Below, in pieces: positions 1-38,449 of a DNA stretch of 38,449 nucleotides. The notes under the pieces are model-generated. The model was given only the letters and a program-made list of their open reading frames with translations, did no database searches and had not been told where the DNA came from. The translations under genes and the position numbers were made by a program. This DNA comes from Eubacteriales bacterium (GTDB lineage Bacteria > Bacillota > Clostridia > Lachnospirales > Lachnospiraceae), in NCBI GenBank assembly GCA_030536995.1, contig JAUNOY010000024.1:1-38449 (forward strand), given 5' to 3'. Position 1 is the stretch's first letter. Every line of letters begins with the position of its first letter.

Positions 1-9
1 CAACAAAAG

Positions 10-62
10 CAAAAAGAGGGATGTGAAAAAACTCAATCGAGTTTTTTCACATCCCTCTTTTT
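10..62. repeat. Perfect 24-bp palindrome, terminator-like, left copy of an end repeat
   Basis: Bases 11-34 pair perfectly with 39-62 around a 4-base loop (AATC). The arms begin with an A-tract and end with a T-tract, so the hairpin could act as an intrinsic terminator on either strand. Bases 10-55 are identical to the reverse complement of 38404-38449 at the other end of the window. The gene it would terminate lies outside the window to the left. Confidence 0.85.
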
Positions 63-364
63 TATACCATAAGATATATGCGGATACAGTTTTCAAGATT
101 ATTCGAGGGATATAATGTTGGTAGTAGGAATTGAAGGGATTGTGAAATAGTAAATCTCCAGTGAAGTCTTGGTATTGATGAGTAATGATAAAATGCTTTT
201 TAGTGTCGGAGGATTATAGAGAAAAGATGACAATAGGGAAAAATAACATAGCATTTTATTCTATATCAAAAGCACATTGTGATATTCACCAAAAAATATC
301 CGGGTGTTAGAATGAAATTACAAAAATTGAACGAAAGAGTTCATAAAATAAAGGAGAGAAGATT
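63..364 (+). promoter_or_regulatory. Intergenic stretch upstream of the sugar-binding protein gene
   Basis: About 300 bases without a convincing reading frame. A TATAAT hexamer lies at 111-116, but no good -35 lies 16-18 bases before it. A TTGAAC at 327-332 has no -10 at useful spacing before the gene. GTGA-TAT-TCAC at about 277-287 is a short inverted repeat and might be an operator half-site pair for the AraC-type regulator at 3468-4355. The RBS AAGGAGAG at 351-358 serves the gene at 365. I cannot assign the promoter with confidence. Confidence 0.3.
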
Positions 365-1642
365 ATGAAAACAAAAAAAGTGACAGCAATACTTCTTGCG
401 GCAGCCGTTTCAGTATCTATGGCTGCATGTGGAAACAGTGAAAATAACAGTGCAGAAAAAAAAGAAGGAAATGAAACACTGTCTGTTGCAATTTGGGATA
501 ATATACAATTGAGTGGACTGAAAGAAATTGCAAATGATTTTACCGACGAAACAGGAATAAAAGTAGAATTTCAGGTACTCCCATGGGATCAGTATTGGAC
601 ACTTTTGGAGGCAGGAGCACAGGGAGGAGAACTGCCAGATGTATTTTGGATGCATTCTACATATTCACAAAGATACATGGACAACGATATCCTCCTTGAT
701 TTGACGGATAAAATAGAACAGAGTGAGAAAATTGATATGAAAAATTATTATGCAGATATCGCGGAATTATATCAATTAAATGAAAAAATATATGCTATTC
801 CAAAAGACTATGATACCATTGCGTTATGGTACAACAAAAAGATGTTTGATGATGCAGGAATTGAATATCCAGATGAAACTTGGACATGGGAAACATTTGC
901 TGAAACTGCGAAGAAACTTACTACAGGAGACGGAGCACAATACGGAACTGCGATTCCTGCTATATTCAATCAGGATGGTTATTATAATCTTATTTTTGAC
1001 ATGGGTGGTTATATTGTATCAGATGACAAAACAAAGTCTGGTTGGGATGACCCGAAAACCATTGAAGCTATGAATTGGTTTTATGATAATGTAGTGACTA
1101 CTTCGATGCCAACTCAGGAAATTATGGGAGAATCTACACCGGATGTACTGTTTGGTTCAGGTAAGATTGCAATGACATTACAAGGATCTTGGATGGTAAA
1201 TTCTTTGAAAGAGAATGATTATGTAAAAGAGAATTGTGATATAGCAGTACTTCCTATGGCGGAAGATGGAACAAGAAAATCTATCTATAATGGTCTTGGC
1301 TGGGCAGCCGCAGCAGATGGAAAAAATACAGAAAATGCATGGAAACTTATAGAGTACTTTGGAACAGAGGAGGCACAGAAAAAGCAAGCTGAATTAGGCG
1401 TTACAATGTCTGCATATATGGGAACTTCTGATGCATGGGCAAAAAGTTCACCTGAATTCAATCTTCAGGCATATCTTGACATGACAAAAGATATGGAAAT
1501 CCGTCCATATACAAGAAACACAAAAATTTGGGAAGATTATTCTCAGGATGTTATGAAACGTGTTTATATGAATGAAATTACTATGGAAGAGGGCTGTAAA
1601 GATATTGCGGCATATATGAATGAAAGTATTGCAGAAGAATAG
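365..1642 (+). CDS. Sugar ABC transporter substrate-binding lipoprotein (family 1 / MalE-like)
   Basis: Extracellular solute-binding protein of a carbohydrate importer, 425 aa, the usual length. The N-terminus has a charged start (MKTKK), a hydrophobic stretch and a lipobox-like SMAAC, so Cys22 is the likely lipidation site and the protein would be tethered outside the membrane. Family features visible are the LPDVFWMH region after about residue 85, the IPKDYDTIALWYNKKMFDDAG block, and the FGSGKIAMTLQGSW block typical of family 1 sugar-binding proteins. Two permease genes follow 37 bases downstream. The adjacent GH36 enzyme suggests alpha-galactosides (raffinose, melibiose, stachyose) as ligand; this is inference. 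The gene is more A+T-rich than the permease genes after it. Confidence 0.9.
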   Translation: MKTKKVTAILLAAAVSVSMAACGNSENNSAEKKEGNETLSVAIWDNIQLSGLKEIANDFTDETGIKVEFQVLPWDQYWTLLEAGAQGGELPDVFWMHSTYSQRYMDNDILLDLTDKIEQSEKIDMKNYYADIAELYQLNEKIYAIPKDYDTIALWYNKKMFDDAGIEYPDETWTWETFAETAKKLTTGDGAQYGTAIPAIFNQDGYYNLIFDMGGYIVSDDKTKSGWDDPKTIEAMNWFYDNVVTTSMPTQEIMGESTPDVLFGSGKIAMTLQGSWMVNSLKENDYVKENCDIAVLPMAEDGTRKSIYNGLGWAAAADGKNTENAWKLIEYFGTEEAQKKQAELGVTMSAYMGTSDAWAKSSPEFNLQAYLDMTKDMEIRPYTRNTKIWEDYSQDVMKRVYMNEITMEEGCKDIAAYMNESIAEE

Positions 1643-1679
1643 TGACAGACATTAAGTATGACGAAAGGAAGTGATAGCT

Positions 1680-2573
1680 GTGGCTGCACCAAAGAAAGGT
1701 ACAAGTCAGGCGCGCAATGAGTTTATATGGGGATGGGCGTTTATCCTTCCCACAATGCTTGGTCTGATTATCCTGAACATTTATCCGATTTTTAAAACTA
1801 TTTACGAAAGCTTTTTTAAAACAGGAGATTTCGGAAAAGGAAATATCTTTATCGGATTTGACAACTATATCAAACTTTTTCAAGATGCAGAAGTATGGCA
1901 GGCATTGTGGAACACCTTTAAATATGCAATTGTAGAAGTGCCATTTTCCATCGCGATCGCTCTTGTACTTGCGGTTCTTCTGAACCGCAAGATGAGAGGA
2001 CGTTCTGCATATCGTACCATTTTCTTCCTGCCTATGGTCGCTGCTCCGGCTGCAATTGCTATGGTATGGAGATGGCTGTTTAACTCAGAATTCGGTCTTC
2101 TGAATCATGTATTCGGAACGAAGATTAACTGGATTTCCAACCCAAAGATTGCGGTGTTTGCAATTGCAGTCATCGGTATCTGGTCCATCATCGGTTACAA
2201 TATGGTTCTTTTTCTGTCAGGCTTACAGGAGATTCCTCACGATTACTATGAGGCTGCAAGCATTGACGGAGCAACAGGAATCAGACAGTTTTTCCACATT
2301 ACGATTCCGCTGCTTTCTCCAACCATTTTCTTTGTAATGGTAACGAGGGTAATCGGAGCCATGCAGGTATTCGACCTTATATTCATGGTTATGGATAAGA
2401 ATAATCCTGCGCTTTATAAGACACAGTCACTTGTATATCTGTTTTATCAGAACTCTTTCGTAGAGAATAACAAGGGCTATGGTTCTGCAATTGTCGTGCT
2501 TCTTCTTGTAGTCATTATGATTATGACAGTTTTCCAGAATGTAGCGCAGAAAAAATGGGTTCACTATAATTAA
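1680..2573 (+). CDS. Sugar ABC transporter permease, MalF/UgpA type
   Basis: Integral membrane subunit of a carbohydrate importer, 297 aa from the GTG at 1680. A GTG also occurs in frame at 1671, but the AGGAAG at 1666-1671 would overlap it; from 1680 the spacing is about 8 bases, so 1680 is preferred. Six hydrophobic segments are readable, and the cytoplasmic EAA loop (YYEAASIDGATGIRQFF) that docks on the ATPase is intact near residue 200. It pairs with the permease at 2585. No ATPase gene is in the locus; in many Firmicutes one shared MsmK/UgpC-type ATPase serves several sugar importers. Confidence 0.9.
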   Translation: MAAPKKGTSQARNEFIWGWAFILPTMLGLIILNIYPIFKTIYESFFKTGDFGKGNIFIGFDNYIKLFQDAEVWQALWNTFKYAIVEVPFSIAIALVLAVLLNRKMRGRSAYRTIFFLPMVAAPAAIAMVWRWLFNSEFGLLNHVFGTKINWISNPKIAVFAIAVIGIWSIIGYNMVLFLSGLQEIPHDYYEAASIDGATGIRQFFHITIPLLSPTIFFVMVTRVIGAMQVFDLIFMVMDKNNPALYKTQSLVYLFYQNSFVENNKGYGSAIVVLLLVVIMIMTVFQNVAQKKWVHYN

Positions 2574-2584
2574 GGGGGAAGGAT

Positions 2585-3409
2585 ATGGAAACAAGAACAA
2601 AAATTAATCGTGCAGTCATTCATATCGTCCTGATTCTGGTATCCATTACCATGCTGGTTCCTTTTTTATGGATGATCCTTACCGCATTTAAAACAATGAC
2701 AGAGGCAACCTCTGTAAACCCGTTTGTAATCTTCCCGAAATCATGGAAATTCGACAGCTTTAAAGAAGTCATCGAGAACATGGATTTCCTGAAGCTTTAC
2801 ATAAATACCCTCCTCCTTATTCTGGGGCGTGTGGTATGCGCAGTGCTGACTGCGACTTTGGCAGGATACGCATTTGGACGACTGAACTTCAAGGGCAAAA
2901 ACATTATGTTTTCTCTGGTTCTCTTCCAGATGATGGTTCCGGGTCAGATTTTTATTATCCCGCAGTACCTTATGGTAAGTAAGATGGGAATGCTCAACAC
3001 CATCTTCGCTCTGGTATTTCCGGGTATTGTAACCGCATTTGGTACTTTCCTTTTAAGGCAGGCGTATATGGGGCTTCCGAAAGACCTCGAGGAAGCGGCT
3101 CGCCTGGACGGCTGCAACATCGGACAGACCTTCCTGTTTATCATGGCTCCTCTGACACGTTCCTCCATGGTAGCTCTGGGAATCTTTACAGCTGTATTTG
3201 CTTACAAAGATCTGATGTGGCCTCTGATCTGTAACAAAGACGTTATGCCATTGTCAGCAGCGCTTGCAAAGATGCAGGGACAGTATACAAGCAATTATCC
3301 GCAGCTTATGGCTGCATCCCTGCTGGCATGTATCCCGATGATTGTTCTGTATCTGTTTTTCCAGAAGCAATTTATTGAGGGTATTGCAACATCCGGTGGA
3401 AAGCTGTAA
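2585..3409 (+). CDS. Sugar ABC transporter permease, MalG/UgpE type
   Basis: Second membrane subunit of the importer, 274 aa. The first membrane segment lies at about residues 10-32 and the EAA loop (LEEAARLDGCNIGQTFL) at about residues 165-185. The start is supported by the purine-rich GGGGGAAGG immediately upstream at 2574-2581. It lies 11 bases after the first permease and is surely co-transcribed with it. A perfect hairpin at 3411-3452 directly follows the stop and separates it from the convergent AraC-type gene. Confidence 0.9.
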   Translation: METRTKINRAVIHIVLILVSITMLVPFLWMILTAFKTMTEATSVNPFVIFPKSWKFDSFKEVIENMDFLKLYINTLLLILGRVVCAVLTATLAGYAFGRLNFKGKNIMFSLVLFQMMVPGQIFIIPQYLMVSKMGMLNTIFALVFPGIVTAFGTFLLRQAYMGLPKDLEEAARLDGCNIGQTFLFIMAPLTRSSMVALGIFTAVFAYKDLMWPLICNKDVMPLSAALAKMQGQYTSNYPQLMAASLLACIPMIVLYLFFQKQFIEGIATSGGKL

Positions 3410-3410
3410 A

Positions 3411-3452
3411 AATAGCAGCATATAACAATGAAATTGGTTATATGCTGCTATT
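3411..3452. terminator. Bidirectional hairpin between convergent permease and araC-type genes
   Basis: Bases 3411-3426 pair perfectly (16 bp) with 3437-3452 around a 10-base loop. The flank on the left is A-rich, giving a U-rich tail for transcripts on the minus strand; the plus-strand tail is weaker (AATATAAAA). Its place between two convergent stops supports a terminator role. Confidence 0.7.
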
Positions 3453-3467
3453 AATATAAAAGGACTA

Positions 3468-4355
3468 TTAAGTCTTCATATATTGACGATAGTTTAAAGG
3501 ACTTCGACCGTATACTTTTTTAAACATTTTAGAAAAAGTTAACGGATTGGAATAACCTATTTTTTCTGCGATTTCATTAACAGAAAGAGTGGTTGTTCTT
3601 AAAAGGCGACTGCCCTGTTCAAGTCTGTAAGATAAAAGATATTCCTGAGGCGACACATGCAGACGGTCTTTGAAAATGTGCGCCAGATAGGAGCGGGTAA
3701 TACCGATATAGGAGGCAATATCACTGACTCGTGCAGTTGCATAGTGGTTATGGATATATTCTACTGCATAGTCAACATACATATCTGGTGAATAGTCGGG
3801 TTCTATTTTCTGGTGCTGATCAAGAAGATTTAGGGTTCGAGATTCAATCAAAACTGCTAGAATCTCATACAATAGGGAGGTTCGCAAAAGTTCATTTACT
3901 GCGGTAAGTTGATGGTGTGCAAGAATTTTCTCTATATAAACCAAAAATTCTTCAGGGTTTAAATAGGTATCGCGAAAAGGAGTAGATATACTTAGTCCTG
4001 CTTTTTCGAGATACCAAGCTGCCTTAAAGCCAGTGAAAGATACCCATGCATATTCCCAGGGATCTTCTGAGTCTGCACAATAGTAGATTTCAATTTCGGG
4101 TGGAACAATGAAAGTTTGACCACGATGGAGGTTATATGTCTTATCTTCGATTTTTAGAATGCCCTTTCCGGAAAGGATGAAATGCAAATGGTAATCATCT
4201 CTGATACAAGGACCAAAAGAATGATTAGGTGCACATCGTTCAATTCCGGAAACAGTAAGACACAGTTCTTCATTTTGGGTGAGGGGGCTGCAAAGCAGAC
4301 GATAAGTCCCAGTGACACAGTAAGTGGTTTTTTCTACACGTGCTTCATGAGCCAT
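3468..4355 (-). CDS. AraC-family transcriptional regulator with N-terminal sugar-sensing cupin
   Basis: 295 aa. Residues about 40-110 form a cupin-like AraC ligand-binding domain (HLHFILSGKGILKIEDKTY, HRGQTFIVPPE). Residues about 190-293 are the double helix-turn-helix DNA-binding domain: first helix pair around VSDIASYIGITRSYLAHIFK, second around VNEIAEKIGYSNPLTFSKMFKK, ending in GRSPLNYRQ. The start is supported by AAAGGTGG on the minus strand about 8 bases upstream. It is divergent from the alpha-galactosidase and convergent with the transporter, the usual setting for an MsmR/RafR-like activator of raffinose or melibiose genes. The inducer is not readable from sequence. Confidence 0.9.
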   Translation of the reverse strand: MAHEARVEKTTYCVTGTYRLLCSPLTQNEELCLTVSGIERCAPNHSFGPCIRDDYHLHFILSGKGILKIEDKTYNLHRGQTFIVPPEIEIYYCADSEDPWEYAWVSFTGFKAAWYLEKAGLSISTPFRDTYLNPEEFLVYIEKILAHHQLTAVNELLRTSLLYEILAVLIESRTLNLLDQHQKIEPDYSPDMYVDYAVEYIHNHYATARVSDIASYIGITRSYLAHIFKDRLHVSPQEYLLSYRLEQGSRLLRTTTLSVNEIAEKIGYSNPLTFSKMFKKVYGRSPLNYRQYMKT

Positions 4356-4390
4356 AACAAATCCACCTTTCTATGATCATTTTTATTAAA

Positions 4391-4419
4391 ATTATAACAA
4401 AATAAACATGGAAATACAA
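4391..4419 (-). promoter_or_regulatory. Likely promoter of the AraC-type regulator
   Basis: Reading the minus strand, TTGTAT (4414-4419) and TATAAT (4391-4396) are separated by 17 bases, with a TG one base before the -10 (extended -10). It overlaps the intergenic space shared with the alpha-galactosidase gene. A TATAGT at 4425-4430 may be the -10 for the divergent gene, but no -35 is evident, as expected for an activator-dependent promoter. Confidence 0.6.
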
Positions 4420-4458
4420 GGATATATAGTAAAATTGCTTAAAAGGGAGGAAAAAGAA

Positions 4459-6651
4459 ATGGCAATTAGATTTATAGAGAATGATAAAAGAATATTTCGA
4501 TTGGATACGGATGACAGCACTTATTTGATTGGGATTTGTCGGGAAGGTTACTTAGGGCATATATATTATGGTGATCGCCTTTATGGGGAAGTGGATGATT
4601 ATTTGCTGAGAACGGAAGAAGCTCCTTATACTCCTTCTATAAATAAAAGAGATAAAATAGCATTTTTGGATTCTTTTCCCATGGAGTTTTCTACAGGCGG
4701 AATAGGGGATTTTAGAGAAAGTTGTTTAAAAGTGCGAAATGAAGGCGGTAATTCAGGATGTGAACTTTTTTTTCACTCCTATAATATATATAAAGGGAAA
4801 AAAAAGCTAGAAGGTTTACCGGCATCTTTTGGAAATGAAAATGAAGTCGATACATTGGAAATTGTTTGTGAAGACTCTGTGTTGAAACTAAGAGTAATAT
4901 TAAGTTATTCTGTTTTTGAAAAAGAAAATGTAATCACAAGAAGTGTAAGACTAGAAAATAAAGGGAATGAAAAACTGAAGATTGAAAAGGTCTATAGTGC
5001 ATGTCTTGATATGGATAATCAGGACTTTGAGATGATTTCTTTATGCGGTTCATGGGAGAGAGAACGACATATACAGAGAGTTCCTCTTCATTATGGAAAA
5101 CAGCTTGTAAGTTCCATAAGAGGGGAGTCCAGTCATCAGGAACATCCGTTTTTGGCGCTGGCAACGAAGGAGACCACTCAAACTCAGGGGAGAATTTACG
5201 GAATGCATTTTGTTTATTCCGGAAATTTTATTGCTCAGGCGGAACTTACTCCTTACGATTCGATACGTGCTGTAATAGGAATTAATTCTGAAGAATTTTC
5301 TTGGAACTTACATCCGGGAGAATCTTTTCAGGCACCAGAGGCTGTAATGGTTTATTCTGGTGATGGAATTGGAAAAATGACACGTAGTTATCATACGTTT
5401 TATCGTAAACATTTGATTCGCAGCCCTTACAAAAATAAGATGCGTCCAATATTGATTAATAACTGGGAAGCTACTTTTTTTGATTTTGATTCTGAAAAAC
5501 TGCTTTCAATTGCAAAAGAAGCAAAGAAATATGGAATTGAAATGTTGGTTATGGATGATGGATGGTTTGGAAAAAGAAATAATGATAACTGTTCTCTGGG
5601 AGACTGGATAGTAAATACAGATAAAATTACTGGCGGACTAAAAAAATTGGCAGATGATGTTAATAAAATTGGTTTAAAATTTGGCATATGGTTTGAACCG
5701 GAGATGATTTCGCCAGATTCGGATCTTTATAGAAAGCATCCAGATTGGGCGATTGCAATAAAAGGGCGCGAGGCTGCATTGAGTCGTCAACAATATGTTC
5801 TGGATTTGTCGCGATCAGAAATAAGAGATTATATATACGAAGCAGTTGCATCTATTCTTAGAAGTGCAAATATTTTCTATGTAAAATGGGATATGAATCG
5901 ACAATTAAGCGATCTCGGAAGCAGTTATTTGGATGCAGAAAGTCAGCAGGAACTTTTTCACAGATATGTATTGGGTGTGTACGAATTACAGGAGAGATTA
6001 CTTACAGAATTTCCATATTTATTGTTGGAAAATTGTTCTGGAGGAGGTGCTCGTTTTGATCCGGGAATGCTATATTATAGTCCTCAAATTTGGTGTTCAG
6101 ACGATTCGGATGCGATAGAGCGTCTTGCAATTCAGGAGGGTACTGCGCTGATTTATCCATTATCTGTGATTGGAGCGCATGTAAGCGATTGTCCAAGTCA
6201 CTCTGTGGGAAGGATTACACCGTTTGAGACAAGAGGACATGTGGCTCTTGCGGGCTCGTTTGGCTATGAACTTGATATTACAAAAATTCCAAAAGAAGAT
6301 CGGGAACAGATTCCGAATCAGGTAGAACTTTATCACAAATATAATGATTTGATTAGAGAAGGCGATTATTATAGAATTGCATCTTATAGGGAAAATCATT
6401 TATATGATTGTTGGTCTGTTGTGTCAGAAGAAAAAGAAGAAGTTTTAGTTACATATGTGCAGGTTCTCGCCAGACCGAATCAACGTAGTCGTCGTATTTT
6501 GCTTCAGGGACTTAAAACTGAAAGTTATTATTGGCTTGAGGGGACGGATGAAATATATACTGGAGAAATGTTGATGAATGCAGGATTTTTGATAAAAGGA
6601 TTATTAGGAGATTTTAGAAGTAGATTGTATCATTTTTTAGAAAAGAAATAA
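4459..6651 (+). CDS. Alpha-galactosidase, glycoside hydrolase family 36
   Basis: Cleaves terminal alpha-1,6-galactose from raffinose-family sugars and melibiose; probably cytoplasmic because no signal peptide is seen. From the ATG at 4459 (RBS GGGAGG at 4445-4450) it has 730 aa, the normal size. An in-frame ATG at 4408 has no RBS. With the 4459 start the nucleophile in KWDMNR is Asp478 and the acid/base in WCSDDSD is Asp548, the same numbers as I recall for the characterised Geobacillus AgaA enzymes, which supports the start. Other family motifs present are MDDGWFG, GIWFEPEM and LLENCSGGGARFDPGM. It works with the importer at 365-3409 under the AraC-type regulator. Aga, AgaA and RafA are all used for this family. 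Confidence 0.95.
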   Translation: MAIRFIENDKRIFRLDTDDSTYLIGICREGYLGHIYYGDRLYGEVDDYLLRTEEAPYTPSINKRDKIAFLDSFPMEFSTGGIGDFRESCLKVRNEGGNSGCELFFHSYNIYKGKKKLEGLPASFGNENEVDTLEIVCEDSVLKLRVILSYSVFEKENVITRSVRLENKGNEKLKIEKVYSACLDMDNQDFEMISLCGSWERERHIQRVPLHYGKQLVSSIRGESSHQEHPFLALATKETTQTQGRIYGMHFVYSGNFIAQAELTPYDSIRAVIGINSEEFSWNLHPGESFQAPEAVMVYSGDGIGKMTRSYHTFYRKHLIRSPYKNKMRPILINNWEATFFDFDSEKLLSIAKEAKKYGIEMLVMDDGWFGKRNNDNCSLGDWIVNTDKITGGLKKLADDVNKIGLKFGIWFEPEMISPDSDLYRKHPDWAIAIKGREAALSRQQYVLDLSRSEIRDYIYEAVASILRSANIFYVKWDMNRQLSDLGSSYLDAESQQELFHRYVLGVYELQERLLTEFPYLLLENCSGGGARFDPGMLYYSPQIWCSDDSDAIERLAIQEGTALIYPLSVIGAHVSDCPSHSVGRITPFETRGHVALAGSFGYELDITKIPKEDREQIPNQVELYHKYNDLIREGDYYRIASYRENHLYDCWSVVSEEKEEVLVTYVQVLARPNQRSRRILLQGLKTESYYWLEGTDEIYTGEMLMNAGFLIKGLLGDFRSRLYHFLEKK

Positions 6652-6751
6652 AAGGAGAAGAAAGTAAAACTGGGTAATGAGTACCAGTTTAAAAAGTGGT
6701 TGCAGTACGTTCTGTAGAAGGTAAGAAGTATCATATCAGAAATTTTAAGAG

Positions 6752-6787
6752 AAACAGACAGGCTAGCTTTAAAGGCTTGTCTGTTTT
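6752..6787 (+). terminator. Intrinsic terminator downstream of the alpha-galactosidase
   Basis: Bases 6752-6763 pair with 6775-6786 (12 bp, one G-U pair), followed by a short T run. A smaller imperfect hairpin at 6668-6690 (AACTGG...CCAGTT) lies between the stop codon and this terminator. Confidence 0.7.
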
Positions 6788-6797
6788 GCGTAAAATT

Positions 6798-6827
6798 TTG
6801 ACATTGTATATAAAAAAGTAATAATAT
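6798..6827 (+). promoter_or_regulatory. Sigma-A-type promoter before the truncated antitoxin ORF
   Basis: A consensus TTGACA at 6798-6803 is followed after 18 bases by TAATAT at 6822-6827, in a very A+T-rich stretch. An RBS (AAAGAGGTG, 6864-6872) and an ATG at 6879 follow. Confidence 0.6.
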
Positions 6828-6878
6828 ATAAATAGAAAAGAACGAATAATATATACTACGATTAAAGAGGTGATAATA

Positions 6879-6992
6879 ATGGCATATGTAACAACAAGCA
6901 TTAGAATGGATGCAGATACAAAGAAAGCGGCTACAGGTAGAAATGCTATTTGTAGCCTGTTAAATATTGCATGGAAAGTATTAATAGTATAG
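6879..6992 (+). pseudogene. Truncated RelB/DinJ-type antitoxin fragment (37 codons)
   Basis: The first 18 codons read MAYVTTSIRMDADTKKAA, matching the N-terminal beta strand and first helix start of RelB/DinJ ribbon-helix-helix antitoxins. The remainder (TGRNAICSLLN...) bears no resemblance and stops after 37 codons, so the dimerisation helix and toxin-binding tail are missing. Promoter and RBS are well preserved. No RelE/YafQ toxin reading frame follows before the tRNA. I read this as a toxin-antitoxin remnant; a functional micropeptide is possible but unsupported. Confidence 0.6.
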
Positions 6993-7199
6993 GCAGAAAG
7001 GTTAGCAAGAAGGAAAATAGAGAGATATACCGCGCGATTCGATGTTACAGCAATGGATGAAAAAAGAAATCCTGAATCAAACATTCCTCTGATTTGGCAG
7101 TGGAACTTTTCGTCAGGATTTCTTTTACTGTACATTTTTATTCGGATTATACCTTGAAAAACAATGCTTGGAAATGCCTGTAAAATCAAGGGATTATAG
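6993..7199. other. Non-coding stretch with a 14-bp inverted repeat downstream of tRNA-Leu
   Basis: No gene is seen. Bases 7062-7075 pair perfectly with 7113-7126 over a 37-base spacer; on the minus strand the second arm runs into a T-run, so it may terminate the minus-strand tRNA transcript. Within the spacer, 7096-7108 matches the T-arm end of the tRNA (7204-7216) at 12 of 13 bases. Confidence 0.5.
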
Positions 7200-7282
7200 T
7201 GCCGGCAGTGGGACTTGAACCCACACGACGTTGCCGCCAATAGATTTTGAGTCTACCTCGTCTGCCATTCCGACATGCCGGC
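7200..7282 (-). tRNA. tRNA-Leu (anticodon CAA)
   Basis: On the minus strand the acceptor stem GCCGGCA (from 7282) pairs with TGCCGGC (7201-7207) and the discriminator is A at 7200. The T-arm contains GGTTCAAGTCC. The anticodon loop is CTCAAAA, giving anticodon CAA, which reads UUG leucine codons. A long variable arm (TTGGCGGCAACG region) confirms a class II tRNA. CCA is not encoded; the genomic bases after the discriminator read CTA. Length is 83 nt. Confidence 0.95.
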
Positions 7283-7298
7283 ATGTGAACCGTTATTT

Positions 7299-7327
7299 AT
7301 GATAACACAATCAGCCATATACTGCAA
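7299..7327 (-). promoter_or_regulatory. Promoter of tRNA-Leu
   Basis: On the minus strand TTGCAG (7322-7327) and TATCAT (7299-7304) are separated by 17 bases, with a TG one base before the -10. The -10 ends 17 bases before the mature 5' end of the tRNA. Confidence 0.7.
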
Positions 7328-7404
7328 GTCTTTTTTGTAAATTTGATATTTTTTTGAAAAAATGGGAAATACTCAAAGAAAACAGCAGAGAGGATGTGGC
7401 GCAC

Positions 7405-8751
7405 ATGGAATCTATATGGAGCAGGACAGTGGAGATTCCCGAAAGAGAGTGTCTGAAGGAAGATATCAGAGTGGACGCAGTTGTGATAGGAGCCGGAATG
7501 AGCGGACTTTTGACAGCATTTCTTTTAGAAGAAAGCGGTCTTAAGACTGTGGTTCTGGAAGCGGGAAGAATTGCGGGAGGACAGACGAAAAACACCACAG
7601 CGAAAATTACCAGCCAGCACGGCATGATTTATAAAAAACTTACAGAAAACTTTGGCGAAAAGAGGGCGGCGCTTTACGGACAGGCTCACGAAGCTGCCAT
7701 AGGGGAACTGGAAAGACTTATAAAAGACAATCATATAAACTGTCATTTTTCCAGACTTCCCGGGTATCTGTATTCGCAAAAAGACAGAAAAGCGCTGGAA
7801 GAGGAGGCGTGGGCAGCAGAGAAGCTTGGGCTTGGAGCTTCTTTTACGGAGGAAACGGGACTTTCTTTTGAGACAGTGGGCGCAGTTCGCTTCGAAAATC
7901 AGGCGCAGTTTCATCCTCTGGAATTTATAAAAGCAATAAGCGGAGGCTTATCCATATATGAACATACCCGTGTCCGTAAAGTGAGGCGAAATAAAGTTTA
8001 TACAGATAAAGGGCGTGTAACGGCAGACCACATCATTTTTGCCTGCCATTATCCAATCGTAAATGTTCCGGGATTTTACTTTCTCCGGCAGCATCAGGAG
8101 AAAAGCTGCGTAATAGCATGGGATAATGTGAAGCCTTTGCCAGGAATCTATTATAGTATAGATAAGGAAGGGCTTTCCCTGAGAAGCAGCGGCAATATCC
8201 TTTTGACAGGAGGAGGCGGATTCCGAACAGGGGAAAAAGCAGAAGGAGAAATATATACATCCATAAGAAAAGAGGCAGAGAGATTTTTTCCGGAGGGCAG
8301 GGAAATTACCCACTGGTCTGCGCAGGACTGCATGCCCCACGACGGAATGGCTTTTATCGGGCAGTATTCCATTTTTAAACCCGGTTGGCATGTTGCTACA
8401 GGATTTCAGAAATGGGGAATGACATCATCCATGCTCTCTGCCATGCTGATTCGGGATGAAATATGGGAAATCGAAAATCCGTACGTCCTGCTTTTTTCTC
8501 CCCAGAGATTTCATCCGGCAGTATCGGCAGGACCGTTTTTTCAGGATGCAGCCCAAAGTATGAAGGGTCTGGCGAAGGGGATTGTGCTTTTGGGGAAAAA
8601 GGAAGGAAAGCACCGCCGCTGTACCCACATGGGCTGCGCTTTGAACTGGAACGAGGAAGAAGAAATCTGGGAATGTCCCTGTCACGGGTCATGCTTTGAC
8701 AAAGAGGGAAAGCTGCTGACAGAGCCTTCCAAAAAAGACCTGAAAGAATGA
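7405..8751 (+). CDS. FAD-dependent oxidoreductase (DAO family) with C-terminal Rieske [2Fe-2S] domain
   Basis: 448 aa from the ATG at 7405; the frame extends back to a TTG at 7354, but the GAGAGG at 7388-7393 and family N-termini (MESIW...) favour 7405. Residues about 23-60 are the FAD-binding Rossmann fold (VVIGAGMSG, with a conserved acidic end VVLEAGRI). The C-terminal ~85 residues are a Rieske domain: C406-T-H408-x-G-C411 and C424-P-C426-H427-G-S. Cys406, His408, Cys424 and His427 would ligate the cluster, and Cys411/Cys426 could form the classical disulfide. This is the YhfW-like architecture; substrate and physiological role are not known to me. Apparently cytoplasmic and monocistronic. 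Confidence 0.88.
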   Translation: MESIWSRTVEIPERECLKEDIRVDAVVIGAGMSGLLTAFLLEESGLKTVVLEAGRIAGGQTKNTTAKITSQHGMIYKKLTENFGEKRAALYGQAHEAAIGELERLIKDNHINCHFSRLPGYLYSQKDRKALEEEAWAAEKLGLGASFTEETGLSFETVGAVRFENQAQFHPLEFIKAISGGLSIYEHTRVRKVRRNKVYTDKGRVTADHIIFACHYPIVNVPGFYFLRQHQEKSCVIAWDNVKPLPGIYYSIDKEGLSLRSSGNILLTGGGGFRTGEKAEGEIYTSIRKEAERFFPEGREITHWSAQDCMPHDGMAFIGQYSIFKPGWHVATGFQKWGMTSSMLSAMLIRDEIWEIENPYVLLFSPQRFHPAVSAGPFFQDAAQSMKGLAKGIVLLGKKEGKHRRCTHMGCALNWNEEEEIWECPCHGSCFDKEGKLLTEPSKKDLKE

Positions 8752-8818
8752 GAAAGACCGGTGAAGGGCTAGCTTTTGCGCAAATATACCAAAAAGCCGG
8801 AGTATTTCAGTTGAAATT

Positions 8819-8874
8819 TGCTATAATATGTGGATGCTAAAATGCTGGTGTACCTTCAAAAGCTGTGCTATAAT
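8819..8874 (+). promoter_or_regulatory. Two tandem extended -10 promoter elements
   Basis: TGC-TATAAT occurs at 8819-8827 and again at 8866-8874, 47 bases apart. Neither has a good -35 at 17 bases. The downstream copy is 36 bases before the ATG of the acetyltransferase gene. Confidence 0.45.
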
Positions 8875-8909
8875 GAAAAAAAGTGTGTCAACAAATGGAG
8901 GAAAAACAT

Positions 8910-9431
8910 ATGATAAGAAAGGCAGTCATGGAGGATATTCCCCAAATAACACAGATTTACTGTGACATCCTGGATCTGGAGGCGACGCAGAAAGGACAGA
9001 CAGGATGGGTGAAAGGTATCTATCCATCGAAAGCAACGGCTCTCGAATCCGTTGAACAGGGAGAAATGTATGTGATGGAAGAGGATGGAGTAATCGTAGC
9101 TTCTGCCAAATTGAATCAGAAACAGGTACCTTCCTATGCAAGGGCAAAATGGGAATATGATGCACCGGCGGAAGAAGTAATGGTCATTCATACGCTGACT
9201 GTGTCTCCGTCAGAAAACAGGAAGGGTTATGGCACAGCCTTCATAAAATACTATGAAGAGTTCGCTTTGGAACAGGGATGCAGATACCTTCGTATGGACA
9301 CTAATGCGATTAACAAACCGGCGCGTTCACTGTATCAAAAACTCGGATATAAAGAAGCGGGAATTGTTCCATGTAATTTCAATGGGATTAAAGATGTGAT
9401 GCTTGTATGTTTGGAGAAATATCTGGGATAA
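8910..9431 (+). CDS. GNAT-family N-acetyltransferase
   Basis: 173 aa from the ATG at 8910, which has a GGAGG at 8898-8902; an in-frame GTG at 8883 lacks an RBS. The acetyl-CoA binding motif A is visible as VMVIHTLTVSPSENRKGYGTAF (about residues 90-112), followed by MDTNAINKPARSLYQKLGY near residues 130-150. It transfers an acetyl group from acetyl-CoA to an amine, but the acceptor cannot be named. It stands alone, with a terminator at 9444-9474. Confidence 0.88.
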   Translation: MIRKAVMEDIPQITQIYCDILDLEATQKGQTGWVKGIYPSKATALESVEQGEMYVMEEDGVIVASAKLNQKQVPSYARAKWEYDAPAEEVMVIHTLTVSPSENRKGYGTAFIKYYEEFALEQGCRYLRMDTNAINKPARSLYQKLGYKEAGIVPCNFNGIKDVMLVCLEKYLG

Positions 9432-9443
9432 AGAAGAAAGGAT

Positions 9444-9474
9444 AATCCGGCAGGGGAAACCCGCCGGATTTTTT
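9444..9474 (+). terminator. Intrinsic terminator after the acetyltransferase gene
   Basis: AATCCGGC (9444-9451) pairs with GCCGGATT (9463-9470), extended by GGG/CCC with one bulge, and is followed by a T-run to 9474. Confidence 0.85.
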
Positions 9475-9513
9475 CTGAAATTCTAAAATATTTGTGAAAT
9501 CTTGTTGAGTTTA

Positions 9514-9542
9514 TTGAAAACCTAAATTAAAAGTGCTATGGT
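9514..9542 (+). promoter_or_regulatory. Promoter of ftsH
   Basis: TTGAAA at 9514-9519, 17-base spacer, TATGGT at 9537-9542 with a TG at -15/-14 (extended -10). It lies about 30 bases before the ftsH start. Confidence 0.6.
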
Positions 9543-9570
9543 ATTTTAAAAGGAAACGGAGGAAAAGTTT

Positions 9571-11415
9571 ATGGATACGAAAAGACCGGGCAAAAAACCC
9601 TTATATGTGTACTATATGATTGCCGCGATCATCATCGTTCTTTTAAATGTCCTTCTTGTACCTGCGCTTCAGGAGAGAAGTGTTGAGCGTACAAATTATA
9701 CCACCTTTATTAAAAGCGTGGAAAAAGGATATGTAAAAGAAGTAAATATTGATACGGATTTTATTTTTTACGTAGTGGAAAAAGACGGAACAAAGGTTAT
9801 GTGTAAGACTGCAAAGCAGGAAGACCCGAACCTTGTTCGCTGGCTGTATGAGGAAGGTGTCAGTACAGATGCGCCTGATCCTCAGAAACAGTCCGTTATT
9901 TTCAGCCTGATTTTGGGATATGTACTTCCGATTGGAATTTTCATCTTTCTTGGTCGTTGGCTGAGTAAGAAAATGATGAGCTCCATGGGTGGAGGTCCGG
10001 GAGGCGCCATGTCCTTTGGTAAAAGTAACGCCAAAGTTTATGTGAAATCTTCCACGGGAATCAAGTTTGCGGATGTAGCAGGTGAGGATGAGGCAAAGGA
10101 ACTTTTAACAGAGATTGTAGATTATCTCCACAATCCTCAGAAATATACGGAAATCGGAGCTTCCATGCCGAAAGGCGCACTCCTTGTAGGCCCTCCGGGA
10201 ACAGGTAAAACCCTTTTGGCAAAAGCTGTAGCAGGAGAGGCGGAAGTGCCGTTCTTCTCTATTTCGGGTTCTGAATTCGTGGAAATGTTCGTAGGTATGG
10301 GCGCGGCTAAGGTACGTGATCTTTTCAAACAGGCGAATGAAAAAGCACCTTGTATTGTCTTTATCGATGAGATTGATACAATCGGTAAGAAACGTGATGG
10401 TGCAGGATTCTCAGGAGGAAACGATGAGCGTGAGCAGACACTGAACCAGCTTCTGACAGAGATGGATGGTTTTGACGGCTCAAAGGGTGTTGTTATTCTG
10501 GCTGCAACGAACAGACCGGATTCCCTTGACCCGGCTCTCCTTCGTCCGGGACGTTTTGACAGACGAATTCCTGTAGAGCTTCCAGATTTACTGGGACGTG
10601 AAGAAATCCTCAAGGTTCATGCGAAGAAAATCAAGATTGCGGATTCCGTGCGTTTTGATGAGATTGCCAAGGCGGCGGCAGGAGCATCCGGTGCGGAACT
10701 TGCAAACATTGTAAATGAGGCTGCACTCCGTGCAGTACGTGACGGACGTAAATTTGCCACACAGGCAGATTTTGAAGAAAGCATTGAGGTTGTCATTGCA
10801 GGTTACCAGAAAAAGAACCGTGTTCTTTCCAATAAAGAGAAGCTGATTGTTTCGTATCATGAAATTGGACATGCACTTGTGGCTGCGAAACAGACAGAAT
10901 CTGCACCTGTTCATAAGATTACAATTATTCCGCGTACATCAGGAGCGTTGGGATATACCATGCAGGTAGATGAGAAAGAACATTTCCTTATGACAAAGGA
11001 AGAACTGGAAAATAAAATTGCTACATTTACAGGTGGTCGTGCAGCGGAAGAACTGATTTTCCACTCTATTACAACAGGAGCTTCAAATGATATTGAGCAG
11101 GCGACGAAAATCGCAAGAGCAATGATTTCCAGATATGGAATGAATGAAGATTTTGATATGGTTGCAATGGAGAATGTAAGCAATCAGTATCTTGGCGGTG
11201 ATGCAAGTCTTTCTTGTTCCTTTGAAACCCAGACACTTCTGGATAAGAAGGTGGTAGAACTGGTACGCAGACAGCATGAGAAAGCTTTGAAGATTCTTTC
11301 TGATAACATTACAAAACTCCATGAACTGGCGAAATATCTGTATGAACATGAGACAATCACCGGAGAGGAATTTATGAAAATTCTCAACGATAATGAAGGA
11401 CAGCCAGAAATCTGA
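9571..11415 (+). CDS. ftsH: ATP-dependent zinc metalloprotease FtsH
   Basis: Membrane-bound AAA+ protease that degrades misfolded and regulatory proteins, 614 aa. Two membrane segments (about 16-33 and 108-128) flank a short extracellular region. Walker A is GPPGTGKT at 207-214, Walker B is IVFIDEID, and the second region of homology has GRFDRR. The zinc site is HEIGH at 430-434 (HExxH; the usual middle residue is Ala) with a downstream Asp in ASNDIEQAT. The RBS ACGGAGG lies at 9557-9563. The gene is flanked by its own promoter and a strong terminator, so it is probably monocistronic. The tail is short, with no extra domain. Confidence 0.97.
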   Translation: MDTKRPGKKPLYVYYMIAAIIIVLLNVLLVPALQERSVERTNYTTFIKSVEKGYVKEVNIDTDFIFYVVEKDGTKVMCKTAKQEDPNLVRWLYEEGVSTDAPDPQKQSVIFSLILGYVLPIGIFIFLGRWLSKKMMSSMGGGPGGAMSFGKSNAKVYVKSSTGIKFADVAGEDEAKELLTEIVDYLHNPQKYTEIGASMPKGALLVGPPGTGKTLLAKAVAGEAEVPFFSISGSEFVEMFVGMGAAKVRDLFKQANEKAPCIVFIDEIDTIGKKRDGAGFSGGNDEREQTLNQLLTEMDGFDGSKGVVILAATNRPDSLDPALLRPGRFDRRIPVELPDLLGREEILKVHAKKIKIADSVRFDEIAKAAAGASGAELANIVNEAALRAVRDGRKFATQADFEESIEVVIAGYQKKNRVLSNKEKLIVSYHEIGHALVAAKQTESAPVHKITIIPRTSGALGYTMQVDEKEHFLMTKEELENKIATFTGGRAAEELIFHSITTGASNDIEQATKIARAMISRYGMNEDFDMVAMENVSNQYLGGDASLSCSFETQTLLDKKVVELVRRQHEKALKILSDNITKLHELAKYLYEHETITGEEFMKILNDNEGQPEI

Positions 11416-11432
11416 TAATAAGAGATGAGAGA

Positions 11433-11467
11433 AAAAAGGCAGCGGGATAATTATCCTGCCGCCTTTT
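11433..11467. terminator. Bidirectional terminator between ftsH and the thioesterase gene
   Basis: An A6-flanked arm (11432-11450) pairs with the T6-flanked arm (11451-11469) nearly throughout, with one A-C mismatch and one G-U pair. It sits between two convergent genes and has T-tails on both strands. Confidence 0.85.
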
Positions 11468-11893
11468 TTATACTGTGGATGATTCTGTTTGCTCAAGTAT
11501 TTTCTTGTATAATTCCGGTGCACTTTTTTTCAGAGAGACAGGAGTACCGGAGGCGTTAAGAAAACAGTGGGTGGAGGAACCTGTCGTGCAGAGTACGCCG
11601 GTCTTGTGATTGACGATTTTATAAGAAAGGGTCAGCTTGATTCCGTTAAACTTTTCTACAGTTGTGTAAATATCTACGAGGTCACCGAAGCGGACCATAG
11701 CGCGATATTGGCAAGTGATTTCCATAACCGGACTGACAAGTTTCATTTCTTGTTCCAGAACATCATAGGGAAAACCAATCTGTTCCAGAAAATAAGAACG
11801 TGCTTCCTCGAACCAGCGGATGTAGTTGGAATGATGAATGACATTCATCTGATCTGTTTCATAATACTGGGCTTTGTGCTGATATGCTTCCAT
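11468..11893 (-). CDS. Acyl-CoA thioesterase, YbgC/FadM-like 4HBT family
   Basis: 141 aa hot-dog fold thioesterase that hydrolyses acyl-CoA esters in the cytoplasm. The family's active-site helix region is clear near the N-terminus: YYETDQMNVIHHSNYIRWFEEAR, with Asp14 at the usual catalytic position. The AGGAAAGGA ribosome site lies on the minus strand about 8 bases upstream. Substrate chain length cannot be predicted. It is convergent with ftsH and divergent from the zinc-finger gene at 12030. Confidence 0.88.
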   Translation of the reverse strand: MEAYQHKAQYYETDQMNVIHHSNYIRWFEEARSYFLEQIGFPYDVLEQEMKLVSPVMEITCQYRAMVRFGDLVDIYTTVEKFNGIKLTLSYKIVNHKTGVLCTTGSSTHCFLNASGTPVSLKKSAPELYKKILEQTESSTV

Positions 11894-11944
11894 AAAAAGA
11901 TTCCTTTCCTGATATGATTATCTTCCTGTTTATTGTAACATGGC

Positions 11945-11973
11945 TTGTCAAGCAGGGGGATTTTGGTTATAAT
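11945..11973 (+). promoter_or_regulatory. Near-consensus sigma-A promoter before the zinc-finger protein gene
   Basis: TTGTCA at 11945-11950, exactly 17 bases, TATAAT at 11968-11973. The predicted start site near 11980 leaves a leader of about 50 bases that contains the hairpin at 11996-12013. Confidence 0.75.
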
Positions 11974-11995
11974 AGGAAGATAAAAAAAGACAAGG

Positions 11996-12013
11996 GTTAC
12001 CGGAAACGGTAAC
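11996..12013 (+). promoter_or_regulatory. 5'-UTR hairpin with GAAA tetraloop
   Basis: GTTACCG (11996-12002) pairs perfectly with CGGTAAC (12007-12013) around a GAAA loop, a stable GNRA tetraloop. It lies directly before the RBS (AGAGGAA, about 12016-12022). It has no T-tail, so an mRNA stability or translation role is more likely than termination. Confidence 0.55.
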
Positions 12014-12029
12014 AGAAGAGGAATTTGCT

Positions 12030-12359
12030 ATGAATTGCAGTACAGCGGAGAGCATGGTAAACAGATATATCAATCGTACGCTTTCAGTGGAGGAACTGGA
12101 AGATTTTCTGGAGCATATAGAAGAATGCTCTTCGTGCCGCGATGAGCTGGAAACATATTTTATCGTTCATGAGGCAATGCGGCAACTTAAGGAGGAGGGC
12201 AGTGATTCTGTTCTCGATTTTAAAGAACTTCTCGAACTTGATATAAAAAAGAGCAGAAGATATATACGAAAAAGAAAAGCAAGTCGATTTTTTGTCGGCG
12301 CGTTTGTGTGCATATTGTTTGCGGCAGTAATTATGTTTTGGATACTTATGGTGTTTTAA
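12030..12359 (+). CDS. Small membrane protein with N-terminal zf-HC2 (anti-sigma-like) zinc finger
   Basis: 109 aa. The N-terminal half has a zf-HC2-type site: an early Cys (MNCSTAE), then HIEECSSC at about residues 30-37, the H-x3-C-x2-C pattern of zinc-binding anti-sigma factors. Residues about 88-107 form one membrane segment after a basic stretch (KKSRRYIRKRKASR), so the zinc domain would face the cytoplasm. Normally such a protein is co-transcribed with an ECF sigma factor, but none is adjacent; the next gene is polA. It may be an orphan anti-sigma factor or a membrane-anchored redox/zinc sensor. Confidence 0.75.
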   Translation: MNCSTAESMVNRYINRTLSVEELEDFLEHIEECSSCRDELETYFIVHEAMRQLKEEGSDSVLDFKELLELDIKKSRRYIRKRKASRFFVGAFVCILFAAVIMFWILMVF

Positions 12360-12424
12360 CAGGACTGTAGAAGCAATATAAATTTTACGTTCTGTCTGAC
12401 TAAGAATAGAAACCGGAGGGATTT

Positions 12425-15058
12425 ATGAGCGAAAAGATATTACTGATTGATGGTCACAGTATTTTAAACAGGGCATTTTATGGATTACCTGATTTGACAA
12501 ATTCAGAAGGAAAGCATACAGGAGCAGTTTACGGTTTTTTAAATATTCTGTTCCGCATTCTTGAGGAAGAGAATCCACAGTATCTTGCAGTGGCTTTTGA
12601 TTTGCATGCTCCAACCTTCCGGCATAAGCTTTTTGAAGCATACAAGGGTACACGGAAGGGAATGCCTGAGGAACTGCGTGAGCAGGTGCCTCTGATGAAA
12701 GAGGTGCTTACGGCCATGGGGGTTACGATTATGTCCAAAGAGGGCTATGAAGCAGATGATATTCTAGGAACGCTTGCCAGAAAGAGCGAAGCGCAGGGCA
12801 TGGAGGTGACAATTCTCTCCGGAGACAGAGATCTTCTTCAGCTTGCTACGGAGAAGGTTCTGATTCGTCTTCCAAAGACTTCCAGGGGGAAAACAACCAT
12901 TGAAGACTATCACTGGGATCAAGTGATTGAGAAGTATCAGGTAACGCCGCCGCAGATTATAGAGCTTAAGGCTCTTATGGGGGATTCTTCTGATAATATT
13001 CCGGGAATACCGGGAGTCGGTGAAAAAACAGCAACAAAAATGATTATGGAATTCGGGACAGTGGAGAATGCTTATGAGCATATTGAAGAGGTAAAACCAA
13101 ACAAAGCAAGAGAATCTCTGAGAGAGAATTACGAGACAGCCATTTTGTGTAAGAAGCTGGCAACGATTAATACAGAAAGTCCTGTTGAATTTGATTATGA
13201 TGTTGCAAGATTAGGAAATCTTTATACAAAAGAAGCCTATGAATTATATAAAAGGCTGGAACTGAAAAATCTTCTGGGACGATTTGACAGCGATGCAGTA
13301 GCAGAAAATATGATGGAGCAGGAATTTTTTACCTGTAATGATTTTGCCGGAGTAGAGGCGCTTTTTGCAAAAGCATCGCAGATGCCGTATATAGGTGTAG
13401 GGATTCTGGCAGAAAAGAACCAGGTGTTCGGCGTGGGAATTGCCCTTGGCAGTGATGAGATTTACTATGTTCCTGTAGAAATGCTTATTACAGAAGGTTA
13501 TCTGTGTTCAAAATTGGAAGAGCTTACCTGCAAAATATGTGCTCTGGATATCAAAGCGCTTTTGAAATATATAAAAATAGAGAATTCCCAGAAGGTTTTT
13601 GACGCAGGAGTTGCCGCATATCTTTTGAATCCGCTGAAATCTTCTTATACTTATGATGATATGGCAAAGGAATTTCTGGAGGGAATGCTTCTGCCTTCGA
13701 AAGAAGATTTACTTGGAAAAACTTCCATAGAAAAAGCGTGGGAACAGGGAGCGGAAGGTCTGAGTAAATATGCCTGCTACATGGCATATACAGCATTTTC
13801 ATGCAAGGAACCTATGGAAGCGGCGCTTCAGGCTGCCGGAATGGAAAAAGTTTTTTCAGAGATAGAAATCCCTCTTATCTTTACGCTGGATTCCATGGAA
13901 AAATGGGGAATCGCAGTACAGGGTGAGGAGTTAAAGAATTATGGAGAGCATCTGAATGTCAGGATAGAGGAACTGGAGAAGCTGATCTGGAAGCAGGCAG
14001 GTGAGGAATTCAATATCAATTCACCTAAGCAGCTGGGTGTGATTCTCTTTGAAAAAATGGGAATCAAGGGGGGAAAAAAGACGAAGACCGGATATTCGAC
14101 AGCGGCAGATATTCTGGATAAGCTTGCCCCGGATTATCCGATTGTAAAAGATATTCTGGAATATCGTCAGCTCACAAAGTTGAAATCCACTTATGCAGAC
14201 GGACTTGGAAATGTAATTGAAGAAGATGGAAGGATTCACTCTACTTTTAATCAGACGATTACAGCAACAGGCAGAATCAGCAGTACAGAGCCGAATCTGC
14301 AGAATATCCCTGTAAGAATGGAGCTGGGACGCCTGATTCGAAAGGTGTTTGTGCCGGAAGAGGGATATGTATTTCTGGATGCAGATTATTCTCAGATTGA
14401 ACTTCGTGTACTTGCGCATATGTCAGGAGATGAAATGCTCATCCAGGCATATAGGGAAGCGCAGGATATTCACAGACTGACTGCATCTCAGGTATTTCAT
14501 GTGCCGTTCGACGAAGTTACTTCTCTGCAGAGACGTAATGCCAAGGCAGTGAACTTCGGAATCGTATATGGAATCAGTTCCTTTGGACTGAGTCAGGACT
14601 TAAGTATTACAAGAAAAGAAGCTGCAGAATATATTGAGAATTATTTCGAAACTTATCCGAAAATAAAAGGCTTTCTTGATAAAATGGTTCAGGAAGGCAA
14701 AGAACAGGGGTATGTGAGCACCATGTTTGGAAGAAGGCGCCCAATTCCGGAGCTGAAATCCAGCAATTTTATGCAGCGTTCCTTTGGAGAAAGAGTTGCT
14801 ATGAATTCTCCGATTCAGGGAACTGCAGCAGATATCATCAAAATTGCCATGAATCGTGTATACAGAAGACTGAAAAGCGAGGGGATGAAATCCCGTCTTG
14901 TACTTCAGGTACATGATGAACTTCTGATCGAGACGCATAAGGATGAGGTGGAACGTGTTTCTGCAATTTTGGAAGAAGAAATGAAAGGCGCCGCACAGTT
15001 GTCTGTAGAGCTTGAGGTGGACATGCATCAGGGCAATAACTGGTATGAGGCGAAATAA
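12425..15058 (+). CDS. polA: DNA polymerase I
   Basis: 877 aa, full length. Order: 5'-3' exonuclease (residues about 1-290; YEADDILGTLARK and LMGDSSDNIPGIPGVGEKTA), a degenerate 3'-5' exonuclease-like domain (about 305-470), and the polymerase domain (about 480-877). Polymerase motif A has DADYSQIELR with catalytic Asp654, motif B has RRNAKAVNFGIVYG, and motif C has VHDELL with Asp831. The proofreading DxE motif is absent (YIGVGIL occupies that place), as in Bacillus-type Pol I, so proofreading is probably inactive. It fills gaps in repair and removes Okazaki primers. coaE follows 12 bases later, a common pairing in bacteria. Confidence 0.97.
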   Translation: MSEKILLIDGHSILNRAFYGLPDLTNSEGKHTGAVYGFLNILFRILEEENPQYLAVAFDLHAPTFRHKLFEAYKGTRKGMPEELREQVPLMKEVLTAMGVTIMSKEGYEADDILGTLARKSEAQGMEVTILSGDRDLLQLATEKVLIRLPKTSRGKTTIEDYHWDQVIEKYQVTPPQIIELKALMGDSSDNIPGIPGVGEKTATKMIMEFGTVENAYEHIEEVKPNKARESLRENYETAILCKKLATINTESPVEFDYDVARLGNLYTKEAYELYKRLELKNLLGRFDSDAVAENMMEQEFFTCNDFAGVEALFAKASQMPYIGVGILAEKNQVFGVGIALGSDEIYYVPVEMLITEGYLCSKLEELTCKICALDIKALLKYIKIENSQKVFDAGVAAYLLNPLKSSYTYDDMAKEFLEGMLLPSKEDLLGKTSIEKAWEQGAEGLSKYACYMAYTAFSCKEPMEAALQAAGMEKVFSEIEIPLIFTLDSMEKWGIAVQGEELKNYGEHLNVRIEELEKLIWKQAGEEFNINSPKQLGVILFEKMGIKGGKKTKTGYSTAADILDKLAPDYPIVKDILEYRQLTKLKSTYADGLGNVIEEDGRIHSTFNQTITATGRISSTEPNLQNIPVRMELGRLIRKVFVPEEGYVFLDADYSQIELRVLAHMSGDEMLIQAYREAQDIHRLTASQVFHVPFDEVTSLQRRNAKAVNFGIVYGISSFGLSQDLSITRKEAAEYIENYFETYPKIKGFLDKMVQEGKEQGYVSTMFGRRRPIPELKSSNFMQRSFGERVAMNSPIQGTAADIIKIAMNRVYRRLKSEGMKSRLVLQVHDELLIETHKDEVERVSAILEEEMKGAAQLSVELEVDMHQGNNWYEAK

Positions 15059-15070
15059 GAGGAAGAGAAA

Positions 15071-15673
15071 ATGATTACATTGGGAATTACCGGAGGAGTA
15101 GGCGCAGGAAAGAGCACAATTCTTGACTTTCTGGAAGAAAGATACCATGCTTTTGTTCTGAAGGCAGACGAGGTGGGCCATCTTGTCATGGAGCCCGGCC
15201 GGGAGTGTTACGAGCCGGTCATAGAGCTTTTGGGCAGAGAGGTTATAAAAAAAGAAGACCAGACTATTGACCGCAGGCTGGTTTCTGATGTAGTATTTTC
15301 GCATCCGGATTTGCTGGAGAAATTAAACGGAATCATTCATCCTGCAGTAAAGAGATATATTTTAGAGCAGATAAAATGCAAAAAGCAAGAAAAATGCGCT
15401 GTCTGTGTGGTGGAGGCGGCGCTTCTTCTGGAGGAGAATTATCAGGAATTTTGTGATGAAGTATGGTATGTTCATACGGAGAAGGAAATCCGCATCCGCC
15501 GCCTGATGGAAAGCAGAGGCTACAGCAGGGAAAAGGCGGAAAGCATTATCAGAAGTCAGGCATCGGAAGAATTTTTCCGGACACATACGGATTTTGAGAT
15601 TAACAACAGCGGTACAGAAAAAGAAACAAAGAAGCAGATTGAAGAGAGGTTAGGGAAATATGAGACTTTGTAG
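15071..15673 (+). CDS. coaE: Dephospho-CoA kinase
   Basis: Last step of coenzyme A synthesis: ATP phosphorylates the 3'-OH of dephospho-CoA. 200 aa, normal length. The P-loop is GGVGAGKST at residues 8-16; other family blocks are KADEVGHLVMEPG and GIIHPAVK. The RBS AAGAGGAAGAG lies just upstream. Its end overlaps the next start by 14 bases, so the two are translationally coupled. Confidence 0.95.
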   Translation: MITLGITGGVGAGKSTILDFLEERYHAFVLKADEVGHLVMEPGRECYEPVIELLGREVIKKEDQTIDRRLVSDVVFSHPDLLEKLNGIIHPAVKRYILEQIKCKKQEKCAVCVVEAALLLEENYQEFCDEVWYVHTEKEIRIRRLMESRGYSREKAESIIRSQASEEFFRTHTDFEINNSGTEKETKKQIEERLGKYETL

Positions 15674-16457
15674 TATAGCCAGCGGAAGCAGCGGAAACTG
15701 TATTTATGTGGGGTCAGACAATGCCCATGTGCTGGTGGACGCGGGAATCAGTGGGAAACGCATTACACAGGGGCTGAACAGTCTGGATCTTACAGGTGAG
15801 GATATCGATGGGATTCTGGTTACCCATGAGCATTCGGATCATATTCAGGGACTCGGGGTAATTGCGCGGAAATATCACATTCCCATATATGCAACAGGGG
15901 GAACGGTAGATGCAATGTCCAGAATGAAAAGTCTTGGCAAAATGCCTGATGGGATTTTTCGTGAAATTCGAGAGGATGAACCTTTTGTGATCAAGGATAT
16001 GACAATCAATCCCTTTACGATTTCCCACGACGCGGTTCAGCCTGTTGGTTATCGCCTGGAATGCGGAGAGCAGTCTGTCGGGATTGCTACTGACCTCGGG
16101 AAATATAACGATTACATAATCGGACATTTACAAAATCTGGATGCTCTTCTTCTGGAGGCGAATCATGATATTCGTATGCTTCAGGTGGGAAAATATCCTT
16201 ATTATCTGAAACAGAGGATTCTGGGAGACAGAGGACATCTTTCCAATGAAAATGCGGGAAGGCTTCTTTGCCGTCTTCTGCATGACAATCTGAAAGCGGT
16301 TTTTCTCGGGCATTTAAGCAGGGAAAACAACTATGAAGAGCTGGCCTATGAAACGGTTTGTTCAGAGGTGACCTTAGGTGACAACCCTTATAAGTCCAGA
16401 GATTTTCGGATCCAGGTGGCGAAAAGGGATTGCATATCAGATGTGATTACAGTATAG
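15660..16457 (+). CDS. walJ: MBL-fold metallohydrolase, YycJ/WalJ family
   Basis: 265 aa metallo-beta-lactamase fold. The metal motif THEHSDH falls at residues 55-61 (His56, His58, Asp60, His61). ATDLGKY, LLEANHD and the late FLGHLSRENN supply the further ligands. The family has been linked to 5'-3' exonuclease activity and to cell-wall/DNA coordination in Firmicutes. In Bacillus it sits in the walRK operon; here it follows polA-coaE instead. The start overlaps coaE, and AGAGAGGTTAGGG lies upstream. The name is used for the family, not proven function. Confidence 0.85.
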   Translation: MRLCSIASGSSGNCIYVGSDNAHVLVDAGISGKRITQGLNSLDLTGEDIDGILVTHEHSDHIQGLGVIARKYHIPIYATGGTVDAMSRMKSLGKMPDGIFREIREDEPFVIKDMTINPFTISHDAVQPVGYRLECGEQSVGIATDLGKYNDYIIGHLQNLDALLLEANHDIRMLQVGKYPYYLKQRILGDRGHLSNENAGRLLCRLLHDNLKAVFLGHLSRENNYEELAYETVCSEVTLGDNPYKSRDFRIQVAKRDCISDVITV

Positions 16458-16471
16458 AAAGGACAAATGCT

Positions 16472-16744
16472 ATGAAAAAAACAATCATTACAGTGGTAGG
16501 AAATGACACAGTAGGTATTATCGCAAAGGTTTGTACCTATCTTGCAGACAACAGAGTCAACATTCTTGATATCTCACAGACAATCGTGCAGGGATATTTT
16601 AATATGATGATGGTAGCAGATACCGGAGCAAGTGAAAAAGATACAGGAACTCTTTCCGAAGAGCTTTCTGCTCTTGGAGATGAAATAGGCGTAGTAATTC
16701 GCTGCCAGCATGAGGATATCTTTAATAAGATGCATAGAATATAA
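16472..16744 (+). CDS. ACT-domain protein (UPF0237 family)
   Basis: 90 aa, a single ACT domain: ITVVGNDTVGIIAKVCTYLADNRVNILD, typical of small amino-acid-sensing domains. The ATG at 16472 has an AAAGGA RBS; an in-frame ATG at 16430 lies inside the previous gene. It is followed after 36 bases by the DUF711 protein, a pairing seen repeatedly in Firmicutes. The ligand is unknown. It may regulate the downstream enzyme. Confidence 0.85.
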   Translation: MKKTIITVVGNDTVGIIAKVCTYLADNRVNILDISQTIVQGYFNMMMVADTGASEKDTGTLSEELSALGDEIGVVIRCQHEDIFNKMHRI

Positions 16745-16780
16745 TGTCCGGGAAGGCATAACATTCAAGGAGAACTTATT

Positions 16781-18145
16781 ATGATAAATATATTTGAAGT
16801 AAACGAAACAAATAAAATGATCGAACAGGAAAATCTGGATGTGCGTACCATCACTATGGGAATCAGCCTTCTGGATTGCATTGACAGTGATCTTGAGAAA
16901 GTAAATCAGAAAATTTATAATAAAATTACAACCTGTGCAAAGGATCTTGTATCCACAGGAGATAAAATTGCCACAGAATATGGAATTCCCATTGTAAATA
17001 AAAGAATTTCCGTGACTCCAATCGCTCTGGTCGGCGGTGCAGCCTGCAGGACTCCGGAAGATTTTGTGACGATCGCAAAAACTCTGGACAGAGCGGCGCA
17101 TACGGTAGGTGTTAATTTTATAGGCGGATATTCAGCGCTGGTGAGCAAGGGAATGACTCCGGCAGAGGAGCTTCTCATCAATTCCATTCCGCAGGCTCTT
17201 GCTCAGACAGAGCGTGTGTGCAGTTCTGTAAACGTAGGCTCTACACGTACAGGTATCAATATGGACGCAGTGAAGCTGATGGGCGAGATCATCCTGAAGA
17301 CAGCGGAAGCAACAAAGGAACAGGATTCCCTTGGATGTGCGAAGTTGGTGGTATTCTGTAATGCTCCCGACGATAATCCGTTTATGGCAGGCGCGTTCCA
17401 TGGTGTGACAGAGGCTGACACCATCATTAATGTAGGTGTCAGTGGTCCTGGTGTAGTAAAAACAGCTCTTGAAAAGGTGAGAGGAAAAGACTTCGAAACT
17501 CTTTGTGAAATGATTAAGCGTACGGCGTTTAAGGTGACAAGAGTCGGTCAGCTTGTGGCTCTGGAGGCTTCGAAACGTCTTGGTGTAAAATTCGGTATTG
17601 TAGACCTTTCTCTTGCACCAACTCCTGCAGTGGGGGACAGTGTGGCTGAGATTCTGGAAGAAATTGGTCTGGAAAGGGTTGGAGCTCCGGGAACGACGGC
17701 AGCACTTGCTCTTCTCAACGATCAGGTGAAAAAAGGCGGAGTTATGGCCTCTACGGCAGTCGGAGGTTTAAGTGGTGCTTTTATCCCGGTAAGTGAAGAT
17801 CAGGGAATGATCGATGCAGTGAATGCAGGTGCTCTTGGAATTGAGAAGCTGGAAGCTATGACCTGCGTTTGTTCTGTAGGCCTTGATATGATTGCGATTC
17901 CCGGAGATACAAAGGCTTCCACAATTTCCGGCATTATTGCAGACGAAGCTGCAATTGGAATGATCAACCAGAAGACAACGGCAGTACGTCTGATTCCTGT
18001 TATCGGGAAAGGAGTAGGCGAGACGGTAGAGTTTGGAGGACTTCTTGGATATGCTCCGATTATGCCTGTAAATCAATTTTCCTGTGATGCTTTTGTACAG
18101 CGTGGAGGACGGATTCCGGCTCCGATTCACAGTTTTAAAAATTGA
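16781..18145 (+). CDS. DUF711 / UPF0210 (PFL-like) family protein
   Basis: 454 aa, the usual family length. Characteristic blocks are the N-terminal [13 protein letters not shown], the [14 protein letters not shown] block, [10 protein letters not shown] and VNVGVSGPG around the middle, and [11 protein letters not shown] near the C-terminus. The fold is related to pyruvate formate-lyase-like proteins, but I see no glycyl-radical motif, and no activity is established to my knowledge. It is likely co-transcribed with the ACT gene before it. A strong hairpin at 18217-18252 ends the unit. Confidence 0.85.
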
Positions 18146-18216
18146 TATAAAGTTTTTGCGTAAATATACATATTATATGAAAAATATATACAATAAATGA
18201 GAGATAATATAAATGG

Positions 18217-18252
18217 GCGGTCAAATATCTGAACTATCAGATATTTGACCGC
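18217..18252 (+). terminator. Hairpin terminator ending the polA-to-DUF711 gene run
   Basis: Bases 18217-18232 pair perfectly with 18237-18252 (16 bp, 4-base loop), followed by TTTAT. It lies between the DUF711 gene and the opp promoter. Confidence 0.75.
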
Positions 18253-18303
18253 TTTATCACATTGATGCGTTCAACAAATTATGACGTAAATTGATAAATA
18301 ATA

Positions 18304-18332
18304 TTGACAAATATAACAAATATGGGTATTCT
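18304..18332 (+). promoter_or_regulatory. Promoter of the opp operon
   Basis: A consensus TTGACA (18304-18309), 17-base spacer and TATTCT (18327-18332) with a TG three bases upstream of the -10. The start site near 18339 leaves a leader of about 120 bases before oppB. In the leader GTGTC/GACAC around 18344-18366 can pair, as can ATTCCGG/CCGAAT around 18401-18427 with a bulge. No known riboswitch motif is recognised. Confidence 0.65.
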
Positions 18333-18460
18333 ATATAGAAACGTGTCTCTAGCAAAAGGACACATGTAAGGTTGCAGTACACAGAGGACCGTGAGGGGGA
18401 TTCCGGCAGCTGTGAAAGGAACCGAATTAACCATCAAAAAGAAAAGGAGAGTGAATCAAT

Positions 18461-19372
18461 TTGGCTAAGTATGTAGGTAAACGAATATTATTAGCCGTCG
18501 TAACGGTGTTCATTATATGTGCCATTACGTTTTTTGCTATGAATGCAATCCCGGGCGGACCATTCGATAAGGAAAAGGCTCCAACCCCTGAGGTGCAGGC
18601 AGTTCTTATGGAAAGATATAATCTTGACAAACCAGTAGGAACACAGTTCATTTTATATCTGAAGAATCTCGTACACGGAGATTTCGGTGTATCTTTAAAA
18701 ACAGGTCGTGATATTGCCAAGACTGTAAAAGAGTCTTTTGCGGTATCTGCGAAATTAGGTGGAATGGCAGCATTTTTTGCTGTGACAATCGGTGTTGTTC
18801 TTGGAAGTATCGCAGCTCTTATGAGAAATAAGTGGCCTGACAGACTGATTATTTTCTTCTCTACTCTGTTTACTGCGCTTCCGAGTTTTGTACTGGCGAT
18901 TCTTTTGCTGCTGGTATTCTGTGTACAGCTCCAGTGGATTCCGGCGTTCAGTACCACGGACAAGAACTATATTCTTCCGGTAATCTCACTTGCCCTTTAT
19001 CCAATGGCCTATATTACCCGTCTTACAAAGACAAGCATGCTGGATGCTCTTGGACAGGACTATATTCGTACAGCTCGTGCGAAAGGTGTACCGCAGGCTA
19101 AGGTTATTTTTAAACATGGTTTAAGAAATGCACTGATTCCTGTTATTACATATGTAGGTCCAATGCTTGCATTCATCCTTACAGGAAGTCTCGTAGTTGA
19201 AAATATTTTTAACTTTGGTGGTCTTGGTGCAAAATTCGTGGCAAGTATCACTAACCGTGATTATCCAATGATTATGGCAGTAACTATTTTCCTGGCTACA
19301 TTGATGGTTGTGCTGAACCTGATCAGTGACCTGATCTACAAACTGGTAGACCCGAGAATTACATTTGAATAG
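18461..19372 (+). CDS. oppB: Oligopeptide ABC transporter permease OppB
   Basis: Membrane subunit of a peptide importer, 303 aa, six membrane segments. The N-terminal segment (RILLAVVTVFIICAITFF) and the PGGPFD motif of OppB/DppB are present. The ATPase-docking loop is RTARAKGVPQAKVIFKHGLRN near residue 205. The start is TTG at 18461 with AAGGAGAG at 18444-18451. First gene of oppBCDF. Confidence 0.93.
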   Translation: MAKYVGKRILLAVVTVFIICAITFFAMNAIPGGPFDKEKAPTPEVQAVLMERYNLDKPVGTQFILYLKNLVHGDFGVSLKTGRDIAKTVKESFAVSAKLGGMAAFFAVTIGVVLGSIAALMRNKWPDRLIIFFSTLFTALPSFVLAILLLLVFCVQLQWIPAFSTTDKNYILPVISLALYPMAYITRLTKTSMLDALGQDYIRTARAKGVPQAKVIFKHGLRNALIPVITYVGPMLAFILTGSLVVENIFNFGGLGAKFVASITNRDYPMIMAVTIFLATLMVVLNLISDLIYKLVDPRITFE

Positions 19373-19389
19373 GAGGAACACGAAAGAAG

Positions 19390-20463
19390 ATGGCTAACGA
19401 AAAAAATACATTAAAAAAGAGCCCTCTCAGCGCGCAGATCGACCTGTCCAAATTCGAGCTTGCTACAGATGCAGAGAAGGCGCAGCAGGATGTAATGAGT
19501 GAGTCTACCACTTTTTTCAAAGATGGTATGCGCAAGCTGTTAAAAAACCCTCTTGCTGTTTTCAGTATTGTTGTTTTACTTCTCATTTTTGCAACTACAG
19601 TCATTGCTCCGGCAGTAGTTCCTTACGGCTACGAGGAGATGATATCTGTAAACGGCAGACGTGATAAAACAGCAAAGAATCTTAAACCTTTTGAATGGTC
19701 TAAGAATGAACAGAAATTCATTGACGACGGCGGTAAGCTGTTCCCGCATATTCTGGGTACAGATGAGCAGTGTCGTGACTATTTCGTACGTATTGTATAT
19801 GGAACAAGAGTTTCCCTTATCATTGGTGTTTTTGCGGCAGTTCTTGTCCTTATCATCGGCCTTCTCTATGGAAGTATTTCCGGTTATGCGGGAGGCAAGG
19901 TGGACTTGATTATGATGCGAATTGTCGATATCATATATTCCCTGCCGGACATGCTGATGATCATTCTGCTGTCCGTTGTATTAAAAGAAACACTGACTCC
20001 GGTTATTGAGGGAACCGTTCTTGCGAAACTGGGAACAAATATGCTTTCCCTGTTTATTGTATTCGGTCTTCTTTACTGGGTTGGTATGGCCCGTCTTGTG
20101 AGAGGTCAGATTCTTTCTATTAAAGAGAATGAATACATTCTTGCAGCGCGTACCATTGGTGCAAAACCGGGAAGAATTATCCGTAAGCATATTCTTCCGA
20201 ACTGTATCAGTGTTATCTTTATTTCTACTGCATTACAGATTCCGTCCGCGATTTTTACTGAGAGTTTCTTAAGCTTCGCAGGACTTGGTGTGCAGGCTCC
20301 GATGCCTTCTCTTGGCTCCCTTGCAAATGAGGCCATCAAAGGTATCAACAGCTACCCGCATAAACTGATTTTCCCTTCAATCGTAATCTGTCTCCTGGTT
20401 CTTTCTTTTAACTTGTTAGGTGATGGTTTACGTGATGCATTCGACCCGAAACTTAGGAGATAA
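19390..20463 (+). CDS. oppC: Oligopeptide ABC transporter permease OppC
   Basis: Second membrane subunit, 357 aa, a little longer than many OppC because of a cytoplasmic N-terminal extension of about 50 residues and an extracellular insert of about 60 residues after the first membrane segment (about residues 80-125). HILGTDEQCRDYFVRIVYGTR is the family's conserved block. The docking loop is AARTIGAKPGRIIRKHILPN. It follows oppB by 17 bases. Confidence 0.93.
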   Translation: MANEKNTLKKSPLSAQIDLSKFELATDAEKAQQDVMSESTTFFKDGMRKLLKNPLAVFSIVVLLLIFATTVIAPAVVPYGYEEMISVNGRRDKTAKNLKPFEWSKNEQKFIDDGGKLFPHILGTDEQCRDYFVRIVYGTRVSLIIGVFAAVLVLIIGLLYGSISGYAGGKVDLIMMRIVDIIYSLPDMLMIILLSVVLKETLTPVIEGTVLAKLGTNMLSLFIVFGLLYWVGMARLVRGQILSIKENEYILAARTIGAKPGRIIRKHILPNCISVIFISTALQIPSAIFTESFLSFAGLGVQAPMPSLGSLANEAIKGINSYPHKLIFPSIVICLLVLSFNLLGDGLRDAFDPKLRR

Positions 20464-20469
20464 TAATAG

Positions 20470-21486
20470 ATGAATACAAATAACAGTGAATATTTATTAG
20501 AAGTGAATAATCTCCATACCTCATTCTTTACAGATTCCGGTGAGGTGAAAGCGGTGAATGGTGTTACCTTTAACCTGAAACCAGGAGAAATTATGGGAAT
20601 CGTTGGTGAGTCCGGATCCGGAAAAAGTGTTACTGCTTACTCCATTATGCAGATTCTTGCAGATACTGGAAAAATCACAGAGGGAGAGGTTCGTTTTAAA
20701 GGTGAGGATATCACCAAATGGGACAAGAAACAGATGGCAAGTTTCCGTGGAAAACGCTGCAGTATTATTTTCCAGGATCCTATGACAAGCTTAAATCCAG
20801 TTTATACAATTGGTAATCAGCTGATGGAAGCGATTCGCCTTCACACAGATAAGACAAAAGAGCAGGCGAAAGCTCGTGCAATTGAAATGTTGGAGCTTGT
20901 TGGTGTAAATGAGCCGGAAAAACGTATTAAACAGTACCCATATGAACTTTCAGGTGGTATGCGTCAGCGTGTTATGATTGCTATGGCATTGGCATGCGAG
21001 CCTGACATTCTGATTGCAGATGAACCTACAACAGCGCTTGATGTTACAATTCAGGCACAGATTCTTGAGTTGATGCAGGATCTCCAGAAAACACTGGGAA
21101 TGGCTATCATTATGGTAACGCATGACCTTGGTGTTATTGCTGATATGTGTGATAAGATTATTGTTATGTATGGAGGAAGTATTTGTGAGCGTGGTACTGC
21201 GGAGGATATTTTCTATTCACCGAGTCACGAGTACACAAAGGGACTTCTTCGTTCCATTCCAAAGGTGGACAGCAGTAAGAAACGTCTTATTCCGATTGGT
21301 GGAACCCCAATCAACCTTCTGAATATGCCAAAGGGCTGTGCATTCTGTACCCGTTGCGACAATGCTATGAAGATTTGTCTGGATCAGAAGCCGGAGGAAA
21401 TGGAATTAAGTTCCACACATAAAGCATCCTGCTGGATGAATGTGAAGCGTCAGATGGAAGAACAGGCAGGAGGTAAAGAAGCGTGA
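20470..21486 (+). CDS. oppD: Oligopeptide ABC transporter ATPase OppD
   Basis: ATP-binding subunit, 338 aa. Walker A is GESGSGKS at residues 46-53, the signature is LSGGMRQR, Walker B is [12 protein letters not shown], and the switch His is in VTHDLGV. The C-terminal OppD/DppD extension carries the four-cysteine pattern (CAFCTRC...C...C) that binds a [4Fe-4S]-like cluster in many members. The RBS is AGGAGA, 8 bases before the start. It overlaps oppF by 4 bases. Confidence 0.95.
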
Positions 21487-22445
21487 GCAGTGAATATCTC
21501 GTAGAAGTAAAAGACTTAAAACAGTATTTCCCAATTAACACGGGAATGTTCAGCAAAACAGATCTTAAGGCTGTAGACGGTGTATCCTTTTCCATTAAAC
21601 CAGGTGAAACTCTCGGATTAGTAGGAGAGTCCGGCTGTGGTAAAACAACAGTTGGTCGTACCCTGTTACGTCTTTATGAGCCGACAGGCGGTGAAGTTTA
21701 TTTTAACGGTGAGCTTGTTACTGACAAAAATATGAATGCACTTCGTAAAGAAATGCAGATGGTATTCCAGGATCCATATTCTTCACTTGACCCTCGTATG
21801 ACGGTTGAGGATATTATTGGTGAACCTCTGGATGTACATAAACTGTATAAAACAAAAGCAGAGAGAAGAGAAAAAATTCTTGAGCTTATGGAACTTGTAG
21901 GATTAAATGCAGAGCATGCAACACGTTATGCTCACGAATTCTCCGGCGGACAGCGTCAGCGTATTGGTATTGCCCGTGCTCTGGCTGTTAATCCGAAGTT
22001 TATTGTCTGTGATGAGCCTGTCAGTGCACTTGATGTGTCTATCCAGGCACAGGTTGTAAATATGTTCGAGGATCTTCAGGAAAAACTGGGTGTAGCATAT
22101 CTTTTCATTGCCCATGATCTTCTTATCGTTCGTCATATTTCTGATCGTATTGCAGTTATGTATCTTGGTAAGATTGTAGAGATTGGTGATGCAGACGAGG
22201 TATATGAGCATCCGCAGCATCCATATACAGAATCTCTTCTTTCTGCAGTGCCGATTCCGGATCCGAAGATTACACGCCAGAGAAAGCGTATCATCCTGGA
22301 AGGTGATGTACCGAGTCCGATGAATCTGCCGACAGGATGTGCATTCCGCACCCGTTGTCGTTATGCAACAGAGAAGTGTGCACAGGAATGTCCTACCTTA
22401 CAGGACAGAGGTGACGGACATATGGTTGCCTGCTGGAATAAATAA
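21483..22445 (+). CDS. oppF: Oligopeptide ABC transporter ATPase OppF
   Basis: Second ATP-binding subunit, 320 aa. Walker A is GESGCGKT at 48-55, the signature is FSGGQRQR, Walker B is [12 protein letters not shown], and the switch is IAHDLLIV. The C-terminal extension has Cys-rich [14 protein letters not shown]. The GTG start overlaps the oppD stop (GTGA), showing translational coupling. With OppD it forms the heterodimeric motor for OppBC. Confidence 0.95.
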
Positions 22446-22465
22446 AAAATTGGAAAAAAGATATA

Positions 22466-22494
22466 TTGCATCTGGAAACAAATAGTGTTATAAT
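22466..22494 (+). promoter_or_regulatory. Dedicated promoter for the peptide-binding protein gene
   Basis: TTGCAT at 22466-22471, exactly 17 bases, TATAAT at 22489-22494 with TG at 22486-22487 (extended -10). The expected start is near 22501. It allows the binding protein to be made in excess of the membrane complex. Confidence 0.75.
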
Positions 22495-22500
22495 GTACTA

Positions 22501-22653
22501 GATTACATTAATTTTATGCGGTTTTAATTCGGTAAAGTGAAACCGCATAAGAGCGAACACACAGTGTTCATTTTATGAGTTTGAGGGAGGTCAGATCCCA
22601 TAACAAACTATATTCGGCAGTGGTCGAAATAACTTTTAATGGAGGGAAACACT
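22501..22653 (+). promoter_or_regulatory. Structured 5' leader of the peptide-binding protein mRNA
   Basis: Three consecutive stem-loops can be drawn: TATGCGGTTT (22515-22524) with AAACCGCATA (22540-22549), 10 bp; GAACAC (22555-22560) with GTGTTC (22564-22569), a 6-bp stem with an ACA loop; and AGTTTG (22578-22583) with CAAACT (22604-22609), enclosing GGGA/TCCC. None has a T-run, so they look like stabilisers, ligand-binding RNA or processing sites rather than terminators. The RBS GGAGGG is at 22641-22646. Confidence 0.6.
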
Positions 22654-24384
22654 ATGAACAAAAAGAAAGCAATGGCATTAGTACTTGCTGCAACTACAGC
22701 ATTATCACCTGTAACAGCATTTGCAGCAGTAGAACCTGTTGAAGGAGCAGATGTTGCGAAAAAGTCTTCTGACGCAGCACCGGACTGGCAGGAGTATAAC
22801 AATCTGATTGCACAGATTAAAATGGAAACAGACACTGCTAAACGTGAAGAGTTAATGCATCAGGCAGAGGACATCCTCATGGAAACAAATGCAATTGTAC
22901 CTCTGTATTACTACAATGACCCATATATGCTGAAAGAGAACGTGAAAGGCGTATATTCAAACGTTTATGGATTTAAATACTTTATGTTCGCAGACCCAGG
23001 CGAAGGTAAAGATGCCCTTCGTATTTACATGGCTTCAGAGCCAGATAAACTTGACCCGGCTCTGAACTCTACAATGGACGGTGGTTGTCTTGCAGCAAAC
23101 TCTTTCACAGGTCTTTGCTCTTACAACGATAAAGGTGAAGTAGAGCTTGCACTGGCAGACAAATATGAAGTAAGTGAAGATGGACTTACTTATACATTTA
23201 CAATGAAAGATGGTCTGAAATGGAGCGATGGATCTGAACTTACAGCAAAAGATTTTGAATACTCCTGGAAACGTGCAGCTGATCCTAAGACAGCAGCAGA
23301 TTATTCTTATATGTATAACGGAATCGCTACAAATGAAGACGGATCTCTTAATGTAAAAGCAAGCGAAGATGGTAAAACATTTGTAGTTAACCTGAAAGCT
23401 CCATGTGCATACTTCCTTGATCTTTGTACATTCCCGACATTCTACCCAGTACCTCAGGCAAGCGTTGAAGCAGAAGAAGGATGGGAGACAAATCCTGGTC
23501 TTTGGGCACAGGAAGCTGGATTCGTATCTAACGGTGCATTTGTTCTTAAAGAGTGGAAACACAATGAGAGCATGGTATACGAGAAAAACCCGAATTACTA
23601 TAGAGCAGACGAAGTTAAAGTTGAAAGACTTGAGTTCATGTTAAGCGATGATGACGCGGCTCCATACGCAGCATACCAGGCAGGCGACCTTGACTTTATC
23701 GATAGTATTCCTACAGATGAGACAGCAGCTGTGCTTGACAGCCCAGAGTTCCATATTGTTGACCAGTTAGGTACATACTACATGTGCTTCAACGTAAACA
23801 GCCCACTCTTTGAAGGTAAAACTCCAGAGCAGGCAAATGCTATGAGACGTGCATTCAGCATTATTATTGACCGTGAATACATTGCAGAGAACATTGGCCA
23901 GACAGGTCAGGTTGTGGCAAATACATTTGTACCGGCTATCATGCTTGATGGTAATGGCGGAGAATTCCGTGCAAATGATGATGCTTACACATATCCGAAC
24001 GAGGAAGCAGTTGGATACTTTGATCCTTCCTACGATGCGTATGAAGCGAACTGTGAAGAAGCGAGAAAGCTTCTTGAATCCGCAGGATACAAATTCGGTG
24101 ATGACGGAATGCTTTCTGATGAGACTCCACTGACTGTAACATACGTGACAAACGAAGGTGCCGGAAACGTTCAGATTGCAGAAGCACTTCAGCAGGATTT
24201 CGCAGCTCTTGGTATCGATATGGTAATTGATACAAAAGAGTGGTCTGTATTCCTGAATGAGCGTAAAGCAGGTAACTTTGATTTAGCTCGTAATGGATGG
24301 GTAGCAGACTTCAACGATCCAATCAACATGCTTGAAATGTGGACAACAGAATCCGGAAACAATGACGCACAGTTAGGTAAATGA
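22654..24384 (+). CDS. Oligopeptide-binding protein, circularly permuted, non-lipoprotein
   Basis: 576 aa from ATG 22654 (RBS GGAGGG 7 bases before; the ATG at 22639 overlaps that RBS). Residues 1-25 are a signal peptide ending AFA, with no lipobox Cys. Residues about 38-113 (APDWQEYNNLIAQIK ... AIVPLYYYNDPYML ... KYFMFA) match the C-terminal tail of ordinary OppA (in E. coli OppA the AIVPVYYYVN block lies close to the C-terminus). From residue 122 the normal mature N-terminus starts (IYMASEPDKLDPALN) and runs through LKWSDG, FEYSWKRA and YFLDLCTFPTF to FDLARNGWVADFNDP and NNDAQLGK, then stops. The tail that should follow NNDAQLGK is the piece moved to the front. All parts are present once. 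The peptide-binding role is inferred from family and from oppBCDF just upstream. Confidence 0.9.
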   Translation: MNKKKAMALVLAATTALSPVTAFAAVEPVEGADVAKKSSDAAPDWQEYNNLIAQIKMETDTAKREELMHQAEDILMETNAIVPLYYYNDPYMLKENVKGVYSNVYGFKYFMFADPGEGKDALRIYMASEPDKLDPALNSTMDGGCLAANSFTGLCSYNDKGEVELALADKYEVSEDGLTYTFTMKDGLKWSDGSELTAKDFEYSWKRAADPKTAADYSYMYNGIATNEDGSLNVKASEDGKTFVVNLKAPCAYFLDLCTFPTFYPVPQASVEAEEGWETNPGLWAQEAGFVSNGAFVLKEWKHNESMVYEKNPNYYRADEVKVERLEFMLSDDDAAPYAAYQAGDLDFIDSIPTDETAAVLDSPEFHIVDQLGTYYMCFNVNSPLFEGKTPEQANAMRRAFSIIIDREYIAENIGQTGQVVANTFVPAIMLDGNGGEFRANDDAYTYPNEEAVGYFDPSYDAYEANCEEARKLLESAGYKFGDDGMLSDETPLTVTYVTNEGAGNVQIAEALQQDFAALGIDMVIDTKEWSVFLNERKAGNFDLARNGWVADFNDPINMLEMWTTESGNNDAQLGK

Positions 24385-24420
24385 TTTTTGGATTTTGATA
24401 AGAAAAAGAATTAAATTAAC

Positions 24421-24457
24421 AAAAAGAGCATCGCCTTTTAAAGGGGATGCTCTTTTT
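24421..24457 (+). terminator. Intrinsic terminator of the opp region
   Basis: AAAAAGAGCATC (24421-24432) pairs with GATGCTCTTTTT (24446-24457), with an inner CC/GG; the T-run is part of the stem. It lies 37 bases after the binding-protein stop. Confidence 0.9.
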
Positions 24458-24485
24458 GGGAAAAAGATATCGGAGGTATGAATTT

Positions 24486-26276
24486 ATGGTACGAGATGGA
24501 ATTAAAAGTCTTCGTGATAAGATGAGAGAAAGCGGAATTGATGCGTATCTTGTTCCTACAGATGATTTTCACGCATCAGAATATGTAGGCGATTATTTTA
24601 AATGCAGAAAGTATATTACAGGTTTTACCGGTTCTGCGGGAACAGCAGTTGTAACATTGGATATGGCGGGACTTTGGACAGATGGACGTTACTTCATTCA
24701 GGCAGAACGTCAGATTGCAGGAAACGGTGTTGAATTATTTAAAATGGGACAGCCAAATGTGCCTACCGTCCATGAATTTCTGGAAAAAACATTAAAGAGT
24801 GGACAGACATTGGGCTTTGACGGCAGAACAGTCAGCGCAAAAGAGGCAGAGGAGTTGAAAAATCTTCTTGATAAAAATGGGGTGTCTATTGTTTGCGACA
24901 AGGATCTTGTAGGCGATATCTGGACAGATCGTCCGGAGCTTTCATGTGAGCCTGTAAAAGAACTGGAAGTGAAATGGGCTGGTAAATCCCGTGAAGAGAA
25001 ATGTAAAGAAATGAGAGAGGCAATGAAGGAGAAAGATGCAGATTTATTTGTTCTCACCTCTCTTGATGATATTGCATGGCTTCTGAATATTCGCGGAGGG
25101 GATATTCCGTGCAATCCGGTTGTCCTTTCTTATCTTGTAATGAGTCAGGAGGAAGTTCTCCTTTTTGCAAATGAGAAAGCTTTTCCGGAAGAGGTAAAAG
25201 AGGCTCTTGCAAAAGATGGAGTAAAGATTTTACCATACAATGATATTTATTCCTGGTGCACGGGGATGAAGGAGGGCGTAAAAGTGCTCCTTTGTCGCAA
25301 AAAAGTAAACAGTCGTCTTGTAAGCTGTATTCCTGAGAGCGCAACTATTCTGGATGAAGAGAATATTACGCTTCTTCCAAAGGCAATTAAGACACCTGTA
25401 GAAGTAGAGAACGAAAAAATTGCACATATTCGTGACGGAGTAGCAGTTACGAAGTTCATTTACTGGCTGAAGAAAAATGTGGGAAAAATTCCGATGACAG
25501 AAATCAGTGCGGCAGAATATTTAAATAATCTTCGTGCACAGCAGGAAAATTTCATGGGCAACAGTTTTGAACCAATTGTTTCCTATGGTGAGCATGCTGC
25601 AATGAATCATTATTCTGCAACACCGGATACAGATGTGGCAATTGAACCCAAAGGACTTCTTCTTGCAGATACAGGCGGACAGTATTTAGAGGGTACGACA
25701 GATATTACGAGAACTATCGTTATGGGACCTGTAACTGAAGAACAGAAAAAATTCTTCACAGCAGTTCTTCGAGGTACCTTAAATCTTGCGGGTGCAAAAT
25801 TCCGTTACGGATGCCGCGGATTAAATCTTGATTATCTGGCGCGTCAGCCACTTTGGGAGCTGGGAGAAGATTTTAACCATGGAACAGGTCACGGGGTTGG
25901 TTACTATCTCAATGTCCATGAGGGACCAAACGGCTTCCGATGGAGAATGGTTCCGGAACGAGATGACAGTTGTATTCTGGAAGAGGGGATGATTACTTCC
26001 GACGAGCCGGGATACTATGTGGAAGGAGAGTACGGAATCCGCCACGAAAACCTTATTGTCTGCAAAAAAGCAGAAAAGAATCACTGGGGACAGTTTATGT
26101 GCTTCGAGCATCTGACCATGGTTCCTTTTGACCTTGATGGAATCATTCCGGAGCAGATGAATGAGACAGAGCGCAGACTTCTCAACGATTATCATAAAGA
26201 AGTTTACGAAAAAATTTCTCCATATCTGGAAGAAGAGGAGAAAGAGTGGCTGAAAGAAGCTACAAGAGCAATCTGA
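24486..26276 (+). CDS. Xaa-Pro aminopeptidase (aminopeptidase P, M24B)
   Basis: 596 aa, the long form with two creatinase-like N-terminal domains and a C-terminal pita-bread peptidase domain, as in eukaryotic cytosolic aminopeptidase P. It removes an N-terminal residue preceding proline. Metal ligands are Asp395 (LLADTGGQY), Asp406 (GTTDITRT), His469 (GTGHGVGYYL), Glu507 (SDEPGYY) and Glu521 (GIRHENLIV). There is no signal peptide, so it is cytoplasmic. The start at 24486 has CGGAGG 9 bases before. Its place after the peptide importer suggests processing of imported proline peptides; it has its own unit after a terminator. Confidence 0.95.
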   Translation: MVRDGIKSLRDKMRESGIDAYLVPTDDFHASEYVGDYFKCRKYITGFTGSAGTAVVTLDMAGLWTDGRYFIQAERQIAGNGVELFKMGQPNVPTVHEFLEKTLKSGQTLGFDGRTVSAKEAEELKNLLDKNGVSIVCDKDLVGDIWTDRPELSCEPVKELEVKWAGKSREEKCKEMREAMKEKDADLFVLTSLDDIAWLLNIRGGDIPCNPVVLSYLVMSQEEVLLFANEKAFPEEVKEALAKDGVKILPYNDIYSWCTGMKEGVKVLLCRKKVNSRLVSCIPESATILDEENITLLPKAIKTPVEVENEKIAHIRDGVAVTKFIYWLKKNVGKIPMTEISAAEYLNNLRAQQENFMGNSFEPIVSYGEHAAMNHYSATPDTDVAIEPKGLLLADTGGQYLEGTTDITRTIVMGPVTEEQKKFFTAVLRGTLNLAGAKFRYGCRGLNLDYLARQPLWELGEDFNHGTGHGVGYYLNVHEGPNGFRWRMVPERDDSCILEEGMITSDEPGYYVEGEYGIRHENLIVCKKAEKNHWGQFMCFEHLTMVPFDLDGIIPEQMNETERRLLNDYHKEVYEKISPYLEEEEKEWLKEATRAI

Positions 26277-26282
26277 TACAAC

Positions 26283-26325
26283 AAAAACGGTCTTCATGCA
26301 AAAAATGCATGAAGGCTGTTTTTTT
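26283..26325 (+). terminator. Intrinsic terminator after the aminopeptidase gene
   Basis: Bases 26283-26300 pair with 26306-26323 (with G-U pairs), ending in a run of seven or more T. Confidence 0.85.
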
Positions 26326-26486
26326 CAGGAAAAAGGTTGTCAAAGAATCTTGGCGGCGTTTTTTAGGGGAGGAAAAAGAGGATTGCTTTACTTTGGGAAG
26401 AGATTTATGGATAATAAGAAAAAACAGAAAGGAAGAGCAGGTGTATGAATTTGGGAAATGAAATTATAAACATTCGAAAGGAAAGA

Positions 26487-26687
26487 ATGATGGGAAGACT
26501 GAAGCGGGTACGCAAATTTGAGGCTATGGGAACAGGCGGAGGAGTCGGAATGCTTGCATCCTGCCTGTTTGCACCGGATTCAGAAATGAGAAGCATTATA
26601 ATTGTGGTGGCAGTTTGCCTGATTCTGGGTGGATGGTATTTGCAGTCAAAAAGAGAAAAGGAAATGCTGAAATATCTGGAATCATAG
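26487..26687 (+). CDS. Small hypothetical membrane protein (66 aa)
   Basis: From ATG 26487 (AAAGGAAAG at 26477-26485) the product is 66 aa; an in-frame ATG at 26445 is possible (80 aa). A basic N-terminus (RLKRVRKFEA) precedes a glycine-rich hydrophobic stretch and a clear membrane segment (IIIVVAVCLILGGWYL, about residues 36-52), then a charged tail. I do not recognise a family. Short A+T-rich hairpins at 26690-26720 follow. Confidence 0.55.
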   Translation: MMGRLKRVRKFEAMGTGGGVGMLASCLFAPDSEMRSIIIVVAVCLILGGWYLQSKREKEMLKYLES

Positions 26688-26793
26688 AAGTTTTTTCTTG
26701 AAAAAACAGAAAAATCTGTTGAAATAGAGAGAAAATCAGAGGAGAAGGTTACTCTGCTGGAACAGCCTCTCGAATAGAATGGAGGAAGATGGA

Positions 26794-27294
26794 ATGGGAA
26801 TTTCTTTAGAAAAGTGGAAAAAAGAAGATGCCGGTGATTTAATGCGAATTTGTAATGAAACAGACAGAACCTATCTCTCAAATGGTCTGCCATATTCTTA
26901 TACGGAAGAAAATGCCGGTTGGTGGCTGAATATGGTTTCTGAGAATGAGGGAAAACGTGGCATATTTCGCTCGATCAGAGTAAATGGAGAAATTGTGGGA
27001 AATATTACAGTGGAACAAAAAGAGGATGTATTTGTCAAAGATGCAGAGTTAGGTTATCTGCTGTTGCCAAGAATGTGGTCAAGAGGAATTATGTCCGAAG
27101 CTGTACGCCAGATTTGCGAAATTGCTTTTGAGGAACTGGATATTGTGCGGATTACAGGACAGGTATATGAGCCGAATGCAGCGTCGAGGAGGATTCTGGA
27201 AAAGAATGGATTTGAGCTGGAAGGGATTCTGAAAAAAGCAGTTTTTAAAGAGGGTAAAATTTGGAATCTCTGTGTTTATGGGAAAACAAAATAG
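26794..27294 (+). CDS. GNAT acetyltransferase, RimJ/RimL-like
   Basis: 166 aa from ATG 26794, 7 bases after GGAGGA; an in-frame ATG at 26779 is weaker. RimJ/RimL-type features: AELGYLLLPRMWSRGIMSEAV (motif A, acetyl-CoA binding, about residues 86-108) and PNAASRRILEKNGFELEG near residues 127-145. The acceptor could be a protein N-terminus, an amine drug or a metabolite; this cannot be told. First of three acetyltransferase-domain genes in a row. Confidence 0.85.
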   Translation: MGISLEKWKKEDAGDLMRICNETDRTYLSNGLPYSYTEENAGWWLNMVSENEGKRGIFRSIRVNGEIVGNITVEQKEDVFVKDAELGYLLLPRMWSRGIMSEAVRQICEIAFEELDIVRITGQVYEPNAASRRILEKNGFELEGILKKAVFKEGKIWNLCVYGKTK

Positions 27295-27311
27295 AGGTAT
27301 GTCAGACAGAA

Positions 27312-27758
27312 ATGATAATCAGAGAAGTAAAAAAGAATAAAAAACAATATTGGGATTTGCTTTTTCTTGCTGACGAACAGGAAAGTATGATTGAAAAATA
27401 TCTGGATAGCGGCAGAATGTTTGTGATGGAAGAAAGCGGCTGTGTGACAGCAGAATGTGTCGTCACAAAAGAGGAAGACGGTGTGGCTGAGATAAAAAAT
27501 ATTGCTACAAGGCCACAATTCCAGCGCCAGGGCTATGCGCGAAAGCTCATTGAATATGTGGAACAGGAATACGGTAAAGACTGTCAAATCCTGTGCGTGG
27601 GTACGGGAGACAGCCCTTTGACAATTCCTTTTTATAAAAAGTGTGGGTTTTCAGAAGCTTACCGGATAAAAAACTTCTTTACAGACAATTATGATCACCC
27701 GATTTTTGAAGAAGGCGTTCAGTTGATTGATATGGTTTATCTCAGTAAGGAAATTTGA
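27312..27758 (+). CDS. GNAT acetyltransferase (YjaB/AAC-like)
   Basis: 148 aa from ATG 27312 (MIIREVKKN...), the N-terminus expected for the family. A TTG at 27261 in the same frame has a better-placed AGAGGG and would overlap the previous gene by 34 bases, so the start is uncertain. Motif A is IKNIATRPQFQRQGYARKLI (about residues 68-87); a later FYKKCGFSEAYRIKNFF matches the family end. Confidence 0.82.
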   Translation: MIIREVKKNKKQYWDLLFLADEQESMIEKYLDSGRMFVMEESGCVTAECVVTKEEDGVAEIKNIATRPQFQRQGYARKLIEYVEQEYGKDCQILCVGTGDSPLTIPFYKKCGFSEAYRIKNFFTDNYDHPIFEEGVQLIDMVYLSKEI

Positions 27759-27799
27759 TTTTGGATTATTAGATATAAGAGAAAGAGAGGAGCAGAAAC

Positions 27800-28747
27800 A
27801 TGATTTTGGAAACTAAGAGACTGATTCTTCGACCATGGGAAGAATCAGATGCAGAGGAATGTTATAAATATGCAAAAGATCCGCTGGTGGGACCGATTTG
27901 CGGATGGATGCCGCACACAAGCGCAGAAGAAAGCAAAGCGATTATCAAAAATGTACTTTCTGTTCCTGAAACGTATGCGGTTATATGGAAAGAAACAAAT
28001 CTTCCTATTGGAAATATTGCCCTGAAAATGGGAACAGATACAGATTTGACAGAAAAAGAGGATGAGTGTGAGCTTGGATACTGGCTCGGCGTACCTTACT
28101 GGGGAAAGGGCATCATGCCGGAGGCGGCAGAAGAATTGCTGCGTCATGCATTTGAAGATTTGGGGATGAAAAAGGTTTGGTGCGTGTACTACGATGGAAA
28201 TGAGAAATCGAAGCGTGTTCAGGAAAAATGCGGCTTTCAATACCAGTGGACAACCCATGATGTCGATGTGCCTCGACTGCAGGAAAAGCGAACAGGACAT
28301 GTGAACTGTCTTACAAAAAAGGAATGGGACAGAAGAAAGAAGTGTGAGTTGGGAGTGCATTTGTTGAAGTCCTGTGATACTTTGTTGTTAGGAGTTATTG
28401 ATGAGAATGGATTTCCGGCGATTTATCCTATGGAAAAAGTGACGTCTGTCGGAATTGAAAAAGTTCTTTTTATTACGAAAATTGATTCGGATAAAGTAAA
28501 GGCAATTTGCCAATGCGAGAAAGGCTGCATAGAGTGTTATGCAGATGAGTCCATTGTCTGGCTGTGGGGAAATATAGAGATAATAAAAGATTTTGAAAAA
28601 ATAAAGCGGATTTTGCCTGAAAAATATTGGGAACGACTGATGAAACATGAAAATTATCGTGATTATTGTGTATTGTTTTTTAAGACAAAAACAGCAAAAA
28701 TCTATGTTGATGGCGAGAAATATGTACTAAGAGAAGGATTACTGTGA
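27800..28747 (+). CDS. Fusion of RimJ/RimL-type GNAT with a PNPOx-like split-barrel domain
   Basis: 315 aa. Residues about 1-175 are a GNAT domain of RimJ/RimL type (ETKRLILRPWEESDAEE at the start; ELGYWLGVPYWGKGIMPEAA as acetyl-CoA motif; VQEKCGFQY). Residues about 178-315 resemble a pyridoxamine-phosphate-oxidase-like flavin split barrel (TLLLGVIDENGFPAIYPM, VLFITKIDSDKVKAI, WLWGNIEIIKD, general stress protein 26-like). The RBS GAGAGGAG precedes the start. The two domains usually occur as separate proteins; a combined role in modifying and reducing a small molecule is speculation. Confidence 0.8.
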   Translation: MILETKRLILRPWEESDAEECYKYAKDPLVGPICGWMPHTSAEESKAIIKNVLSVPETYAVIWKETNLPIGNIALKMGTDTDLTEKEDECELGYWLGVPYWGKGIMPEAAEELLRHAFEDLGMKKVWCVYYDGNEKSKRVQEKCGFQYQWTTHDVDVPRLQEKRTGHVNCLTKKEWDRRKKCELGVHLLKSCDTLLLGVIDENGFPAIYPMEKVTSVGIEKVLFITKIDSDKVKAICQCEKGCIECYADESIVWLWGNIEIIKDFEKIKRILPEKYWERLMKHENYRDYCVLFFKTKTAKIYVDGEKYVLREGLL

Positions 28748-29076
28748 ATCCTGCATTGAATGTGCGAAAAAAGCTGATTATAAACAAAATTGAACTTGAG
28801 ATTGTATATGAAATGTGCCGAAATGTGGAGAAGGTGATGGAAATGTATTCAAAAGAATTATTGGAAATGGACAGAAATACAGTTCAGTATATGATTGATG
28901 AGATGCAGGAGGAGATTAATCAGAAGGATGAGGAACTGAACCAAAAGGACGTGCAGTTGAGCCAGAAAGATGCCCAGTTAAATCAGATAAACGCCCAGTT
29001 AGAACAGGAGCGCAGGCAATATCAGGAGACTATGGAAAAAATGCAGAGACAGCTTCAGGAACTTCAGGAAAAATAA
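28744..29076 (+). CDS. Coiled-coil protein, probable C-terminal remnant of an Rpn/PD-(D/E)XK nuclease
   Basis: 110 aa from a GTG that overlaps the previous stop (GTGA), with GAAGGA close upstream. Residues 29-56 (VEKVMEMYSKELLEMDRNTVQYMIDEMQEE) resemble the region just before the variable coiled-coil tail of Rpn-family recombination-promoting nuclease/transposase proteins common in Lachnospiraceae. Residues 57-91 are five heptads of the type ELNQKDx. No nuclease domain is present upstream, where the acetyltransferase fusion sits. It may be a decayed 3' end rather than a working gene. Confidence 0.5.
   Translation: MNPALNVRKKLIINKIELEIVYEMCRNVEKVMEMYSKELLEMDRNTVQYMIDEMQEEINQKDEELNQKDVQLSQKDAQLNQINAQLEQERRQYQETMEKMQRQLQELQEK
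28912..29016 (+). repeat. Five degenerate 21-bp tandem units coding for heptads
   Basis: Five consecutive 21-base units encode EINQKDE, ELNQKDV, QLSQKDA, QLNQINA and QLEQERR. The units are diverged at third positions but align without gaps, indicating old tandem duplication of a coiled-coil heptad. Confidence 0.75.
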
Positions 29077-29111
29077 CACAGGATTTTCTCTATACAATAA
29101 AGATAATCTGT

Positions 29112-29287
29112 GTTATAATCATTTCCGAGCATTTATAAAATCAAAATGAAAATTCATTTTGGACTGGTTCGAAAACTTCCCAGGATAAAAAACTAAGGAT
29201 TGAAAAGCAAAATATCAGGAAAGAGTCTGTACAAAAACAGGCTCTTTCCAGTGTGCCGTATCCTTAGCGGATGCGGTATTTTTTTGC
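29112..29287 (+). terminator. Non-coding gap with two consecutive hairpins, the second a terminator
   Basis: An extended -10 (TGTTATAAT, 29111-29119) and an 8-bp palindrome (29143-29160) come first. Then GGAAAGAGTCTGT (29218-29230) pairs with 29237-29249, and CCGTATCC (29256-29263) pairs with GGATGCGG (29269-29276) followed by seven T. The arrangement promoter-hairpin-hairpin-T-run before the nucleoside hydrolase could be a leader or a small RNA of about 160 nt. That is inference. Confidence 0.5.
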
Positions 29288-29328
29288 GATTCTTTTCTTA
29301 AATAAGTAAAAGAAAAGGAGATTGGAAA

Positions 29329-30303
29329 ATGAATGCGAAACGAAAAATAATCATTGACTGTGACCCCGGAATCGACGACACATTAGCCCTGATGCTTGCA
29401 TTGTCGTCTCCGGAACTGGAGGTAATCGGAATTACGGTTGTATGCGGAAATGTACCCACAGATATTGGCGCAGAAAACGCATTAAAGGTGCTGAAATTTA
29501 TGGGCAGGCTGGATATTCCTGTATATTGTGGAGAGGAGGCACCGCTTAAAAGAGATTACATCAGCGCGCAGGATACACATGGAATGGACGGCCTTGGAGA
29601 AAGTAACTATCCGGCTGTGACAGAAACGAGGGCGAAAAAAGATGCTGTGAATTTCCTGATCAATACCCTTAAAACCCAAAAGAATGTGTCGATTATTGCA
29701 GTGGGACCGCTTACAAATATTGCAAAAGCACTGCAAAAAAACAGAGAAGTATTTAAAAATCTGGATGAGTTTATCTCTATGGGAGGAAGCTTTAAGAGTC
29801 ATGGAAACTGCTCTCCGGTTGCGGAATATAATTACTGGTGCGATCCGGATGCTGCGAGATATGTATATGAAAATCTGCCCAAAAAGATACATATGGTGGG
29901 GCTGGATGTAACAAGAAAAATTGTTCTGACGCCTAATATATTGGAATACATGCAGATACTTGATAAAGAAAAAGGCGGATTTATCAAAAAGATTACACGT
30001 TTTTATTATGATTTTCACTGGAAATATGAAAGAGTAATCGGTTGTGTAATCAACGATCCGCTGGCAGTTGCCTATTTTATAAATAGAGAATTGTGCAGCG
30101 GATTTGACAGCTATACAACAGTGGAAACAGAAGGAATAAGTATAGGACAGTCTGTTACAGATTCTATGGATTTCTGGAAAAAAGAGCCGAACAGCCATGT
30201 GCTTACTGAGGTGAACCAGAAAGAGTTTATGACTATGTTTTTAAACAGGGTTTTTGGAGAGGATGAACAGGAAATCCGAAAAATCCTTTTACAGATTATG
30301 TAA
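29329..30303 (+). CDS. Nucleoside hydrolase (IunH family)
   Basis: Cleaves the N-glycosidic bond of ribonucleosides to base and ribose; 324 aa. The calcium-binding signature is DCDPGIDD at residues 10-17; later blocks are AVGPLTNIAKAL and EYNYWCDPDAA (about residues 167-177). The late conserved HDP triad is here Asn242-Asp243-Pro: the Asp that binds calcium is kept but the His is replaced by Asn, which should affect leaving-base activation or specificity. The RBS AAAAGGAGA is well placed. The S-component gene follows after 14 bases, so the pair likely imports and splits a nucleoside, or recycles its base. Confidence 0.9.
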   Translation: MNAKRKIIIDCDPGIDDTLALMLALSSPELEVIGITVVCGNVPTDIGAENALKVLKFMGRLDIPVYCGEEAPLKRDYISAQDTHGMDGLGESNYPAVTETRAKKDAVNFLINTLKTQKNVSIIAVGPLTNIAKALQKNREVFKNLDEFISMGGSFKSHGNCSPVAEYNYWCDPDAARYVYENLPKKIHMVGLDVTRKIVLTPNILEYMQILDKEKGGFIKKITRFYYDFHWKYERVIGCVINDPLAVAYFINRELCSGFDSYTTVETEGISIGQSVTDSMDFWKKEPNSHVLTEVNQKEFMTMFLNRVFGEDEQEIRKILLQIM

Positions 30304-30317
30304 AAGGGGGCAGAAGA

Positions 30318-30878
30318 ATGAAAAAAATAACACCATTTCAAATTTGTTTTATTGCATTTTGTACAGTGATAAATCTTGTGGGCGGAAGCATTGCTTTAAT
30401 GCTGAAGCTTCCGGTATATTTAGATAGTATAGGAACATTTCTGACTGCTGCGCTGCTAGGACCGGCTTATGGAGTAATTCCCGGAATATTAAGCGGAATC
30501 ATATCAGGGGTGTCTACAGATATTTATGCATTCTATTTTATTCCAGTGCAGATTATGACGGGAATTATGGCGGGATTCGTCTTTAAAACCTCATGGATAA
30601 AAAAATGGAAAACACCTTTTGGCGTACTTCTTATCTCTTTGCCCGGAACAGCAGTAAGCGCTGTAATAACAGCATTTCTTTTCGGTGGAGTGACCTCTTC
30701 CGGTTCTTCGATTTTGGTTATATTACTGCACAAATTGGGGATGAATCTTGTTACAAGCGTATTTGTTGTTCAGGCGCTGACAGATTATCTGGATCGATTG
30801 CTTGCTGTGGGAATCACCGTAGCCGTGCTTGCTCTTATGTCGGATTCTATGAAAGGGCAGATAAAAAAATATGCCTGA
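30318..30878 (+). CDS. ECF transporter S component (substrate not assigned)
   Basis: 186 aa, five to six membrane segments, basic-poor hydrophobic protein with a positively charged C-terminus. The N-terminal LPVYLDSIGTFLTAALLGPAYGVIPGILSGII block is typical of vitamin/base-type S components. No EcfA/EcfT genes are present, so it would use a shared energising module. Operon placement behind the nucleoside hydrolase suggests a nucleoside, nucleobase or related ribose compound as substrate; that is inference. The RBS AAGGGGG is 8 bases before the start. Confidence 0.8.
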   Translation: MKKITPFQICFIAFCTVINLVGGSIALMLKLPVYLDSIGTFLTAALLGPAYGVIPGILSGIISGVSTDIYAFYFIPVQIMTGIMAGFVFKTSWIKKWKTPFGVLLISLPGTAVSAVITAFLFGGVTSSGSSILVILLHKLGMNLVTSVFVVQALTDYLDRLLAVGITVAVLALMSDSMKGQIKKYA

Positions 30879-30916
30879 AATATGTGAAAATATACAATGT
30901 CTCAAAGCAGAATCTG

Positions 30917-30925
30917 TGATATAAT
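30917..30925 (+). promoter_or_regulatory. Extended -10 element before the MFS transporter gene
   Basis: TGA-TATAAT at 30917-30925 with only a weak -35 about 17 bases before. A short hairpin (AATGTG/CACATT, about 30937-30953) with a T-run follows in the leader and might act as an attenuator. Confidence 0.5.
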
Positions 30926-30987
30926 ATCGCTCCGGAATGTGAGAAACACATTTTTAGTGTATTTTTATACCCAAGGAGGAGATGAAA

Positions 30988-32157
30988 ATGAAAAATAAAT
31001 ACAACAGAACGGTCACAGCCTGCTTTGTAGGATACATTGTACAGGCAATTGTCAACAATTTTGTACCGCTTCTGTTTCTGACCTTTCAGAGAAGCTATCA
31101 GATTTCTCTGTCTCAGGTTACACTTTTAGTAACCTTTAACTTTGGAATACAGCTTCTGGTAGACCTTCTTTCTGTCAAATTTGTGGACAGAATCGGATAT
31201 CGGACTGCTATGGTAACAGCGCATATTATGGCTGCGGCAGGACTTATTTTGCTGACTGTTCTGCCGGATATTATGACCTCTCCGTTTGCAGGAATCCTGA
31301 CTGCAGTTATGGTTTATGCCATTGGAGGAGGGCTTCTGGAGGTGATTGTAAGTCCTGTAGTAGAAGCCTGTCCATCAGATAACAAAGAAAAAGCAATGAG
31401 TATGCTGCATTCGTTTTACTGCTGGGGACATGCGGGAGTGGTGCTGTTTTCCACCGTATTCTTCTATCTGGCAGGCATAGAAAACTGGAAAATACTGGCG
31501 ATTGTATGGGCTGTGATTCCGGTTATAAATGCCCTTGTATTTACGAAAGTACCTATTGCACCTTTGATGGAGGAAGGAGAAACAGGACTTAAACTAAGGG
31601 AATTATTCAGCATCAAAATATTCTGGGTTCTACTTGTTATGATGATTTGTGCAGGCGCAAGTGAACAGGCAGTAAGCCAGTGGGTATCCACTTTTGCGGA
31701 AAAAGGTCTGGGTATTACAAAGACTGCCGGAGATCTTGCGGGAACACTTGCATTTGCGCTTCTTATGGGATTATCCAGACTGTTTTACGGAAAATATGGA
31801 GACAGGATGAATCTGGATCGCTTTATGATTTACAGCAGCTTTCTCTGTATTCTTTCATATTTGGGAATTGCTTTTTTCAAAAGTCCGCTTCTCAGTCTGA
31901 TGGGATGCGCAGTCTGCGGTCTGTCTGTAGGAATTATGTGGCCGGGAACCTTCAGCAAGGCGTCGGCTGCACTTCCCAGAGGAGGCACCGCCATGTTTGC
32001 GCTGCTTGCCCTTGGAGGAGATATTGGCTGTTCCGGAGGTCCTACTGTAGTTGGAATGGTATCGGATGCACTGGGAGATAATCTGAAAATGGGTATTTTT
32101 GCAGGCGTTATTTTCCCGGTATTATTGTTGTCAGGGATTTTTTTCTGCAAAAAATGA
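30988..32157 (+). CDS. Major facilitator superfamily transporter
   Basis: 389 aa, about twelve membrane segments. The loop-2/3 motif is present as FVDRIGYRTAMV (about residues 65-76) and its second-half counterpart as YGKYGDRMNLDRFM. The ATG at 30988 is 8 bases after AAGGAGG; an ATG at 30982 is too close to it. The substrate is not readable; nearness to the nucleoside hydrolase hints at a nucleoside or sugar, but the unit has its own promoter. Confidence 0.88.
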   Translation: MKNKYNRTVTACFVGYIVQAIVNNFVPLLFLTFQRSYQISLSQVTLLVTFNFGIQLLVDLLSVKFVDRIGYRTAMVTAHIMAAAGLILLTVLPDIMTSPFAGILTAVMVYAIGGGLLEVIVSPVVEACPSDNKEKAMSMLHSFYCWGHAGVVLFSTVFFYLAGIENWKILAIVWAVIPVINALVFTKVPIAPLMEEGETGLKLRELFSIKIFWVLLVMMICAGASEQAVSQWVSTFAEKGLGITKTAGDLAGTLAFALLMGLSRLFYGKYGDRMNLDRFMIYSSFLCILSYLGIAFFKSPLLSLMGCAVCGLSVGIMWPGTFSKASAALPRGGTAMFALLALGGDIGCSGGPTVVGMVSDALGDNLKMGIFAGVIFPVLLLSGIFFCKK

Positions 32158-32179
32158 AAGCATAAATAAAAAAAACAGG

Positions 32180-32232
32180 AAAAAGATACAGCAGAAATCC
32201 GTATTTTGGGGGATTCTGCCGTATCTTTTTTT
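32180..32232 (+). terminator. Intrinsic terminator after the MFS gene
   Basis: AAAAAGATAC... (32180-32200) pairs with ...GTATCTTTTTT (32211-32231) with one mismatch and one bulge; the T-run is in the stem. Confidence 0.85.
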
Positions 32233-32325
32233 GAATGTAAAGAAAATTTTACTTGCCATATCTGTTCTTATTTGCTATGATACCTTTGCCTGTGAAACGG
32301 CAGATTTTATGTTTGAAGGAGCAGT

Positions 32326-32754
32326 ATGGTGCGTAATAAGAGTGATTTCGGCAGCAGAATTAAAAAACTTATATGTGTGTTGATTCCCTTTTTGTTGTTA
32401 GTATCTGGAGTGTGCTTTGAAGAGGTCAGAGCAGATTCCATGTTCCCATACTCTTTTTCAGAGGGAGAGTCTTCCTCTATTTCTTACGGAAATAAAACAT
32501 TTTCCGAGGAACAGGCGTGTACTGCTGAGATGCTGGGAATCCGCGGAACTGCGGGGCTGGGCAGAAGTCATATACAGCTTATGGTACAGAGAAGGGATGA
32601 AAGTGCATCCGCTGATTTCTTGTGCCGGAAAATATCTATCCCTACAGAGGGAAAATCTTACATCAGCTCGGATGGAATACAGTTTATTTCCGAATTTTCC
32701 GAGAAACATATCGCAAATTATCTTCACAGATCAGATGGAAAAAAACGAATCTGA
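32326..32754 (+). CDS. Small secreted protein of unknown function
   Basis: 142 aa. A basic N-terminus (RNKSDFGSRIKK) precedes a hydrophobic core (LICVLIPFLLLVSGVCF) and a likely signal peptidase site after VRA (about residue 36), so the mature protein is exported. The end reads HIANYLHRSDGKKRI; I recall similar N- and C-termini in short uncharacterised Lachnospiraceae proteins, but cannot verify it here. The RBS AAGGAG lies 4-7 bases before the ATG/GTG start pair. A weak hairpin with T-run follows at 32774-32802. Confidence 0.6.
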   Translation: MVRNKSDFGSRIKKLICVLIPFLLLVSGVCFEEVRADSMFPYSFSEGESSSISYGNKTFSEEQACTAEMLGIRGTAGLGRSHIQLMVQRRDESASADFLCRKISIPTEGKSYISSDGIQFISEFSEKHIANYLHRSDGKKRI

Positions 32755-32773
32755 ATACTTTCCCCTAATTTCA

Positions 32774-32802
32774 ATGCCTGAAAATATGCAGGCATGATTT
32801 TT
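32774..32802 (+). terminator. Weak hairpin terminator
   Basis: ATGCCTG (32774-32780) pairs with CAGGCAT (32789-32795), followed by GATTTTT. Confidence 0.55.
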
Positions 32803-32821
32803 GATGCAAAAAAATAAAAAA

Positions 32822-32864
32822 GCGAAAGCATACAGACAGTATGCTTGTTTCTGTATGCTTCCGC
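32822..32864 (+). promoter_or_regulatory. Leader hairpin with two alternative pairings before a micro-ORF
   Basis: GCGAAAGCATACAG (32822-32835) can pair with CTGTATGCTTCCGC (32851-32864), 14 bp with one mismatch. The inner part AAGCATAC (32826-32833) can instead pair with GTATGCTT (32839-32846). The two structures exclude each other. The long one ends directly at the AAGGAGG ribosome site (32865-32871), so switching could control translation. Confidence 0.5.
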
Positions 32865-32876
32865 AAGGAGGACTAT

Positions 32877-32963
32877 ATGGGAGAAAATATTTTTGTAATT
32901 GTATTATGTGTAATTGCACTGGCAGCAGGAATCTGGGGCTGGTGGATTGATAATAAAAGATAA
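32877..32963 (+). CDS. 28-residue single-pass membrane peptide
   Basis: The ATG at 32877 has a near-perfect AAGGAGG at 32865-32871. The 28 codons give MGEN, then a hydrophobic segment (IFVIVLCVIALAAGIWGWW) and a charged end (IDNKR). It lies 15 bases before the Na/phosphate cotransporter gene, so both are probably on one mRNA. A small transporter-associated or regulatory membrane peptide is plausible. I know no named family. Confidence 0.6.
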   Translation: MGENIFVIVLCVIALAAGIWGWWIDNKR

Positions 32964-32978
32964 AAAGAGGATGGAAAA

Positions 32979-34625
32979 ATGAATTTTACATATATTATGG
33001 GACTACTTGGAGGTCTGGCTTTATTCCTCTATGGAATGCAGATGATGAGTACAGGGCTTGAAGCTGCTGCAGGAAATAAGATGAAAGTGATACTGGAAAG
33101 ACTCACTGCGAACAGATTTGTAGGCGTGCTTGTAGGCGCTCTGATTACTGCGGTGATTCAGTCATCGTCAGCGACTACAGTTATGGTAGTGGGATTTGTC
33201 AATTCGGGGATGATGACTCTGAATCAGGCAATCTGGATTATTATGGGCGCGAATATCGGTACAACGATTACTGGTCAGCTTATTGCGCTTGATGTAGGAG
33301 AGATTGCTCCTCTTGTAGCATTTCTGGGAGTAGCTGCTATCGTATTTCTGAAAAATGAAAAAATAAAGCATATAGGAGAAATTATGGCAGGGCTGGGCGT
33401 TCTCTTTATCGGTATGGAAATGATGGGAACCGCTATGAAACCGCTGGCAGATTCTGAAAGCTTTGTAAGCATTCTTACGAAATTTGAAAATCCGATTCTC
33501 GGAATTGCGGCAGGAACCATATTTACTGCATTGATTCAGTCATCGTCTGCGTCGGTAGGTATCCTGCAGACTCTGGCGGGAAGCGGAATGATAGGTCTGA
33601 AAAGCGCAGCTTTTGTATTATTCGGACAAAATATCGGTACCTGCATCACCGCATTTCTTGCTTCCATAGGTACGAGCAGAAATGCAAAGAGAACAACACT
33701 TATCCACATAATGTTCAATGTATTCGGTACAGTGATTTTTACGGTTTTATGTCTTGCGACACCTGTTATCCGGATGGTGGAAGGATGGACGCCGGGAAAT
33801 GCTCCGGCGCAGATTGCCAATCTGCATACAATGTTTAACGTGGTTACGACAATTCTTCTGCTTCCTGTAGGAACCTATCTGGGCAAAATTGCAGTTGCGA
33901 TTTTAAAAGACAGGGGAGCAAAAGAAGAAACAGAGGGAATGCGTGTGCAGTATCTTCTGGATATCAAACATATCAATACGGAAAAGCTTGGCGCATCCGT
34001 AATCTGCATGGAGGGAATTAAGAAAGAGCTTATGCGGATGATGGGGATGGCGTGCAGCAATGTGGCAGAAGCCTTTGATGCAGTAACAGAACGAGACAGG
34101 GGTAAATTCGAAGCTGTAGAAGAAAGAGAGGAGTATGTAGATTTCCTGAATAAGGAAATATCGAAATATATTACTTCTGCAGGTTCCTATGAGACAACGA
34201 GAACGGGAAGCCAGATTTTTAATTCTCTGTTTTCTGTTACAGGCAATATTGAAAGAATCAGCGACCATGCGATGAATATTGCAGGATATTCCAACCGGAT
34301 TGCAGAGATGGGAATTCATTTTTCCGATCAGGCAAATGAAGAATTGGGGCAGATGAAGGGAATCTGCACAAAACTATTTGAGTATATGATGGAGAAGCCG
34401 TCAGATATTGCTTTCTGGAATAAAAAAATTGCAGGTATGGAGCAGAAGATCGACGACATGACAGAAACTTTCAGGGAAAATATGTATGCAAGAATACGTT
34501 CGGGAAAATGCACAGATGAAGGAGGGATTCTTTTCTCTGAGATGCTGACAGACTTTGAGCGTATTGGAGACCATGCGTTAAATATTGCAGATGAGATGAT
34601 GAAAATGGCTCCTGCACAGGAATAA
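32979..34625 (+). CDS. Na/phosphate cotransporter family protein with PhoU-like C-terminal domain
   Basis: 548 aa. Two inverted-topology repeats carry the NptA/PiT-II signature QSSSA: AVIQSSSATTVMVVGF (about residue 60) and ALIQSSSASVGILQTL (about residue 190), which form the Na+/Pi site. Residues about 330-545 are two helical PhoU-like repeats (ERISDHAMNIAGYSNR and ERIGDHALNIADEM), likely cytoplasmic and regulatory. The RBS is AAAGAGG. Substrate phosphate is by family. A small membrane peptide gene precedes it on the same strand. Confidence 0.93.
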   Translation: MNFTYIMGLLGGLALFLYGMQMMSTGLEAAAGNKMKVILERLTANRFVGVLVGALITAVIQSSSATTVMVVGFVNSGMMTLNQAIWIIMGANIGTTITGQLIALDVGEIAPLVAFLGVAAIVFLKNEKIKHIGEIMAGLGVLFIGMEMMGTAMKPLADSESFVSILTKFENPILGIAAGTIFTALIQSSSASVGILQTLAGSGMIGLKSAAFVLFGQNIGTCITAFLASIGTSRNAKRTTLIHIMFNVFGTVIFTVLCLATPVIRMVEGWTPGNAPAQIANLHTMFNVVTTILLLPVGTYLGKIAVAILKDRGAKEETEGMRVQYLLDIKHINTEKLGASVICMEGIKKELMRMMGMACSNVAEAFDAVTERDRGKFEAVEEREEYVDFLNKEISKYITSAGSYETTRTGSQIFNSLFSVTGNIERISDHAMNIAGYSNRIAEMGIHFSDQANEELGQMKGICTKLFEYMMEKPSDIAFWNKKIAGMEQKIDDMTETFRENMYARIRSGKCTDEGGILFSEMLTDFERIGDHALNIADEMMKMAPAQE

Positions 34626-34632
34626 AATAACA

Positions 34633-34688
34633 GGGCATACCGGATGAGGGCATTTTTTAACTATGCTCCGGCTTCCGGTATGCCTTTT
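34633..34688. terminator. Bidirectional terminator between the cotransporter and tmcAL genes
   Basis: GGGCATACCGGA (34633-34644) pairs with TCCGGTATGCC (34674-34684), followed by TTTT; both flanking genes point at it. Confidence 0.75.
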
Positions 34689-34692
34689 GTTA

Positions 34693-35994
34693 TTATAAAA
34701 TTACAATCTGCTTTTCATATTCATGTATAAATGTTCGATTTGCCTTATGAGAGAGAAGAGCTTCGTAGAGATTGGAAGCGAAGACAGTCTCCTCAAGAAG
34801 CAGTTTTCCGGTTTCATCAAGAAGAGGGGATGCGTCTGCAAGCTTCGTTATCAGAGGAATCCTGCTGTTTTGCTTGATGGATTTAAGGAGGGCAGAACTC
34901 TCTTTGCGAAAGCCCAGAACACGGGCGTAGGGGAGGGTATCAGGGGCAGTCCGGATTCCAAGGAGTAGGTGAAGAAGAGCCCTCTGGATTCTTGTATGGG
35001 TCAGCTCCTTTGTCTTCAGAAGAGGGATAAACTGAGAGAAACCCTGATAGGCATTTCTATGTTTCAGGATTCTCTGCGCCAGCTCTGGTGAAAGATCGAG
35101 ATAATTTTTCATACTTTCTGAACTTTCCCGAAGAAGGGCATAATGAAGAAGAATATCCAAATCGTCTTCTGTAAGAAATTCCTTTTCCCTCAATGCTTTC
35201 TTAAACAATGCAGATATATTAATAGGAAGAAACTCTGTTGCCTTTGTCATAAGTTCTTCAAACGTATCAGAATCTGAGGCAGACTCTGCGCTTATATCAG
35301 ATGCCATCTTCCGAATGGCTGTGGCAGAGGCGAAGCTTCCCAAAGAGGCGTTGGTGTCGTGATATCCATGTCCTTCCCGCCGGATAGTCACAGGTTTCAT
35401 GGAACTGCCAAGACGAATCAGGGCTTTGCAGTATTCAATCCCAAGAATATTGTTTGGCGCTGAAAGAATTTGAGAAATCTCATGGTAAAGAGGCAGAAGC
35501 ACACCGCCGAAATCATCTTCCGGAAAGTTTTCGGGATTTTTGAAATATTCAAGTATTGCCCGGCTTCTGGCAGCAGGAAAACTCAAGCCTTTGCTCAAAA
35601 ACTCTTTCAGAAGTATCTGATAGGCGGGCGGCTCTTTTACAAGAAGATGAGCCAGTTCCATAAGTCCGGAAATTTCTCCGGCTTCACTTCCGAAACAGAG
35701 CATATCCACAACACCAAGAGAGTCAAGCAACTGAACGCCGCTTTGGGCAAAAAACTCTGCGCTTGCAGTGGAGGCGGAAACAGGCAGCTCCAACACAAGG
35801 TCTGCGCCGCAGCGAAGAGCCATTTCCGCGCGGAGATGTTTGGGGAAAAGAGCGGGAGTTCCCCTTTGAACGAAATCTCCGCTCATGGCAATAATTGTAT
35901 AATCTGCACGAAGCTTTTCCTTCGCATACTGTATCTGATATTCATGTCCTTTGTGAAAAGGGTTGTATTCTGCGATAATTCCAACAGTTTTCAT
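34693..35994 (-). CDS. tmcAL: tRNA(Met) cytidine acetate ligase
   Basis: Makes N4-acetylcytidine at the wobble base of elongator tRNA-Met, using acetate and ATP. 433 aa from ATG 35994 (GAGGTG 6 bases upstream on the minus strand); an ATG at 36003 is weaker. The nucleotidyltransferase site is IAEYNPFHKGHEYQ (HxGH, His14-His17). MSGDFVQRGTPALFPKH and the GADLVLELP blocks fit the YlbM family. It uses acetate directly, so its place beside pta-ackA may be more than chance. Divergent from pta. Confidence 0.92.
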   Translation of the reverse strand: MKTVGIIAEYNPFHKGHEYQIQYAKEKLRADYTIIAMSGDFVQRGTPALFPKHLRAEMALRCGADLVLELPVSASTASAEFFAQSGVQLLDSLGVVDMLCFGSEAGEISGLMELAHLLVKEPPAYQILLKEFLSKGLSFPAARSRAILEYFKNPENFPEDDFGGVLLPLYHEISQILSAPNNILGIEYCKALIRLGSSMKPVTIRREGHGYHDTNASLGSFASATAIRKMASDISAESASDSDTFEELMTKATEFLPINISALFKKALREKEFLTEDDLDILLHYALLRESSESMKNYLDLSPELAQRILKHRNAYQGFSQFIPLLKTKELTHTRIQRALLHLLLGIRTAPDTLPYARVLGFRKESSALLKSIKQNSRIPLITKLADASPLLDETGKLLLEETVFASNLYEALLSHKANRTFIHEYEKQIVIL

Positions 35995-36046
35995 AAATTG
36001 CACCTCAAAAAAAACTTTTCTGTGTCATATTCTACCATCTAAATGC

Positions 36047-36075
36047 TTGAAATACAAGGAGTCAGGGGTTATAAT
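36047..36075 (+). promoter_or_regulatory. Promoter of pta-ackA
   Basis: TTGAAA at 36047-36052, 17-base spacer, TATAAT at 36070-36075. The RBS AAAGGAG lies at 36098-36104. Confidence 0.8.
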
Positions 36076-36109
36076 AGTATTAGCTATGAAATTTAGAAAG
36101 GAGCAATAA

Positions 36110-37120
<1,011 letters not shown>

Positions 37121-37157
37121 GAACGTACATATTATTTAAAATTAGGAGAGTAAAATC

Positions 37158-38351
37158 ATGAATGTATTGGTAATCAACTGTGGAAGTTCTTCCCTTAAAT
37201 ATCAGCTCATCAACTCTGATACAGAGGCAGTTCTTGCAAAAGGTCTTTGCGAGAGAATCGGTATTGACGGACGTCTTGTATATCAGAAAGCAGGCTGTGA
37301 CAAAGAAATCACAGAGGCAGCTATGCCTACACATAAAGAAGCAATCCAGATGGTTCTCGATGCTCTTACAAATGAAAAAACAGGCGCAATCGCAAGCCTT
37401 GCAGAAGTAAATGCAATCGGACACCGTGTCGTACACGGCGGCGAGAAATTCGCTTCCTCTGCAGTGATTACAGATGAGATGATCGCGGCAGTAGAAGAGT
37501 GTAATGATCTTGCACCACTTCATAACCCGGCTAACTTAATTGGTATCCGCGTATGTGCAGACCTTATGCCGGGCGTACCGCAGGTTGGTGTATTTGATAC
37601 AGCTTTCCATCAGACAATGCCTGCAAAAGCATACCTGTACGGACTTCCACTTGAGTACTACAAAAAATACAAAGTAAGAAGATATGGTTTCCATGGAACT
37701 TCTCACAGCTTCGTTTCCAAACGTGCTGTAGATTTCCTTGGTCTTGACAAAGACAACTCTAAAGTTATCGTTTGCCACCTTGGAAACGGTTCTTCTATCA
37801 GCGCTGTTGTAAACGGCAAATGTATTGACACAACAATGGGTCTTACTCCGCTTGAAGGCGTTGTTATGGGAACACGTTCCGGTAACATTGACCCGGCAAT
37901 CATGGAGTTTATTGCTAAGAAAGAAAACCTTGATATCGCAGGTATCATGAATGTTCTCAACAAGAAATCCGGTCTTCAGGGATTATCCGGCGGATTATCC
38001 AGTGACTTCCGTGATCTCAATGAAGCTGCAGAGAGCGGAAACGAAGATGCAGCAAATGCAATCGAAGTTCTTTGCTATGGCATCGCTAAATTCGTAGGCG
38101 GTTATGTTGCAGCTATGAACGGTGTTGACGCAATCGTATTTACAGCAGGTATCGGTGAGAACGCTATTCCTGTACGTGAAAAAGTTGTAAGCTACTTAGG
38201 ATACCTTGGAATTACTCTTGATAAAGAGGCAAATGGCGTTCGCGGTGAAGAAATCGTGATTTCCACACCGGATTCCAAAGTTAAAGTTGCAGTTATCCCA
38301 ACAAACGAAGAGCTTGCAATCTGCCGCGAGACAGTAGCTCTTGTTAAATAA
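37158..38351 (+). CDS. ackA: Acetate kinase
   Basis: Transfers phosphate from acetyl phosphate to ADP, yielding acetate and ATP, the main fermentative ATP step. 397 aa, complete. ASKHA-fold motifs: LVINCGSSSLKYQLI at the start, GHRVVHGGEKF, VFDTAFHQTMP, RRYGFHGTSH, VCHLGNGSS, TMGLTPLEGVVMGTRSGNIDP and FTAGIGENA near the C-terminus. The RBS is AGGAGAG. It is the last gene, followed by the palindrome at 38404-38449. Confidence 0.98.
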   Translation: MNVLVINCGSSSLKYQLINSDTEAVLAKGLCERIGIDGRLVYQKAGCDKEITEAAMPTHKEAIQMVLDALTNEKTGAIASLAEVNAIGHRVVHGGEKFASSAVITDEMIAAVEECNDLAPLHNPANLIGIRVCADLMPGVPQVGVFDTAFHQTMPAKAYLYGLPLEYYKKYKVRRYGFHGTSHSFVSKRAVDFLGLDKDNSKVIVCHLGNGSSISAVVNGKCIDTTMGLTPLEGVVMGTRSGNIDPAIMEFIAKKENLDIAGIMNVLNKKSGLQGLSGGLSSDFRDLNEAAESGNEDAANAIEVLCYGIAKFVGGYVAAMNGVDAIVFTAGIGENAIPVREKVVSYLGYLGITLDKEANGVRGEEIVISTPDSKVKVAVIPTNEELAICRETVALVK

Positions 38352-38403
38352 TTAAAGATTTATCATCTATAAAAGATAATAGTGTACAAGCGAGAAAAAG
38401 AAG

Positions 38404-38449
38404 GGGATGTGAAAAAACTCGATTGAGTTTTTTCACATCCCTCTTTTTG
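38404..38449. repeat. Right copy of the end repeat, terminator of pta-ackA
   Basis: GGGATGTGAAAAAACTC (38404-38420) pairs perfectly with 38425-38441 around GATT, then CTCTTTTT. The 46 bases are the exact reverse complement of 10-55. As the first hairpin after ackA with a T-run, it is a good terminator for that operon. Confidence 0.85.

Follow-up and report, generated by a model that had tools for sequence, protein, structure and literature searches.

Does a gene at the end of an oppBCDF operon, whose product carries the usual C-terminal segment of an oligopeptide-binding protein at its front, encode a true circular permutant, and is that order shared by its relatives? The gene lies in a 38,449-nucleotide stretch of Lachnospiraceae DNA (the window), in which oppB, oppC, oppD, oppF and the solute-binding protein (SBP) gene follow one another and precede an M24 aminopeptidase-like gene (Table 1); the SBP gene thus adjoins oppBCDF, as expected of an OppA-type gene. 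Judged from its sequence, the protein is, with a probability of about 0.88, a genuine, working, circularly permuted OppA-type SBP (SBP_bac_5; by homology, cluster C) serving an OppBCDF peptide importer. A second ABC importer, comprising an SBP_bac_1/8 protein and two permeases, occupies positions 365-3409 at the start of the window and is followed downstream by an opposite-strand ORF and then by an alpha-galactosidase-like gene (4408-6651).

The open reading frame was confirmed, and its start codon is likely the ATG at 22654, since the ATG at 22639 sits upstream of the GGAGGG ribosome-binding site. The encoded chain runs from a signal peptide through the old C-terminal segment and a seven-residue junction to the old N-terminus and onward, ending in NNDAQLGK. 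The earlier note had read off the ribosome-binding site and the terminator, which correspond to the GGAGGG and a terminator-like hairpin in the sequence, and a body running to NNDAQLGK and a stop, which is where residues 122-576 end; the moved tail that it described is real, but its bounds of 38-113 are replaced by 44-114 from the phmmer alignments to 8are and 8ay0.

Table 1. Coordinates of the oppBCDF-SBP locus in the window, the parts of its permuted SBP gene, and the second-type gene of another genome.
Feature	Position	Strand	Basis or remark
oppB permease	18461..19372	+	Pfam BPD_transp_1
oppC permease	19390..20463	+	Pfam BPD_transp_1, OppC_N
oppD ATPase	20470..21486	+	Pfam ABC_tran, oligo_HPY
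oppF ATPase	21483..22445	+	Pfam ABC_tran, oligo_HPY
Ribosome-binding site GGAGGG	22641..22646	+	Read off the sequence
Permuted OppA-type solute-binding protein, 576 aa + stop	22654..24384	+	ORF; Pfam; phmmer
Signal peptide, residues 1-24 (about), ending AFA, without lipobox Cys	22654..22725	+	By eye; regular-expression lipobox test
N-terminal linker, residues 25-43	22726..22782	+	No PDB match; varies between relatives
Moved tail, residues 44-114, C-terminal in ordinary OppA	22783..22995	+	phmmer, 8are and 8ay0
Junction of old C-terminus and old N-terminus, residues 115-121 (PGEGKDA)	22996..23016	+	Protein sequence, relatives compared
Ordinary mature N-terminus to most of lobe 2, residues 122-576, with R546 and D552	23017..24381	+	Pfam, phmmer
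Terminator-like hairpin, then T run	24421..24457	+	Read off the sequence
Second-type permuted OppA-type gene, 590 aa	L210:1523-3295, G681:C58	minus	RBS and lipobox signal; after oppC-oppD-oppF

Comparison with proteins of known structure gave the two offset diagonals that the earlier note had predicted for a permutation. In phmmer searches against the PDB, residues 116-571 matched residues 16-449 of Bacillus subtilis OppA (8are; i-E 3.6e-65) and residues 44-111 matched 453-520 (i-E 2.4e-7), while for DppE (8ay0) the corresponding pairs were 118-568 with 20-442 (i-E 4e-59) and 46-114 with 451-519 (i-E 3e-9); the two offset matches to each protein are far beyond chance. E. coli/Salmonella-type OppA (1b05) showed the same segment order, its tail stretch on its own being non-significant (i-E 0.17). 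An ordinary-order relative used as a control, L135, aligned to OppA as a single continuous match (44-571 to 17-520). The window protein is therefore homologous to B. subtilis OppA and DppE along nearly all of its mature chain, as two separate blocks, and belongs to the same transporter type, but the equivalents of OppA 453-520 stand first, and it lacks the ordinary chain order of OppA-type peptide SBPs; the two diagonals span nearly the whole parent and the old termini are joined, as in a natural circular permutation. SBP_bac_5 (PF00496; 282.5 bits against a gathering score of 32.4, residues 162-570, E 6.8e-84) is the only Pfam family in the protein, in which no cluster B sugar-binding homology (Type Ic / Cluster Bc) was found, and the NCBIfam OppA equivalog NF011684 scored below threshold (207.7 bits against a curated cut-off of 947). 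An AlphaFold model for ordinary-order relatives had low confidence (mean pLDDT 57.7) and was set aside.

A scan of 84,980 species genomes yielded 484 relatives. The tail preceded the body in all 80 of the best 80 of these 484 loci, a count that does not estimate a frequency because the loci were ranked by their similarity to a permuted query, which biases the selection towards permuted hits. The operon position was likewise conserved, with oppF the nearest upstream partner in 78 of the 80; the other two loci (L019 and L052) have just ~0.5 and ~0.9 kb of sequence ahead of the tail. Eight of the 80 carry no MAG or uncultured label (L022, L039, L040, L046, L051, L056, L076 and L081), among them the permuted gene of a complete genome, CE91-St56 (L040), and one locus with an UNVERIFIED_CONTAM flag (L039). 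L091, from a genome in the window's genus, and Blautia caecimuris DSM 29492 (L081) have identical SBP ORFs, which makes Blautia the probable genus. Ten close pairs of permuted genes, with the moved segment counted in, gave dN/dS values of 0.05-0.24, which shows purifying selection in these pairs; the two pairs involving the window gene were saturated.

The likely role of the protein, as its homology and operon suggest, is peptide capture for OppBCDF: peptides would be captured between the lobes and then delivered to OppBC. R546 and D552 align with R413 and D419 of OppA (1b05), which we take to be ligand-site residues in peptide binding, and neither position varies among the 44 permuted proteins of alignment A1; the surrounding motif occurs in 125 of the 130 permuted ORFs and in 68 of the 82 ordinary ones. 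A regular-expression search found no lipobox cysteine in the window protein or its nearest kin. A simple pattern detects a lipobox in 73 of the 105 distinct permuted proteins and in 46 of the 72 distinct ordinary ones, and the linker behind it has a median length of 47 residues in permuted against 24 in ordinary proteins. An extreme linker, acidic, repetitive and more than 600 residues long, follows the lipobox of a permuted SBP lipoprotein encoded at L116 (from about 2620, plus strand, G020:C44; also L042). At L114 (5585-8419, minus strand, G049:C269), a single ORF joins a PF00069 protein kinase domain (11-291) to a permuted SBP_bac_5 domain (533-937), with what looks like a membrane segment as well, and may possibly encode a receptor-like kinase that senses peptides.

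Two rival explanations concern the gene itself. Ordinary or tandem oppA genes could have been collapsed or mis-joined in assembly, and indeed the window comes from a draft assembly of 40 contigs (92.48% complete) and most related loci come from MAGs; yet the same order and junction type recur in all of the best 80 loci, including the eight without a MAG or uncultured label and the complete genome, and the low dN/dS values tell in the same direction, so that we regard an artefact as exceedingly improbable. Misassembly is refuted for the family by this recurrence, and the earlier note was right to argue against it. Alternatively, the protein could be decayed or sensory rather than a transport component, as its missing lipobox and the kinase fusion of its relative L114 might suggest. 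Set against this are the operon with oppBCDF, the purifying selection and the conserved ligand residues; moreover, the gene is the sole close OppA homolog found in its genome, where the other SBP match, on contig C13, has the ordinary order and 25-33% identity and adjoins OppB/C/D/F-like genes of 28-31% identity. Decay or a purely sensory function is hence very unlikely, and a true circular permutation, as first proposed, is borne out by the offset diagonals, the shared order of the best 80 loci, purifying selection and the conserved operon position.

The search of Lachnospiraceae that the earlier note had advised found many permuted relatives among gut bacteria: what could have been a one-off of this genome is instead a family trait, changed several times. 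Among 64 genomes of the window's genus, 13 have the permuted order in one ORF (the window, L084-L094 and the double copy L095). Of 397 genomes of the family, searched with E up to 1e-120, 39 had a match, which the matched range assigns to the permuted order in 27 and to the ordinary order in 12. The matches listed for 196 genomes of the order (E up to 1e-80) and 398 of the phylum (E up to 1e-60) begin at query residue 113 or later, i.e. are ordinary, except for the window and G681. The permuted order also extends beyond Lachnospiraceae, for instance to Proteiniclasticum aestuarii (L022) and to a Christensenellaceae MAG (L078). Genus-level searches around G105 and G299 gained little. One permuted SBP gene in a near-complete single-contig genome contains a single in-frame TAG (L156, G333:C1:439249-440847), and another (L152, G248, 4821 onward) lies ahead of oppB rather than after oppF.

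The ends of the permuted chains point to a common cut site. Permuted proteins end at the same loop site, NNDxQxG[KR], a few with short extensions, and their tails open with a similar [AS]xPxW motif. At this loop far ordinary relatives read NNDAQ-YSNPDYD, whereas near ordinary relatives carry a short insertion, e.g. NNDMQLGK-DSTSSA-PDWKEYD, and a sister group (L149, L144, L151, L166, L167, L169, L170 and L175) has a longer one of ~20-27 residues. Because ordinary relatives carry the insertion and the permuted ends fall at the same place with a similar tail motif, the insertion is probably older than the cut. The cut corresponds to ~441-445 in 1b05 numbering. In the part of PMC10924461 available, lobe 2 of YejA comprises residues 287-539 and lobe 1 the remainder of 579, and other oligopeptide-binding proteins have their N- and C-termini near each other in domain I. 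By analogy with these proteins, we infer that lobe 2 contains the new termini and that the join between the old ones is in lobe 1; the earlier statement that the termini belong to domain I would accordingly hold for the old pair and not for the new one. The protein would then fold like OppA, with a short linker joining the old termini in lobe 1 and the new ones exposed in a lobe-2 surface loop. Lobe 2 would thereby carry the export signal and, in many relatives, also the lipid anchor.

Ordinary orthologs with 47-63% body identity (L135-L142, L162, L164, L165, L206, L207 and L209) mostly follow the same oppBCDF genes, the neighbour of L142 being a distant OppF. For the SBP tree, the segments were set in the same order before alignment and the rows were thinned of near-duplicates and of distant ordinary proteins (<36.5% to the window), leaving 72 rows (38 permuted, 33 ordinary and 1 second-type); L095 (the L113 gene), L113, L189 and L218 (the L210 gene), and L065 and L156 (in-frame TAG) were left out. 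This tree requires 5 changes of the permuted label, 3 of them forced by starred branches, and a body-only tree (71 rows, without L208) requires 6, of which 4 are forced. A tree of the partner genes only (OppC/D/F), in which many rows hold OppF alone (less than half the columns), requires 6 changes, 5 of them forced on well-supported branches, with 5-6 in bootstraps; it retained 60 of the 72 rows (12 lack OppF) and then 59 once L142, whose neighbouring OppF is just 55% identical and ~2.3 kb away, was dropped for its long branch. Permuted and ordinary forms are thus interleaved inside one ortholog group on two trees, and the relatives appear to have switched between the two orders several times.

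Constraint tests place limits on this history. A single permuted clade was rejected (p 2e-31 on the SBP tree, p 3e-55 for the partner genes). One clade for the main permuted rows was not rejected, either for 30 rows on the SBP tree (p 0.33) or for 26 rows on the partner genes (p 0.056), so that histories of gains only and of gains plus reversals both stand. Rooted with far ordinary relatives, trees whose deep branches have moderate support only give cheapest histories of 3-4 gains and 1-3 losses.

The order most likely changed when the gene was duplicated in tandem, the copies fused in frame and their outer parts were lost, within a loop insertion tolerant of free ends. This route could also run backwards; being reversible, it would explain repeated changes. 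L113 (G055:C225, 362-5122, plus strand) is a single 1587-aa ORF with two permuted SBP units and proline-/asparagine-rich linkers; taken by itself, the middle of this ORF has the ordinary order. At L065, a decayed, frame-broken permuted copy (4000-4551) lies directly upstream of an intact permuted copy. These candidate intermediates, each from one genome, plausibly fit duplication, fusion and trimming, and lend indirect support to the tandem duplication with trimming that the earlier note had suggested. The general model of permutation by duplication, as given in the available part of PMC3320104, predicts fused tandem intermediates; L113 is of that type, but the model's examples come from other protein families.

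A different cut is found in L210, in which the second half of the body precedes the tail, a junction and then the first half of the body, as seen in three matches to DppE (44-210 with 291-441, 245-310 with 447-513 and 387-585 with 79-285). It falls close to where lobe 2 starts, in a variable loop. This second cut is a candidate from a single MAG (G681, 75% complete, of a family other than the window's) and may be an artefact. The family, order and class of G681 contain that one genome alone, and among the 15 of 397 genomes of the window's family with close L210 relatives the second cut was not found: 12 have both halves on one contig in the ordinary order, G113 and G178 are ordinary, and G455 is split over two contigs.

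How the interleaving arose admits several readings. If the ordinary order were ancestral throughout, the permutation would have arisen about five times in the same loop and never reverted. This fits with the main permuted rows passing as one clade, with a loop insertion that predates the cut and with L160, a permuted protein among ordinary relatives whose closest matches in 5 of 5 regions, moved tail included, are ordinary proteins; the best trees as they stand, however, require 10 (SBP) or 12 (partner) gains in a loss-free history under the same rooting, against 5 or 6 changes with losses, and we place gains alone somewhat below an even chance. Recombination could instead have spread the order if ordinary genes had received the end of a permuted gene from another species. 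In favour of this, L129 and some regions of L147 and L130 are at least as close to the main permuted proteins as to ordinary ones; L147 is nearest to ordinary proteins in 4 of 5 regions, and the order change of L129 is weakly supported because it is nearest to the main permuted proteins in 5 of 5. But the body-only and partner-gene trees show the same interleaving, the tail of L160 shares 84% identity with an ordinary relative but 73% with the best-matching main permuted protein, and both gene ends would have to be exchanged, all of which makes recombination improbable. A bolder reading, to which we give just short of an even chance, is that the Opp SBP family is a natural permutation hot spot, with at least 5 changes, probably in both directions, in the lobe-2 loop and one more at a second site, with fused tandem intermediates, and with the tether or export signal moved from lobe 1 to lobe 2.

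Natural circular permutations are usually viewed as old, single events. A domain dislocation is sometimes said to relate OpuAC to ProX. The available part of the OpuAC paper (PMC2861598) contains neither 'permut' nor 'dislocat'. Domain dislocation between Type I and Type II binding proteins (Fukami-Kobayashi 1999, as cited in the available part of PMC4990184) resembles the present case in that strand connectivity changed during binding-protein evolution, but it is an ancient change of core topology, whereas here the permutation occurs among 47-75% identical orthologs. The nearest precedent for a permuted OppA-type protein is Tp0684/TpMglB-2 of Treponema pallidum, a naturally permuted, lipidated binding protein of an ABC importer, proposed as 'Type Ic / Cluster Bc', whose topology, its authors suggest, may suit membrane tethering (available part of PMC4990184). 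Tp0684 shares with the window protein a natural permutation in an ABC-importer SBP and has relatives in Gram-positive gut bacteria, but it has a glucose-binding cluster B fold, not SBP_bac_5, and another cut site, and repeated order changes are not among the features reported in that part of the paper. No permuted SBP_bac_5 protein was found in the literature covered, which leaves out most subscription journals.

What is new here is that permuted and ordinary forms are interleaved within one ortholog group. Annotation by a match to the SBP_bac_5 core alone hides chain order. With one operon position and many orthologs, 47-75% identical, that differ in chain order, the family offers a system for testing the origin and reversal of permutation, and the same orthologs allow testing how moved termini affect the folding, export and tethering of an ABC-importer receptor.
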